Assembly (NCBI RefSeq): GCF_000377345.1
Contig: NZ_KB898037.1
Span: 63,412 to 127,411, forward strand
Length of the DNA stretch: 64,000 nucleotides
Reading direction: 5' to 3'
From: Thioalkalivibrio sp. ALJ16
GTDB taxonomy: Bacteria > Pseudomonadota > Gammaproteobacteria > Ectothiorhodospirales > Ectothiorhodospiraceae
Shown: one piece after another, positions 1 through 64,000 of the stretch
Position numbering within the stretch: the first letter of the stretch is position 1
Layout: each line of letters starts with the position of its first letter
Notes under the pieces: generated by a model
Seen by the model: only the letters and a program-made list of their open reading frames with translations
Database searches by the model: none
Told to the model about the DNA's origin: nothing
Translations under genes and position numbers: made by a program

Positions 1-1
1 G

Positions 2-244
2 GGCGAGGCGATGGACAAGAACCTCTACGACCTGCCGCCGGAAGAGGAAAAGGGCATCCCGCAGGTCTGCCATTCGCTGGACCAGGCGCTGGAAGCCCTG
101 AACCAGGATCGCGAGTTCCTGACCCAGGGCGGCGTGTTCACCGACGACATGATCGATGCCTACATCGACCTGAAGATGGAAGACGTCACGCAGATGCGCA
201 TGACCACCCATCCGATCGAGTTCGACATGTACTACAGCCTGTAA
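2..244 (+). CDS. glnA: Glutamine synthetase type I, C-terminal part (cut by window start)
   Basis: This is the 3' end of a type I glutamine synthetase, which condenses glutamate and ammonia using ATP. The reading frame is open from base 2, so the gene begins outside the window. The visible 80 residues include the NLYDLPPEE motif, whose Tyr corresponds to the adenylylation site (Tyr397 in E. coli) of GlnE-regulated enzymes. They end in [11 protein letters not shown], the usual C-terminus of the family. The enzyme is therefore probably switched off by adenylylation under nitrogen excess. A strong hairpin with a T run follows at once. The first Met in the window is internal and is not the start. 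Confidence 0.95.
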
Positions 245-283
245 GGCGCCCGCTTCCGGCCCCTCGGGGCCGCGAGGCCATCC

Positions 284-318
284 GCCGCCGCGCCCTCTCC
301 GGGGCCGGCGGCTTTTTT
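284..318 (+). terminator. Rho-independent terminator of glnA
   Basis: A GC-rich stem (GCCGCCG at 284-290 pairing with CGGCGGC at 306-312) is followed by six T residues, 40 bases after the glnA stop codon. Confidence 0.85.
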
Positions 319-374
319 GTGCCCGTTGGACCGCCTACCGCGGACCCCATACGCGGCGGCCGCGCGAAATAGAT

Positions 375-440
375 GGGCCTCGCGCATCCGGAGGATGCGC
401 GAGGCCCAAAGAAAAGGGCCAGCAGTGAAACTACTGGCCC
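375..440 (-). terminator. Tandem hairpins ending the soxXA transcript
   Basis: Two hairpins lie between glnA and soxA. The first met by minus-strand transcription pairs 416-422 with 434-440 and is followed by CTTTTCTTT. The second is a perfect 15-bp stem, 375-389 against 393-407, with a 3-base loop. The first looks like an intrinsic terminator of soxXA. The second may back it up, or protect the region from glnA read-through. The rest of the 245-479 interval holds no convincing gene. Confidence 0.7.
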
Positions 441-479
441 AAGTACCCGTGCCGGGGTTGCGGCTTCCCTGCCAGGAGG

Positions 480-1385
480 TCAGTCTCGCGCGCTCGGTAC
501 CGCGACCTCGTAGCCACTGCTAAGCGCATTCAAAAACACTTCGATGTCGTTGTAGGCATCGGCACCAAGCTGCAACGGCTGGGTTCCGGAGTTTCGGTTG
601 CATTCGGTAAACCGCACCTGCAGCGACTGCAGTTCGTCCTTTGTGCGATAGGTCGGCCAGTGGGCCGCGTCACCGTAATGAGTGGTCAGTGCCTGACCGC
701 GCAGACGCTCGCCGGCCGTTGTCGTGTGGCAGCTGGCGCAGGCCAGGTTCATGCGGCCAGTCCGCAGATGGAACCGCTCCTGCCCCCGCTTGTAGGCCTT
801 CTTGAGTTCGCCTTCGGTGACGTCGATTTCGATCGGCATGCCGTTGCTGTGGGTGGCGACATACACCGAGATCGCGGAGTTGTCGTAACTGCCGTGCTTG
901 AGCGTCTTGCCCTGCTCGGCGGCGCAATGCTCGATCATCATCTCCAGGTTCATGATCCGGCCCAGCTCTTCGTTGAACTGCGGATATTGCGTGGCGCGCA
1001 GCCCGGTCAGGTCACCATCTTCCGCCCCCAGACAGGCCGCGAAGGCGCCATTGTCATTGAGCTCCGCGAACAGGAAAGCCCCACGATCCTCGGCCAGGTG
1101 CCCACCGTGCAGCGACTGGTCGAAAGGCGGGTCCATGAACTTCCAGTTGGTCTTCCACTGGTCGCTTTGCGAGGCGACCATGGCGGCATCGAGCGCTGCG
1201 CGATCCTTCCAGTACTTGTAGGTCCCGGTATGGTCGTCCGACACGTGCGGATCATCGCCATAGTCCAGCATGGGCTGGTATTCGCGGTAAACGGTTTCAT
1301 CAGCGGTGGCCTGAACGATCCATGCCCCGGAGAGGGCGAGCGCGAGCGCTGCTGCGCCGGTAACCGCAATCTGCTTTTGTTTCAT
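480..1385 (-). CDS. soxA: SoxA, c-type cytochrome subunit of the SoxAX thiosulfate-oxidation complex
   Basis: SoxA pairs with SoxX in the periplasm and attaches thiosulfate oxidatively to the SoxY cysteine. The 301-residue protein has a signal peptide (about 1-28), one haem-binding CASCH at 216-220, and the later Cys262 in TECNR, which matches the SoxA active-site haem ligand that is persulfidated in characterised enzymes. Cys118 and Cys154 sit where the other haem or its disulfide replacement lies, and no second CxxCH is present, so this is a mono-haem type. An AAAGGAG ribosome site precedes the ATG. The gene follows soxX by 21 bp and is presumably co-transcribed from the sigma-54 promoter at 2041-2056. 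Confidence 0.93.
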   Translation of the reverse strand: MKQKQIAVTGAAALALALSGAWIVQATADETVYREYQPMLDYGDDPHVSDDHTGTYKYWKDRAALDAAMVASQSDQWKTNWKFMDPPFDQSLHGGHLAEDRGAFLFAELNDNGAFAACLGAEDGDLTGLRATQYPQFNEELGRIMNLEMMIEHCAAEQGKTLKHGSYDNSAISVYVATHSNGMPIEIDVTEGELKKAYKRGQERFHLRTGRMNLACASCHTTTAGERLRGQALTTHYGDAAHWPTYRTKDELQSLQVRFTECNRNSGTQPLQLGADAYNDIEVFLNALSSGYEVAVPSARD

Positions 1386-1406
1386 TCTGAACTCTCCTTT
1401 TGCGGG

Positions 1407-1961
1407 TTACTTGAGGGTCGCCATATACGCCATGACGTCGTGGATTTCCTGTTCAGTGAGATTGTTGAAGGCACCGAACGGCGGCATCAGCGTTCCCTCG
1501 TAGAAGACGCGCGCGTCATAGAGCATCTGATAGGTGTATTCGTCAGGCATGCCGCGAGCCGCGTAATCGGCCAGCGAGGGGCCGACGGTTCCGGTCTGCG
1601 CAACCCCCTCGACATAGTGGCAAGCCACACAGTTGCCTTCGGCCGTGGTCGTAAAGATCTCCTTGCCACGCTCCGGGTCGCCATTTACCGGGCCCTCGAA
1701 GGCAACCTCCGTGGGCTCCGGTATCCCGCGTCGATCCTCATAGCTAAGGCTCAGCCACTGGCGCAGATCTCGCCCGTGTGCCCGCAGTTCATAGGTCCCC
1801 GCGCCTTCGGTCGGGTAGGGCCAGGCGGTCTTGACGTCCAGGCTCTCGTCGATCAGCGCATTGCCCGGAAGCCCCGCAGTCGAGTTCGGCGAATCGGCGA
1901 CGGCGAATGGCACGGCCAGCATTGTCAGACCACCGGCCAGAAACAGCGCACTCCTCATCAT
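1407..1961 (-). CDS. soxX: SoxX, mono-haem cytochrome c subunit of SoxAX
   Basis: SoxX is the electron-accepting partner of SoxA in periplasmic thiosulfate oxidation. The 184-residue sequence has a signal peptide (about 1-22), a CVACH haem motif at 111-115 and the LMPPFG segment with the probable axial Met159, followed by the usual C-terminal helix. A GGAG ribosome site lies 8 bases before the first of two adjacent ATG codons. It is the first gene of a two-gene operon with soxA. The 280-bp leader region contains a sigma-54 promoter and dyad elements, so expression should depend on a sigma-54 activator, most simply the neighbouring response regulator. Confidence 0.93.
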   Translation of the reverse strand: MMRSALFLAGGLTMLAVPFAVADSPNSTAGLPGNALIDESLDVKTAWPYPTEGAGTYELRAHGRDLRQWLSLSYEDRRGIPEPTEVAFEGPVNGDPERGKEIFTTTAEGNCVACHYVEGVAQTGTVGPSLADYAARGMPDEYTYQMLYDARVFYEGTLMPPFGAFNNLTEQEIHDVMAYMATLK

Positions 1962-2040
1962 CGTGGGTGTCTCCTGTTGTTATTGGTTTCATCTGGGCCC
2001 GCATGACGCACGTACGCGGCGCCCGGCCCAACGTCCCCGA

Positions 2041-2056
2041 TGCAGGGTGCGTGCCA
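2041..2056 (-). promoter_or_regulatory. Sigma-54 (-24/-12) promoter of soxXA
   Basis: On the minus strand the sequence reads TGGCACGCACCCTGCA. Against TGGCAC-N5-TTGCA it differs at one base (C for the first T of the -12 element) and keeps the exact GG-N10-GC spacing. Predicted transcription start is near 2030, giving a leader of about 70 nt before soxX. Confidence 0.85.
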
Positions 2057-2109
2057 ATCAATAAAGTCCAGTGAGGATGCGGGCGGAAGAGAAAGGCACG
2101 GAGGGCGCC

Positions 2110-2159
2110 TGGGGCATTTGGCCCGCACCCATGGCGAGCGATTGGGGCAAAATGCCCCA
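2110..2159. promoter_or_regulatory. Candidate activator-binding dyads upstream of soxX
   Basis: A perfect 7-3-7 inverted repeat, TGGGGCA-AAA-TGCCCCA, spans 2143-2159. A half-degenerate copy, with the left half TGGGGCA intact, spans 2110-2126. Their centres are 33 bp apart, about three helical turns, and lie roughly 90 and 120 bp upstream of the predicted start. This is the usual enhancer geometry for NtrC-family activators. Confidence 0.6.
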
Positions 2160-2241
2160 CAAGCCGGAAGCGACTCGTACGGTGGTCCACCCGTTACATA
2201 CGAAAGAGATTCCAGGCCCGAAAGCCTGAGGACGCACGACT

Positions 2242-3723
2242 TCAGAGAGGTGGTTCGGACGGATCCTCCGGGGAGGCGCCACGCGGGTCGTCCTTCCACG
2301 CGGCGAGCTTGCGCAGCAGGGTCTTGTAGTCGATGCCCAGCACCCGGGCGGCCTGGGCCTTGTTGTTGCCGGTCTCGCGGAGCACCGCCTCGATGTAGCG
2401 ACGCTCGACGGCGGCCAGCGTTGCACCCGTATCGCCGGGGTCGGGCAGACCGGGCTCCGCGCCGGCCCGCCAGCCCCCGCCGCCAATGGCATCGGGAAAC
2501 ACGTCCAGTGGCAGGCTGGTCAGCCCGTCGGGGCACAGGATCACGGCCTGTTCGATGAAGTTCTCCAGTTCCCGGACATTGCCCGGCCACTCATAGCCGA
2601 GCAGGGCGCTGATGGCCTCCGGGGCAAGGCGGCGCACTACCGGACGTCCGTGGGTGCGGGCATAGCGCTGCACGAAGCTCTCGGCCAGCTCGGGGATGTC
2701 TTCCGTGCGCTCCCGCAGTGGCGGCAGCTGCACGCCGAGGACATTGATCCGGTGGAACAGGTCGCGCCGGAAGGTGCCCTCCTCGACCGCCTGTTCCAGC
2801 GGCTGGTTGGTGGCGGTAACCAGCCGGAAATCCAGTGGGCGATCCTCGGTGCAGCCGAGCGCACGCACGCTGCGGCTCTGGAGGGTCCGCAACAGCTTGG
2901 CCTGAAGGCCCAGGGGCATGGCGTTGATTTCGTCGAGGAACAGGACGCCGCCGGAGGCCTCGACCAGCAAACCCGGATGATCGCGATCGGCCCCGGTGAA
3001 TGCGCCGCGTCGATACCCAAACAGCTCTGCCTCGGCCAGGTCCTGGGGAATCGCGGCCACGTTGATCGCGACGAAGGGCCCGCGCCCCGCATGCAGCGCC
3101 TGCGCCACGAGTTCCTTGCCGGTCCCGCTCTCGCCTTCGATCACGACATTGGCCTGGGTGTCGCGGACCTTGAGGATCCATTCGCGCAGGCGCTGCATGA
3201 TCGGGCTGGAACCGCGCAACGCGCTCAGGCAAGGGTCGCAGGACTGGGCCGAGCGGGTGGCGCGGTCAGCACGCAGTCGCAAGTCATGGGTGCGCTGCAC
3301 CTTTGCCAGCATCAGCTCGATGTTCTCGGGCCGAAACGGTTTGGGGAGAAAGTCGAAGGCGCCCATGCGCACGGCTTCGACCGCATTTTCCAGACTGGCA
3401 TAGGCACTGATGACGACCACCGGGAGGTCGGGGTCGCGCTCCTTGACGGTCTGGATCACGTCGAAGCCATCGCGACCCGGCATCATGAGATCGGTCAGGA
3501 CCAGATCCGGCTCCACCTCCGCCAGCGAGTCCTCGAGATCAGACGCATCGCTGTTCAGCGTCACCTCGTAGCGCCCGCTGTCCTGGATCGCCCAGCTCAG
3601 CATGCGGGCCACATCGGGCTCGTCCTCTAGCACCAGGACCCGGATCGGCCGGTCCGTGTCCCCGAGGTGCTCGGGCGATACGGCGGCTGATTCATTGATC
3701 GGGATGGACGGGGATTCAGGCAT
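2242..3723 (-). CDS. Sigma-54-dependent response regulator (NtrC family), probable sox activator
   Basis: This two-component activator has 493 residues. A receiver domain (about 27-142) carries the phosphoryl-acceptor Asp78 in LVLTDLMMPG and Lys128 in LPKPF. An AAA+ domain follows, with Walker A GESGTGKE (197-204), the sigma-54 contact loop GAFTGA (240-245) and Walker B LFLDE. The C-terminal Fis-type helix-turn-helix is NNKAQAARVLGIDYKT. All catalytic motifs are intact. It lies colinear with and directly upstream of soxXA, whose promoter is sigma-54 type, and beside a histidine kinase on the other strand. I infer that it activates soxXA and that the kinase at 4841 is its partner. The inducing signal is unknown. 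Confidence 0.93.
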   Translation of the reverse strand: MPESPSIPINESAAVSPEHLGDTDRPIRVLVLEDEPDVARMLSWAIQDSGRYEVTLNSDASDLEDSLAEVEPDLVLTDLMMPGRDGFDVIQTVKERDPDLPVVVISAYASLENAVEAVRMGAFDFLPKPFRPENIELMLAKVQRTHDLRLRADRATRSAQSCDPCLSALRGSSPIMQRLREWILKVRDTQANVVIEGESGTGKELVAQALHAGRGPFVAINVAAIPQDLAEAELFGYRRGAFTGADRDHPGLLVEASGGVLFLDEINAMPLGLQAKLLRTLQSRSVRALGCTEDRPLDFRLVTATNQPLEQAVEEGTFRRDLFHRINVLGVQLPPLRERTEDIPELAESFVQRYARTHGRPVVRRLAPEAISALLGYEWPGNVRELENFIEQAVILCPDGLTSLPLDVFPDAIGGGGWRAGAEPGLPDPGDTGATLAAVERRYIEAVLRETGNNKAQAARVLGIDYKTLLRKLAAWKDDPRGASPEDPSEPPL

Positions 3724-3800
3724 CGGGATTCCGGTCTGGGTTGGACGTGCGGCAGGGAAACGGTGTAGAACAAAAGTCCAAGCTTGAAAAGAGTCTATGC

Positions 3801-4757
3801 ATGAATCGTCGCATGTTCATCCGCAATGCGGCTGCCGTGGCCGTACTCGGGCCGCTGCTGGGTCATGGCATCGCGCGCGCGCTGAGCCCCGAAAGCGCCG
3901 ACTGGCAGGCTGGCCTGGCTCAGGGCGGATGCAATTGCGCCGGCTCGCAGGGCGCGCCCCAGCCGGTCGACCATCGTACGGATGGCGAACTGGTCTACCA
4001 GGGTACCCACCTCCTGACCTACGGCGCGTTCCGCGAACTGGCCGAGCACTATCGCGACGACACCGGACGCCCGTTTGTGGTCTACGGTGGCGGGTGCGAT
4101 GACGGGATCGGGGCGGTGCAGCAGCGGACCGCCCATCTGGGAGGACTCTGCTGCCCGGTGGAGGACACCCGGGCGCGAGATTTCTTCCACTTGCTGGTCG
4201 CCCGGGACCTCAAAGTCGTGGTGACCCACCCCGAGGTCGGAGTCGACGGGCTGGCGCTGGACGACTTGAAGGCCGTGATGGCAGGCCGGGTTCGCCGCTG
4301 GTCGGACGTAGGCGGGCCAGACCGGCCGATCGCCGTGCTCTATCGCGACCACTGCCCGGACTACCGCGAACCGGTTCGCGACGTCCTGTTCGACAATGCC
4401 CAGCAGTGGTCCCCCCGCGGCATGAGTATCGATACCGACGAACACCTGACCGACACCCTGGCACGCTTCGAGTCCTCCATCGGCGTCGTAAGCTGGGTGT
4501 TCGCGGCCGAGCGCATCAAGCGGGGCGAACTGCGCGCCCTGAAGATCGACGGGATCGAGCCGTCCGCGGCAGCGGTTCAGGCGGGCGAGTATCCCCTCCA
4601 CGGCCCGCTGACGGTGGTATCCGACCGGTGGCAGGAGGCGGTCATGCGCCCGTTCTTCGATTACCTGTACAGCCCGGCCGGGCAGGCCGTTTTGGCGCAC
4701 CGGCTGATTCCGGTCTCCGCCGAGGAGGCGGGGTATCGCCTGCCGCAAACCATCTGA
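3801..4757 (+). CDS. Tat-exported periplasmic binding-like protein (PstS-type fold), possible ligand sensor
   Basis: The 318-residue protein begins MNRRMFIRN plus a hydrophobic stretch, a likely twin-arginine signal. The remainder resembles the PstS-like substrate-binding superfamily (LAEHYRDDTGRPFVVYGGG, then DDLKAVMAGRVRRWSDVGG and a C-terminal SPAGQAVLA segment). It has six cysteines (44, 46, 99, 117, 118, 185), unusual for this fold, so it might bind a metal, a sulfur compound or a cofactor. No transporter permease is nearby. It precedes a histidine kinase by 83 bp and is divergent from the sox regulator, so I infer a signalling role. The upstream in-frame ATG at 3741 is less likely because the Tat motif starts at 3801. 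Confidence 0.7.
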   Translation: MNRRMFIRNAAAVAVLGPLLGHGIARALSPESADWQAGLAQGGCNCAGSQGAPQPVDHRTDGELVYQGTHLLTYGAFRELAEHYRDDTGRPFVVYGGGCDDGIGAVQQRTAHLGGLCCPVEDTRARDFFHLLVARDLKVVVTHPEVGVDGLALDDLKAVMAGRVRRWSDVGGPDRPIAVLYRDHCPDYREPVRDVLFDNAQQWSPRGMSIDTDEHLTDTLARFESSIGVVSWVFAAERIKRGELRALKIDGIEPSAAAVQAGEYPLHGPLTVVSDRWQEAVMRPFFDYLYSPAGQAVLAHRLIPVSAEEAGYRLPQTI

Positions 4758-4840
4758 GTCCTGCCACGATCCGGCGCCGCCCGAATGCATGCCAGGGACC
4801 CTGCACGGCCTGGCCCGAGTGTCCCGTCTGCGAGAGTTGA

Positions 4841-6535
4841 ATGATGTCGGAAGCGGTTATTCCCGGACGATGGTCGCTCCACCGCGGCCAGACGCAAACG
4901 CCAGGACGCCGAAGATCCCTGCTGATCCGCGTGATCCTGGGCGTGATTACGGTCACCGCCATTATCCACAGCGCCCTGTTCCTGGGCATTGATCAGGTCG
5001 TCAGCCGCCAGTTCGACGACCTGCACCAGGAGCGACTCGACCGCCTGGCGGATCAGGTGGACGGACGCATCCAGGACGAACTGCGACGGTTGTCCAGCCT
5101 GACCGGCTTGCTGGCCCGCGACTCCGACCTGATCAACAGCACCTATTATCACCTCTATCTGGAAGGTGAACAGCACCACCCTGCGGCAGCCGTGAGCCGG
5201 CAGGCCGAGGCATTCGAACTGCAACGCGTATCGCTGTGGGCCGCCAGTGACCAGCGCGAGATCGCCTCCAGCCGTCCGTCGGACTCGGTCATATTCCCGC
5301 CGCAAGGGGAGCGGGAAGGCGCCGCCGTAGTGTTCGCCGACGGCAGCTTCTGGCTGGTCGGTCAGGCAGCGATCGAACACAACAATGTGAATATCGCCTG
5401 GCTGGTGACGGCCACGCCGCTCGAAGAACTCGTGACATCCCTGCGCGAGACCCACTCCGCGCGAATCGAGCCCGCCGCCGGGGTCTCGGTGGGGCCCGAT
5501 GTCCGCCGGATCGAACTGACCGACGACCGCGATCCGTCGCGCGCGGCCCTGGACGTCAGGGCACCGGACACGGTCGCGCGCGCGCTGGACGAGGTCAAGA
5601 CCCTGCTCACCATCACCCTGGCGATTGCCGCGGTGCTGCTGGCCTTTGCGCTGGTGGTGGTGCTGCGCATCCAGCTGCGCCCGGTCGGGGCCCTTGTCGA
5701 GCATCTGGGGCGCATCGCCCGCGGGGAGTTTGGATATCAGGCACCGCTTCCCCCCGGCTCCGGCGAGTTCTCCCGCCTGGTGCTGGCGTTCAATGACATG
5801 TCGCGCGACCTGGCGCGCCTGCGCGATGTCGAGCGCCGGCTGCAGCACCAGGAGCAGCTGTCCGCGATCGGGCGGGTGGCCGCCCGCGTCGCGCACGACA
5901 TCAACAACCCCCTGACCGTGATCAGCAGTGTGACCGCGACCCTCCAGCGCGAAGGCACGCTGGGGGAACGGCAGCAGGAGATGGTGAACATGATCGACCA
6001 CCACTGCGAACGCTGCTCCCGCACGGTCCAGGAATTGCTGGAATACGGCCGGCCCGTCACGCCCCGGATCCAGCCGATGGACCTGCATGCGCTGGTGGCC
6101 GGGGTGGCCGCGCGCCAGTCACGGCGCTGGCAGATCCCCGTAATCCTGGAACCGGAGACGGGTACCGGGCTGTCACCGGTGGAACTGGATCCGCTCCTGA
6201 CCGAGCAGATGCTGGACAACCTGATCGACAATGCCGCCCAGGCGGCGCCGCACAGGCCCGTCCGCGTGCGAATCACTGAAGGCGCCGGGGATTGCCGCAT
6301 CGAGGTCCTGGACGAGGGTCCCGGTTTTGCCGCCAGCGAACGCGAGCAGGTGTTCGAGCCGTTCTTCACCACCAAGCGGGGCGGAACCGGGCTGGGGCTG
6401 GCCAGCGTGCTACGGGTGGTCCGCGCCCACAACGGCGATATCGATCTCGGGCCGGGGCCCGGAGGTCAGGTACGGATTCGGCTGCCACTGCGCCAGGACC
6501 GCGAAGCGCTGCAGGATCGGACCAACGGCTACTGA
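4841..6535 (+). CDS. Membrane sensor histidine kinase, probable partner of the sox response regulator
   Basis: The 564-residue protein has TM1 (about 29-49), a periplasmic sensor region of roughly 200 residues with no family I recognise, TM2 (about 256-277), a HAMP segment (FGYQAPLPPGSGEFSRL), and a HisKA box with His352 in RVAARVAHDINNPLT. The ATPase domain shows the N box MLDNLIDNAAQAA, G1 DEGPGF, F box EPFFTTK and G2 GGTGLGLA. The architecture is NtrB/DctB-like and suits an NtrC-family partner. It follows the binding-like protein on the same strand and is probably co-transcribed with it. The ligand is not evident from sequence. An ATG one codon later is also possible. Confidence 0.9.
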   Translation: MMSEAVIPGRWSLHRGQTQTPGRRRSLLIRVILGVITVTAIIHSALFLGIDQVVSRQFDDLHQERLDRLADQVDGRIQDELRRLSSLTGLLARDSDLINSTYYHLYLEGEQHHPAAAVSRQAEAFELQRVSLWAASDQREIASSRPSDSVIFPPQGEREGAAVVFADGSFWLVGQAAIEHNNVNIAWLVTATPLEELVTSLRETHSARIEPAAGVSVGPDVRRIELTDDRDPSRAALDVRAPDTVARALDEVKTLLTITLAIAAVLLAFALVVVLRIQLRPVGALVEHLGRIARGEFGYQAPLPPGSGEFSRLVLAFNDMSRDLARLRDVERRLQHQEQLSAIGRVAARVAHDINNPLTVISSVTATLQREGTLGERQQEMVNMIDHHCERCSRTVQELLEYGRPVTPRIQPMDLHALVAGVAARQSRRWQIPVILEPETGTGLSPVELDPLLTEQMLDNLIDNAAQAAPHRPVRVRITEGAGDCRIEVLDEGPGFAASEREQVFEPFFTTKRGGTGLGLASVLRVVRAHNGDIDLGPGPGGQVRIRLPLRQDREALQDRTNGY

Positions 6536-6719
6536 TCGCGCCACGGCCCAGAGCGAGCGTGCTCGGTCCGGCCGGGCACTTGCGGGCAGAGCCCCGTTAC
6601 GGGAATCCCCCGTCCAGCCGTCCCGGTTCGGGTTGCACGGCCACCACCGCACCCAGCAACCACCAGCAAGCACTGACGAGATACCGCTTCTGGCGAAGCG
6701 CAGAGGGCGCCGGGCCCGG
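6536..6719. other. Convergent intergenic stretch
   Basis: No gene is seen between the kinase and the minus-strand asnB-like gene. A 6-bp hairpin (6685-6690 with 6695-6700) lies just beyond the asnB-like stop but lacks a T run, so it is only a weak terminator candidate. Confidence 0.4.
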
Positions 6720-8738
6720 TCAGGGACGCCAGCCGAACTCGTCGGCCTTCTGCTGCGCCAGTGCCGGGATGTCGGTGGCGACGAACTTCTCGTGCAGCAC
6801 CTGCACGCCGATCATGTGGTTGATCACGGCGTCCAGCTGGACCTGGGTGGCCGCCGGGGTGTTCTCGTCCTCGTGGATCTCGAACACGCGGCGCACGCCC
6901 TCCGGGTCCAGCAGGCCCGCCTCGGCCACCTTCTCCGGCGACAGATAGCGATCGGCCAGGGCCTTCATCGCCGCCCACTTGACCGGATCGGTGTGCGCGG
7001 GCGGGGCCATGAACGCGAACTTCTCGCGCTCGTAGAGCACCTTCGGCAGCAGGCCCTTCATCGATTCGCGCAGCACGTACTTCTCGGTGCGGCCCTTGAT
7101 ACGCAGGGTCGGCGGGAGGTGGGCGCAGAACTCGGCCAGGTGATGGTCGAGAAACGGCGGGCGCGCCTCCATGGAGTTGGCCATGTCCATGCGGTCGCCC
7201 CCCCAGGTCAGGATCTGGCCCTCCAGCATGGTCTTTATCCAGACGTACTGGGCCTTGTCCAGCGGGTGCCGGCCTTCCAGCATGTCGTCGTCCAGGGCGT
7301 TGGCGATCGCACGGCCGGGCTGATAGCCCTGCATGCGTTCGCGGCGCTCCGGCGCCAGCAGGCCGGGCACGTGCTCGGCCGCCGCCAGCCAGGGCTGCAG
7401 GCAGGACGGGGTAAAGCCCATCATCTTCGTGAACTCGGGGTCATCGACCTCGTCCTCGGCCAGCATCGCGCCGGAGAACAGCTCGTTGGACTCGTTCAGC
7501 ATCTGCTGCCAGGCGACCCGGTCGGCCTCCGGCAGGGTGTCCAGGCCGTGCAGGAACATGTCGCGGCGGAAGGCCGGGTAGCCGCCGAACAGCTCGTCCG
7601 AGCCCTCGCCGGTGACCACCACCTTGTAGCCGGCCTCGTTCACGTGCCGGCTCATCAGCAGCTTGGCCACACCGAGGGTGTTGTAGATGGTGCGCTCGGC
7701 GTGCCACAGGGCCTCTTCGAAGTTGTCGTAGAGGTGGTCGGCATCCAGCCGCAGGATGTCCTGGTCGGCGCCGACGCTCTCGGCCATCTCGCGGGCGATC
7801 GCGGTCTCGTCGTAGTCGTCGTTGTCGAAGCCGATGGTGAAGGCCTTGACCGGCGCCTGCTGGCTGGCCGAGGCCAGGCCCAGGGTGATGCAGGAATCGA
7901 TCCCCCCGGAGAGGTAACAGGCGACCGGCACATCGGCCTCCAGACGCAGCTGGACGGCCTCCATCAGCTGTTCGCGCACGCCCTCGATCCAGTAGTTCTC
8001 GTCGGTGTCCTCCTCGGGCGGGCGCTCGGAGGCCAGCGGGAAGTCCATGTCCCAGTATTTCTCCTGGCGCACCTTCAGCTTGCCGTGGGCCCGCTCGACG
8101 ATGACCATGTGGCCGGGCTTCACCTGCTGGATACCCTCGAACGCGGTGGTCCCCGGGACCATGGTCTGCATCAGCTGGTGGTACAGGCCGTCGTCGGCGA
8201 ACTGGCGCGGGACGTCGGGGTTCGCGAACAGCACCTTCAGCTCGGAGCCGAACACGAAGCTGCCATTGGCCTCGGTGAAGTACAGCGGCTTGATGCCGAA
8301 GCGGTCGCGGATCAGCACCAGGCGGTCGCGCTTGCGGTCGTACAGCGAGATCGCGAACTCGCCGCGGAAGTGCTTGATCGCATCCTCCAGTCCCTCGCGC
8401 CGGTACAGGTGCATGACCATCTCGGAGTCGCTCTTGGTGCGGAACTGCACCCCGCGCGAGGTCAGGTCGGTGCGGATGCGCTTGTAGTCGTACAGCTCGC
8501 CGTTGACCGCGGTCATGATGGAGCCGTCGGTCATGCAGAACGGCTGGCGGCCGCGATTCTCGTCCAGGTCGATGATCGACAGGCGGGCATGGGAGAAGCC
8601 CACGCCGCGGTCGTCCTGCGTCCGGTAGCCGAAGCCGTCGGGGCCGCGGTGATACTGGATTGCGGCCATGTTGACCAGGGTCTGGGGGTCGACCTTGCGG
8701 TTGGGGTCGGCGTGAAAGATTCCGGCGATGCCACACAT
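6720..8738 (-). CDS. asnB: Asparagine synthase-like glutamine-dependent amidotransferase
   Basis: This is a class II glutamine amidotransferase fused to an ATP-dependent synthetase. Cys2 (MCGIAG), RGPDG, VNGELYD and RDRFGIKPLY define the glutaminase half. The PP-loop SGGIDS (277-282) and VVTGEGSDELFGG define the adenylating half. At 672 residues it is longer than E. coli AsnB (554). Such enzymes activate a carboxylate as an acyl-adenylate and replace it with ammonia from glutamine, usually giving asparagine. Here it is the last gene of a cluster containing a carbamoyltransferase, a symporter and two amide-type hydrolases, 95 bp after the ATCase-like gene. I infer that its substrate may be a carbamoylated amino acid rather than aspartate. 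The family is certain; the substrate is not. Confidence 0.85.
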   Translation of the reverse strand: MCGIAGIFHADPNRKVDPQTLVNMAAIQYHRGPDGFGYRTQDDRGVGFSHARLSIIDLDENRGRQPFCMTDGSIMTAVNGELYDYKRIRTDLTSRGVQFRTKSDSEMVMHLYRREGLEDAIKHFRGEFAISLYDRKRDRLVLIRDRFGIKPLYFTEANGSFVFGSELKVLFANPDVPRQFADDGLYHQLMQTMVPGTTAFEGIQQVKPGHMVIVERAHGKLKVRQEKYWDMDFPLASERPPEEDTDENYWIEGVREQLMEAVQLRLEADVPVACYLSGGIDSCITLGLASASQQAPVKAFTIGFDNDDYDETAIAREMAESVGADQDILRLDADHLYDNFEEALWHAERTIYNTLGVAKLLMSRHVNEAGYKVVVTGEGSDELFGGYPAFRRDMFLHGLDTLPEADRVAWQQMLNESNELFSGAMLAEDEVDDPEFTKMMGFTPSCLQPWLAAAEHVPGLLAPERRERMQGYQPGRAIANALDDDMLEGRHPLDKAQYVWIKTMLEGQILTWGGDRMDMANSMEARPPFLDHHLAEFCAHLPPTLRIKGRTEKYVLRESMKGLLPKVLYEREKFAFMAPPAHTDPVKWAAMKALADRYLSPEKVAEAGLLDPEGVRRVFEIHEDENTPAATQVQLDAVINHMIGVQVLHEKFVATDIPALAQQKADEFGWRP

Positions 8739-8833
8739 GGCATGTCTCCTTGGTTATCCGTTCGGTGCGAGCGGGGCGCGGCCCGGTCCGTTCCGGCGCG
8801 CCACGCCACTCGCGGTTCAGTTCAGTACGAGGT

Positions 8834-9916
8834 TCAGTCTTCCGGGGTGTCCATGACCGCGCTGATGCGGCGGACCACGCTGGTCAGCAGCGCCATGCGC
8901 ACAAACACCGCCCCGCGGGCCTGGGCGAAATACCAGTTGTGCGGGGTGTCATCGAGGTCCGTGGACAGCTCCGCACCGCGCGCCAGCGGGTGCAGGATGA
9001 TCGCGCCCTTCTTCAGCGGGGAGTTGCGGTCCAGCTTCAGGCCCTCGCCCATGGACTCGAAGGTATCGCCCACCCAGGCGATGGCGTTGATGTACACCAC
9101 GTCCAGCTCCGGCAGCACCGGGTCCAGTTCGTGCACCACGCGCAGGTTCAGGCCGGCCTCTTCCAGTTCCTCGCGCTGGCCGGGATCGAAGTTCTCGTCC
9201 TCGCGCGAGATGATCACGACCTCCGCGATCGCCTCCGGGAACAGGCTCAGCAGGCGCAGCAGCGAGCGCACCGTGCGCATGCGCGAGGGCACCCCGATGA
9301 TGCCGACCTTGATGCGGTCCTCCGGCGCCACCGGGCCGGTGAACAGCTCCGGGCGCCACTTGGCCAGGGTGTAGACATCCGCCAGCGCCTGGGTCGGGTG
9401 CTCGTCGATGCCGTTGCCGGCGTTGACCAGCGGGATGCGCAGGTTCTCCAGCATGTTGTGCGCGGCCTCGCCATCCGAGGAGCGCAGCACCAGCACGTCG
9501 CCATAGTTGTTGAACATCTCGGCGATGTCCGCCAGCGATTCACCCTTGGCGATGCCGGTGCTCTTGGGGTCGGTGATCGACATCACCGCCCCGCCAAGCC
9601 GGTGCCAGGCGCTCTCGAAGGACAGCCGCGTGCGGGTGGACGGCTCGTAGAACGCACTGATCAGGATCTTGCCCGCCAGCGGCAGGTGCATCAGGGCCGG
9701 GGTGGTCTCGTACTGCGCCGCCAGGCGGAACAGCTGCAGCAGTTCGTCACGCGTGAATTGCTGGCTGGAGACCACATGCGAGGCCGCCAGCTTCAATAGC
9801 GGGTCCGGGTCTTCCTCCACTGCGGTCAGCAGGGCCCGGGGGCGGTCCGTACCGGCGGTACCGTCCTTGGGATTAAGGGCGTGCAAGGGATCTTCGGTGT
9901 AGTTCACCAGAGGCAT
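8834..9916 (-). CDS. ATCase-like carbamoyltransferase with an altered amino-acid pocket
   Basis: The 360-residue protein belongs to the aspartate/ornithine carbamoyltransferase fold. Carbamoyl-phosphate residues are conserved: STRTR (93-97), Lys124 in IAKGESLAD, Arg145, and HPTQ (173-176). Arg214 matches E. coli Arg167. The segment equivalent to E. coli YMTRVQ, which holds aspartate-binding Arg229 and Gln231, reads YINAIA (275-280), so both are alanine. HPLPR has become HPLAR. This argues against a housekeeping PyrB and for another amino acceptor. The N-terminus is about 50 residues longer than a typical catalytic chain. The chosen ATG (9916) overlaps the end of the small gene upstream by 13 bases. 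No pyrI or pyrC is adjacent. Confidence 0.82.
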   Translation of the reverse strand: MPLVNYTEDPLHALNPKDGTAGTDRPRALLTAVEEDPDPLLKLAASHVVSSQQFTRDELLQLFRLAAQYETTPALMHLPLAGKILISAFYEPSTRTRLSFESAWHRLGGAVMSITDPKSTGIAKGESLADIAEMFNNYGDVLVLRSSDGEAAHNMLENLRIPLVNAGNGIDEHPTQALADVYTLAKWRPELFTGPVAPEDRIKVGIIGVPSRMRTVRSLLRLLSLFPEAIAEVVIISREDENFDPGQREELEEAGLNLRVVHELDPVLPELDVVYINAIAWVGDTFESMGEGLKLDRNSPLKKGAIILHPLARGAELSTDLDDTPHNWYFAQARGAVFVRMALLTSVVRRISAVMDTPED

Positions 9917-10026
9917 CCTTTTTTCCAGTCGCGAATGAACAGGGCCAGCAGCAGGATCGGGGTCAGGGTGGCCATCAGGGTGGCGGCCACCACGATGAGC
10001 GTCAGGGCCGTGGTCGAGACAGTCAT
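9904..10026 (-). CDS. 40-residue single-span membrane peptide beside the SSS symporter
   Basis: This is a short open frame of 40 codons plus stop. Its ATG overlaps the symporter stop in an ATGA junction (10023-10026), and its 3' end overlaps the start of the carbamoyltransferase gene. The product starts MTVSTTALTLIVVAATLMAT, continues hydrophobically to about residue 31, and ends in a charged tail (RDWKKGCLW), as expected of a one-helix inner-membrane protein with the tail in the cytoplasm. Back-to-back translational coupling on both sides is strong evidence for a real gene. Small accessory proteins are known next to some SSS-type symporters, so a stabilising or regulatory role for the neighbouring transporter is the best guess. 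Confidence 0.72.
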   Translation of the reverse strand: MTVSTTALTLIVVAATLMATLTPILLLALFIRDWKKGCLW

Positions 10027-11489
10027 GCCGGACTCCCCTTCGGTTGGACATCATCCCGCGCGAGGCGGTCCCAGTCGAACGGGCGCGGTGCCAGCCAGGT
10101 GCTGAGCACCATCACCGCCAGCGACACCGCTGCGCCCACCAGTGCCGCGACGTAGAAACCGATCAGGAAGTAGCTGGCGAGCCCGACACCCGACCCCAGT
10201 ATCATCGACCAGGCCGCGCCTTGCGGGTTCGCCCGCTGCCAGTACAGCCCGGCGACGATCGGCCAGATCGCGGAGGCCACGAAAGCGCCGGTGAAGTACA
10301 GCAGCTCGGCCAGCGAACCAATGATCGGCAGCGAGCCGCGATAGCTCGCGGCCAGCCAGGTCAGCAACCCCAGCAGCACCACGATCACCTTGGTCGCGCG
10401 AAACTGGCTCTGCTCGCTGGCCTGCGGGCGGATATGGCCGCGGTAGATATCGCGGGTGACCAGGTCCGAGGTGGCCGCCAGCAGCGAGTCGAGGCTCGAG
10501 GCCAGCGCGGCGAAGACGACGATGAAGACCACGATCGCGCCGGTCAGGCCGAGCACCTCGGCCGCGACCAGCGGCCCGACCATGTCCGCGGCGGGCACGT
10601 TGATGCCCAGCGCCGGCGTGGCCAGGGCGATGAAGCCGGCCACGATCGGGATCGGCAGCCACAGCAGCCCTCCCAGCAGGTAGGCGCGGAAGCCGACGTT
10701 GCGGCCAAAGGCGAAGGCGCGCGACCACCAGACGTTGGAGTGGAAGATCTCGCCCACCCCGAACAGCAGGTTGTTGAAAAGGAACATGATCGCGGCCGGG
10801 AACAGCAGGCTCAGCAGTTCCGGGCGCTCTTCCATCAGGTTGAAGTGGATCGCCTCGAACCCGACCTTGTCGATGGTCAGCCAGGCGATAAACGCCGCCC
10901 CCGCGATGATGATGATGGTCTGGATAAAGTCGGTCCCGATGACCGCGCGCAGACCGCCCAGCAGGGTGTAGATCACGCAGACGGTCAGGATCACGGTCAT
11001 GCCCACGCGATAGTCGATTCCGGCCAGGGCATTGATCAGCACCCCGCCGGCCATCGCCATCGAGACCAGCCAGCCGAAGGCGTAAATCAGCGAAACCACC
11101 AGGAACACGCGCCAGGTGAAGGTGCCGAAGCGCAGGCGGATGAAATCGCCGGAGGTGAAGCCGCGCGGCATCAGCTCGCGGATGCGGCGGGCCAGCGGCG
11201 CGAACAGGATCAGGCCCAGCGCCCCCAGCGAATACCCGAGCATGCCCCAGACACCGAGCTGCAGCGCCAGCTGCGGGGCGGTCATCGTGGTATTGGCGGT
11301 GACCCAGGTAGCCATCGCGGTCGCAGTGGCCAGCGCCATGCCGACATTGCGCCCGGCCAGCATGTGGTCCTCGGCGGTCTTGTTGTGACGACCCAGCCAC
11401 CAGCCGAGCGCCACCCAGAGGATGCTGAACGCGATCAGCAGCCCCCAGGCGATGGAGCTCGGGAGGATCGGGGCGTCGAGACCGTTCAC
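10023..11489 (-). CDS. Sodium:solute symporter (SSS family)
   Basis: The 488-residue protein has about 13 predicted transmembrane segments and SSS-family landmarks: the early AGRNVG segment after the first helix, GGLRAVIGTDFIQTIIII in the middle, and ASSLDSLLAATSDLVTRDIY, a Na+-site region. It presumably imports a small polar solute with Na+, which suits a haloalkaliphile. Parts recall urea-type (DUR3-like) members, but the substrate cannot be read from sequence. It overlaps the isochorismatase-family gene upstream by 4 bases and the 40-residue peptide downstream by 4 bases, so these genes are translationally coupled. In context the substrate may be the compound that the cluster makes or degrades. 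Confidence 0.88.
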   Translation of the reverse strand: MNGLDAPILPSSIAWGLLIAFSILWVALGWWLGRHNKTAEDHMLAGRNVGMALATATAMATWVTANTTMTAPQLALQLGVWGMLGYSLGALGLILFAPLARRIRELMPRGFTSGDFIRLRFGTFTWRVFLVVSLIYAFGWLVSMAMAGGVLINALAGIDYRVGMTVILTVCVIYTLLGGLRAVIGTDFIQTIIIIAGAAFIAWLTIDKVGFEAIHFNLMEERPELLSLLFPAAIMFLFNNLLFGVGEIFHSNVWWSRAFAFGRNVGFRAYLLGGLLWLPIPIVAGFIALATPALGINVPAADMVGPLVAAEVLGLTGAIVVFIVVFAALASSLDSLLAATSDLVTRDIYRGHIRPQASEQSQFRATKVIVVLLGLLTWLAASYRGSLPIIGSLAELLYFTGAFVASAIWPIVAGLYWQRANPQGAAWSMILGSGVGLASYFLIGFYVAALVGAAVSLAVMVLSTWLAPRPFDWDRLARDDVQPKGSPA

Positions 11490-12229
11490 GAGGCCTCCTT
11501 CACCTTTTTGATCTCGCGGATCGCCTCGTCGGTGGTCATCACGCGGGCGTAGCGATCCTTGATGGTGGTAATCGTCGCCTTCTGCATCTCCGGGGTCACC
11601 GTCGCGGTGGCGTCGTCCATCAGCGTGACATAGAAGCCCAGGTCACAGGCATCGCGCACGGCCGTGGATACGCACTCGTTGGAGTACACGCCCACGATGA
11701 ACAGCGCCGAGATGTTCAGGTTGCGCAGGATGTAGTGCAGGTTGGTCGAGTTGAAGACCCCGCTGGCGGTCTTGTCCAGCACGATCTCGTCGCCCACCGG
11801 CGCCACCTGTTCGACGAACTCCGCATCCTTGGAGCCGGGCGCGGCATGCAGGTTCAGGCGCTTGTGACCCGGGCTGCGGTCGCGGCCATCGCGGGTCAGC
11901 GAGCGGATGCGCGTGTGGATCACCTCCAGCCCCTGCTCGCGGAACGCATCCTGCAGGCGGCGCACGTTTGGGAGCACCGTCTGTTCCAGGCGGTTGAAGT
12001 AGTACTCCTGGGCCTCGGGCGGCACGCCGGACTGCATCGAGTCGGCGAACACACCGTGACCGCGCGCGGCATCGAGGTACTGCAGGTCGATGCACAGCAG
12101 GGCGACGTGATGCTCGCGCAGCTCCTGACGCAGGACCGGGGTCGTGATCAGGCTCTCCTGGTACTGCTCGCGCAGCGGATCCAGGGAGTCGTAGTCGGTG
12201 AGCTGGGACACGTTGTCGTTATTGGCCAT
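11486..12229 (-). CDS. Isochorismatase-family cysteine amidohydrolase
   Basis: The 247-residue hydrolase has the family catalytic triad: Asp48 in CIDLQ, Lys153 in LDKTASGVF and Cys186 in SNECVST. The last motif is typical of the amidase branch (N-carbamoylsarcosine amidase, ureidoacrylate amidase, biuret hydrolase, nicotinamidase relatives) rather than true isochorismatases. It lies between a carbamoyl-amino-acid-type hydrolase and a symporter in one operon. I infer that it cleaves a carboxamide or ureido bond of the cluster's compound. The roughly 40-residue N-terminal extension before the core fold is unassigned. Confidence 0.85.
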   Translation of the reverse strand: MANNDNVSQLTDYDSLDPLREQYQESLITTPVLRQELREHHVALLCIDLQYLDAARGHGVFADSMQSGVPPEAQEYYFNRLEQTVLPNVRRLQDAFREQGLEVIHTRIRSLTRDGRDRSPGHKRLNLHAAPGSKDAEFVEQVAPVGDEIVLDKTASGVFNSTNLHYILRNLNISALFIVGVYSNECVSTAVRDACDLGFYVTLMDDATATVTPEMQKATITTIKDRYARVMTTDEAIREIKKVKEAS

Positions 12230-12265
12230 GCCGGTCGGTCCTTGGGTCGCGGTGATGGGGGATGC

Positions 12266-13507
12266 TCACGGACGGGCGGCCAGGGCCAGGGCGCTTTGCA
12301 GCGTCAGGTTGGCGCCCGTCTCGATATCTTCCCAGTTTGTCCATTCCGCCGCGGAATGGCTACGCCCCTGCAGGCTCGGCACGAAGATCATGCCGGTGCG
12401 CGTGATCGCGCTCATGCTCTGGGTGTCGTGGGCGGCCCCGCTGGGCATGGTCAGGTACTCCAGGCCCATGCGTTCGGCGGTCGCCTCGATGGTCTGCACG
12501 ATGCCCGTGTCACAGCGCACCGGGTCGATCTCGGAGAGCACATCGAACTCGAACATCAGGTCGCGCCGGCGCGCGAGGCTGGACAGCGTGCGACGGGCCG
12601 CGTGGGCCAGCGCGGTCAGGACCTTCTCGTCGGTATCGCGCACCTCGAAGGAGAAAGTCGCCATGCCCGGCACGGTGTTCGCCGCGCCCGGCGAGAGCTC
12701 TACGCGGCCGATGGTCGCGCGCGAGTTCGGGCTGCCGTGCTCTTCCAGCAGGCGATTGATCTCGCCGCCGAACTCGGCCAGCCCCTGAAAGGCATCATTA
12801 CGCATGTCCATCGGTGTGGTGCCGGCATGGTTCGGCTGCCCCTTCAGGCGCACCTCCCACTTGAACAGGCCGGTAATGGCCTCGACCACGCCCACACTCA
12901 GGCCGCGGCGATCCAGCACCGGGCCCTGTTCGATATGGGTCTCGATGAAAGCGTGCAGGGAGTGCGGGTCGCGCCGCGCGCTCAGCGCATCGTCGGCATT
13001 CAGACCCCAGTTGGCCATCGCCTCGACCAGGGTGATGCCCTCGAGATCCCGGGCATGGCTGATGCTCTCCGGGGTCAGCTTTCCGGCCATTGCCTGCGAC
13101 CCGAACATGCCGCCGAAACGGCCCTCCTCGTCGGTGAAGTCGATCACCTCCAGCGGGTACTGCAGATCGACCGCGTGGTCCTTGGCCGTGCGCAGCACCT
13201 CCAGCCCGATCAGCACCCCGAGGGCACCATCCAGCGGGCCGCCCCCCGGGACGGTATCGAGATGCGAGCCCATGGCGACCACCGGGCGCTTGCCGTCGTA
13301 GTCGAGCCGGCCGTGCAGGTTGGCGGCACCGTCCTGCCAGACGTCCAGGCCCGCAGCCTCCAGGCGGCCGCGAAACCACTCGCGCCCGGCACGGTCGCCC
13401 TCGCTGAAGGCACGGCGGTGCAGGCCACGGTCAGCGTCGCGTCCGATCTGCCCCAGCTCGGTAATGTCCTGCTGCAGGCGCTGCATGTTGATCTTGAGTT
13501 CGTTCAT
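12266..13507 (-). CDS. M20-family Zn-dependent N-carbamoyl-amino-acid hydrolase / allantoate amidohydrolase
   Basis: The 413-residue protein is of the hydantoinase/carbamoylase class. Metal and catalytic motifs are intact: GSHLDTVPGGGPLDGALG (His82, Asp93), FTDEEGRFGG..GSQ (Glu127/128), HIEQGP, the dimer-lid motif PNHAGTTPM and SGAAHDTQ. Members hydrolyse ureido groups to amine, CO2 and ammonia. The family includes N-carbamoyl-L-amino-acid hydrolases, allantoate amidohydrolase and beta-ureidopropionase, which sequence alone does not separate here. It is 36 bp upstream of the isochorismatase-family gene. Beside a carbamoyltransferase it could undo the carbamoylation, which suggests turnover of a carbamoylated solute. 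Confidence 0.87.
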   Translation of the reverse strand: MNELKINMQRLQQDITELGQIGRDADRGLHRRAFSEGDRAGREWFRGRLEAAGLDVWQDGAANLHGRLDYDGKRPVVAMGSHLDTVPGGGPLDGALGVLIGLEVLRTAKDHAVDLQYPLEVIDFTDEEGRFGGMFGSQAMAGKLTPESISHARDLEGITLVEAMANWGLNADDALSARRDPHSLHAFIETHIEQGPVLDRRGLSVGVVEAITGLFKWEVRLKGQPNHAGTTPMDMRNDAFQGLAEFGGEINRLLEEHGSPNSRATIGRVELSPGAANTVPGMATFSFEVRDTDEKVLTALAHAARRTLSSLARRRDLMFEFDVLSEIDPVRCDTGIVQTIEATAERMGLEYLTMPSGAAHDTQSMSAITRTGMIFVPSLQGRSHSAAEWTNWEDIETGANLTLQSALALAARP

Positions 13508-13576
13508 CGTGTTCTCCGATAAGGCCGCCGGCCCCGGTCGCGGTACACGCGGATCGACGGGGCGGGGCAGGTGAAT

Positions 13577-13993
13577 TCAGCCGCGTGGGCGACCGCGCAG
13601 GATGGCCACGATCAGGACCAGAAAGACGACGCCCCCCAGCACGAAGAAGCCGAATGCGCGAGCCAGGCTGTGATGCTCGACGCGGACCGTGGCCGTATCC
13701 GACCAGTCGTCGGCGTCGCTGGCACGCAGGCGGAAGCGGTATTCGCCATCGGGCAGACCGCTCACCACCGTGCTGGTGTCATGGCCTTCGTAGATGATGC
13801 GTGCATCGCCGTGATCCGGGCCCGCGGCCTGCTCCAGAGCGACGGCGCCAGCGGCCTCCCAGCTCAGGGTAAAGCCCCCGTCCGTGGAACGCTCGGGGGG
13901 GGCGTCGAAGGCTGGAGCCGCCTGCACCGCCAGCGGCAGCCACAACAGCGCCAGCAGCAGGGAACGAGCGGCACTCATCGCGGGCCAGCGCAT
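13577..13993 (-). CDS. Secreted, membrane-anchored protein with fibronectin type III-like domain
   Basis: The 138-residue protein has a signal peptide (about 1-25, ending AVQAAP), a beta-rich Fn3-like core (STDGGFTLSWEAAG ... LPDGEYRFRLRASDADDW) and one C-terminal transmembrane helix (about 113-133) ending RGRPRG, so the domain should face the periplasm. No enzymatic motif is visible. It begins 8 bp after marR and heads the structural genes of the cluster. Its role there is unknown; surface or cell-envelope sensing is only a guess. The Met five codons downstream is an alternative start. Confidence 0.68.
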   Translation of the reverse strand: MRWPAMSAARSLLLALLWLPLAVQAAPAFDAPPERSTDGGFTLSWEAAGAVALEQAAGPDHGDARIIYEGHDTSTVVSGLPDGEYRFRLRASDADDWSDTATVRVEHHSLARAFGFFVLGGVVFLVLIVAILRGRPRG

Positions 13994-14001
13994 CGTGGGT
14001 C

Positions 14002-14526
14002 TCAGGACTTGCCGTCGAACGGCTGAAGTCCGGCCCGTTCTTCAGTGGTGTTCATGGCCTCCACGAGCAGGTCCAGCCCCTGGTTCAGGTCGTCCAGGCG
14101 CCCCTTCGGCAGCGACTGCAGCGCACGGTTGAGCTCGCCCTGAGGGGCCGCCGGAGCTCGGTCCAGCAGTTCCATCCCCTGGTCGGTCACGTACAGGCGC
14201 ACAATGCGCTGGTCCTTCTCCGGACGGCGGCGCTCGATCAGGCCGCGCTGTTCCAGCTTGTCGAGCAGATTGGATGTGGTCGAGGCGTGCACCGACAGCC
14301 GGCGCGAGAGATCGCTGACGTTGAGCCCCGGGGTCCGCTGCAGCTCCCACAGGGCCCACAGCTGCGAGGCGCTGATGCCGCAGGCACGCTCCACCGTGCG
14401 CGAGTGCCCCTGCAGCGCCCGAATAATCACGCGGAGCTGGCGGATGACCGAGCGCACGACATCGGGCTCGGTACTGTTGTTCGGATCGGGTTCCGGCCCC
14501 GATCGTGTGGCCTGGCTCAGCGACAT
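14002..14526 (-). CDS. MarR-family transcriptional regulator, probable local repressor (EctR-like)
   Basis: The 174-residue winged helix-turn-helix protein reads as MarR: LWALWELQRTPGLNVSDLSRRLSVHASTTSNLLDKLEQRGLIERRRPEKDQRIVRLYVT, given in short here only to point at the HTH (LNVSDLSRRLSV) and wing (RRPEKDQRIV). The start at 14526 is preferred over the far-upstream Met at 14739, because the extra N-terminus is low-complexity and lies across the palindrome. It is the first gene of the minus-strand cluster. An 18-bp palindrome lies 33 bp upstream of its start, so autorepression is likely. MarR proteins of the EctR type control ectoine genes in halophilic methylotrophs, which fits an osmolyte operon. 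Confidence 0.85.
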   Translation of the reverse strand: MSLSQATRSGPEPDPNNSTEPDVVRSVIRQLRVIIRALQGHSRTVERACGISASQLWALWELQRTPGLNVSDLSRRLSVHASTTSNLLDKLEQRGLIERRRPEKDQRIVRLYVTDQGMELLDRAPAAPQGELNRALQSLPKGRLDDLNQGLDLLVEAMNTTEERAGLQPFDGKS

Positions 14527-14558
14527 CGCATTTCTCGTTATTTCAGCATCTGTTTGGT

Positions 14559-14576
14559 TATTTTTGTACAAAAATA
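14559..14576. promoter_or_regulatory. Perfect 18-bp palindrome, candidate MarR operator
   Basis: TATTTTTGTACAAAAATA is fully self-complementary and strikingly AT-rich for this genome. It can be read as 8-bp half-sites with a 2-bp centre, the layout I recall for the EctR1 operator. A minus-strand TTGCAA hexamer at 14583-14588 places it over the likely -10 region of the marR operon. Confidence 0.65.
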
Positions 14577-14768
14577 GTTCCGTTGCAACTTGATGCCCGG
14601 GTGGCGGAATCGCCTCCCGGCCACTAAACAGGGGTTCAGGGGAGCGCTTTCTCACGCAGAATCCGCTGCCGATCACGGCGAGACGGGCACCGCCTGAGGC
14701 CCGGCAGGCCAAGGAACGCCTGCAAGGTGTCGCGGTCACACAACAACACGCTGAACTTGCGTCACGTG

Positions 14769-14796
14769 TTTACAACGCATTAGGTTTTACTTATAA
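14769..14796 (+). promoter_or_regulatory. Candidate sigma-70 promoter of the porin gene
   Basis: TTTACA (14769-14774), a 16-bp spacer and TTATAA (14791-14796) lie about 95 bp before the porin start. The 14527-14892 gap otherwise holds only the MarR palindrome and no gene. Confidence 0.5.
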
Positions 14797-14892
14797 GTGC
14801 CGCCGAACACGATTTCGTGCGCAAGACGCTCGTCTATCCGCCCGGGAGCATCGCGGGCAGCAGCCATAACGCCTACCAGAAGAGGAATTGCA

Positions 14893-15954
14893 ATGAAAAA
14901 GACGACCAGCTGGACCCTGGCGCCCCTGTCCGGTGCCGTTGCCCTGGCCCTGTTCCTGGGCCCGAATGCCGCCGTCGCCGAAGGTGCGGGTGGTCTCAAC
15001 TTCGATTTCTACGGGTCGCTGCGTACCCACGGCGAGTACGTGCGGCCAGATAACCGGAATGAAAGCGATGGGGGTGTAGATTCATATTGGGGTATGCGGG
15101 ATGCGTATTCCAGGCTCGGGGTCCATATGAACTACGACATCAACGACCAGTTGGAGCTGTTCGGTCAACTCGAAATCGCCCTGGACAGTGCGAACCTGAA
15201 AGTTCAGGACCCTTATGATCAGGAAGAGGAAGTTCGAGTTGCCCAAGTTGGGCTGCGAGGAGATTTCGGGACCATTCAGATCGGACAGCAGTGGCTCCCC
15301 TACTACAACGCCATCTCCTTTCCGGTCGATATGTTCAGCACCTACTACAGCGGCTTCGCGACCTACACCGTGTTCCGTGTGAGGGATTCTGTCGCTTACT
15401 ACAGCCCCGACTTCAATGGCTTCTCGTTCGCGGCCTCCTATTCCGACGACCGAGGCAACGAGAGCTCCACCTCTCGGATCGACGACAGTCGTGCCCAGTT
15501 CACGGCTTCATATAACTTTGGCGATACCACCATTTCGGCTGGTGTCGACGACCGAGGCAACGCTAACGGGGAGCGAGACCGCATTTACGGCCTGTCCGCA
15601 TCACATCAGATGGGAGACTGGTACTTCGCTGCGAAGTACGAACAGTTCGATACGTTTAATGATACGTCTGGCGCCTTCAACGAAGATGGCGGCGAGGCCT
15701 TCAATGTCTTTGCCAGCTACACCCTTGGGAAGAACACTTTCAAGGCCATGCTCGCGAATGTGGACAACTACGGTGAAGATATTGTCCATCTTGGGTACGA
15801 TTACCAGTACAACGACAGCCTGAAATTCTTCGCCGAGTACTACTACGAAGAAGAGACTGCCGCGATCACCCCACGGCGCGGCGGGCTCCAGGATTTCCCT
15901 GCCAACGCACAAGGTGGGCAGGTCATTGCGGCGGGCCTTCGGTTCGACTTCTGA
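14893..15954 (+). CDS. Gram-negative outer-membrane porin
   Basis: The 353-residue precursor starts MKKTTSW at an ATG preceded by AGAGGA. It has a signal peptide ending AVAEG and alternating beta-strand pattern throughout (FYGSLRTHGEY, LELFGQLEIAL, FGTIQIGQQ, SFAASYSDD), with the obligatory C-terminal aromatic (AGLRFDF). It is a 16-strand general porin type, and many loop residues are acidic. The middle of the gene (about 15050-15840) has visibly more A/T at third positions than its neighbours, while both ends are GC-rich. It is divergent from the MarR-headed cluster and shares its intergenic region, so joint osmotic control is possible. An in-frame ATG at 14797 is too early to be the start. 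Confidence 0.9.
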   Translation: MKKTTSWTLAPLSGAVALALFLGPNAAVAEGAGGLNFDFYGSLRTHGEYVRPDNRNESDGGVDSYWGMRDAYSRLGVHMNYDINDQLELFGQLEIALDSANLKVQDPYDQEEEVRVAQVGLRGDFGTIQIGQQWLPYYNAISFPVDMFSTYYSGFATYTVFRVRDSVAYYSPDFNGFSFAASYSDDRGNESSTSRIDDSRAQFTASYNFGDTTISAGVDDRGNANGERDRIYGLSASHQMGDWYFAAKYEQFDTFNDTSGAFNEDGGEAFNVFASYTLGKNTFKAMLANVDNYGEDIVHLGYDYQYNDSLKFFAEYYYEEETAAITPRRGGLQDFPANAQGGQVIAAGLRFDF

Positions 15955-15980
15955 GCAACCACATAGCACCAAAGGAACAA

Positions 15981-16007
15981 ACCCCGGCCCCGCGCCGGGG
16001 TTTTTTT
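15981..16007. terminator. Bidirectional terminator between porin and ampG
   Basis: CCCCGG and CCGGGG arms form a hairpin followed by seven T on the plus strand. The opposite side is A-rich (AAAGGAACAAA), so it may also serve the convergent ampG. Confidence 0.85.
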
Positions 16008-16023
16008 AACAAGAACGAAACGG

Positions 16024-17439
16024 TCATGTCTCTTCGCGGGCGGGGGGCTCGGCGAGCTCCGGACGTCCGGGCTGGGGCATGCGGTCGGGGTTGGCCCAGC
16101 GCATCAGGGCAAAGGCGAGCAGGATGGTGGGGATGCCGATCAGGGCGGAGCTGGCGAAGAACCAGACCCAGCCGATGTGTTCGGCGAGTACGCCCGTGAA
16201 GCCGGCGAGGAACTGCCCCGGCAACGTCATGATGGAGCTGAACAGGGCGTACTGGGTGGCGGTGTAGGCGCTGTTGGTGAGGCTGGAGAGGTATGCAATG
16301 AACACCGAGATGGCCATTCCGCCGGACAGGTTGTCGGCCATGATTGCGAACACCAGCCCGTAGGCCTCCGGTCCCAGGGTCGCCAGCCAGGAGAAGGTCA
16401 GGTTGGTTAGTGGGGCCAGGATCGCGGTGGCAATGAGCATGCGCATGATGCCGAAGCGCACGACCAGCAGGCCGCCGAGGGCCGCGCCGGTCAGGGTCAT
16501 GGCCAGGCCGAAAGCGGCGGCGATGTTGGCGATCTCGTCCTTGGTGAAGCCGAGGTCCAGGTAGAACGGATTGGCCATCACGCCCATGAAGATGTCGCTG
16601 ATGCGGAACACCGCAATGAAGGCGATCACCACCAGGGCGATCTTCCCGAAGCGCTGCCAGAATTCGACGAAGGGGCAGATCACCGCACCGATGAACCAGG
16701 CCTTCAGCCCGCGCCACCAGCCGGTGTCGGAGGTGTTGTTGAGGTAGTGGACCACCCGGTCCTCGAGCCGGGCGGTGGCGGAATCACGCCGGGCGACTTC
16801 GGGCTCGCGCACGATCAGCGTGCAGATCACACCGACCAGCATCAGCGCCGCCATGGCGGCGTACGACAGGCTCCAGCTGCCGGCCGCGGCGATGTGCAGC
16901 GCCCCGGCCCCGGCGGTCAGCAGCGCCACGCGGTAGCCGAACACGTAGGCCGCCGCCATTGCGCCCTGGCGCTCCTGACTGACCGCTTCGATGCGGTAGG
17001 CATCGATGGCAATGTCCTGGGTCGCGGCCCCGAAGGCGGTCAGTACGGCCCAGACGGCGACCAGCCAGAGCTGCTCCACCGGGTCGGTCAGGGCGATGCC
17101 GGCCAGGCCAAGGATGATCACGGCCTGGGCGAACAGCATCCAGGCACGGCGACGCCCGAACACCCGGGTGAGAAACGGCAGGGCCAGGCGGTCGACTACC
17201 GGGGCCCAGAAGACCTTGATGCTGTAGGCCATCCCGACCCAGGACAGGAAGCCGATGGAGGCCAGCTCCACGCCGAGGTCGCGCAGCCAGGCGGTGAATG
17301 TCCCGCCGGTCAGCAGCAGCGGCAGGCCGGCGGCAAAGCCCAGAAACAGCATCCCGATGACGCGCGGATGGCGGTAGACCGCCAGCGCCGCACGCCAGTC
17401 GCGGCTCGGGGGGCGTTGCGCGTCGGCAATACCGGTCAT
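16024..17439 (-). CDS. ampG: AmpG-type MFS muropeptide permease
   Basis: The 471-residue protein is an MFS transporter of the AmpG/SLC33 type. It opens with YRHPRVIGMLFLGFAAGLPLLL, a hallmark of AmpG, and has TQDIAIDAYRIE in the first half and SGGMAISVFIAYLSSLTN in the second. AmpG imports anhydro-muropeptides from the periplasm for cell-wall recycling. It ends 17 bp from the porin terminator. The xthA stop lies 30 bp upstream on the same strand, so the two may be co-transcribed. No ampC/ampR genes are nearby. Confidence 0.9.
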   Translation of the reverse strand: MTGIADAQRPPSRDWRAALAVYRHPRVIGMLFLGFAAGLPLLLTGGTFTAWLRDLGVELASIGFLSWVGMAYSIKVFWAPVVDRLALPFLTRVFGRRRAWMLFAQAVIILGLAGIALTDPVEQLWLVAVWAVLTAFGAATQDIAIDAYRIEAVSQERQGAMAAAYVFGYRVALLTAGAGALHIAAAGSWSLSYAAMAALMLVGVICTLIVREPEVARRDSATARLEDRVVHYLNNTSDTGWWRGLKAWFIGAVICPFVEFWQRFGKIALVVIAFIAVFRISDIFMGVMANPFYLDLGFTKDEIANIAAAFGLAMTLTGAALGGLLVVRFGIMRMLIATAILAPLTNLTFSWLATLGPEAYGLVFAIMADNLSGGMAISVFIAYLSSLTNSAYTATQYALFSSIMTLPGQFLAGFTGVLAEHIGWVWFFASSALIGIPTILLAFALMRWANPDRMPQPGRPELAEPPAREET

Positions 17440-17469
17440 GAGCGCCGACCGCGGGGCAGGACACCCCGC

Positions 17470-18243
17470 TCAGGGCGTGTAGTCATAGTCGATCCAGAAC
17501 GGCGCGTGATCGGAGAAGCGGTCGTCGGTATGAATGTACGGGTCGCGCGCGGTGGCGGCGATGCCGGGGGTCGCGATCTGGTAATCGATGCGCCAGCCGA
17601 CGTTCTTGGCCCAGGCCTGGCCCCGGTTGGACCACCAGGTGTACTGCTCGGGACGCTCGTCCAGCCGGCGGAAGACGTCCACCATGCCGATCTCGTCGAA
17701 CAGGTGATCGAGCCAGGCGCGTTCCTCGGGCAGGAAGCCCGAGTTCTTCTGGTTGGATTTCCAGTTGCGCAGGTCGATCTCGCGGTGGGCGATGTTCCAG
17801 TCGCCACAGATCACCCATTCGCGCCCGTCCTGCATGCGTTCGGTCAGCCAGGGCCGAAAGAAATCGAGGAAGCGCCACTTGGACTCCTGGCGGTGGTCGC
17901 CCGAGGACCCGGACGGCAGGTACAGCGAGACCACTGACAGGTTGCCGAAACGCATCTCCACGTAACGGCCTTCCTGATCCGCCTCCTCGAAGCCGATACG
18001 GGTGATGACCTCGTCCGGCTGCTGCCGGCTGTACAGGGCCACGCCGCTGTAGCCGGGCTTGACCGCGTCGACATAGGCGCAGTGGTGACCGCGCGGATGG
18101 AACGGCTCGCCCTGGATCTGGTGAATCTGGGCCTTGGTCTCCTGGATGCAGGTGACGTCGGCGGCGGTCGTGGGGAGCCAGTCGAAAAAGCCCTTGCGGG
18201 CAGCGGCACGAATGCCGTTGGCGTTCATTGAGAGTATGCGCAT
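17470..18243 (-). CDS. xthA: Exodeoxyribonuclease III (AP endonuclease)
   Basis: The 257-residue enzyme repairs abasic sites and trims 3' ends. Family catalytic motifs are all present: MNANGIRAA (Asn), CIQETKAQ (Glu), GDWNIAHREIDLRNWK (Asp and Asn) and FSDHAPFWIDYD (Asp-His). Length is normal for the ExoIII group. It is divergent from pyrE across a 102-bp gap, as in several gammaproteobacteria. Confidence 0.95.
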   Translation of the reverse strand: MRILSMNANGIRAAARKGFFDWLPTTAADVTCIQETKAQIHQIQGEPFHPRGHHCAYVDAVKPGYSGVALYSRQQPDEVITRIGFEEADQEGRYVEMRFGNLSVVSLYLPSGSSGDHRQESKWRFLDFFRPWLTERMQDGREWVICGDWNIAHREIDLRNWKSNQKNSGFLPEERAWLDHLFDEIGMVDVFRRLDERPEQYTWWSNRGQAWAKNVGWRIDYQIATPGIAATARDPYIHTDDRFSDHAPFWIDYDYTP

Positions 18244-18345
18244 GGCGCAGAACGATACCCGCGGGCGCCGGCGCGGAAAAGCCCCGCGGGTCGGAGCCCG
18301 TGACGGACTGTGTCAAAATACGGGGTTTGAGACCGGAGCCGCCCG

Positions 18346-18981
18346 ATGACCGCCCACGCCTTCCTCGAATATGCCCTGCAACGCGACGTCCTGCGCTTTG
18401 GCGAGTTCACCCTGAAGTCCGGGCGCATTAGCCCCTACTTCTTCAACGCCGGGCTGTTCAACCGGGGTTCCGATCTGGCGCGACTGGGCGAGTTCTACGC
18501 CCGGGCCATCGTCGATTCCGGCATCGAGTTCGATCTGGTATTCGGTCCGGCGTACAAGGGGATCCCGCTGGCGGCAGCGGTGACCGAGGCGCTGTACCGT
18601 GATCACGGCATGGACCGGCCCTGGGCCTTCAATCGGAAGGAGGCGAAGGACCATGGCGAAGGCGGCAACATCGTCGGTGCACCGCTGGCCGGGCGCGTGC
18701 TGATCGTGGACGACGTGATCACCGCCGGCACCGCGATTCGCGAATCGGTGGACTTGATCCGCGCGGCGGGTGCCACGCCGGTGGGGGTTGCCATTGCCCT
18801 GGACCGCGAGGAACGTGGCCGCGGCGAACGCTCGGCCATCCAGGAGGTCGAGGCCGATCTGGGCCTGCAGGTGATCCGCGTCGCGCGGCTGGGCGATCTG
18901 GTCGCGATGCTCGAGGATACCGGGCGCGCCCCGGAACACCTGGACGCGCTGCGCGCCTATCGCGCCGAGTACGGCGTTTAG
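18346..18981 (+). CDS. pyrE: Orotate phosphoribosyltransferase
   Basis: PyrE transfers the phosphoribosyl group of PRPP to orotate in UMP synthesis. The 211-residue protein has the PRPP-binding signature [30 protein letters not shown] and [13 protein letters not shown], all as in E. coli PyrE. It stands alone on the plus strand, convergent with the cupin gene. Confidence 0.96.
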
Positions 18982-19023
18982 GCGGCCTCGCAATGACGCG
19001 GGTAACGCCGCGGTAGCCGGGGG

Positions 19024-19380
19024 CTAGAGAAGCTCGGTGTCGTCGTGCGAGTACGGCGGCGAGCAGCTGCACAGGATGTGCAGCGGCCCGGTGCCGGTAT
19101 TGCGGATGTTGTGCGGGGTGCCGGGCGCGATGCAGACGGTATCGCCCGCGGCGACGGCGAAGGTCTTCGCGCCCAGCCGCATTTCGCCCGCGCCACGGGT
19201 GATGTGATAGAGCTCTTCGGTTCGCGCGTGGCGATGCAGCAGCGTGGTGGCCCCCGGCTGCACCACCGCCTCGGCCAGGCTCTGGGCCGCGTTGCCGTGG
19301 GTATCCGGGTGCATCAGCTCGCGGATCTCGGAGCCGTCCTTGGTGTCGTAGGCCGGGATTTCAGCGTAGTGCGTGTGCAT
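19024..19380 (-). CDS. Small cupin-domain protein
   Basis: The 118-residue single-domain cupin has the metal-binding motif 1 LLHRHARTEELYHITRGAGEM (two His and a Glu) and motif 2 GDTVCIAPGTPHNIRN (His). It probably binds a metal ion in the cytoplasm; the substrate is unknown. Its ATG lies 8 bp after the gpmI stop, so the genes are likely co-transcribed. The longer frame starting at 19542 runs through gpmI coding sequence and is not the start. Confidence 0.8.
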   Translation of the reverse strand: MHTHYAEIPAYDTKDGSEIRELMHPDTHGNAAQSLAEAVVQPGATTLLHRHARTEELYHITRGAGEMRLGAKTFAVAAGDTVCIAPGTPHNIRNTGTGPLHILCSCSPPYSHDDTELL

Positions 19381-19388
19381 CGTCGCGC

Positions 19389-20939
19389 TCACGCGGACTC
19401 CGGAACTTCCTCGAGCAGCAGGCTGCGCCCCCCCATGGCCGAGGGTTTGGGCACGCCCATCAGTTCCAGCACCGTGGGTGCCACATCGGCCAGCCCGCCG
19501 CCGGTGCGCAGGCGCCAGCGCTGGGAGTCGGTGATCATGCACATGACCGGGTAGATCGTGTGCTGGGTATGCGGGGCACCGGTGACCGGGTCGATGTATT
19601 CGTCGCAGTTGCCATGATCGGCGGTCACGATCGCGGAGTACTCGAGCTCCTTCGCCGCATCCAGTACCCGCCCGACCTCCCGGTCGAGGACCTGAACCGC
19701 CTCGATCAGGGCGTCGCGTTTGGCGGTGTGCCCGACCATGTCGCCGTTGGCGAAGTTGACCAGGATGAAGCCGTAGCGCCCGCTCTGCATCGCCTGGATG
19801 GTCTCGTCGGCCACCTGCCGCGCGCTCATCTCCGGCTGCTCGTCGTAGGTATCTACCGCCGGCGAGGGCACCATCACGCGCTGCTCCCCGGCGTAGGGCT
19901 CTTCCTTGCCGCCGTTGAAGAAGAAGGTCACGTGGGCGTATTTCTCGGTCTCCGCGCAGTGGAACTGCGGGATGCCGGCAGAGGCGATAGTACTGCCCAG
20001 CGTGGTCGAGGGACGTTCCGGTGGGAACGCGATCGGGGAGAGGAAACGCGGATCGTATTCGGTCAGGCAGGTCTCGGACACCGGGTGGAAATCACCGCGA
20101 TCAAAGCCGTCGAAATCGTCCATGCCCAGCGCGGCGGTCAGCTGGCGCGGACGGTCGTTGCGGAAGTTGAACAGGACGCAGACCGCGTCCTGACCCAGCG
20201 GCGCACCGCCATTCACGATGCGCGGGTTGATGAACTCGTCGTCCTCGCCGGCGGCATAGGCGGTCTCGATCGCCTCGCGGGCCGACGCGACCGGCTCGCC
20301 CTCGCCATAGGCGATGGCGCGGAAGGCCCTCTCGGTACGCTGCCAGCGCTTGTCGCGGTCCATCGCGTAATAGCGCCCGCACACAGTGGCGATCGCGCCG
20401 CCGGCGTTCGCCAGCTCTTCCTCCAGCGGGTCGAGGTAGTGGAGGGCCGAACGCGGCGCGGTGTCGCGACCGTCGGTGATCATGTGCACCATGGGCCGGG
20501 CGCCCTCGCGCTGGCAGATCTCGACCAGGGCACGCAGGTGGCGAATATGCGAGTGCACGCCGCCATCGGAGACCAGACCGATCAGGTGCAGCGGCTGGTC
20601 CTTGGCGACCGCGGCGCGTGCGGCGCTGACCAGGGCATCGTTCTCGTAGAAGCTGCCGTCGGTGATGGAGTCATCAATCCGCACCAGGTCCTGGTTGATA
20701 ACCGTGCCCGCGCCCAGCGTCAGATGGCCGACCTCGGAATTGCCCATCTGCCCGTCGGGGAGCCCCACGGCGCGGCCGCAGGCATCCAGCGTGGTGTGCG
20801 TATGGGTGGACAGGTATTCGTCCAGCCGCGGCGTGCTGGCCTCGGCAAAGGCGTTGTTCAGCTTCGAGGGGTTTACGCCCACACCATCCATGATGATCAG
20901 AAGGACGGGGCGGCGGGGGGTCGGGCGCGGGTCTGCCAT
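19389..20939 (-). CDS. gpmI: 2,3-bisphosphoglycerate-independent phosphoglycerate mutase
   Basis: GpmI interconverts 3- and 2-phosphoglycerate. The 516-residue protein has the Mn-binding Asp18 (LLIIMDGVG) and the phospho-acceptor Ser68 in MGNSEVGHLTLGAG. It also has RVDSITDGSFYEN-type and VTADHGNCDEY metal motifs. The length is standard. It is upstream of the small cupin gene. A 78-bp gap separates it from tatC on the same strand. Confidence 0.96.
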   Translation of the reverse strand: MADPRPTPRRPVLLIIMDGVGVNPSKLNNAFAEASTPRLDEYLSTHTHTTLDACGRAVGLPDGQMGNSEVGHLTLGAGTVINQDLVRIDDSITDGSFYENDALVSAARAAVAKDQPLHLIGLVSDGGVHSHIRHLRALVEICQREGARPMVHMITDGRDTAPRSALHYLDPLEEELANAGGAIATVCGRYYAMDRDKRWQRTERAFRAIAYGEGEPVASAREAIETAYAAGEDDEFINPRIVNGGAPLGQDAVCVLFNFRNDRPRQLTAALGMDDFDGFDRGDFHPVSETCLTEYDPRFLSPIAFPPERPSTTLGSTIASAGIPQFHCAETEKYAHVTFFFNGGKEEPYAGEQRVMVPSPAVDTYDEQPEMSARQVADETIQAMQSGRYGFILVNFANGDMVGHTAKRDALIEAVQVLDREVGRVLDAAKELEYSAIVTADHGNCDEYIDPVTGAPHTQHTIYPVMCMITDSQRWRLRTGGGLADVAPTVLELMGVPKPSAMGGRSLLLEEVPESA

Positions 20940-21017
20940 CGCGGGTTCTATACCTGGGTCAATGGATTACCCGAGTATTTTAGCAAGTTCCGATGCTGGG
21001 GGCGTGGCCGCGGTTAC

Positions 21018-22157
21018 CTAGCGAACGCGCCCCTCGTCGTAGTCTTCCTGCGACGGGCCATCATCGTCACCGCCGCTCGCGCTGGAGGACTTCCTGGCGC
21101 TGGTCTCGCGCGCCTCGCGCTGACGCCGGAGTTCCGCCTGCTCCTCCTCGATACGGTCGAGCTCGGCGTCCATCTCGTCGTCAGTCAGCGGGGTATAGCC
21201 GGTACGCGCCGCGGCCGTGGTGCCTTCACCGGCGGCGGTCCCGGCGCTGCCGGAGGCCCCGGCACCGGAGACCGCAGCGGTCTTCCCGGCGGACCCGCCG
21301 CCACTGCCGCCACCACGCGGCTTGTTGCTGCCACCGCCACCCGGACCGTCGTCGTCCGGCCCGTCGCCGCTGGCACCGCTGTCGTCCGCAGCCTCGGCCC
21401 GGCGTCGGGCCTTCTTGCGTTCCATGATCCGCGACAGGATCAGGCCCACCTCGAACAGCAGCCACATCGGCAGGGCCAGCAGGGTCTGCGAGATGATGTC
21501 CGGCGGCGTCAGCACCATGCCGACCAGGAACACGCCGACAATCACGTAGGGCCGCTTCTGGGCCAGCTTGTCCGGGGTGGTCGCGCCCATCGAGACCAGC
21601 AGGATGGTGGCCACCGGCACCTCGAAGGCGATGCCGAACGCGATGAACAGCATGATCACGAACGACAGGTAGCGCGAGATGTCGGTCATCACCGACACCC
21701 CCTCGGGCGCCGTCGCGGTAAAGAAGGCAAAGATCAGCGGGAACACCACGAAATAGGCGAATGCCATACCGAGGTAGAACAGCGCGGTGGAGGACGCCAC
21801 CAGCGGCAGCGCCATGCTCTTTTCGTGGGCGTACAGGCCCGGCGCCACAAAGGACCAGACCTGGTACAGCAGGTACGGGATGCTGATGACCACCGCCAGC
21901 AGCAAGGTCAGCTTGAACGGGATCAGGAACGGCGCGGCGACGTCGATCGCGATCATGCTGGTGCCTTCCGGCAGATGCTGCATCAGCGGATCGGCCAGCC
22001 AGGTGTAGATCGGGTTGGCGAACGGGAACAGGACCAGGAACACCACCAGGATGGCGATGAACATCCTGAGGATGCGATCCCGCAGTTCGATCAGATGCGA
22101 GAGCAGGGTCTCGGTCGCTTCCGGACTCGGCTCAACCCCCGGTTTGGTCTTGCTCAT
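21018..22157 (-). CDS. tatC: TatC, twin-arginine translocase receptor subunit with a long C-terminal tail
   Basis: TatC recognises twin-arginine signals in the inner membrane. Residues 1-246 are a normal TatC: LLSHLIELRDRI at the start, VWSFVAPGLYAHEK, FEVPVATILLV and LTPPDIISQTLLALPMWLLFE, with six transmembrane segments. After residue 246 comes an extra tail of about 133 residues. It is rich in Gly, Ser, Ala and Asp and ends with a charged helix (DDEMDAELDRIEEEQAELRR). E. coli TatC has only 258 residues. The gene overlaps tatB by 4 bases. Clients visible here include SoxY and the binding-like protein at 3801. Confidence 0.94.
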   Translation of the reverse strand: MSKTKPGVEPSPEATETLLSHLIELRDRILRMFIAILVVFLVLFPFANPIYTWLADPLMQHLPEGTSMIAIDVAAPFLIPFKLTLLLAVVISIPYLLYQVWSFVAPGLYAHEKSMALPLVASSTALFYLGMAFAYFVVFPLIFAFFTATAPEGVSVMTDISRYLSFVIMLFIAFGIAFEVPVATILLVSMGATTPDKLAQKRPYVIVGVFLVGMVLTPPDIISQTLLALPMWLLFEVGLILSRIMERKKARRRAEAADDSGASGDGPDDDGPGGGGSNKPRGGGSGGGSAGKTAAVSGAGASGSAGTAAGEGTTAAARTGYTPLTDDEMDAELDRIEEEQAELRRQREARETSARKSSSASGGDDDGPSQEDYDEGRVR

Positions 22158-22855
22158 GAGTGCTTGTCAGGGGTCTGGTCGTCGGGTGCATCGTCGGCGC
22201 GGCGCTCGCCCTCCGGGCCCGACGCATCATCGGCGGCCGGATCCGGGGTACGGCGCTCGCGCACGGCGGGCTTCTTGGGCTTCTGGCGCGGACGGTCGTC
22301 GGCGCGCGCCTTCTGTTCGGCGGCCAGGGCCGGATCGTCGGTCATCAGATTGCCATCCAGGCTGCCCTTGGTCGGCACCCGACGGATCTCGGGGGACGCG
22401 TCAGCGTCAGCGGCATCCGCCGCCGTATCATCGGCACGTACTGCGGCATCAGGACTGCGCATGGAAGGCTTGTCGCGGACGGCGGGCTTCGGCTTCTTGC
22501 CCTCCAGGGCCTTCGACTCGGGCTCGGCGGACGCCTGGCCCGACGCCGACTTGCCCTCGATGTCTTCGCGCAGGCCGCGCTCGGTATCCTCGAGGTCCTC
22601 GCGCAGGCTGGTCTCGGTCTCGTCCATCATGCTTTTCAGCTGGCGGATCTCGCGATCCTGACTCTTGAGCATGTTGCGCAGCTCGTCAGTCTGGAGCTCC
22701 TGCTCGAAGTCGGAGCGCACGCTATGCACGAAACGCCGGGTCTTGCCGACCCAGCGCCCGATCTCGCGCGCAAGACCGGGCAGACGCTCCGGCCCGACGA
22801 CCAGCAGCGCCACCAGCACGATGATGATGATTTCCCAGAAGCCGATATCGAACAT
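22154..22855 (-). CDS. tatB: TatB, twin-arginine translocase subunit with extended tail
   Basis: The 233-residue protein starts MFDIGFWEIIIIVLVALLVV, the TatB transmembrane helix, followed by GPERLPGLAREIGRWVG, the amphipathic helix. A long coiled-coil-like segment (LKSQDREIRQLKSMMDETE) and a charged, low-complexity tail with KPKPAVR repeats follow. TatB and TatC form the signal-peptide receptor. It is coupled to tatC by an ATGA overlap. Confidence 0.93.
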   Translation of the reverse strand: MFDIGFWEIIIIVLVALLVVGPERLPGLAREIGRWVGKTRRFVHSVRSDFEQELQTDELRNMLKSQDREIRQLKSMMDETETSLREDLEDTERGLREDIEGKSASGQASAEPESKALEGKKPKPAVRDKPSMRSPDAAVRADDTAADAADADASPEIRRVPTKGSLDGNLMTDDPALAAEQKARADDRPRQKPKKPAVRERRTPDPAADDASGPEGERRADDAPDDQTPDKHS

Positions 22856-22899
22856 GGGCTACCGCCAGTGAGGCCCGACCGCCACGCCGGCCTCGGAGC

Positions 22900-23190
22900 T
22901 CAGGACTTCTTGTCCGACTGCGAGGCGTCGGAGCCCTGTTCGCTGCTCTTCTTCACCTCGGCGTCGACCACACGGCCGTTGCCTTCGGTCTGGTCCTCGA
23001 CCTCGCGCGGCTCGCCGTCTTCGCCTTCCTTCTTCTCGTCGCCGTCCGGGTCCTTGACGGCCTGGCGGAAGTTTTTCATCGCCGAGCCAATGTCTCCGCC
23101 CATGTTGCGCAGCTTCTTGGTGCCGAACAGCAGCACGACAATCAAAAGGATGATGAGGAGCTGCCAAATGCTGATGCCACCAATACCCAT
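22900..23190 (-). CDS. tatA: TatA, pore-forming twin-arginine translocase subunit
   Basis: The 96-residue protein has a short N-terminal helix ([22 protein letters not shown]), the [14 protein letters not shown] hinge and amphipathic helix ([10 protein letters not shown]), and a highly acidic tail. It is the multimeric channel component. It is first of tatABC and follows hisE by 71 bp, so it may be read from the his operon. Confidence 0.94.
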
Positions 23191-23261
23191 GAACTCTGTC
23201 TCCGGTTACTTAACTTTGCGTTAGCCTGAACGGCGCCAGGCCCATAATCAACAAGACGTTT

Positions 23262-23621
23262 CTAATGGTCGGAGCGGCGCCCACTGGTCTGCCGCGCCGC
23301 CTTCTCGGCGATTCCGGACAGGCCAAAGCGGCGTGCCAGTTCGTCGAGGACATCGTCGGGGTGCCGCCCGCGAGCCGCGAGAACCACCAGGGCATGAAAC
23401 CACAGGTCAGCCATTTCCGATACCAGGGCATCGGTATCGTCGTTCTTGGCGGCAATCAGTGTCTCGGTAGATTCTTCGCCCAGCTTCTTGAGCATCTCGT
23501 CCAGACCGCGGGCATGGAGCCTGGCCACGTACGACTGCTCCGGGTCAGCCTGACGGCGCTGCTCGATGACCTCGGCCAGCGCGGACAGGACCTCGGCGCC
23601 GGTACCGCTCGAGGCGCTCAT
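23262..23621 (-). CDS. hisE: Phosphoribosyl-ATP pyrophosphatase
   Basis: HisE hydrolyses phosphoribosyl-ATP in the second step of histidine synthesis. The 119-residue protein has the MazG-like motif [14 protein letters not shown] and [18 protein letters not shown]. Its ATG at 23621 overlaps the hisF stop in an ATGA junction. The longer open frame starting at 23933 is antisense-like sequence within hisF's alternate frame and is not used. It is a separate gene here, not fused to hisI. Confidence 0.94.
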
Positions 23622-24412
23622 GCCGCAACCACGTCGGCGTCGTTGGGCCGCACCGGCACACCGGCCGCCGCCATGGCGTCCTTGGCCTCGCCCACCGTGT
23701 GCTGACCAAAATGGAAGATACTGGCCGCCAGCACCGCATCGGCGTGGCCCTCGGTCACACCCTCGACCAGGTGCTGCAATTCGCCGACGCCGCCCGAGGC
23801 GATCACCGGCACCCCGACCGCATCGCTGACGGCGCGGGTCAGGGCGAGGTCGAAACCGATGCGGGTACCGTCGCGATCCATGCTGGTCAGCAGGATCTCG
23901 CCGGCCCCCAGGGCCTCCATGCGCTGCGCCCACTCGACCACATCCAGCCCGGTCTCGCGGCGCCCCCCATGGGTAAAGACTTCCCAGCGCGGCGGTTCAT
24001 TCCTGTCGCTCACCTGCTTGGCGTCGATCGCGACCACAATGCACTGGCTACCGACCCAGTCAGCGGCCTCGCGGACCAGCTCGGGACGATGCACCGCGGC
24101 CGTGTTGATCGACACCTTGTCGGCGCCGGCATTCAACAGGCGCCGGATGTCCTCCACCGCGCGTACGCCACCGCCCACGGTCAGCGGGATGAACACCTCG
24201 CGCGCGACGGACTCGACCACATGCAGGATGGTGTCGCGATCATCGCTGGAGGCGGTGATGTCGAGAAAGGTGATTTCGTCCGCACCCTGCGCGTTGTAAC
24301 GTCGCGCGATCTCCACCGGGTCGCCGGCATCACGGATGCCCACGAAGTTGACGCCCTTGACCACACGGCCGGCGTCCACGTCGAGACAGGGGATCACGCG
24401 CTTGGCGAGCAT
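23618..24412 (-). CDS. hisF: Imidazole glycerol phosphate synthase, cyclase subunit
   Basis: HisF uses ammonia delivered by HisH to form imidazole glycerol phosphate and AICAR. The 264-residue TIM barrel begins [20 protein letters not shown], with catalytic Asp in CLDVD and the second Asp in [13 protein letters not shown]. The start at 24412 follows the hisA stop by one base. Operon order hisB-hisH-hisA-hisF-hisE is normal for gammaproteobacteria. Confidence 0.96.
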
Positions 24413-24413
24413 C

Positions 24414-25145
24414 TCAGGCCCCGGAGGCCGCCTTGCGGGCCTCTTCCAGGGTGAACGCCCCCTCGTACAGGGCGCGGCCGACGATCGCGCCGGTGATGCC
24501 CTCGTCCTCGCATGCGGCCAGGTTGCGGATGTCATCCAGCGAGCTGATGCCGCCGGAGGCGATGACCGGCACGCGCACATTGGCCGCCAGCCGCGCCGTG
24601 GCCTCGACGTTCGGCCCCTTCATCATGCCGTCACGGCTGATGTCGGTGTAGACAAAGGCGACCACGCCGTCGGCTTCGAAGTGCTGGGCCAGGTCGATCA
24701 CGTCGTGGTGCGACAGCTTGGACCAGCCATCTACCGCCAGCTTTCCGTCTTTGGCGTCCAGACCCACGATGATGCGCCCGGGAAACTCCAGGCACAGGTC
24801 GTTCACGAAGTGTGGCGCACTGACCGCGCGGGTGCCGATAATCACGAACTCGACGCCGGCATCGAGATAGGCCTGGACCGTATCCTCGTCACGCACGCCG
24901 CCGCCGATCTGGATCGGCAGGTCGGGAAAGGCCTCGGCAATGGCATGTACCGCGGCGGCATTGCGCGGCTGCCCGGCGAAGGCACCGTCCAGATCCACGA
25001 TATGCAGGCGTTCGGCACCGGCATCGACCCAGCGCCGGGCCATCTCCACCGGGTCTTCGCCAAACACGGTGGAATCCTCCATCTTGCCCTGGCGCAGACG
25101 GACGCACTTGCCTTCCTTCAGATCGATGGCGGGGATGACCAGCAT
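24414..25145 (-). CDS. hisA: ProFAR isomerase (HisA)
   Basis: HisA isomerises ProFAR to PRFAR. The 243-residue barrel starts [20 protein letters not shown] with the catalytic Asp in AIDLK, and [14 protein letters not shown] holds the second. It starts 10 bp after hisH. The upstream Met at 25385 lies inside hisH and was rejected. Confidence 0.96.
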
Positions 25146-25155
25146 TCTCGACTCC

Positions 25156-25812
25156 TCACGTAGCGCCGGGACCGTCTCCGTCCCAGCGCAGAAAGTTGTG
25201 CAGCAGACGCAGCCCGCAGGCCGCGCTCTTTTCCGGGTGGCACTGCATAGTGAACAGCGAGCCCCGCGCCAGTGCCGAAGCAAAGGTCTCGCCATAATCC
25301 GTGCGTCCGGCCACATCGTTCGCGTCCGCCGGCTGCACGCGGTAACTGTGCACGAAATAAAACCAGGGCGTGGCGGGCAGACCATGCCAGAGCGGGTGCT
25401 CGCCCGCGGGCATGACCCGGTTCCAGCCCATATGCGGAATCTTCAGGCGGCGCCCGTCGACCCCCTGCATTTCGGGAAAGCGCGCGACCTCGCCCGGGAG
25501 GATCCCGAGCAGGTCGACCCCGCCGCTCTCCTCGCTGTGCTGCATCAGGATCTGCTGGCCCAGACACAGGCCGAGAAACGGCCGGTCCGCGGTCAGCTCC
25601 GGGAGCAGCCGGTCCAGTCCGCGGCGTGCAAGCGCCTGCATGGCGTCGCCAGCCGCGCCCTGGCCCGGGAAGACCAGGCGATCGGCCGCGCGCAGCACGT
25701 CCGGGTCATCCGTCAGCAGGATGCGCTGGGCGTCGGTGGCCTCGTGCTCCAGCGCACGGACCACCGAGTGCAGGTTGCCCATGCCGTAGTCGATGACGGC
25801 AACAGTTTCCAT
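25156..25812 (-). CDS. hisH: Imidazole glycerol phosphate synthase, glutaminase subunit
   Basis: HisH releases ammonia from glutamine for HisF. The 218-residue class I amidotransferase begins [14 protein letters not shown] and has the nucleophile in FLGLCLGQQ and the His-Glu pair in TMQCHPEKS. It lies 24 bp after hisB. Confidence 0.96.
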
Positions 25813-25836
25813 GGCCGGGCCTCGTCCGTTGCGCCG

Positions 25837-26430
25837 CTACAGGCTGCCCTTGGTGGACGGCATCATGCCCGCCGACCGCGGATCCATTTCCGCCGCCACG
25901 CGCAGGGCCCGGCCGAAAGCCTTGAAGATGGTCTCGGCGACATGGTGCGCGTTGTTGCCGCGCAGGCAATCGATATGCAGGGTCATCCAGCCGTGGTTGA
26001 CCAGCCCCTGGAAGAACTCGTGAAACAGGTCGACATCGAAGTCGCCGATATGCGAGCGGCGAAAATCGGCGTGCATCTCCAGCCCGGGCCGACCCGAGAA
26101 GTCGATCACCACGCGGGACAGGGCCTCGTCCAGCGGGACGTAGGCATGGCCGTAACGGCGGATACCCTTCTTGTCGCCCAGGGCCTGGGCCAGCGCCTGC
26201 CCCAGGGTGATGCCGATGTCCTCCACGGTGTGGTGGGCATCGATATGCAGGTCCCCGTCGGCGCGCACATCCAGATCGACCAGGCCGTGGCGGGCCACCT
26301 GGTCCAGCATGTGATCGAGGAACGGGATACCGGTCTCGAGGTGGCTTTTGCCGGTACCGTCGAGGTTCAACTCGATGGCAATCCGGGTCTCCAGGGTGTC
26401 GCGGCGGACGGATGCGGTACGTTCAGTCAT
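25837..26430 (-). CDS. hisB: Imidazoleglycerol-phosphate dehydratase
   Basis: The monofunctional 197-residue HisB has the metal-binding repeats [13 protein letters not shown] and [10 protein letters not shown] plus [12 protein letters not shown] and GNNAHHVAE. It lacks the phosphatase domain fused to it in E. coli. The start at 26430 is chosen over the ATG at 26556, since homology begins at [13 protein letters not shown]. It is the first his gene of the cluster, with a TACACT -10-like hexamer (minus strand, 26458-26463) upstream. Confidence 0.95.
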
Positions 26431-26568
26431 GTTCCGGTTCAGGCACGATAAAACGCCAGTGTAGCAAGGCTGGCGCCGGCCCGGTATGAGACCCGCGCGG
26501 ATACAGGGATCAGCGCCCCCGAGGTAGACCCGCCACCGGCCCGCGGAGGTGCTCACATCAGGGGCTCC

Positions 26569-26940
26569 CTAACGCTGCAGGCGCGGGCCGACCAGCAGGG
26601 CCTCCGGGACCGCGTCGCGGATGGCGGCCGGCAGTTCAATGCAAAGCCCCGGCCGTGCACGGAGGGAGACCCACAGGGTATTCAGCTTCAGGTTGAGCTC
26701 GACGAACGCCACATCGGCCTCGTACCCGCTCAGCACGCGCTCGATGGCGAGGGCACGTGCATGGATCTGGTCCCGCGGGCGCTGGCGCAGGCCGGGAATC
26801 AGCATCATGAAGTCCGCCAGGCGCCGGCCATGTGCATCCCGCTTCGGCAGGCGCTGCCACAGGGGCTGGTGGGGCTCCAGCAACAGGGCCGGGCGCAGGG
26901 AGGTCTCGGGGGCGGACGAAACAGGGGCATCGGGGGCCAT
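26569..26940 (-). CDS. Hypothetical protein of 123 residues
   Basis: I do not recognise this protein. It has no signal peptide, membrane segment or cysteine-rich motif. It contains an Arg-rich stretch (LIPGLRQRPRDQIHARA) and hydrophobic strands (VAFVELNLKLNTLWVSLRA). The start at 26940 (MAPDAPV) is favoured because a GAGG lies about ten bases upstream; the longer frame to 27039 reads across the soxYZ terminator. It lies 138 bp upstream of hisB on the same strand. Codon use matches its neighbours. Confidence 0.6.
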   Translation of the reverse strand: MAPDAPVSSAPETSLRPALLLEPHQPLWQRLPKRDAHGRRLADFMMLIPGLRQRPRDQIHARALAIERVLSGYEADVAFVELNLKLNTLWVSLRARPGLCIELPAAIRDAVPEALLVGPRLQR

Positions 26941-27006
26941 GGGGTGCCTCGCGAAAGGGCCTGTCTGGAGTGTAGGCCACGCCCACCGCCTGCGGCGCCC
27001 GGACAC

Positions 27007-27035
27007 AAAAAAGCCGGGGACAGGCCCCGGCTTTT
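27007..27035. terminator. Terminator of soxYZ
   Basis: An A-rich flank, GCCGGGG, a 5-base loop and CCCCGGC then TTTT make a symmetrical intrinsic terminator. On the minus strand, soxZ transcription meets it 25 bp after the stop and then a run of T. It also isolates the 26569-26940 gene. Confidence 0.85.
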
Positions 27036-27060
27036 CCACAAGGGGTGTGACCCCCGTGTT

Positions 27061-27345
27061 TTAGCGAACTTCGACGTCAGTAGAGTCGGATTCGCCCTTG
27101 TTGTCCGTCCAGGAGACGGTGATGGTATCGCCGGCGGAGCCGTCGATCTCACCCTGCAGGAACGGGTTGCGCGAGACAGTGTAGTGCCAGTTGGCGGTGA
27201 TGGCAGTGGTGCCATTACGCTTGATTTCCACGGTCTCGATGAAGTGCGGGCCACCGTCATCATCCGGGACCAGCATGTCGTGGCTCATCAGAGCACGGAT
27301 ATTGATAACGCCGTTGCTTTCCTGGGCGCGAACTCGAATAGACAT
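27061..27345 (-). CDS. soxZ: SoxZ, sulfur-carrier partner of SoxY
   Basis: SoxZ forms the periplasmic SoxYZ heterodimer that carries sulfur intermediates. The 94-residue immunoglobulin-like protein begins MSIRVRAQESNGVINIRALM and has the family segments SHDM, FIETVEIKRNG and NPFLQGEIDGSAGDTITVSW. It has no signal peptide, as expected, because it is exported together with SoxY. It lies 46 bp after soxY. Confidence 0.95.
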   Translation of the reverse strand: MSIRVRAQESNGVINIRALMSHDMLVPDDDGGPHFIETVEIKRNGTTAITANWHYTVSRNPFLQGEIDGSAGDTITVSWTDNKGESDSTDVEVR

Positions 27346-27391
27346 ATCTTAAACCTCCAGTAGTGTTCGGATCAGCGGTTCGGGGTCGGCG

Positions 27392-27862
27392 TTAGCCGCC
27401 GCAGCCACCGACCGTGACCTTCACTTCTTGAACCGTCTTGTACCAGGAGTCGCCGGACTTCGCGACGGCGATCACGTTGGAGGACTCGCCCATGCGGATA
27501 CGGCCGGAGATGTTGGCGTGCGCGCCATCACCCAGAACGTAGTGGGCGGTCAGCGGCTGGTTGTTCAGCTCGACGAACACGGCCATTTCGGTCACGTTGT
27601 CCATGCCAGTGGAGATCGAGACGGGAACCACGGCGCCGTTTTCGGCGATTTCCGGGGCGCTCAGCTCGACATCGCCATCCGGGACGTCGCTGGTACCGGT
27701 GACGGCTTCCATGGCGGCGGCCAGGCCTTCGGCGGCGAAGGCGTCGGACGGCCAGGCGGCCAGCAGCTTGCTCGGAGCCAGCAGGCCGGCGCCGACGGCA
27801 ACACCGACGGTACCGGCAGCGAGGGTGCCTTTCAGGAAGACACGGCGCTTGGTGCTAATCAT
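27392..27862 (-). CDS. soxY: SoxY, covalent sulfur-carrier subunit
   Basis: SoxY carries thiosulfate-derived sulfur on a C-terminal cysteine. The 156-residue precursor starts with a twin-arginine signal (KRRVFLKGTLAAG) and ends VTVGGCGG, the swinging-arm active-site motif. It requires the Tat system, whose genes lie 4 kb away. soxB and soxCD are not in the window. The 332-bp upstream gap (27863-28194) must hold its promoter, but no good sigma-54 or sigma-70 match was found there on the minus strand. Confidence 0.96.
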   Translation of the reverse strand: MISTKRRVFLKGTLAAGTVGVAVGAGLLAPSKLLAAWPSDAFAAEGLAAAMEAVTGTSDVPDGDVELSAPEIAENGAVVPVSISTGMDNVTEMAVFVELNNQPLTAHYVLGDGAHANISGRIRMGESSNVIAVAKSGDSWYKTVQEVKVTVGGCGG

Positions 27863-28194
27863 GGATGATCTCCTCTCATCTTGTGGGTCAGTTCCGGATC
27901 ATTCCGGGGGCGTTCCTTGCGGCAGGGCCGCAGTGACGCCTGTTGCTCTGGACGGTGACCTGCAGGGCTGTATTCCCTGCGGATCGGGCTCCGTCCCCTG
28001 ACCAGCTTCAGTGGTCTTTTACTGGTCTTGCAGATGCATCGTCCCAAACCTGCCTGAATCATTGATGAACGAATCAGCACGATTCCTGAATGGGTGAATG
28101 TACCGGTGGGGACGCCCTGGCATCCGCCGCCTGCACCTGAAGCCAGGGGCGTATCAATGGCACACTATTCCCCCCTGATGCAACGCAACCCCGG
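27863..28194. other. Divergent intergenic region between soxY and lptM
   Basis: No gene is recognised in this 332-bp stretch. It must contain the promoters of soxYZ and of the lptM-lysA operon. I see imperfect repeats of GAATCA near 28054-28090, but no dyad like the one upstream of soxX. Confidence 0.4.
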
Positions 28195-28338
28195 ATGCGC
28201 ACCATGTTTTCCTGCAAGGCCCAGTGGCTCCTGATCGCCGTCGCCATCGTGCTCGGCACGATGCAGATGCTCGCCTCCTGCGGGCAGAAGGGCGACCTCT
28301 ACCTGCCCGATGACGACGCGACCGAGGAGCGCCGCTAG
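28195..28338 (+). CDS. lptM: LptM-type small lipoprotein (YifL-like)
   Basis: The 47-residue product has a lipoprotein signal (hydrophobic stretch then LAS-C at the lipobox) followed by CGQKGDLYLPDD, the conserved start of the mature LptM/YifL lipoprotein that aids LptD maturation in the outer membrane. It ends one base before the lysA ATG, the conserved gammaproteobacterial arrangement. An alternative ATG lies three codons downstream. Confidence 0.85.
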   Translation: MRTMFSCKAQWLLIAVAIVLGTMQMLASCGQKGDLYLPDDDATEERR

Positions 28339-29634
28339 ATGGACTACTTCGACTACCACGGCGGTACGCTGCATGCCGAAGGCGTGGCGCTGGATCACCT
28401 CGCCCGGCTGGTGGGTACGCCTGCCTACGTCTATTCACGCGCCACGCTGGAGCGTCACTACCGCGCGTTCAGCGAGGCCCTGATCGGCACCCCCCACCAG
28501 GTCTGCTTCGCGGTGAAGGCAAACTCCGCGCTGGGGGTGCTGAACGTGCTCGCGCGCCTCGGCGCCGGGTTCGACATCGTCTCCGGCGGCGAACTGGAGC
28601 GCGTGCTGCGCGCCGGTGGCGACCCGGCGAAGGTCGTGTTCTCCGGCGTCGGCAAGACCGCAGCCGAGATGCGCCGGGCACTCGAGGTCGGCATCCACTG
28701 CTTCAACGTCGAGTCCGCCCCGGAGCTGGAACGGCTCGAGTCCGTTGCGGCCGAGATGGGTGTGACCGCGCCGGTCTCGATCCGCGTGAACCCGGACGTC
28801 GACGCCGAGACCCATCCCTATATCGCCACCGGCCTGCGCGAGAACAAGTTCGGCGTCGCCATCGAGGAGGCGCCGGCGCTGTATGCCCGGGTACGCGACA
28901 GCCAGCACCTGGAGGCCACCGGCGTCGATTTCCACATCGGCTCGCAGCTGACCCGGATCGATCCGTTCACCGATGCCCTGAAGCGCGTGCTGGCGCTGGT
29001 CGACCAGCTGGCCGCAGACGGCATCGAACTCGAACATATCGATGTCGGCGGCGGGCTGGGCGTGCGCTACCGCGACGAGACCCCGCCGGAGCCGGACGCC
29101 TGGGCCAGCGCCCTGCGCGAGGTGATGGGCGAGCGCCCGCTGAAGGTGCTGCTGGAGCCGGGCCGCGCGATCGCGGCCAACGCCGGCGTGTTCCTGACCC
29201 GGGTGGAGTACCTCAAGCACACCGAGGCCCACGACTTCGCCATCGTCGACGGCGCGATGAACGACCTGCTGCGCCCGGCCCTGTACGGCGCCTGGCAGGA
29301 GATCATCCCGGTCGTGCAGCGCAAGGACACCGAGGCCCGCACCTACGACATCGTCGGCCCGGTCTGCGAGACCGGCGACTTCCTCGGCCGCGAGCGCGAA
29401 CTGGCGCTGGCCGCGGGCGACCTGCTGGCCGTGCGGTCGGCCGGGGCCTATGGCTATGTGATGGCCGGCAACTACAACTCGCGCCCGCGCCCGCCGGAGA
29501 TCATGGTCGACGGCGACCACTTCCAGATCATCAACCGCCGCGAGCAGGTCGATCACCTGATGATGCGCGAGAGCATGCTGCCGGAAGACACGGACCCGGA
29601 CGATGACGATCCGCCCGGGAGCGTGGAGCCGTGA
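28339..29634 (+). CDS. lysA: Diaminopimelate decarboxylase
   Basis: LysA decarboxylates meso-DAP to lysine. The 431-residue PLP enzyme has the PLP-lysine motif VCFAVKANSALGVLN, the HIGSQ segment, and GGGLGVRY and EPGRAIAANAG. It begins directly after lptM and ends in an overlap with the methyltransferase gene, forming the lptM-lysA-(methyltransferase)-dapF-DUF484-xerC operon. Confidence 0.96.
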   Translation: MDYFDYHGGTLHAEGVALDHLARLVGTPAYVYSRATLERHYRAFSEALIGTPHQVCFAVKANSALGVLNVLARLGAGFDIVSGGELERVLRAGGDPAKVVFSGVGKTAAEMRRALEVGIHCFNVESAPELERLESVAAEMGVTAPVSIRVNPDVDAETHPYIATGLRENKFGVAIEEAPALYARVRDSQHLEATGVDFHIGSQLTRIDPFTDALKRVLALVDQLAADGIELEHIDVGGGLGVRYRDETPPEPDAWASALREVMGERPLKVLLEPGRAIAANAGVFLTRVEYLKHTEAHDFAIVDGAMNDLLRPALYGAWQEIIPVVQRKDTEARTYDIVGPVCETGDFLGRERELALAAGDLLAVRSAGAYGYVMAGNYNSRPRPPEIMVDGDHFQIINRREQVDHLMMRESMLPEDTDPDDDDPPGSVEP

Positions 29635-30305
29635 TCCCGCGGCGCCCGGAACCGGAGCTGATGCTCGAGCCTGCGCAGGCCCGCGCCTACGCCGAGGCCG
29701 ACTTCGCCGCCCCGCACGAGGGCTTCGTGGACGCCTTCGCCGAGGCCTTCCCGGGCCCGGTGACCGGGCCGGTACTGGATCTTGGCTGCGGCCCGGGCGA
29801 CGTCTCGCTGCGCTTCGCCGCACGCTACCCGGCCTGCGAGGTCGACGGGATCGACGGCGCGCCCGCGATGCTGGCCGCCGGTGACGCGCTGATGGCCGGC
29901 CACCCGGCCGCGCCGCGCGTACACCTGGCCGAGGGCTTCCTGCCCGCGGCGCGCGGCCCGCGCGCCCCGTATGCCACGATCATCAGCAACTCCCTGCTAC
30001 ATCACCTGCATGAGCCCGCGGTGCTGTGGCAAGCCATCGTGCGCGATGGGGCGCCCGGCGCGGCCGTGTTCGTGATGGACCTGCGACGACCGGACTCGGA
30101 GCAAACGGTCAAGGCCCTGGTCGCGAAGTACGCAGCCGAGGACCCGGACGTGCTGCGGCGCGACTTCGAACACTCCCTGCACGCGGCCTTCACGCCCGAC
30201 GAGGTCCGCGCGCAGCTGTCCGCCGCCGGCCTCGACGGCTTCACCGTCCGTATCACCTCGGACCGGCACATGATCATCTTCGGGCACCTGCCGGGGGCCA
30301 CCTGA
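29631..30305 (+). CDS. Class I SAM-dependent methyltransferase
   Basis: The 224-residue protein starts with GTG overlapping the lysA stop. The SAM-binding motif is [18 protein letters not shown], followed by the acidic [11 protein letters not shown] and a NSLLHHL motif. The substrate is unknown. It is inserted between lysA and dapF, where E. coli has none, and its TGATG junction couples it to dapF. Confidence 0.83.
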
Positions 30306-31141
30306 TGCGCCTGGAATTCACCAAGATGCACGGGCTGGGCAATGACTTCGTCGTCATCGACGGCACGCGCCAGGCCGTCCGGCTCGACGAGGCGACGCTG
30401 CGCCATCTGGCGGATCGCCACTTCGGCATCGGCTGCGACCAGATCCTGCTGGTGGAGCCCCCGGGCGACCCGGCGCAGGCCCTGTTCCGCTACCGCATCT
30501 TCAATGCCGACGGCTCCGAGGTGGAGCAGTGCGGCAACGGGGCGCGCTGCTTCGCCCGCTTCGTGCGCGAGCAGGGCCTGACCGAGGCCCGCGAGATCCC
30601 GGTCGAGACTCTGGGCGGGCGCATCGTGCTGCATGTCGAGGACGACGAGCGCGTGCGCGTCAACATGGGCGCCCCGGTGTTCGCGCCCGAGCGCATCCCG
30701 CTGCGGGCCGAGCGCGAGGCCCCGGCCTATACCCTGGAGATTGAGGGCCACCCGATCACGCTGGGTGCGGTATCCATGGGCAACCCGCATGCACTGATCC
30801 TGGTGGACGATGTCGCGCGCGCGCCGGTGACGGAGATCGGCCCGCTGATCGAACGCCACGAAAGCTTCCCGCGTCGCGTCAACGTCGGATTCGCGCATGT
30901 GCGCGACCGCGGCCACATCGACCTGCGGGTATTCGAGCGCGGGGCCGGCGAGACCCTGGCCTGCGGCTCCGGCGCCGCGGCCGCGATGGCCATCCTGCGC
31001 CATCGCGGGCTGGTCGACGCGGACGTCGAGGTCTCGCTGCCGGGCGGGGCCCTTGTGCTAAGCTGGAGCGGACAGGCCGAGGCACCGGTTTGGCTGACCG
31101 GGCCGGCCACCACGGTATTCAACGGCTGGATCGATCTATGA
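30305..31141 (+). CDS. dapF: Diaminopimelate epimerase
   Basis: DapF interconverts LL- and meso-DAP. The 278-residue protein begins [19 protein letters not shown] and has the two catalytic cysteines in [12 protein letters not shown] and ACGSGAAAA. The earlier in-frame ATG at 30026 lies within the methyltransferase. The stop overlaps the next ATG. Confidence 0.96.
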
Positions 31142-31854
31142 CTGGGCAACCCTCCAAGGCGTCTTCCGCCCGTACTCCGGAGGCGGAACACGCGATCAGC
31201 GCGGCAGACGTCGAGACGTACCTGCGCGACCACCCCGATTTCTTCCAGGACCACCTGCCGCTGCTGGACATCCTGCGCCTGCCGCACCCCAGCGGCGGCG
31301 CGGTCTCGCTGCTGGAACGCCAGGTCAGTCTGCTGCGCGAAAAACACCGCGCGATGGAACAGCACATGGCCGAGCTGGTCGAGCGCGCCCGTGACAACGA
31401 GCGCATGGGCCAGCACCTGCACGAGCTGGCCAAGACCCTGATGCGCGCCGAAAACCTGGATGCGGTGCTGGCGCTGACCCAGGATGCCCTGCGCAACGAG
31501 CTCAACGCCGAGCGGGTCAGCATCCGCCTGGCCGGTCGCGAGGTGGACGAGCTGCACGCACTGGACCGCGGCGACCTCGCCACCTTCGACCCGCTGTTCG
31601 CCCGCGGCAAGGCCCAGTGCGGCCGAGTGCCGGCCGAGATGCTGCACGTGCTGTTCGACGCCGCCGAGGACATCGGCTCCGCGATCCTGATGCCGCTTGG
31701 CAGCGAGAGCGACCCCATCGGCGTACTCGGCCTGGCCAGCGAATCCGCCGACCGCTTCCAGCCCGACATGGGCACCTATTTCGTCACCCATATCGGCGAC
31801 CTGCTGGCCGAATCGATCCGCTGCCATGTCGAGCGGACCCACGCCGCCGCCTGA
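31138..31854 (+). CDS. DUF484 (YigA-like) GAF-type protein
   Basis: The 238-residue protein is the conserved partner found between dapF and xerC. The N-terminus has [27 protein letters not shown] and [13 protein letters not shown], followed by a coiled coil and a GAF-like domain. Function is unknown. The ATG overlaps the dapF stop in an ATGA junction. Confidence 0.9.
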
Positions 31855-32764
31855 GGCGGCGACCGATTCGAGCCCGCCACAGGATGCGGACATCGCGGCC
31901 TTTCTGGCCCATCTGCGCGATGTTCGCGGCCATTCGCCGCATACCCTCCAGGCCTACCGGCGTGACCTGGCGCAGTTGCGGCGCCTGCACGCGGGCCCCT
32001 GGTCGGGGCTGACGGCGGCGGACATGCGGCGCATCGCCGGACAGCAGGCCCGCGAAGGCCGCCATCCGCGCTCCATCCAGCGCTTCCTGTCCGCCGCGCG
32101 CGGCTTTTTCGCCTATCAGGTCGAACACCGCCGTATGCCGGCCAACCCCGCCGCCGGCCTGCGCGGACCGCGGGCGGGGCGCGCCCTGCCGCGCGATCTT
32201 GACGTCGATCAGGCCCAGCAGGCGCTGACCCCGGCCGAGGGTCTCGACCCGATCCTGGCCGCCCGCGACCAGGCCATGCTGGAGCTGCTGTACTCCTCCG
32301 GGCTGCGCCTGTCGGAGCTGACCGGGCTGGACCTGACGGATCTCGACCTCGATACCGGCCTGGTGCGGGTACTCGGCAAGGGCCGACGCGAGCGCAGCGT
32401 CCCGGTGGGGCGGGTGGCACGTGATGCGATCCGCAGCTGGCTTGAGCGCCGTGGCGACTGGGCCGCTCCCGGCGAACGCGCCCTGTTCGTGACCCGCCGC
32501 GGCGGGCGCATCGGCAATCGCGCGGTACAGCGCCGCGTGGCCGAGGCCGGGCGCCGCGCCGGGCTGGACGTGCGCCTGCACCCGCACCGGCTGCGCCACG
32601 CCTTCGCCAGTCACCTGCTGGAATCGAGCGGCGATCTGCGAGCCATTCAGGAACTTCTGGGTCACGCCAACCTTGAAACCACCCAGATCTATACCCATCT
32701 CGACTATCAGCACCTGGCACAGGTGTATGATGCCGCGCATCCGCGGGCCCGCCGGAGCCGCTGA
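31826..32764 (+). CDS. xerC: Tyrosine recombinase XerC
   Basis: XerC with XerD resolves chromosome dimers at dif. The 312-residue protein has the catalytic set: Arg in [11 protein letters not shown], Lys in [23 protein letters not shown] (His-x-x-Arg), the later His in [17 protein letters not shown], and the nucleophilic Tyr. The start at 31826 overlaps the DUF484 gene by 29 bases. Confidence 0.94.
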
Positions 32765-32831
32765 GTCGCCCGCGTCCAAAACCCGGGCAGCCGCACCGCG
32801 CCCTCGACACACAGCCGAACAGGAGAATCCC

Positions 32832-33374
32832 GTGGAACAGTTTCGCGGCACCACCATCGTCTGCGTCCGCCGCAATGGCGCCGTCACCCTTGGCGGCGAC
32901 GGCCAGGTATCGCTGGGCAACACCGTGATGAAGGGCAACGCGCGCAAGGTGCGCCGCGTCTACCACGACCGCATCCTGGCCGGCTTTGCCGGCGGCACCG
33001 CCGATGCCTTCACCCTGTTCGAACGCTTCGAGGGCATGCTGGAAAAGCACTCCGGCAACATCACTCGCGCCGCGGTCGAGCTGGCCAAGGACTGGCGTAC
33101 CGACCGCGCCCTGCGCAAGCTTGAGGCCCTGCTGGCCGTGTCCGACCGCGAGAGCTCCTTCGTGATCTCCGGCAACGGCGACGTCATCGAGCCGGAGAAC
33201 GCGCTGATCGCGATCGGCTCCGGCGGCCCGTATGCGCAGGCCTCCGCCCAGGCGCTGCTGCAGAACACCGACCTGCCGGCCCGCGACATCGTGGAGAAAT
33301 CGCTGAACATCGCCGCCGATATCTGCGTCTACACCAACCACAACCTGACCCTGGAGAGCCTGGACGCCGAATGA
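32832..33374 (+). CDS. hslV: ATP-dependent protease subunit HslV
   Basis: HslV is the proteolytic dodecamer of the HslUV protease. The 180-residue product starts at GTG after AGGAGA. Thr in [10 protein letters not shown] becomes the N-terminal catalytic threonine after processing. [20 protein letters not shown] and [14 protein letters not shown] are typical. hslU follows by 64 bp. Confidence 0.96.
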
Positions 33375-33438
33375 TCGGCGGCCGACCCGGCCGCGCGACC
33401 GCGCCTCCGCAATCCCTTCGAATCAAGGCCCGTTTGCC

Positions 33439-34773
33439 ATGACCGACATGACCCCCCGCGAGATCGTCCAGGAACTGGACCGCTACATCATCGGCCAGGA
33501 CGAGGCCAAGCGCTCCGTCGCCATTGCCCTGCGCAACCGCTGGCGCCGCCGCCAGCTCCCCCCGGAGCTGCAGCCGGAGGTCACGCCCAAGAACATCCTG
33601 ATGATCGGCCCGACCGGCGTCGGCAAGACCGAGATCGCCCGGCGCCTGGCCAGGCTCGCCCGCGCGCCGTTCATCAAGATCGAGGCGACCAAGTTCACCG
33701 AGGTCGGCTATGTCGGCCGCGATGTCGAATCGATCATCCGCGACCTCGCCGAGGCCGCGGTCAAGCAGCTGCGCGACGAGGCCATCAAGGAAAATCGCGT
33801 AAAGGCCGAAGACGCGGCGGAGGAGCGCATCCTCGATGCCCTGCTGCCACGCCCGCGCAACGCCGGCTTCACCGAGTCCGCGCAGGACGACGCCAACAGC
33901 GACACCCGCCAGAAGCTACGCAAGCGCCTGCGCGAGGGCGACCTGGACGAGCGCGAGATCGACATCGAGGTGCAGCAGAATCCGCACGGCGTGGAGATCA
34001 TGACCCCGCCGGGCATGGAGGAGATGGCCAGCCAGCTGCAGTCGATGTTCCAGAACCTCGGCGGCCAGAAGACCCGCTCGCGGCGACTGAAGATCGCCGA
34101 GGCCCGCAAGCTGCTGATCGAGGAAGAGGCCGCGCGCCTGATCAACGAAGAAGAGCTGAAGCTGCAGGCGATCGACCGCGTCGAACAGAGCGGCATCGTC
34201 TTTCTCGACGAGATCGACAAGGTTGCCAGGGGCAGCGACAAGGGCAGCAGCGGCGAGGTCTCGCGCGAGGGCGTGCAGCGCGACCTGCTGCCGCTGATCG
34301 AGGGCACCACCGTCTCCACCAAGCTGGGCATGGTGCGCACCGACCACATCCTGTTCATCGCCTCCGGCGCCTTCCACCTGTCCAAGCCGTCCGACCTGGT
34401 GCCGGAGCTGCAGGGGCGGCTGCCGATCCGCGTCGAGCTGGACGCGCTCTCGGCGGACGCCTTCGTGCGCATCCTGACCGAGCCCACCGCCTCGCTGACC
34501 GAACAGTACGTGGAGCTGATGAAGACCGAGGGCGTGGAACTGCGCTTCGAGGCGGATGGCGTGCGTCGCCTCGCCGAGATCGCCCATGACGTGAACGCAC
34601 GCACCGAGAACATCGGCGCCCGGCGCCTGCACACCGTGCTGGAACGCCTGCTGCGGGATGTCGCCTACCGCGCCCCGGACGTGGACGGCGCGGTGATCGT
34701 GGACCGCGCGTTCGTCGACCAACGCCTGGGTGACCTGGTCGAGGACGAGGACCTGTCGCGCTACATCCTCTGA
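33439..34773 (+). CDS. hslU: HslU, ATPase subunit of HslUV
   Basis: This is an AAA+ unfoldase of 444 residues with Walker [16 protein letters not shown], Walker [13 protein letters not shown], the I-domain insert ([16 protein letters not shown]) and the C-terminal LSRYIL tail that docks into HslV. It is the second gene of the hslVU operon. Confidence 0.97.
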
Positions 34774-34791
34774 CCGCCGCGGAGGGGCGCG

Positions 34792-35700
34792 CTACGCCGT
34801 ATCCCGGCGGTAGGGGTCCGGCCAGCTCGCCGGCGGCGGGTTGAAGCGCTTGTAGGCCCAGTTGTATTGCTCCGGGCAGCGCCGCACCAGGGCCTCGACA
34901 TGGGCATTGATCGCAGCCGCCGCGCGGGCGAAGTCGCGGTCGGCGACCTCCGGCCCGGCCGCGATCTCGTGATAGCGAAAGCCCCGGCCCTTCGGCAGAC
35001 GTTCGGCGAACAGGAACACCACATGGTCGCTACGGCCGCGCAGCAGGCGCGGGAGCAGGGTCATGGTCAGGGCCGGGCGGCCGAAGAACGGCGCATGCTG
35101 GCCGGATGCCCCCTTCGGGCTCTGGTCCGGCAGGATGCCGATGATCTCGCCGCGGTCGCGGGCCTGCTGCAGCAGGCGCAGGCCGCTGCGGTCGGCCGGC
35201 GCCAGCGTGGCGCCGGTCGAGGCCCGGGCCTCGCGCACCCAGCGGTCGATCTCCGGCGTCTTGAACGGGCTGTACAGGGTTGCCATCGCCCCGTGGCGCG
35301 CGGCATCCAGCCCCGCGAACTCCCAGGACCCGAGATGCGGCGCGCACAGGAACAGGGCGCGGCCATCGGCGCGCCGGGCCAGCGCGGCATAGTCGGGCGG
35401 ACGCGCCGCGAGCCGGGCCAGGGTCTCGGGGCGGGAGCGCCACAGCCACGGCGACTCGGTCAGTGCCTGCCCCATAGCGATCAGGGAACGCCGTCCTACA
35501 CGGCGGTGCCAGGCCGGGTCCTTTTCCGGGAAACACAGCGCCAGGTTGGTGCGGGTGATCGCGGCAGCGCGCGTGGGCAGATGCCACACCACCCCCCCGA
35601 CCAGCGCACCCAGCGCGTGATTCACACGCAGCGGCAGGCGCGCGAGCAGGCGCAGCCCCGCGCCGATCACACGGTCACGCAGATGCCGACGTCGGGTCAT
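34792..35700 (-). CDS. lpxL: Lipid A lauroyl-type acyltransferase (LpxL/HtrB family)
   Basis: The 302-residue membrane-associated acyltransferase has the His-x4-Glu catalytic motif in CAPHLGSWEF and the conserved ILPDQSPKGASG region, followed by FAERLPKGRGFRY and CPEQYNWAYKRFN near the C-terminus. It adds a secondary acyl chain to lipid A; which chain cannot be told. It overlaps the 3' end of the ttcA-like gene by 26 bp on the same strand. Confidence 0.85.
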   Translation of the reverse strand: MTRRRHLRDRVIGAGLRLLARLPLRVNHALGALVGGVVWHLPTRAAAITRTNLALCFPEKDPAWHRRVGRRSLIAMGQALTESPWLWRSRPETLARLAARPPDYAALARRADGRALFLCAPHLGSWEFAGLDAARHGAMATLYSPFKTPEIDRWVREARASTGATLAPADRSGLRLLQQARDRGEIIGILPDQSPKGASGQHAPFFGRPALTMTLLPRLLRGRSDHVVFLFAERLPKGRGFRYHEIAAGPEVADRDFARAAAAINAHVEALVRRCPEQYNWAYKRFNPPPASWPDPYRRDTA

Positions 35701-36475
35701 GGGCAGGCTGCTCGGGGCGAATAGTGGGGGCCGGATCCCGGGGCGGGATACCCCCCTCGGTCATCAGTGGCTTCAGGGTGGTGCGCAGGTTGCGGAACAG
35801 ACGCGGGTGCTGGGCCTCCTCCTGCGCGAGCAGCTGCTTCATGTGCTCGCGCTGGGTGGGCATCGCAAAGCAGGCGGGGCAGTTGTCCAGGATAACCGGC
35901 AGCCCGGCGGCCGCGGCGAAATCCCGGGTCTGGCGCTCCCGCACGTAGACCAGCGGGCGGATCACCCGCAGGTCGCCGGCGTCGATCGCGTAATGGGCCT
36001 TCATCGTGCGCAGCTGGCCACCATGGAAGGCGCTCATCATGAAGCTCTCGGCGAGGTCGTCCAGGTGCTGGCCCAGCGCCAGCACGTTGTAGCCGTGCTC
36101 GCGTGCGGTGCGATACATCAGCCCGCGTTTCATGCGCGAGCAGAAGGAGCAGAAGGAGTCGTTGTCCATGTGCTCACCGGCCAGCTCCGCGATCGGCTCG
36201 GAAACGAAGTGATACGGGATGCCATAACCACCGAGATAGTCCATCAGCCGCTGCGGCTCGAAGCCTTCGATCTCCGGGTTGATCGTGACCGCACCGACCT
36301 CGAAGTGCACCGGCGCCCGCCGCGCCAGGCCATGCAGCAGCCACAGCAGGGTCAGCGAATCCTTGCCGCCGGACAGCCCCACGAGGATGCGGTCGCCGTC
36401 GCGGATCATGTCGAAATCGGCAATCGCGCGGCCGGCGAGGCGGCGGATCGAGGCGGGTACGGCGGGTGTCTCCAT
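35675..36475 (-). CDS. ttcA: TtcA-family tRNA 2-thiocytidine synthetase
   Basis: The 266-residue N-type ATP pyrophosphatase has the PP-loop LVGLSGGKDSLTLLW, the CSFCSRMKRGLMYRTA Cys-x-x-Cys pair, and DNCPACF further on, the three-cysteine set for a 4Fe-4S cluster in TtcA. It is shorter than E. coli TtcA (311). TtcA thiolates cytidine 32 of certain tRNAs. The start at METPAVPAS (36475) is chosen because upstream sequence is low-complexity. Confidence 0.75.
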   Translation of the reverse strand: METPAVPASIRRLAGRAIADFDMIRDGDRILVGLSGGKDSLTLLWLLHGLARRAPVHFEVGAVTINPEIEGFEPQRLMDYLGGYGIPYHFVSEPIAELAGEHMDNDSFCSFCSRMKRGLMYRTAREHGYNVLALGQHLDDLAESFMMSAFHGGQLRTMKAHYAIDAGDLRVIRPLVYVRERQTRDFAAAAGLPVILDNCPACFAMPTQREHMKQLLAQEEAQHPRLFRNLRTTLKPLMTEGGIPPRDPAPTIRPEQPAHDPTSASA

Positions 36476-36639
36476 GGCCCCGCAACATAGGGCGCCGCGC
36501 CGCGCCATGCAAGCGGCGGCACCCCCGGCGCGGTCGCGCATGCCCCACGGCGGGGCGCCACGGCCCGGCCATGCACCATGGTCGGGCGTTGCCTTGCGCC
36601 ATAGCCCCGGAAATGCGAGCACAGAAGGCCCAACGGGGC

Positions 36640-36655
36640 TGGCATCCCGCTTGCA
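36640..36655 (+). promoter_or_regulatory. Sigma-54 (-24/-12) promoter of the 36694 gene
   Basis: TGGCATCCCGCTTGCA matches TGGCAC-N5-TTGCA at every position except T for the last C of the -24 box, with correct spacing. Transcription should start near 36666. It lies in the non-coding gap between ttcA and the small gene. Confidence 0.8.
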
Positions 36656-36693
36656 AGAGATAGAAAAAGAAGATGTCTTTCGGGGAACGAGCC

Positions 36694-37005
36694 ATGCACG
36701 ACCGCAAGAGCCTGAGCCTGGCTGCCGAGCTGCGCCGCAACATGCGCGCGGAGTTTCCGGCAGTCGCGCGCCTGTCGGTCACCGACCCCGACTTCATGGA
36801 GGCGATCCTCGACTACGCCGGGCGCTCGCAGTCGTCCATGGTGCAGGCCGCCGCCCTGACCCTGCGCAGCCAGCTCGAGCGCGCCGGGCATCTGCAGCGC
36901 CCGGTGCCGCAGGAGCGGTCGCGCGAGCAGGACGCCGCAAAGGCCGACAGCCCACGGCCGAAGCGGCGGGTCTACCGCGGACGGGTGATCGAGGATCCGG
37001 AATAG
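36694..37005 (+). CDS. Small protein of unknown function under sigma-54 control
   Basis: The 103-residue protein begins MHDRKSLSLAAELRRNM. It is rich in Arg, Gln and Glu, has no membrane segment and ends with a basic segment (PKRRVYRGRVIEDPE). I do not recognise a family. The start at 36694 is preferred over ATG 36673 because the predicted transcript starts near 36666 and leaves no ribosome site for 36673, whereas GGGGA precedes 36694. It is the only gene after the sigma-54 promoter on this strand before pip, which starts 77 bp after its stop. A role in nitrogen, envelope or motility stress is possible but nothing in the sequence shows it. Confidence 0.55.
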   Translation: MHDRKSLSLAAELRRNMRAEFPAVARLSVTDPDFMEAILDYAGRSQSSMVQAAALTLRSQLERAGHLQRPVPQERSREQDAAKADSPRPKRRVYRGRVIEDPE

Positions 37006-37081
37006 GGACCCTGCGGTCACCCGCGAGGCTTTCGCCGGGGCCGCGTTTTGGCGACACTCGGGGTTTTTCCCGGAGACGTCA

Positions 37082-38068
37082 ATGGATGCGCTGTACCCCG
37101 AGATCGAACCCCACGGGATGGGGCGCCTGAAGGTAGGCGACGGACACGAACTGTATTTCGAGGAGTGCGGCAACCCGGGTGGTGTGCCCGTGGTGTTCCT
37201 GCATGGCGGCCCGGGCTCGGGCTGCGAGGCCTGGCACCGGCGCTTCTTCGATCCGGAACGCTACCGGATCGTGCTGTTCGACCAGCGCGGCTGCGGGCGC
37301 TCCACGCCCCACGCCAGCCTGGAGGCGAACACCACCTGGCATGTCGTCGCCGACATCGAGCGCCTGCGCGAGCACCTGGGGATCGAGCGCTGGGTGGTCT
37401 TCGGCGGCTCGTGGGGCTCGACGCTCGGGCTTGCCTATGCCGAGCGGTATCCGGGGCGCGTGCTGGGGCTGGTGCTACGCGGGGTGTTCCTGTGTCGGCC
37501 CGAGGACATCGGGTGGTTCTATCAGTCCGGGGCCGATCGCCTGTTTCCGGAGGCCTGGGCGGATTACCTGGCGCAGATCCCCGCGACGGAACGCGACGAC
37601 ATGGTGGCGGCGTACTACCGCCGGCTCACGGACCCCGATCCGGCGGTGCGCCAGGCGGCGGCGCGGGCGTGGTCCGGCTGGGAGGGTCGGACCTCCTGCC
37701 TGGTACCGAACGCGGACGTGATCGCCCACTTCGAGAACCCGGACGTGGCGGTGAGCCTGGCCCGTCTGGAATGCCACTACTTCATGCACGACACCTTCCT
37801 GGAGGCGGATCAGCTGTTGCGCGACGCGGACCGGCTGGAGGCGATTCCCGGGAGCATCGTGCATGGGCGCTACGACGTGGTGTGCCCGGTCAACCAGGCG
37901 CTGGCGCTGCATCAGGTCTGGCCACGGGCACGACTGGAGATCGTGCCGGACGCCGGTCACTCGGCGGCCGAACCCGGGATCGTGCGGCGACTGGTGGCGG
38001 CAACCGATGAACTCGCGCAGGCGCTGACCGGGGCGACCGAGCCCGGCACCGGGCGGGCCCTGGCGTGA
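37082..38068 (+). CDS. pip: Proline iminopeptidase
   Basis: The 328-residue alpha/beta hydrolase releases N-terminal proline. The oxyanion motif [11 protein letters not shown], nucleophile Ser110 in [13 protein letters not shown], Asp in GRYDVVCP and His in DAGHSAAEP are all present. Length and pattern match the S33 Pip family. Its stop overlaps the dtd GTG. Confidence 0.92.
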
Positions 38069-38511
38069 TCGCGCTGATCCAGCGCGTGACCGAGGCCCGG
38101 GTGACCGTGGACGCGCGGGAGATCGGCCGGATTGGCCACGGGCTGCTCGCGCTGGTCGCCGTGGAGCCCACGGATACACCGGCCACCAGCGAGCGCATGC
38201 TCGATCGGCTGCTGGGATATCGCGTCTTTGCGGATGCGCAGGGGCGCATGAATCGAGCCCTGAGCGACACCGGGGGCGGGCTGCTGCTGGTGCCGCAGTT
38301 CACCCTCGCCGCGGATACGCGTAAGGGGATGCGCCCGAGCTTCTCCGGGTCGGCCAGCCCGGAGCACGGCGCGGAGATCTTTGCCGGGCTGGTGCGGCGG
38401 GCACGGGAACGGCATGCCAGCGTGGCCAGTGGGCTGTTCGGGGCGGACATGCAGGTCAGCCTGACCAACGACGGGCCGGTTACCTTCTGGCTGAAAGCGC
38501 GCGGGCGATAA
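38065..38511 (+). CDS. dtd: D-aminoacyl-tRNA deacylase
   Basis: Dtd removes D-amino acids from tRNA. The 148-residue protein starts at GTG in a GTGA overlap with pip. It has [22 protein letters not shown] (SQFTL-type motif with Pro for Ser) and [14 protein letters not shown], and ends with [11 protein letters not shown], holding the cross-subunit Gly-Pro motif. The Ser-to-Pro change is a minor oddity of unknown effect. Confidence 0.9.
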
Positions 38512-38552
38512 GGCACGACGGGCCGCAGGGCTCTACCCCGGACCCGGTCAAG

Positions 38553-38805
38553 GGCGGATGCACCACAGAGGACACGGAGAGCACGGAGGAAAGAAGGGAA
38601 GTACGAGGCAGTGGTTGAGGCATTCTTTCCGATAGCCACCAGGGCCCAGCCGCATCGCGGCATGCCGGTGCAGGCCAACAACGCCCTTCTCCGTGTACTC
38701 CGTGTACTCCGTGTACTCCGTGTACTCCGTGTACTCCGTGTACTCCGTGTACTCCGTGTACTCCGTGTACTCCGTGTCCTCTGTGTCCTCTGTGGTGCAT
38801 CCGCC
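38553..38805. repeat. Small inverted-repeat element with internal 9-bp tandem array
   Basis: A perfect 23-bp inverted repeat (38553-38575 and 38783-38805) bounds a 253-bp segment without a credible gene. Just inside the right arm, 38689-38769 holds nine exact copies of CTCCGTGTA, followed by two variants (CTCCGTGTC, CTCTGTGTC) that grade into the arm. The left arm continues into the same motif on the other strand (GGACACGGAGAGCACGGAG). Open frames across it encode only periodic tripeptides. It looks like a non-coding mobile or palindromic repeat whose arm has expanded by slippage. Similar ACCACAGAGGACAC repeats occur in many bacterial genomes. Confidence 0.8.
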
Positions 38806-38830
38806 AGTTTTCCAGGGCCAACAACGAAAA

Positions 38831-38851
38831 GACCCGGCACAAGGCCGGGTC
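38831..38851 (-). terminator. Terminator downstream of the 38877 gene
   Basis: GACCCGG and CCGGGTC arms (38831-38837 and 38845-38851) form a hairpin, followed on the minus strand by TTTTCGTTG. Confidence 0.7.
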
Positions 38852-38876
38852 CCGGGTCGTGCGCTGGCGGCGCGGA

Positions 38877-39173
38877 TCAAGCGGCGCGGCGCAGGAGCGG
38901 ACGCTGGCCGGACTGCACCGCGCGACGAATGAAGTCGGCACGGCCGGCCTCGCGCTGGTTCAGGCTGTCGGCGCACTGCGACGGCTCGTAGGCGGCCGCG
39001 GCCAGCATTACTTCCAGCTCGCAGAGGTCAACCTTCGGCTGGGTCAGCTCGTCGGGGACCGTATGCAGTTTCTGGCCGACGTCCCAGAACATGCGCGGAT
39101 TCCAGAGCTTGGTCTGGATACGCGGGGACTGGAACAGGGTGACACAGCGGGTGTTGAGCTCTTGCTGATCCAT
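38877..39173 (-). CDS. Hypothetical protein of 98 residues
   Basis: No family is recognised. The protein begins [19 protein letters not shown], has two or three separate Cys residues, a helical middle ([20 protein letters not shown]) and a basic tail. There is no signal peptide. A GGAG ribosome site precedes the ATG and a terminator follows, so it is a believable single-gene unit. It is 101 bp downstream of the glmS stop on the same strand. Confidence 0.65.
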
Positions 39174-39274
39174 GAGGGACTCCTGTGACAGGTTATTCGA
39201 GCGCGCCAGAATCTAGCCGACCCGGGGAATGAATACAAGCGTCTCCTGATGGAGCGGTGCGCGGGACGCGCAAG

Positions 39275-41125
39275 CTACTCGACGGTTACGGACTTCGCGA
39301 GGTTGCGCGGCTGGTCGACGTCCGTGCCCTTGAGGACGGCCGTATGATAGGCCAGCAGCTGCAGCGGGATGGTGAACAGGATCGGGGTGAGCCAGGGACT
39401 GAGGGCACCGGACTGCGGCAGCCCAATCCAGATATCCTCGGGCCCGAGGGCACGCGCGGCGCTGGATTCACCAATCACGATCAGCTGCCCGCCGCGGGCC
39501 CGCACCTCCTGCAGGTTGCTGGAGAGCTTTTCCAGCTGGGCATCGTCGGGGGCGACCGCGACCACCGGCATTTCGGTATCGACCAGCGCCAGCGGACCAT
39601 GCTTCAGCTCGCCCGAGGGGTACGCCTCGGCATGGATGTAGGAGATCTCCTTGAGCTTCAGCGCGCCCTCCAGGGCGATCGGATAAAACGCTCCGCGACC
39701 CAGGAACAGCGCATGCTGCCGTTCCAGCAGGGTCTCGGCCACGCCCGCGATCGGGGCGTCCAGCTCGAGGAGGCGGGTGGCGTGATCCGGCAGGCTGCGA
39801 AGGGCCGCAACGGCGGCCGCTCGCGCCTGCGCGTCCATACGCGCGGCAGTGGCCACCTGGCCGAGCAAAAGCACCAGGATGGCCAGCGCGGCCAGCTGCG
39901 TGGTGAAGGCCTTGGTGGAGGCGACCCCGATCTCCGGCCCCGCGTGGGTCATCAGAATCAGATCCGCGGCGCGCGCCATGGTGCTCTCGGGGACGTTGCA
40001 GACCGCGAGGCGAGCGAGGAACGGCTCGTCCTGTGACTGACGCAGGACGGCCAGGGTATCCGCCGTCTCCCCGGACTGTGAAATGACGACCAGAAGCGTC
40101 CCCGGGGCGAGGACATGGCGCCGGTAACGGTACTCGCTGGCCACTTCGACCCGTGCGGGGAGCCCCAGATGCTCCTCGATCCAGTGTCCGGCGACGAGCC
40201 CGGCGTGATAGCTGGTACCACAGGCGACGATCTGGACCGCCTGCACGTCGGTCAGGCGCTGGTCGCTGCCGGGGCCGAGGATGTTCTCCAGAATGCCGTG
40301 TTCGCCCAGGCGCGCGGACAGGGTGTCGGCCAGGGCGGCGGGCTGTTCGTGGATCTCCTTCAGCATGAAATGGCGGTATTCGCCACGGTCCGCCACCGAG
40401 ACCTGACTGCGGCTTTCGCGCACCGCGCGCTCGACCGGGTCGCCATTGCGGTCAAACACCTCGGCCCCGCTGCGGGTCAGGCGTGCGCTGTCGCCATCTT
40501 CCAGGTCGATGAAGCGCTGGGTCACGGGCAGCAGGGCCTGGACGTCGGAGGCGGCAAAGGTCTCGCCGATGCCCAGCCCCAGCAGCAGGGGGCTGCCGGA
40601 GCGCGCCACAATGACCTCGTCGGGGTACTCGGAAAACAGGGCCGCAATGGCGTAGGCGCCGGTGAGGTCGCGGCAGGTCTCGCGCATGGCCGCGAGCGGG
40701 GTCGCCCCGGCATCCAGCGCCTGTTCGAGGCGGTGGGCGATGACCTCGCTGTCGGTCGCGGAGACGCAGGGCCAGCCGGCCTCCGCGAGCCGGGCACGCT
40801 GCTCCGCATGGTTTTCGATAATGCCGTTGTGGACGATCGCGACACGGCCGTCGCGGGAGCGGTGCGGGTGGGCGTTGAGCTCGCTGGGGGCGCCGTGGGT
40901 CGCCCAGCGGGTATGGGCAATCCCCGCCGGGCCCTGCAGATCCTCGCCGTTGATGCGCTGTTCCAGCGCGGCGACCTTGCCGATCGCGCGCAGATCACGG
41001 ATCGCGCCGGCATTGATCACCGCAACACCGGCGGAGTCGTAGCCGCGATATTCCAGCCGGTGGAGCCCCTCCACCAGCACCGGGACCAGATTCCGCTCGC
41101 CTACGCCCGCTACCAGACCGCACAT
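39275..41125 (-). CDS. glmS: Glucosamine-6-phosphate synthase
   Basis: GlmS makes glucosamine-6-phosphate from fructose-6-phosphate and glutamine, starting the UDP-GlcNAc pathway. The 616-residue protein has catalytic Cys2 (MCGLVAGVG), ATHGAPSELNAHPH and, in the SIS half, CGTSYHAG and STKAFTTQ, ending NLAKSVTVE. It is directly downstream of glmU (9 bp). Confidence 0.97.
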   Translation of the reverse strand: MCGLVAGVGERNLVPVLVEGLHRLEYRGYDSAGVAVINAGAIRDLRAIGKVAALEQRINGEDLQGPAGIAHTRWATHGAPSELNAHPHRSRDGRVAIVHNGIIENHAEQRARLAEAGWPCVSATDSEVIAHRLEQALDAGATPLAAMRETCRDLTGAYAIAALFSEYPDEVIVARSGSPLLLGLGIGETFAASDVQALLPVTQRFIDLEDGDSARLTRSGAEVFDRNGDPVERAVRESRSQVSVADRGEYRHFMLKEIHEQPAALADTLSARLGEHGILENILGPGSDQRLTDVQAVQIVACGTSYHAGLVAGHWIEEHLGLPARVEVASEYRYRRHVLAPGTLLVVISQSGETADTLAVLRQSQDEPFLARLAVCNVPESTMARAADLILMTHAGPEIGVASTKAFTTQLAALAILVLLLGQVATAARMDAQARAAAVAALRSLPDHATRLLELDAPIAGVAETLLERQHALFLGRGAFYPIALEGALKLKEISYIHAEAYPSGELKHGPLALVDTEMPVVAVAPDDAQLEKLSSNLQEVRARGGQLIVIGESSAARALGPEDIWIGLPQSGALSPWLTPILFTIPLQLLAYHTAVLKGTDVDQPRNLAKSVTVE

Positions 41126-41134
41126 ACATATTCC

Positions 41135-42520
41135 TCAGCTTGGATCGCTTTTCTTCTTCGGCCGCGGCCAGTTGGGGATGGTCCGTTGCCGCGCGCGGGT
41201 CAGCGCGAGGGCACCCGGCGCGACATCATCGGACAGGGTGGAGCCGGCGCCGACCGTGGCGTGGTCGCCAATCCGGATGGGTGCGACCAGGGCGGTGTTG
41301 GAGCCGATGAAGGCGTGGGCGCCGATTTCAGTGCGATGCTTGTTGGCGCCGTCGTAGTTGCAGGTGATGGTGCCCGCGCCCAGGTTGGCGCCGGCCCCGA
41401 CGCAGGCGTCACCGACATAGCTCAGATGATTGGCCTTGGCGCCCGCACCCAGGATCGCGTTCTTGATCTCGACAAAATTCCCCACACGGGCGCCGGTCTC
41501 GAGCTCGGCGCCGGGACGCAGCCGCGCGAACGGGCCAACGCGGGTGTCGGGGCCGACACGGGCCCCTTCCAGCACGCTGTGCGCGGCAATCCGAGTGCCG
41601 CGACCGATCTGGCAGTCGCGCAGCACGCACCCCGGCCCGATCTGCACGTCATCCTCCAGGACCACGTTGCCCTCGATCACCACGTTCACGTCCAGCGCGC
41701 AGTCCTGCCCGAAGGTCAGCGTCCCGCGCACATCCAGCCGCGCCGGATCGGCAAGCGCCAGCCCCTCGCGCATAAAGGCGGTGGCCAGCGCCTGCTGCTC
41801 CATGCGCTCCTGGGCGGCCAGCTGCGCGCGGTCGTTCACGCCCAGCACCGAGCCCGGGTCTCGGCTCTCGACGATCTCGACCGCAACCCCGTCCGCGCGC
41901 GCCGCGGCCACGACATCGGTCAGGTACCACTCACGCGCGCCCCCGGCGGCCGGCTCGCACCCGGCGAGCCAGCCCTTAAGCGCGCCGGCCGGTGCCGCCA
42001 GAACGCCGGTGTTGATCAGGTCGACCGCGCGTTCCGCGGCGCTGGCCTCCTTCTCCTCGACGATCTGCAGCAGGCGGCCCTCGGCGTCCCGGATCAGCCG
42101 GCCGTACCCGGTCGGGTCCGACACGCGGGCGGCGAGCACCGTGACGGTGTCCCCGGCCGCACAGGCCTCGAGATCGGCGACCGGGATCCGCGGTACATCG
42201 CCGTAGGTGACGAGGACGCGTGCGGCATCGGGAATGTTCTCCAGCGCCCGATGAACCGCGTGTCCGGTACCGTGTGGCTCGCCCTGGTCGATCCAGTTCA
42301 GCGCCATGGGGAGGTCCGCGAAGGCAGCCCGCACACGGTCCTGTTCGTGCCCCACCACGACATGAACCCCGCTCGCCGGCAGGGCCGCGATGCGATCCAG
42401 CACATGCGCGAGCAGCGGGCGCCCGGCGAGCGGCTGCAGCACCTTGGGCAGCCGCGAACGCATGCGCGTGCCCTTGCCGGCGGCAAGTACTGCGATATGA
42501 AGCGGGGTACGGTTGCTCAT
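41135..42520 (-). CDS. glmU: Bifunctional GlcNAc-1-P uridyltransferase / glucosamine-1-P acetyltransferase
   Basis: The 461-residue enzyme has the uridyltransferase signature VLAAGKGTRMRSRLPKVLQ and a C-terminal left-handed beta-helix of hexapeptide repeats with NYDGANKHRTEIG and FIGSNTALVAP. The start at 42520 (MSNRTPLHIAV) replaces the earlier in-frame Met, which would read through the atp terminator. It is co-transcribed with glmS. Confidence 0.95.
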   Translation of the reverse strand: MSNRTPLHIAVLAAGKGTRMRSRLPKVLQPLAGRPLLAHVLDRIAALPASGVHVVVGHEQDRVRAAFADLPMALNWIDQGEPHGTGHAVHRALENIPDAARVLVTYGDVPRIPVADLEACAAGDTVTVLAARVSDPTGYGRLIRDAEGRLLQIVEEKEASAAERAVDLINTGVLAAPAGALKGWLAGCEPAAGGAREWYLTDVVAAARADGVAVEIVESRDPGSVLGVNDRAQLAAQERMEQQALATAFMREGLALADPARLDVRGTLTFGQDCALDVNVVIEGNVVLEDDVQIGPGCVLRDCQIGRGTRIAAHSVLEGARVGPDTRVGPFARLRPGAELETGARVGNFVEIKNAILGAGAKANHLSYVGDACVGAGANLGAGTITCNYDGANKHRTEIGAHAFIGSNTALVAPIRIGDHATVGAGSTLSDDVAPGALALTRARQRTIPNWPRPKKKSDPS

Positions 42521-42532
42521 GGTTCCCAATGA

Positions 42533-42561
42533 TAAAGGGCCAGCCGCGCTGGCTGGCCCTT
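42533..42561 (-). terminator. Terminator of the atp operon
   Basis: A 9-bp perfect stem (GGGCCAGCC at 42537-42545 with GGCTGGCCC at 42551-42559) lies after atpC and is followed on the minus strand by TTTATC. Confidence 0.8.
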
Positions 42562-42589
42562 CGGGGTCGTTCATCCGTTCACGGAGAGC

Positions 42590-43009
42590 TTACTTCCGGC
42601 GCAGCTTCTGGATCATCTGCAGCCTTGCCGCGGCCTCGACCAGTTCGGCCTGGGCCTTCGCGTAGTCGAAATCGGCCTGGGAGTTGGCCAGGGCCTCTTC
42701 GGCACGCTTCTTGGCCTCGAGGGCCTCGGCCTCATCCAGGTCCTTGGCCCGCACCGCCGTGTCGGCCAGTACGGTCACATGGTAGGGCTGGACCTCGAGG
42801 ATGCCGCCGGAAACAAATACCGGCTGGGGATCGGCCCCTTCCTTTTCGAGGATGCGCAGCTCGCCCGGATTCAGCCGGGCGAGCATCTGCGTATGCCCGG
42901 CGTACACGCCGACCTCGCCACCTTCGGCGGGCGCGGCGATCATCAGAGCGGTGCCGGAGTAGATCGACTCCTCCGCGCTGACCACATCCACATGCATAGT
43001 CATCGGCAT
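42590..43009 (-). CDS. atpC: ATP synthase epsilon subunit
   Basis: The 139-residue epsilon subunit begins [19 protein letters not shown] and has [23 protein letters not shown] and the two-helix C-terminal arm. It couples and regulates the F1 motor. It is last in the atp operon, 12 bp after atpD. Confidence 0.95.
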
Positions 43010-43021
43010 TATGCCTACTCC

Positions 43022-45317
<2,296 letters not shown>

Positions 45318-45329
45318 TGCGTGCTCCCG

Positions 45330-46871
<1,542 letters not shown>

Positions 46872-46884
46872 GTTAAATATCCTC

Positions 46885-47421
46885 TTAGCGACTCAAATTG
46901 GCAGCCAGGCGGTTCAGCTGGCCTCGCACGGAGCCGTCGATTACCAGGTCGCCGGCGCGGATGATGGCGCCCCCAAGCAGGGAGCTGTCGACCGAGCACT
47001 CGAGATCGACTTCGCAGCCCAGGCCCTTGGCCAGGGCGTCGTGGATCTCTTTCTCCTGCGCCTGCGTCAGCTTGCGAAAGGCAACCACGTCCGCGTGCAC
47101 ACGCTGTTCGGCGGCGGCCTTCATTTCCACGAAGGCATCGCGCACGGCGGGCAGGGCGAGCAGGCGGCCATTCTCGGCCAGCAGCCGGACCAGGTTCCCC
47201 GCCTCGGCGCCAACCTTGTCAGCCGCCACGTCCAGCACCAGCTGGGCACGGTCGGAGCGCGGGAGCCGCGGGTTGGAGAGGAGACTGTGCATCTGCGAGT
47301 CGCTGGCGATCGCCGCCAGCAAGTCGAGCTGCTCGGCCCAGCCAGCGAGATCGTTTTTCTCCTGGGCCCGCTCGAAGGCCGCGCGGGCGTAGGGTCGGGC
47401 GACCGAAATCAGGTCTGACAT
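46885..47421 (-). CDS. atpH: ATP synthase delta subunit
   Basis: The 178-residue OSCP-type delta subunit starts [16 protein letters not shown] and ends with [29 protein letters not shown]. It joins F1 to the b stalk. Confidence 0.95.
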
Positions 47422-47430
47422 AACGTCTCC

Positions 47431-47901
47431 TTAGAGCTTGGCCGCGAGCTTCTTCAGCAGATCGCCGTGCGCCTTGGCATCGATCTCCTTGGCGAGGATC
47501 TGCTCGGCACCGGCAACCGCGAGGACGGAGACCTGCTTGCGCAGCTCTTCCTTGGCACGGTTGAGCTCCTGCTCGATCTCGGACTGAGCGGCTTCCTTGA
47601 TGCGAGTACCTTCCTCACGGGCCGCGGTCTTGCTTTCCTCGACCAGCTCGTTGGCACGCTTCTGGGCAGAGGCAACGATCTCGTTGGCCTGCTGCTTCGC
47701 TTCCTTGATGACCTCGGTCGCACGCTCCTGGGCGAGCTCCTGCTCTTTCTCGCCACGCTCGGCGGCGGCAAGGCCGTCGGCGATCTTCTTGCGACGCTCT
47801 TCCAGGGCGTTGGACATGGGCGGCCAGACGTAGCGCATCGTGAACCACACGAAGACGCTGAACGCGAGCAGCTGGCCGATGATGGTCAGATTGATATTCA
47901 T
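47431..47901 (-). CDS. atpF: ATP synthase b subunit
   Basis: The 156-residue stalk subunit has an N-terminal transmembrane helix ([20 protein letters not shown]) and a long coiled-coil. It is normal in length. Confidence 0.96.
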
Positions 47902-47954
47902 CCTGCTACCTCGGGTTGACGAGTGTGAGGGATCCTCGGGACTCGGTCAGCCTC

Positions 47955-48221
<267 letters not shown>

Positions 48222-48243
48222 TCAGTTTGAAGTGAAGTCGGGA

Positions 48244-49504
<1,261 letters not shown>

Positions 49505-49547
49505 TCAGCGGATGGGCACACCCACCCCTCTCCCAAAAAGTGCGCGT

Positions 49548-49576
49548 AGTATAAGAGCGGCCCTGGACCGCGTCAA
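49548..49576 (-). promoter_or_regulatory. Sigma-70 promoter of the atp operon
   Basis: On the minus strand TTGACG (49576-49571), a 17-bp spacer and TATACT (49553-49548) give five of six matches at each hexamer. Transcription should start near 49541, about 37 bp before atpI. Confidence 0.8.
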
Positions 49577-49612
49577 ACCGCCAGCGGGCGGGACGCCAGG
49601 CCGCGCGGGCGG

Positions 49613-50455
49613 CTACTGGATATGGGAGAGGATGCCGTCCAGCTCGTCGAGACTGTTGTATTCGATGACGAGCCGGCCCTTGCCCTGGCGGTTGTAACGG
49701 ACCTGTACCGGGGCCCCAAGCTGGTCGGACAGCCGCGTCTCGAGCTGGCGTACCTCCGGCGGGGGGGCGCTGTCCCGGCGTGGCTCGGGGGTGGCGGCGA
49801 GGACCTTTTTCACCAGTTGCTCGGTGGCACGGACGGACAGACCGCGCTTGACGACCGTGGCCGCGACGCCCGGCTGATCATCCAGCGCCAGTGCCAGCAG
49901 GCAGCGCGCATGGCCCATCTCCAGGCGGCCTTCATTCACGTGGTCCTTCACGGTGTCGTGCAGTTCCAGAAGGCGCAGCAGGTTGGTAACGGCCGTCCGC
50001 GAGCGGCCCACCGCGTCGGCCGCGGCCTGGTGGGTCATCTCGAATTCCGCGATCAGGCGGCGGATGGCCTGCGCCTCCTCCAGCGGGTTCAGATCCTCGC
50101 GCTGGATGTTCTCGATCAGGGCCATCGCGGCGGCGGCCTGATCGGGGATGTCGCGGACGACGGCCGGCACCGTCTCCAGCCCGGCGAGCTGGGCCGCGCG
50201 CCAGCGGCGCTCCCCTGCGATCAGCTCGTAGCCGTCCTGCAGCCGCCGGACCACGACCGGCTGCACGATACCCTGGGCGCGGATGGAATCGGCGAGTTCC
50301 GCCAGGGCGGCCTCGGCCATGTGCACGCGCGGCTGATACTTGCCGCGCCGGATCTGTTCGATCGGCAGCTGGTCGAGGCTGTCGCTGTCGTCACCGCCCG
50401 TCTGGGCACCGGAGAGCAGGGCGTCCAGGCCGCGGCCCAATCCTCGTTTCGCCAT
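49613..50455 (-). CDS. parB: Chromosome partition protein ParB
   Basis: The 280-residue CTPase/DNA-binding protein starts MAKRGLGRGLDALLSG and has GERRWRAAQLAG, ENIQREDLNPLEEAQA and a helix-turn-helix for parS. The start at 50455 avoids a low-quality extension. A matching parS lies in recF at 61565-61580. Confidence 0.96.
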   Translation of the reverse strand: MAKRGLGRGLDALLSGAQTGGDDSDSLDQLPIEQIRRGKYQPRVHMAEAALAELADSIRAQGIVQPVVVRRLQDGYELIAGERRWRAAQLAGLETVPAVVRDIPDQAAAAMALIENIQREDLNPLEEAQAIRRLIAEFEMTHQAAADAVGRSRTAVTNLLRLLELHDTVKDHVNEGRLEMGHARCLLALALDDQPGVAATVVKRGLSVRATEQLVKKVLAATPEPRRDSAPPPEVRQLETRLSDQLGAPVQVRYNRQGKGRLVIEYNSLDELDGILSHIQ

Positions 50456-50495
50456 GGTCAGTCGTTCCTGCTGGGACTCATTAGGATAGCGACGC

Positions 50496-51251
50496 TCAGC
50501 GCCGCAGCATCTCGCCGGCCAGGGCCAGGTACGCCACCGCTCCGCGCGAGGAGGCATCATACAACAAGGCTGGCTGGCCAAAACTGGGCGCCTCGGCGAG
50601 GCGGATGTTGCGCGGGATCACCGTGCGGAAGACGCGGTCGCCGAAGTGCCCGGTCAGCTGCGCCGAGACATCGCCGGAGAGGCGGTTGCGGGGGTCGAAC
50701 ATGGTCCGCAGCAGGCCGGAGATGCGCAGGTTCGGATTCGGCCCGCGCTGGATACTCTCGATGGTACGCATCAGTGCGGTCAGCCCCTCGAGGGCGTAGT
50801 ACTCGCACTGCATCGGGATCACCACGCCATCGGCCGCGACCAGGCCGTTGACCGTGAGCAGGTTCAGCGACGGCGGACAGTCGATCAGGATGTGGTCGTA
50901 GTCGCCGGCAATCGGGGTCAGGGCATCCTGCAGCCGGTATTCGCGGCGCTCCGACTCCATCAGGCGGACCTCGGCCACGGTGAGATCGCCATTGGCGGGG
51001 ATCAGGTCGTAGCCGGCCTCCACGCGGTGGGCGGCCGCGGCAACGGTGGCCTCGCCCAGCAGGACCTCGCAGGAGGTGGGATCGTCGGCGTGCTTGTCCA
51101 CCCCGGAGCCGGTGGTGGCGTTGCCCTGGGGATCCATATCCACCACCAGCACGCGCTTGCCCAGCCGCGCCAGGGATGCGGCCAGATTGACGCAGGTGGT
51201 GGTCTTGCCGACCCCGCCCTTCTGATTGGTGATCGCGAGTATGTCGGTCAC
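50496..51251 (-). CDS. parA: Chromosome partition ATPase ParA
   Basis: The 251-residue ATPase has the deviant Walker A KGGVGKTTTCVNLAASLA and DMDPQGNATTGSG. It is adjacent to parB and rsmG, as in most gammaproteobacteria near oriC. Confidence 0.96.
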   Translation of the reverse strand: MTDILAITNQKGGVGKTTTCVNLAASLARLGKRVLVVDMDPQGNATTGSGVDKHADDPTSCEVLLGEATVAAAAHRVEAGYDLIPANGDLTVAEVRLMESERREYRLQDALTPIAGDYDHILIDCPPSLNLLTVNGLVAADGVVIPMQCEYYALEGLTALMRTIESIQRGPNPNLRISGLLRTMFDPRNRLSGDVSAQLTGHFGDRVFRTVIPRNIRLAEAPSFGQPALLYDASSRGAVAYLALAGEMLRR

Positions 51252-51254
51252 GGG

Positions 51255-51867
51255 TCAGGTTCTCTCGATGATGGCGACATGGCGCTCGGCCGTCTCGCCG
51301 GGAATGGTAACCGGGTCCACCCGTTGGTACGACCACGGCCCCGGCAGGGGCTCGTCCACCACCCGGCGCTGGCCCAGCATGGCGAGCACCCGGCCGCCGG
51401 GGGCCACGGTATGCTCGACCCGCGCCAGCATGTCGGCCGGGGCCTTGAAGGCGCGCGACAGCACCGTAGTGTAGGGCGCGTCGGGATGGAAGTCCTCGAT
51501 CCGCGCGTGAATCGCCTCGACGTGGTGGAGGCCGGTGCGCCCGATCACGTTGCGCAGGAAACGGATGCGTTTGGCAGCGCTGTCCAGCAGGCAGAAGCTG
51601 CGTTCCCGCTCGACCACGGCCAGCACGAAACCGGGCAGGCCGGCACCCGTGCCGACATCCAGCACCCGGTCACCGTGGAGATAGGGGCTCAGGGTCAGGC
51701 TGTCCAGCACGTGGCGCGGGATCAGCTGGGCCGGGTCGCGCACCGCCGTCAGATTGTGCACCCGATTCCAGCGCAACAGCTCGTCGAGGTAGAACGCAAG
51801 GACCTCGCAGGCACGGGCATCCAGCCCCCAGGCCTCGGCGTAGGGTTGCAGGCGGGTGGCCCAGACC

Positions 51868-51878
<11 letters not shown>
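51255..51878 (-). CDS. rsmG: 16S rRNA (guanine527-N7) methyltransferase
   Basis: The 207-residue SAM enzyme has [16 protein letters not shown]. It methylates G527 of 16S rRNA. It overlaps mnmG by 11 bp. Confidence 0.95.
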
Positions 51879-53742
<1,864 letters not shown>

Positions 53743-53853
53743 GACCTCTGGAAACCCGGCCGCCGGACGGCCCGAAAACGTAAAATCAGCAGTTTAGCAG
53801 GAGTGGCGGCGGCGTCGAAGCGGCCGCAACGGGATCAGTGTTTCCCTGCGCCA

Positions 53854-55170
53854 TCACTTACCGATACAGAAACCGGCGAAGATCTCGCCGAGCAGGGCCT
53901 CGTGGTCCTGGCGACCCAGCAGGGCATCCAGCGCGGCCTCGGCCAGGCGCAGCTCCTCGGCGATCATGTCGGGCGCGGCGCTGGCCTCGATGCGACCCAG
54001 ATGCTGCGCCGCCCGGCGCAGGCCGTCGAGATGGCGAGCGCGCACGCTGAAGCGCTGCTGCCCGCCCTCCCCGGCACCCAGGCGCGCGACGATCGACTGC
54101 TTGAGTTCATCAATGCCGGTACCCGTGCGCGCCGAGATGACGATCCCCTCTCCGGCCCGGGAATCCTGTCCAACGCAGTCCTGCTTGTTCCAGACCGTGA
54201 GCCGCGGGATCTCGGGCGGGGCCTCCAGATCGGCGGCGGCCTCGGGCCGGGTCAGGTCCCGCAGCTCCAGGATCAGGTCGGCCCCTGTGGCGGCCTCGCG
54301 GGCACGCTGCATGCCGATCCGCTCCACCGGGTCATCGCTGGCATGCAGTCCGGCGGTATCGATCAGCTCCACCGGGATACCGTGGATGGCGATCGGCGAG
54401 CGCAGTACGTCGCGGGTGGTCCCGGGGCGGTCGGTGACGATCGCCACCTCGCTCTCCGCCAGGCGGTTCATCAGGCTGGACTTGCCGACGTTCGGGGCGC
54501 CCACCAGGGCCAGACGCAGGCCGTGCGCGAAGTACCGGGCCGGGCGCAGGCGCTCCAGGAGCGCACGGATGGTCGTGTGCAGATCCGTCGTACGCCGGGC
54601 GATGTCCGGGGCGGCCTCGGATTCGAGGTCGGTCTCGCCGAAGTCGATCTCGGCCTCGATGATCACCCGCATGTCGCGGATCGCGCGGGAGACCGGCTCC
54701 AGCTCCGCGGCCAGCGCCCCGTCGAGGCTGGAGCGGGCCAGGCGCGCGGCTGCGGCCGTCTGGGCATGGATCAGATCGGCGACGGCCTCGGCCTGCGCGA
54801 GGTCGAGGCGGCCGTTCAGAAAGGCCTGTTCGGTGAATTCGCCCGGCCGCGCACGGCGGGCGCCCAGGCTGACCGCCGCCGCGACCAGCGCCTCCAGCAG
54901 CACCGGGCTGCCATGGCCCTGCAGCTCGACCACGTCTTCGCCGGTGTAAGAATGGGGCGCGGGGAAATAGAGGATCAGGCCGTCGTCAATCGCCTCGCCG
55001 CTGGCCGGATCGGTGAAGCGGCCGTAGTGGGCGTGGCGCGGCCGCAGGTGCTCGCGGCCGGTCAGACGCCGCGCGATCGTCAGCGCCTCGGGGCCCGACA
55101 GGCGCACGACACCGATACCGCCGACCCCCGGCGGGGTGGCGACCGCGACGATGGTGTCCGTCACGGTCAC
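53854..55170 (-). CDS. mnmE: tRNA modification GTPase MnmE
   Basis: The 438-residue protein has the folate-binding domain, the G domain (VGAPNVGKSSLMNRLAE, GTTRDVLRSPI, DTAGLH) and the C-terminal CIGK. It is 111 bp upstream of mnmG and works with it. Confidence 0.97.
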   Translation of the reverse strand: MTVTDTIVAVATPPGVGGIGVVRLSGPEALTIARRLTGREHLRPRHAHYGRFTDPASGEAIDDGLILYFPAPHSYTGEDVVELQGHGSPVLLEALVAAAVSLGARRARPGEFTEQAFLNGRLDLAQAEAVADLIHAQTAAAARLARSSLDGALAAELEPVSRAIRDMRVIIEAEIDFGETDLESEAAPDIARRTTDLHTTIRALLERLRPARYFAHGLRLALVGAPNVGKSSLMNRLAESEVAIVTDRPGTTRDVLRSPIAIHGIPVELIDTAGLHASDDPVERIGMQRAREAATGADLILELRDLTRPEAAADLEAPPEIPRLTVWNKQDCVGQDSRAGEGIVISARTGTGIDELKQSIVARLGAGEGGQQRFSVRARHLDGLRRAAQHLGRIEASAAPDMIAEELRLAEAALDALLGRQDHEALLGEIFAGFCIGK

Positions 55171-55177
55171 GCGGCGC

Positions 55178-56884
55178 CTACTCCTTCTTCTTTTCCGGGT
55201 CCTGTCCAGCCTCGATCTTGCGCGTGATGTACCACTGCTGGGCGATGGAGAACAGGTTGTTGGTGAACCAGTACAGCACCAGGCCCGCCGGGAAGAAGGC
55301 GAAGAACACGGTGAACACGAACGGCAGTGCCATGAAGATCTTCTGCTGCACCGGGTCCATCGGCGGCGGGTTCAGCTTGTACTGCACGAACATGGACACG
55401 CCCATCAGGATCGGCAGGATGAAGTACGGGTCACGCGAGGACAGATCCTGGATCCACAGCCACCACGGGGCCTGGCGCAGTTCGACACTCTCCAGCAGCA
55501 CCCAGTACAGGGCGATGAATACCGGGATCTGCACCAGGATCGGGAGACAGCCGCCCAGCGGGTTGATCTTCTCCTTCTTGTACAGGTCCATCAGCGCCTG
55601 GTTCATGCGCTGCTTGTCGTCCTTGTAGCGCTCCTTCAGGGCCTGCAGCTTGGGCGCAACCTTGCGCATGCGCGCCATCGAGCGGTAGCTGGTCGCGGAC
55701 AGCTTGAAGAACACCAGCTTGATCAGGATGGTCAGAAGGACAATCGCCCAGCCCCAGTTGCCGACCACGGCGTAGATCTTGTCCAGCAGCCAGAACAGCG
55801 GCTTGGAGAGGAACGTAAAGATGCCGTAATCGACGGTCAGGTCGAGGCCGCGGGCAATCTGGGAGAGTTCGTCCTGCAGCTTGGGCCCGACCCACAGGCG
55901 GGTGGAGAACGAACCGGTCTCGCCAGCTGGGATCTGCAGGGACTCGGAATGCAGACCGATCAGGTACTCGTCACCGATTTCACCCGGAACGGCCCGCGCA
56001 TACAGGGCGTTGACCTCGTCTTCTCCCGGCACCCAGGCGGAGACGAAATAGTGCTGGATCATCGCGACCCAGCCGCCCTGCAGGCGCTGCTGGATCGGAT
56101 CGTCGCGCAGGGATTCGAAACGCTCGCGCTGGTAGCTGCCATCGAAATAGGCCGCGCCGGTAAAGGTGTACAGCCACCAGGATTCACGATCCGGCGTGGG
56201 ACCATGGCGGAGCTGGCGATACTGGCGGCCGCTCCAGGTCGAATCCGAGCGGTTGTGGACCTGGTAGTCGAGTTCGATCAGGTGCGAGCCGCGGGTGAAG
56301 GTGTAGGTCTTGATGACGTCAATATCGCCATCCTCGGAGGTCCAGCGCAGCGGGACCTCCAGGGTGTCCTCGCCCTCGGCCATCTCGAACCGGTCCTGAT
56401 CGACCTGGAAGTTGGCGTGATGCGAGGGGGCCCGGCCTTCCATGGAGCGGTCGTTCACGCGGTCATGGGTCAGCCCGCTCTGGGCGACATAGCCGCGCAG
56501 ACGGTGATCGAACAGGCGCACCGGGACCAGCGGGTCATCCTGAAGGTCCCGCGGATACTGCAGCAGATCGGCGCGCAGCAGGGTGGCGCCTCGGCTGTCG
56601 ATCAGGATCTCGTGGGTATCGGTACGCACCGTGATCTGGCGACGATCCGGCTCCTGCAAGGTGGTCACCCGGGGGCCATCGACCGCGGCCGGGTCGGTCT
56701 CGGCGTCGGTCTCGAACTGCGGGGCGTCCGGGACATCCTCCGGACGCGCGTCGGGATCATCCTCGGCCTGTTCGGCGGCGCGATCGGCCTGTGACGGGGT
56801 GCCGTAATCCTGGTTCCAGGCCTGCCACATCAGGAATAGGACAAAGGCCAGGGTCAGCCACAACAGGGGGCGAAGATTATCCAT
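55178..56884 (-). CDS. yidC: Membrane protein insertase YidC
   Basis: The 568-residue insertase has an N-terminal transmembrane helix, a large periplasmic domain and the conserved core (WGWAIVLLTILIKLVFF, SYRSMARMRKVAPKLQALKE, GGCLPILVQIPVFIALYWVL). It acts with or without SecYEG. It is 7 bp before mnmE and follows yidD. Confidence 0.97.
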   Translation of the reverse strand: MDNLRPLLWLTLAFVLFLMWQAWNQDYGTPSQADRAAEQAEDDPDARPEDVPDAPQFETDAETDPAAVDGPRVTTLQEPDRRQITVRTDTHEILIDSRGATLLRADLLQYPRDLQDDPLVPVRLFDHRLRGYVAQSGLTHDRVNDRSMEGRAPSHHANFQVDQDRFEMAEGEDTLEVPLRWTSEDGDIDVIKTYTFTRGSHLIELDYQVHNRSDSTWSGRQYRQLRHGPTPDRESWWLYTFTGAAYFDGSYQRERFESLRDDPIQQRLQGGWVAMIQHYFVSAWVPGEDEVNALYARAVPGEIGDEYLIGLHSESLQIPAGETGSFSTRLWVGPKLQDELSQIARGLDLTVDYGIFTFLSKPLFWLLDKIYAVVGNWGWAIVLLTILIKLVFFKLSATSYRSMARMRKVAPKLQALKERYKDDKQRMNQALMDLYKKEKINPLGGCLPILVQIPVFIALYWVLLESVELRQAPWWLWIQDLSSRDPYFILPILMGVSMFVQYKLNPPPMDPVQQKIFMALPFVFTVFFAFFPAGLVLYWFTNNLFSIAQQWYITRKIEAGQDPEKKKE

Positions 56885-56892
56885 GGGCGCGA

Positions 56893-57150
56893 CTACTTTG
56901 AAGGTCGGGTACTGGTGGAATCGGAGCGCGGAGCCGGGACCGGATCATAGCCTCCCGGGGACCACGGATGACAGCGCAGGATACGGCGCAGGCCGAGCCA
57001 GAAGCCGCGCAGAACGCCGTGGGTCTCCACGGCCTCGACGGTGTACGCCGAGCACGTCGGATAATGCCGGCAATGCGGGGCCATGAACGGCGAGATACCG
57101 TACTGGTAGGCGCGCACGGGCAGCAGGGCGATCTTGCGAAGCAGGCTCAT
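56893..57150 (-). CDS. yidD: Membrane protein insertion factor YidD
   Basis: The 85-residue protein begins [20 protein letters not shown] and has the [19 protein letters not shown] and [13 protein letters not shown] motifs of YidD. The start at 57150 overlaps the rnpA stop in an ATGA junction, conserved in gammaproteobacteria. Confidence 0.94.
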
Positions 57151-57500
57151 TGCAAACGTTCCAGCAGGCGGTCGATCTCGGCACGCAGCGCGTGGCGGTC
57201 GGCGGTCACGGCGCTGCCCCGGGCCAGCACGATCAGATCCAGGGCCGGTAGGTCCGTTCGGCACTGGCGGAAGGCCTCGCGCACGATCCGCTTGATGCGA
57301 TTGCGGTCGCAGGCGCGCCGCACGTGGCGTTTGCCGACCGCCAGGCCCAGCCGGGCCTCGGCGCCCTCGGCAGGTCGGTAGAGCAGCGTCAGGTGGCGGC
57401 CGCGCTGGCGACCGGCATCTTCGAACACACGCTGATAGTCCGCGCCCGTCAGCAGGCGGACGTGGCGCGGAAAGGTCTGTACAGCAGGCGCCGCGGTCAC
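57147..57500 (-). CDS. rnpA: Ribonuclease P protein component
   Basis: RnpA assists the RNase P RNA in tRNA 5' maturation. Family motifs are [46 protein letters not shown] choose the GTG at 57500 (117 residues), just after rpmH, as in E. coli. The frame is open to an ATG at 57554 inside rpmH, giving 135 residues, and that start cannot be excluded. Confidence 0.93.
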
Positions 57501-57522
57501 GGGAGCCGGCGCACTGCCCGGG

Positions 57523-57657
57523 TTACGGGCAGAGGCGCTTGCGGCCCTTGGCACGACGGGCGTTCAGGACCTTGCGGCCACCGCGGGTGGCCATGCGGGC
57601 CCGAAAGCCGTGCGTGCGGGCGCGAACGAGCCGGCTGGGTTGGAAGGTGCGCTTCAT
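57523..57657 (-). CDS. rpmH: 50S ribosomal protein L34
   Basis: The 44-residue protein begins [18 protein letters not shown] and has the basic [26 protein letters not shown]. It is complete, the first gene of the rpmH-rnpA-yidD-yidC-mnmE operon. Confidence 0.97.
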
Positions 57658-57693
57658 GTGAGTTCCCGTGACGCGTTGGTGAAAGGGCGGTGA

Positions 57694-57722
57694 AAACTAG
57701 CGTTATCCGGGCGCAAAGTCAA
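57694..57722 (-). promoter_or_regulatory. Sigma-70 promoter of rpmH
   Basis: TTGACT (minus strand, 57722-57717), 17-bp spacer, TAGTTT (57699-57694), 37 bp before the rpmH ATG. Confidence 0.6.
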
Positions 57723-57810
57723 TCCCGGTGTGGCCAGGCCGCTGGCACCCGGGGGGCGCATCGGCGTAGACTCGGGAGCTTCGATTCCCCGCCACCCAGG
57801 AGACCGTCGC

Positions 57811-59166
57811 GTGTCAGCCAATACCCTGTGGACAGCCTGTCTGGATCGCCTGCAGGGGAAGGTCAGCGAGCAGCAGCTGAACACCTGGCTGCGGCCCCTG
57901 CACGCCGAAGAGTCGGAGGGCACCCTGCGCCTGCTGGCACCCAACCAGTTCGTTTTCGAGCACGTGCGCGATCACCTGCTGAACGCGATCGAGGGCACGG
58001 TGAACGAACTGCAGCCCGCGGAAGGCGGCTGCCAGGTGCGGCTGGGTATCGGCGGCGCGGAATGGCCGCAGGAGGCGGTCGCGAGCCGGCGCGAGCGACC
58101 CGCGGCCGCCGAGCCACGTCGGGCCACGCCCCGTCCGCAGGGTCCAGTGAGTAACCTGAACCCGGCGTTCACCTTCGACACCTTTGTCGAGGGCAAGTCG
58201 AACCAGCTCGCGCGGGCGGCCAGCCTTCAGGTCGCGGAAAACCCGGGTGTGGCCTACAACCCCCTGTTCATCTACGGCGGTGTGGGCCTTGGCAAGACCC
58301 ATCTGATGCACGCGATCGGCCACAGTATCCTGGCGCGCCATCCGGAGGGGCGGATCATCTATCTGCATTCCGAGCGGTTTGTGGCCGACATGATCAAGGC
58401 GCTGCAGCACAACGCGATTGACGAATTCAAACAGCACTATCGGTCGGCCGATGCCCTGCTGATCGACGACATCCAGTTTTTCGCCGGCAAGGAGCGCTCG
58501 CAGGAGGAGTTCTTTCACACCTTCAATGCCCTGCTCGAAGGCCAGCAGCAGATCATCCTGACCTCGGATCGCTACCCGAAGGAGGTCGAGGGCCTGGAGG
58601 AACGCCTGAAGTCGCGCTTCGGCTGGGGCCTCACAATCGCGATCGAACCGCCGGAGCTGGAGACGCGGGTCGCGATCCTGCAGCGGAAGGCGGAGCAGGC
58701 CGGCATCGAGCTGCCCTCGGAGGTCGCGTTCTTCATGGGCAAGCGCATCCGGTCGAATATCCGCGAGCTCGAGGGATCGCTGCGGCGAGTGATCGCGAAT
58801 GCGCATTTCACCGGAAAGCCGATCACGCTGGATTTTGCCAAGGATGCGCTGCGCGACCTGCTGGCGGTACAGAACAAGCTGATTACACTGGAAAATATCC
58901 AGAAGACGGTGGCCGACTACTATCGCGTGAAGGTGGCGGATCTGCTCTCGACCCGCCGCAGCCGCTCGATCGCCCGGCCCCGGCAGATCGCGATGGCCCT
59001 GGCCAAGGAACTGACCCAGCACAGCCTGCCGGAGATCGGCCAGGCCTTTGGTGGGCGGGATCACACCACCGTGCTGCACGCCTGTCGCAAGATCGCCGAG
59101 CTGCGTGAAGCCGACGCCAGCCTGGACGAGGACTACTCGAATCTGCTGCGAACATTGAGCAGCTGA
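57811..59166 (+). CDS. dnaA: Replication initiator DnaA
   Basis: The 451-residue initiator begins at GTG ([20 protein letters not shown]) after an AGGAGA ribosome site. Domain III has Walker [17 protein letters not shown] and Walker B LLIDDIQF; domain IV has the [15 protein letters not shown] box-binding helix. The earlier in-frame ATG at 57730 is upstream of the family N-terminus. Confidence 0.97.
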
Positions 59167-59412
59167 GGCCGTCAACCGCATGGGTGCACAAGCCTGTGGA
59201 TAAGCTGGGTGCAAACGCGGTATGAAACCGGGGAAAACGGATGGGCCAAAACTGTCCACAGGTTGGCAACAGGGTTCGCAGAGGTTCGCGGAGCCGAAAA
59301 GGATACGGCAAGCAATTGATAAAAAAGTGATTTATTGGACTTCTGCACAGGCCGGTCGGCCCTTTATTACTACGAATTGAATATCTAAATACTCTAGATA
59401 CAGGACATCGCC
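59167..59412. other. Probable oriC: DnaA-box region between dnaA and dnaN
   Basis: A perfect DnaA box (TGTGGATAA, 59195-59203) and a weaker one (CTGTCCACA near 59252-59260) are followed by an unusually AT-rich stretch (about 59310-59400) that could be the duplex-unwinding element. Gene orientation changes just to the left of dnaA. No gene fits the interval. The dnaA upstream gap has only a partial box. Confidence 0.6.
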
Positions 59413-60516
59413 ATGGAACTGTCTTTCAACCGCGAGACGATGACCGAAGCGCTGCAACGGATTGTAGGCGCGGCCGAGAAACGCTTGACGATGCCCATTC
59501 TCGGCAACGTGCGGCTACGCCCGGACGAACACGGCGCGATCCGCATGGATACGACGGACCTGGAGCTGGCCTGGCAGGCCGGGGCGGAAGGGACGATTCC
59601 GGGTGAATGCGATGTGACAGTATCGGTGCGCAAGCTGCTGGATGTGGTCAAGGCCGCCCCGGCGGACAGCGAGATCCGGGCACGGGTCGAGGGCGAGCGC
59701 ATGACCGTGGGGTTTGGCGGTTCCCGTTTCAGCCTCGCCACCCTGCCGGGCGCCGACTTCCCGGACTGGGAGGCGCGCGGGTCGGAGGTCGTGCTGGACG
59801 TGCCGCAAAACCGGCTGCGGCGATTGCTGGAGGCGACGATGTTCTCCATGGCACAGCAGGACGTGCGCTACTACCTGCAGGGTCTGCTGCTGGTGGCAAG
59901 CGGCACGAGTCTGCGGGCGGTCGCGACCGACGGGCATCGGCTGGCGCTCGCCGAGGTCGAGCTGGAGTCGCCGGTGGAAGGTCGGGTGGAGCGGATCGTG
60001 CCACGCAAGGCGGTGGCCGAGCTTCGGCGCAATCTGGCCGATGACGAGAGCTCGCTGCGGATTGGCTTCGGCGAGGACCAGGTCGTATTCGAACTGGGCA
60101 ATGCGGTCCTGCGCAGCAAGGTCATCGAAGGCCGCTTCCCGGATTACGAACGCGTGATCCCGTCCGATCTCCCGGCGACCCTGCGGGTGGATCGCGAGCT
60201 CTTGAAGCGGGCACTGGGTCGCGTAGCGATCGTCGCGAGTGACAAGTATCGCGGCGTGCGCATGGTGCTGGGCGAGAATGGTTGCCAGGTGATGACGCAC
60301 AACGCCGACCGGGAAGAGGCACAGGAGACGATCGAGGCCGAGTACGACGGCGGTCCGCTGGAGATCGGGTTCAACCTGGGCTATCTGGCGGACGTCCTCA
60401 ACGTGCTCGAGACGGAGCAGGTGCGGATCGGCTTGCGCGACGGCAACTCGTCGATCCTGATCCAGGCCGAGCCTCCGGGCGGTGCGCGCTACGTCGTGAT
60501 GCCGATGCGCCTGTAG
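59413..60516 (+). CDS. dnaN: DNA polymerase III beta sliding clamp
   Basis: The 367-residue clamp begins MELSFNRETMTEALQRIVGA and ends YVVMPMRL, with the typical three-domain layout and length. It is followed by recF. Confidence 0.97.
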   Translation: MELSFNRETMTEALQRIVGAAEKRLTMPILGNVRLRPDEHGAIRMDTTDLELAWQAGAEGTIPGECDVTVSVRKLLDVVKAAPADSEIRARVEGERMTVGFGGSRFSLATLPGADFPDWEARGSEVVLDVPQNRLRRLLEATMFSMAQQDVRYYLQGLLLVASGTSLRAVATDGHRLALAEVELESPVEGRVERIVPRKAVAELRRNLADDESSLRIGFGEDQVVFELGNAVLRSKVIEGRFPDYERVIPSDLPATLRVDRELLKRALGRVAIVASDKYRGVRMVLGENGCQVMTHNADREEAQETIEAEYDGGPLEIGFNLGYLADVLNVLETEQVRIGLRDGNSSILIQAEPPGGARYVVMPMRL

Positions 60517-60528
60517 GGCGAGGCGGGC

Positions 60529-61614
60529 GTGCTGGACTCGCTCTGGTGGCAGGGCGTACGCAATCTTCAGGAACAGAAACTGCGGCTGGCCCCCGGCATT
60601 AACCGCCTGGTTGGTCCCAACGGTGCCGGGAAGACCTCGGTGCTGGAAGCGGTGCATATCCTGGCCGCGGGTCGCTCGTTTCGTACCCAGCAATTGCGCC
60701 GAGTCGTGGCTACCGGGGCGGAGGGGCTCTGGGTCGGTGGCGAGGTGCGGGAACAGGGTTCGGGGGCTCACCGGATCGGGGTCTGCTGGGATGGGGCGCG
60801 GCGCTCGCGGCTGGATGGACGCTGGATGGAGGGGCACGCCGCCGTCGCGGAGTGGTTACCGGTTCGCGTGCTGCATGCGGGCTCCTTCGATCTGTTGACT
60901 GGCGGGCCGGACGAACGCCGGCGGCTGCTCGACTGGGGCGGCTTCCATGCGATTGTCGGGTATCGACAGGCCTGGCAACGCTGGCGGCGGGCCCACGAGC
61001 AGCGGAATGCGGCACTGCGGAATGGCGACCGCAGGGGGGCGCGCGAATTCGAGCGGCCACTGGTGGAATTTGGCGTCCAGGTCAGTGAGGCGCGGGCGCG
61101 CTATGTGGCCCAGTGGGACGCCGCAACCCGGGAGGCGGCGGGCGCGTTCGGGCTTTCGGAACGGCTTGGAGGCCTGAAGGTCTCGCTGCGTGCGGGTTGG
61201 GATCGGGAGCGCAGCCTGGAGGAGGCGCTGGAACGCAGTCGCCCCACGGACGAGGAGCGCGGGTTCGCGCAGGTCGGGCCGCAGCGAGCGGATCTCGACC
61301 TGCGTCTGGATGGGCGGCCAGCGGCCGAGGCCTCGCGCGGCGAACAGAAGCGGCTGGTGACGGCGCTGGTGGGGGGGCAGGCTCGGATGCTGGAGAAGGA
61401 GATCGGTCGGGCACCGGTGTTGTTGCTGGACGATGTGGTGTCCGAGCTGGACCGCGTGGTGGTGGAGGGATTGATGGCCGGCCTCGCGGACAGCGGCTGG
61501 CAGATCCTGGTCACGGCGGTGGAGGATTCGATCCCGGGGCTGGATCGGGGTGGGGCAGGTCAATTGTTCCACGTGAAACATGGTCGACTGTCCCCCGACC
61601 CTTTGGCTCCGTAA
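60529..61614 (+). CDS. recF: DNA replication and repair protein RecF
   Basis: The 361-residue SMC-like ATPase starts at GTG (MLDSLWWQGVRNLQEQ). It has Walker A GPNGAGKTSVLEAVH, the RGEQKRLVTAL signature and Walker B LLLDDVVSELD. Its last codons overlap a parS site, giving the QLFHVKHG tail. It starts 12 bp after dnaN. Confidence 0.96.
   Translation: MLDSLWWQGVRNLQEQKLRLAPGINRLVGPNGAGKTSVLEAVHILAAGRSFRTQQLRRVVATGAEGLWVGGEVREQGSGAHRIGVCWDGARRSRLDGRWMEGHAAVAEWLPVRVLHAGSFDLLTGGPDERRRLLDWGGFHAIVGYRQAWQRWRRAHEQRNAALRNGDRRGAREFERPLVEFGVQVSEARARYVAQWDAATREAAGAFGLSERLGGLKVSLRAGWDRERSLEEALERSRPTDEERGFAQVGPQRADLDLRLDGRPAAEASRGEQKRLVTALVGGQARMLEKEIGRAPVLLLDDVVSELDRVVVEGLMAGLADSGWQILVTAVEDSIPGLDRGGAGQLFHVKHGRLSPDPLAP
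61565..61580. promoter_or_regulatory. parS centromere site inside recF
   Basis: TGTTCCACGTGAAACA is a near-perfect 16-bp palindrome identical to the bacterial parS consensus (TGTTNCACGTGAAACA). It is in the recF reading frame, 34 bp from the stop. ParA and ParB genes lie 11 kb away. Confidence 0.92.
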
Positions 61615-61659
61615 CCCCCTGACGCATCCTGCCTCGCGCCCGACTGCGCCCATTCCTGA

Positions 61660-64000
<2,341 letters not shown>

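Follow-up and report, generated by a model that had tools for sequence, protein, structure and literature searches.

N-carbamoyl-glutamine amide (CGA) was described in 1991 by Galinski and Oren (cited in PMC3857566). In PMC3857566 its source is Ectothiorhodospira marismortui, where it is called a minor solute; no Raman signal for it was obtained in that organism, and there was no reference spectrum for comparison. In the literature searched, CGA has been reported only from E. marismortui. The preliminary description of the DNA analyzed here had remarked that the CGA biosynthesis genes seem to be undescribed and, in line with that remark, no description of them was found in the PubMed Central literature searched. 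A related logic is seen in the NAGGN osmolyte system, which consists of an amidotransferase (TIGR03104) and an acetyltransferase. In aspartate carbamoyltransferase (ATCase, PyrB), R229 and Q231 hold the side-chain carboxylate of aspartate, and we take the carbamoyl-phosphate site, in E. coli numbering, to be the STRT motif with K84, R105, H134, and Q137. The catabolism of ureides and hydantoins commonly involves proteins of the M20, isochorismatase, and sodium:solute symporter (SSS) families. In the ectoine operon regulated by EctR1, the operator is A/T-rich, with two 8-bp half-sites placed 2 bp apart (PMC5924519).

Gene content and layout

We analyzed a stretch of 64,000 nucleotides from Thioalkalivibrio sp. 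ALJ16 (the window), in which eight minus-strand genes form an operon spanning positions 6720–14526 by open reading frame (ORF) coordinates (Table 1). Three junctions are 4-base overlaps (ISOC/SSS, SSS/small ORF, and small ORF/CTase, with the CTase counted from its GTG), and the others are separated by 8 bp (MarR/Fn3), 69 bp (Fn3/M20), 36 bp (M20/ISOC), and 95 bp (CTase/AsnB). The CTase start was set at the GTG at 9907, and an ATG at 9916 in the same frame is also possible. The coordinates, overlaps, and gaps confirm the eight tightly spaced genes of the preliminary description. Its family assignments (ATCase-like, AsnB-like, SSS with a small partner, isochorismatase, carbamoyl hydrolase, and MarR) agree with the profile matches, and its Fn3 membrane protein gains support from a structure model. 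The gene arrangement is not due to chance, since it is found again in other genera and families and in two phyla.

Table 1. Features of the ALJ16 operon, in window positions
Feature	Position	Strand	Basis
MarR-family regulator	14002–14526	-	PF01047, 62.3 bits (scanned as 14002–14529)
Fn3 membrane protein	13577–13993	-	Fn3 fold predicted from structure model
M20 N-carbamoyl-L-amino-acid hydrolase	12266–13507	-	TIGR01879, NF006771
Isochorismatase-type cysteine amidase (ISOC)	11486–12229	-	PF00857
Sodium:solute symporter (SSS) family	10023–11489	-	PF00474, 118.9 bits
40-aa one-helix-like symporter partner	9904–10026	-	ORF; 4-base overlap with both SSS and CTase
ATCase-fold carbamoyltransferase (CTase), 357 aa	8834–9907	-	OTCace_N and OTCace
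AsnB-type glutamine-dependent amide synthase, 672 aa	6720–8738	-	Pfam Asn_synthase and GATase_7; TIGR01536
18-bp perfect palindrome TATTTTTGTACAAAAATA, putative MarR operator	14559–14576	.	Single genomic copy

The carbamoyltransferase and the amide synthase

The CTase is the third paralog in the genome, besides its own ATCase (309.7 bits) and OTCase (388.6 bits), both of which score above their respective cut-offs. The CTase falls below the ATCase equivalog cut-off TIGR00670 (198.9 vs 236.95 bits). In its predicted fold, its carbamoyl-phosphate site, and its counterpart of R167, it is like PyrB: the 50 PDB entries listed for its structure model (pLDDT 84) are ATCases, with Z-scores of 33.8–37.3, and across 38 CTase sequences the carbamoyl-phosphate residues S90, T91, R92, T93, K121, R142, and H170 are invariant, with Q173 kept in 37. 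R211, the counterpart of R167, is likewise invariant in all 38 and, judged from the alignment, is the retained arginine for the α-carboxylate. Unlike PyrB, in each of the 38 sequences the R229 position is occupied by Ala, Ser, or Thr and the Q231 position by Ala, Ser, or Val (columns fixed by alignment to PDB ATCases, which have R and Q there). The counterpart of P268 in the CTase is Ala. The genome's ATCase, which is another gene, retains the counterparts of both R229 and Q231 (LRLQRER). Three residues beside the altered acceptor residues, N274, I276, and W278, are invariant in all 38 CTases, which come from both branches, that of Idiomarina and Kangiella included. Activity on aspartate only had been considered in the preliminary description; the residue changes at the R229 and Q231 positions argue against aspartate as the acceptor. 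Retention of R211 together with loss of R229 and Q231 is compatible also with other amino acids that carry a neutral side chain. We propose that the CTase is a carbamoyltransferase for the α-amino group of L-glutamine.

The AsnB protein contains both the glutaminase and the synthase Pfam domains, passes the asparagine synthase cut-off TIGR01536 (422.2 vs 267.1 bits) and is under that of the NAGGN amidotransferase TIGR03104 (305 vs 570.1 bits). Its PDB relatives include a hydroxyamidotransferase and a beta-lactam synthetase. We propose that it amidates the α-carboxyl of N-carbamoylglutamine. In that case, as in the NAGGN system, an AsnB-family enzyme would turn an N-capped derivative of glutamine into a neutral osmolyte by amidating its α-carboxyl, whereas the cap would differ: there it is an acetyl group on a dipeptide, and here it would be a carbamoyl group added by an ATCase-fold enzyme.

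Hydrolases, symporter module, and regulator

The M20 protein belongs to the same family as ErtE and the allantoate amidohydrolases. It passes the hydantoinase/carbamoylase model TIGR01879 (370.9 bits, cut-off 204) and the subfamily model NF006771 (531.2 vs 399 bits), whose substrate is taken from the model name, allantoate amidohydrolase. Its top-scoring equivalog model is ErtE, the N-carbamyl-L-glutamate amidohydrolase (NF058540; 390.9 vs 520 bits), and the AllC allantoate deiminase model TIGR03176 gave 258 vs 597.75 bits; since it is under both cut-offs, we placed it in neither group. The best PDB relative is the N-carbamoyl-L-amino acid hydrolase 3n5f (280.8 bits), and removal of the carbamoyl group is the role that we propose for the M20 enzyme. 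For ISOC, the catalytic Lys and Cys align with those of the cysteine hydrolase 6xix, the top PDB match; further matches are N-carbamoylsarcosine amidohydrolase (1nba) and biuret hydrolase (6xjm), and the BiuH cut-off is not reached (79.8 vs 370 bits). ISOC shares the isochorismatase fold with biuret amidohydrolase and N-carbamoylsarcosine amidase but, unlike them, lies beside genes for a carbamoyltransferase and an amide synthase. Its proposed role is removal of the 1-amide.

No Pfam model matched the Fn3 protein above cut-off (best 19.5 vs 27 bits). Its structure model (pLDDT 85) gave Fn3 domains as the top Foldseek matches (E 2e-4), and the layout is an N-terminal hydrophobic helix, the Fn3 domain, and a C-terminal helix. 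We propose that it is a membrane-anchored periplasmic partner of the symporter, which itself may recover or take up the solute.

The palindrome lies 32 bp upstream of the MarR start. It is A/T-rich and of 8-2-8 bp format, TATTTTTG-TA-CAAAAATA, and is the sole copy in the 2.755-Mb genome even when three mismatches are allowed; related sites occur upstream of MarR in related loci. Both the MarR-type regulator and the format of this putative site match the EctR1-regulated ectoine operon, whereas the solute genes are others, and the likeness to EctR is judged from the operator format. No MarR homolog was found within about 1.5 kb of four ectA genes, one of which is at a contig end.

Distribution of the cluster and its presence in the known producer

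The CTase and AsnB genes lie together in all but one of the 69 named loci with full context (68 of 69). The exception is Thiorhodospira sibirica, in which both genes are present and unlinked, the AsnB having 74% identity and no stops. The CTase and AsnB distance matrices from 71 loci are correlated (r=0.82). The SSS gene, the 40-aa partner, and the Fn3 gene are all present in 60 of the 69 full-context loci, the partner accompanying the SSS gene in every one of these 60, and the other nine have neither SSS nor Fn3. A same-strand hydrolase (M20 or ISOC) within 7 kb is absent from 19 of the 69, so that recycling lies outside the core; at seven loci the only M20 relative is on the opposite strand, and the Idiomarina/Kangiella branch is without ISOC and often without a same-strand M20. 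CTase and AsnB, and only that pair, are the near-invariant part of the cluster; the symporter makes up one separable module with the 40-aa protein and the Fn3 protein, and the hydrolases make up another. The co-occurrence of the two enzymes that the preliminary description had suggested looking for was found, and of its eight-gene unit the pair stands, while the symporter module and the hydrolases come and go.

Of 369 genomes of the class, only 23 have the CTase. The 80 loci comprise 39 from named isolates and 41 from metagenome-assembled genomes. The habitat tally covers the 39, all from genera that we take to be marine, halophilic, or soda-lake, and hence the occurrence mainly in non-halophiles that the preliminary description had raised was not seen among them. 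Besides the cluster genes, no gene family is present in more than 17 of the 80 loci under a crude clustering in which families were partly identified. In all seven named Ectothiorhodospira loci, MarR has a sucrose synthase gene as its divergent neighbor; there is also a fructokinase-like gene downstream, at a distance that varies. This sucrose neighborhood was seen in relatives, and no sucrose synthase above cut-off was found in the ALJ16 genome.

The preliminary description had asked for the cluster in a species known to contain CGA. In Ectothiorhodospira mobilis DSM 4180 (locus L078), MarR, M20, ISOC, CTase, and AsnB stand side by side with open frames, at identities of 60%, 71%, 74%, 72%, and 79%, respectively, next to the divergent sucrose synthase gene. 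DSM 4180 is the former E. marismortui type strain, listed as its type strain in PMC7824335, and NCBI taxonomy treats E. mobilis and E. marismortui as one species. E. magna and T. sibirica, for which an earlier survey lists neither betaine nor ectoine biosynthesis (PMC7824335), both carry CTase and AsnB.

Proposed pathway and alternative explanations

The presence of the cluster in the known producer, the linkage of its core pair, and the altered acceptor residues of a third carbamoyltransferase paralog support the CGA-type osmolyte that the preliminary description had put forward, as do the saline genera of the named isolates, the sucrose-metabolism neighbors in Ectothiorhodospira, and the finding of CTase and AsnB in E. 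magna and T. sibirica. On these grounds the operon probably encodes a putative pathway that makes, takes up, and recycles CGA. The CTase would move the carbamoyl group from carbamoyl phosphate onto the α-amino group of glutamine, and AsnB, with ATP and glutamine nitrogen, would convert the free α-carboxylate to the amide. When salt falls, the isochorismatase-type amidase would take off the amide, and the carbamoyl group would be removed by the M20 enzyme, giving back glutamine together with ammonia and CO2. Leaked solute may be recovered by the symporter, acting with the 40-aa and Fn3 proteins, and MarR may act on the single palindromic operator ahead of its own gene. The palindrome and the sucrose synthase neighborhood bear only indirectly on the proposed salt induction. 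With a synthase and two hydrolases encoded together, the operon would drive a futile cycle unless it is regulated.

The same logic might serve a different solute in Thioalkalivibrio or in the Idiomarina/Kangiella branch, such as the N-carbamoyl amide of asparagine or of some other neutral amino acid, with CGA confined to Ectothiorhodospira. This is possible, if rather unlikely: CGA is on record from E. marismortui only, the residues beside the lost R229 and Q231 do not alone single out glutamine, and the Idiomarina/Kangiella branch differs in its hydrolases, but the invariance of N274, I276, and W278 in both branches argues for a shared acceptor. Less probable is ureide catabolism, in which a ureide would enter through the symporter and be broken down by the hydrolases, with the CTase running in reverse to yield carbamoyl phosphate. 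The M20, isochorismatase, and SSS families and the name of the NF006771 model would fit such a route, as would a carbamate-kinase-like gene in the genome (328.6 bits, below the 358.25 cut-off). That gene, however, lies on a different contig, where no neighboring gene was recognized as a carbamoyltransferase, and the M20 protein is far below the AllC model. We know of no catabolic role for AsnB-type synthases, which use up ATP and glutamine; moreover, CTase and AsnB persist in 18 of the 19 loci without a same-strand hydrolase and in eight of the nine without the symporter.

A secondary-metabolite cluster for a carbamoylated and amidated natural product unrelated to osmotic stress appears very improbable. 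The lack, under the crude clustering, of a further gene family in more than 17 of the 80 loci, the saline taxa of the named isolates, and the sucrose-metabolism genes adjoining the cluster in Ectothiorhodospira all speak against it, even though AsnB-like amidotransferases do occur in such pathways, as the two PDB relatives illustrate. We give the least credence to a housekeeping pair, with the CTase as a second ATCase and the AsnB-like protein as asparagine synthetase. While the predicted ATCase fold and the TIGR01536 score would suit this, ATCase and OTCase are encoded elsewhere in the genome, the R229, Q231, and P268 counterparts are replaced and the ATCase equivalog cut-off is missed, and linkage to carbamoyl and amide hydrolases in an enzyme of such narrow distribution fits a housekeeping role poorly.

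Returning to CGA, the chances seem even that the CTase is a new glutamine α-N-carbamoyltransferase, that with AsnB it constitutes the missing CGA pathway across Gammaproteobacteria and spirochaetes, and that the SSS transporter is a new one of three parts, with Fn3 periplasmic and one-helix subunits. Because the species in which CGA was discovered carries the genes for this proposed two-enzyme route, the question can be tested directly. In these genomes the genes are likely annotated as aspartate carbamoyltransferase and asparagine synthase, for which our analysis suggests another role. CGA would be a candidate solute for E. magna and T. sibirica, the two species with neither betaine nor ectoine biosynthesis in the survey (PMC7824335). 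The prediction is that a solute which in 2013 was said to be known from a single organism, a phototroph, would be common to soda-lake sulfur oxidizers, Idiomarina, Kangiella, and spirochaetes.

Organization of the operon and association of its genes

The preliminary description had read eight minus-strand genes with tight or overlapping junctions in this part of the window; all eight were recovered, with 4-base overlaps at three junctions. Their products are a MarR regulator, an Fn3 membrane protein, an N-carbamoyl-amino-acid-type hydrolase (M20), an isochorismatase-type amidase (ISOC), an SSS symporter with a 40-aa partner (small ORF), an ATCase-like carbamoyltransferase (CTase) and an AsnB-like amide synthase (AsnB), encoded in a genome of 2.755 Mb. 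A porin match occupies the place equivalent to that of the window's porin gene in several Thioalkalivibrio loci.

Coordinates of the operon and of related features in other loci (L) and genomes (G)
Feature	Location	Strand	Remark
Operon, eight genes	window 14526 down to 6720	minus	MarR, Fn3, M20, ISOC, SSS, 40-aa ORF, CTase, AsnB
Fn3 gene	window 13577-13993	minus	
SSS and 40-aa protein genes	window 9904-11489	minus	
General porin gene	window 14797-15954	plus	divergent from MarR
CTase and orphan small ORF, Thiorhodospira sibirica	L080:8849-10041; G032:C4:2304938		AsnB unlinked
CTase in two overlapping frames	G044:C1:1194650-1195683		Ectothiorhodospira genus group
Sister-subfamily CTase	L176:7974-9125	minus	
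Sucrose synthase gene, E. mobilis DSM 4180	L078:3888-6272	minus	corresponding genes in L072-L077
Fructokinase-like gene, E. mobilis DSM 4180	L078:12247-13161	minus	corresponding genes in L072-L077
Carbamate-kinase-like gene	L202:5704-6603 (G000:C6)		window's genome

A gene was counted as associated if it shared the strand of CTase and lay no more than 7 kb away, in the 69 of 80 loci that had enough flank (11 were left out). Co-occurrence of the CTase, AsnB and M20 genes, put forward as a check in the preliminary description, was found: CTase and AsnB were linked in 68/69 loci, and M20 was found together with ISOC in 44 and alone in 6, the remaining 19 loci having neither hydrolase. The sole unlinked locus, that of T. 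sibirica, has a matching AsnB elsewhere in the genome (74% identity), and a genome-wide search found a matching AsnB in 12/12 CTase-bearing genomes, the match in genome G079 covering the second half only, at 72% identity. An M20 relative on the opposite strand only, 45-48% identical, occurs in seven loci of the whole set. The SSS, small ORF and Fn3 genes were present together in 60/69 loci, and SSS and Fn3 were both missing in the other 9; T. sibirica retains the small ORF without SSS and Fn3, so that its CTase and orphan small ORF have no adjoining SSS. Six further loci had CTase, AsnB, M20 and ISOC in 6/6; of these, 5 also had both SSS and Fn3, and 1 had neither. Distances between CTases correlated with those between AsnBs (r=0.82, 71 loci), also when L054-L071 and L100 were removed (r=0.74, 54 loci; permuted maximum 0.13). 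From these presence/absence counts, the cluster is made up of three units: CTase and AsnB as a synthesis core, a module for transport and another of hydrolases. Within the transport module, the 40-aa protein is one-helix-like and the strict association of the three genes extends over the 60 loci; a three-part SSS transporter is possible. The Fn3 alignment left out locus L084, which has a stop in the coordinates given.

Acceptor site of the carbamoyltransferase

The window's genome has three OTCace genes, of which the cluster CTase is one. The two others exceed the cut-offs of the curated NCBIfam models TIGR00670 (ATCase, 309.7 bits) and TIGR00658 (OTCase, 388.6 bits), whereas the cluster CTase falls under the ATCase cut-off (198.9 vs 236.95). 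In the genome's own ATCase the motif LRLQRER is present with its Arg and Gln, which we take to be the residues binding the aspartate side chain; the cluster CTase has YINAIAWVG at this position. We aligned 38 CTases, that of the window and those of 37 of the 80 loci, leaving out L087, whose coordinates as given contain a stop codon, and, along with it, L109. Invariant in this alignment are R211, N274, I276, W278 and the carbamoyl-phosphate residues, except for Q173, which is present in 37/38; the aspartate-side-chain positions are A/S/T and A/S/V. HMMER alignments to ATCases in the PDB put the same columns together, and the CTase model (pLDDT 84.3, pTM 0.87) matches ATCases with Z up to 37.3 and an rmsd of about 2 A. 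The simplest reading of these residues is that the acceptor carries a neutral side chain and that its alpha-carboxylate is free. Such an acceptor would fit glutamine, and would fit carbamoylation preceding amidation; neutral amino acids besides glutamine may also serve.

Proposed pathway and alternative readings

In the proposed pathway to N-carbamoyl-glutamine amide (CGA), glutamine and carbamoyl phosphate would give N-carbamoylglutamine, which AsnB would amidate to CGA; ISOC and M20 would undo the amidation and carbamoylation steps, and the symporter would recover CGA. The closest solved relative of M20 is an N-carbamoyl-L-amino acid hydrolase, and its top equivalog score is for ErtE (N-carbamyl-L-glutamate amidohydrolase), under the cut-off. 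Among PDB entries, ISOC comes closest to cysteine hydrolases and to an N-carbamoylsarcosine amidohydrolase; of the NCBIfam models, biuret amidohydrolase scores it highest, again under the cut-off. A synthase and hydrolases in one operon would need control, which counts against the CGA reading.

That the operon instead serves the catabolism of a ureide seems to us very improbable. M20 does exceed the cut-off of NF006771, a subfamily model named allantoate amidohydrolase, which matches this alternative by name, and the window's genome has a carbamate-kinase-like gene on another contig, beside which no carbamoyltransferase gene was recognised. Because that gene exists, we rejected the argument that catabolism is contradicted by a missing carbamate kinase. 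A NAGGN reading was abandoned because of the score with TIGR03104.

Distribution of the carbamoyltransferase subfamily

The CTase subfamily is present in 41/47 genomes of the window's family, the six negative genomes all being at most 80% complete, and in 7 of 97 relatives chosen from the rest of the class. In a class-wide sample of 369 genomes, CTase was full or nearly full in 22 and split over two contigs in one, the scores being clearly separated (at least 366 bits vs at most 274). One of the 41 genomes of the window's family, G044 of the Ectothiorhodospira genus group, has CTase in two overlapping frames, which would reflect a frameshift or a sequencing error. A sister CTase subfamily (L174-L178; 220-274 bits) was examined as a possible related pathway and set aside: AsnB, M20 and ISOC were not found beside its members in the available flanks, some of which end at contig ends, and the L176 member has SRSHTRLSF in place of the expected STRTRLSF, with loss of the STRTR motif.

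Of 305 confirmed relatives, the related-locus scan covered the best 80, 39 from isolates and 41 from MAGs. Among these 80, the closest named relatives of the window's genome by CTase are Thioalkalivibrio; the genera represented are Thioalkalivibrio, Ectothiorhodospira, Thiorhodospira, Thiohalobacter, Thiohalophilus, Idiomarina, Aliidiomarina, Pseudidiomarina, Kangiella, Aliikangiella, Pleionea and Pseudomaricurvus. A cluster mainly of non-halophiles, named in the preliminary description as speaking against a solute role, is not what the 39 isolates present: all belong to genera that we take to be marine, halophilic or soda-lake. The MAGs include Leptospiraceae and Spirochaetaceae, and the cluster in these suggests inter-phylum transfer. 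CTase identity in their loci (L092, L117, L124, L130 and L133) is 62-64%, and the genes for M20 and ISOC lie between those for CTase and AsnB; in L117 an ORF reading like a PII protein lies directly upstream.

Regulation

Upstream of MarR, at a distance of 32 bp, there is a palindrome, TATTTTTGTACAAAAATA, with no second match in the genome when up to 3 mismatches are allowed. Because it is single-copy, a global regulon was rejected, and the MarR regulator looks local. The upstream regions of MarR homologs near the cluster were scanned in 23 loci (20/23 with a match to a loose expression), after which L059, L061 and L062 were added; L059 and L062 matched and L061 did not, giving 22/26 loci vs 112/4600 random windows (2.4%). 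In the four loci without a match (L061, L065, L066 and L069), related palindromes are seen by eye. A stricter form, TTTTGNNCAAAA, was matched in 13/23 loci vs 44/4600 random windows. The format of this putative MarR operator is that of the EctR operator as described in PMC5924519. A link to ectoine was rejected: EctA exceeded its cut-off in 4/144 relatives and in 0/47 genomes of the window's family, and no MarR homolog was found within about 1.5 kb of the four ectA genes (one gene sits at the end of a contig).

The cluster in a known CGA producer

The comparison with species known to contain CGA that the preliminary description proposed led to E. mobilis DSM 4180 (L078), in which MarR, M20, ISOC, CTase and AsnB are consecutive and their frames open. 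We take strain DSM 4180 itself to be the source from which CGA was isolated. The NCBI name lookup resolves E. marismortui to E. mobilis, and PMC7824335 lists DSM 4180 as the E. marismortui type strain and, in looser wording, has CGA accumulating in 'other purple sulfur bacteria'. PMC3857566 describes CGA as a minor solute of E. marismortui, unseen by Raman, with no CGA reference spectrum there, and this counts against the proposed pathway. No genes for CGA are named in the passages retrieved from PMC papers by searches on the compound name and on the gene combination.

Divergent from MarR in DSM 4180 is a sucrose synthase gene (TIGR02470, 1182 bits). The same arrangement occurs in 7/7 named Ectothiorhodospira loci, and sucrose synthase lies near the cluster in several others; a MAG outside Ectothiorhodospira (L113) also has both sucrose synthase and a fructokinase-like gene. 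Neither gene was matched within the window, and no sucrose synthase exceeded the cut-off in the window's genome. The T. sibirica genome has a sucrose synthase over the cut-off. In the Ectothiorhodospira loci the fructokinase-like gene lies downstream of the cluster at a varying distance, and the palindrome sites fall in the stretch shared with sucrose synthase. Since the Ectothiorhodospira cluster thus has sucrose synthase on one side, in divergent orientation, and a fructokinase-like gene farther along on the other, two osmolyte systems may share one promoter region in this genus.
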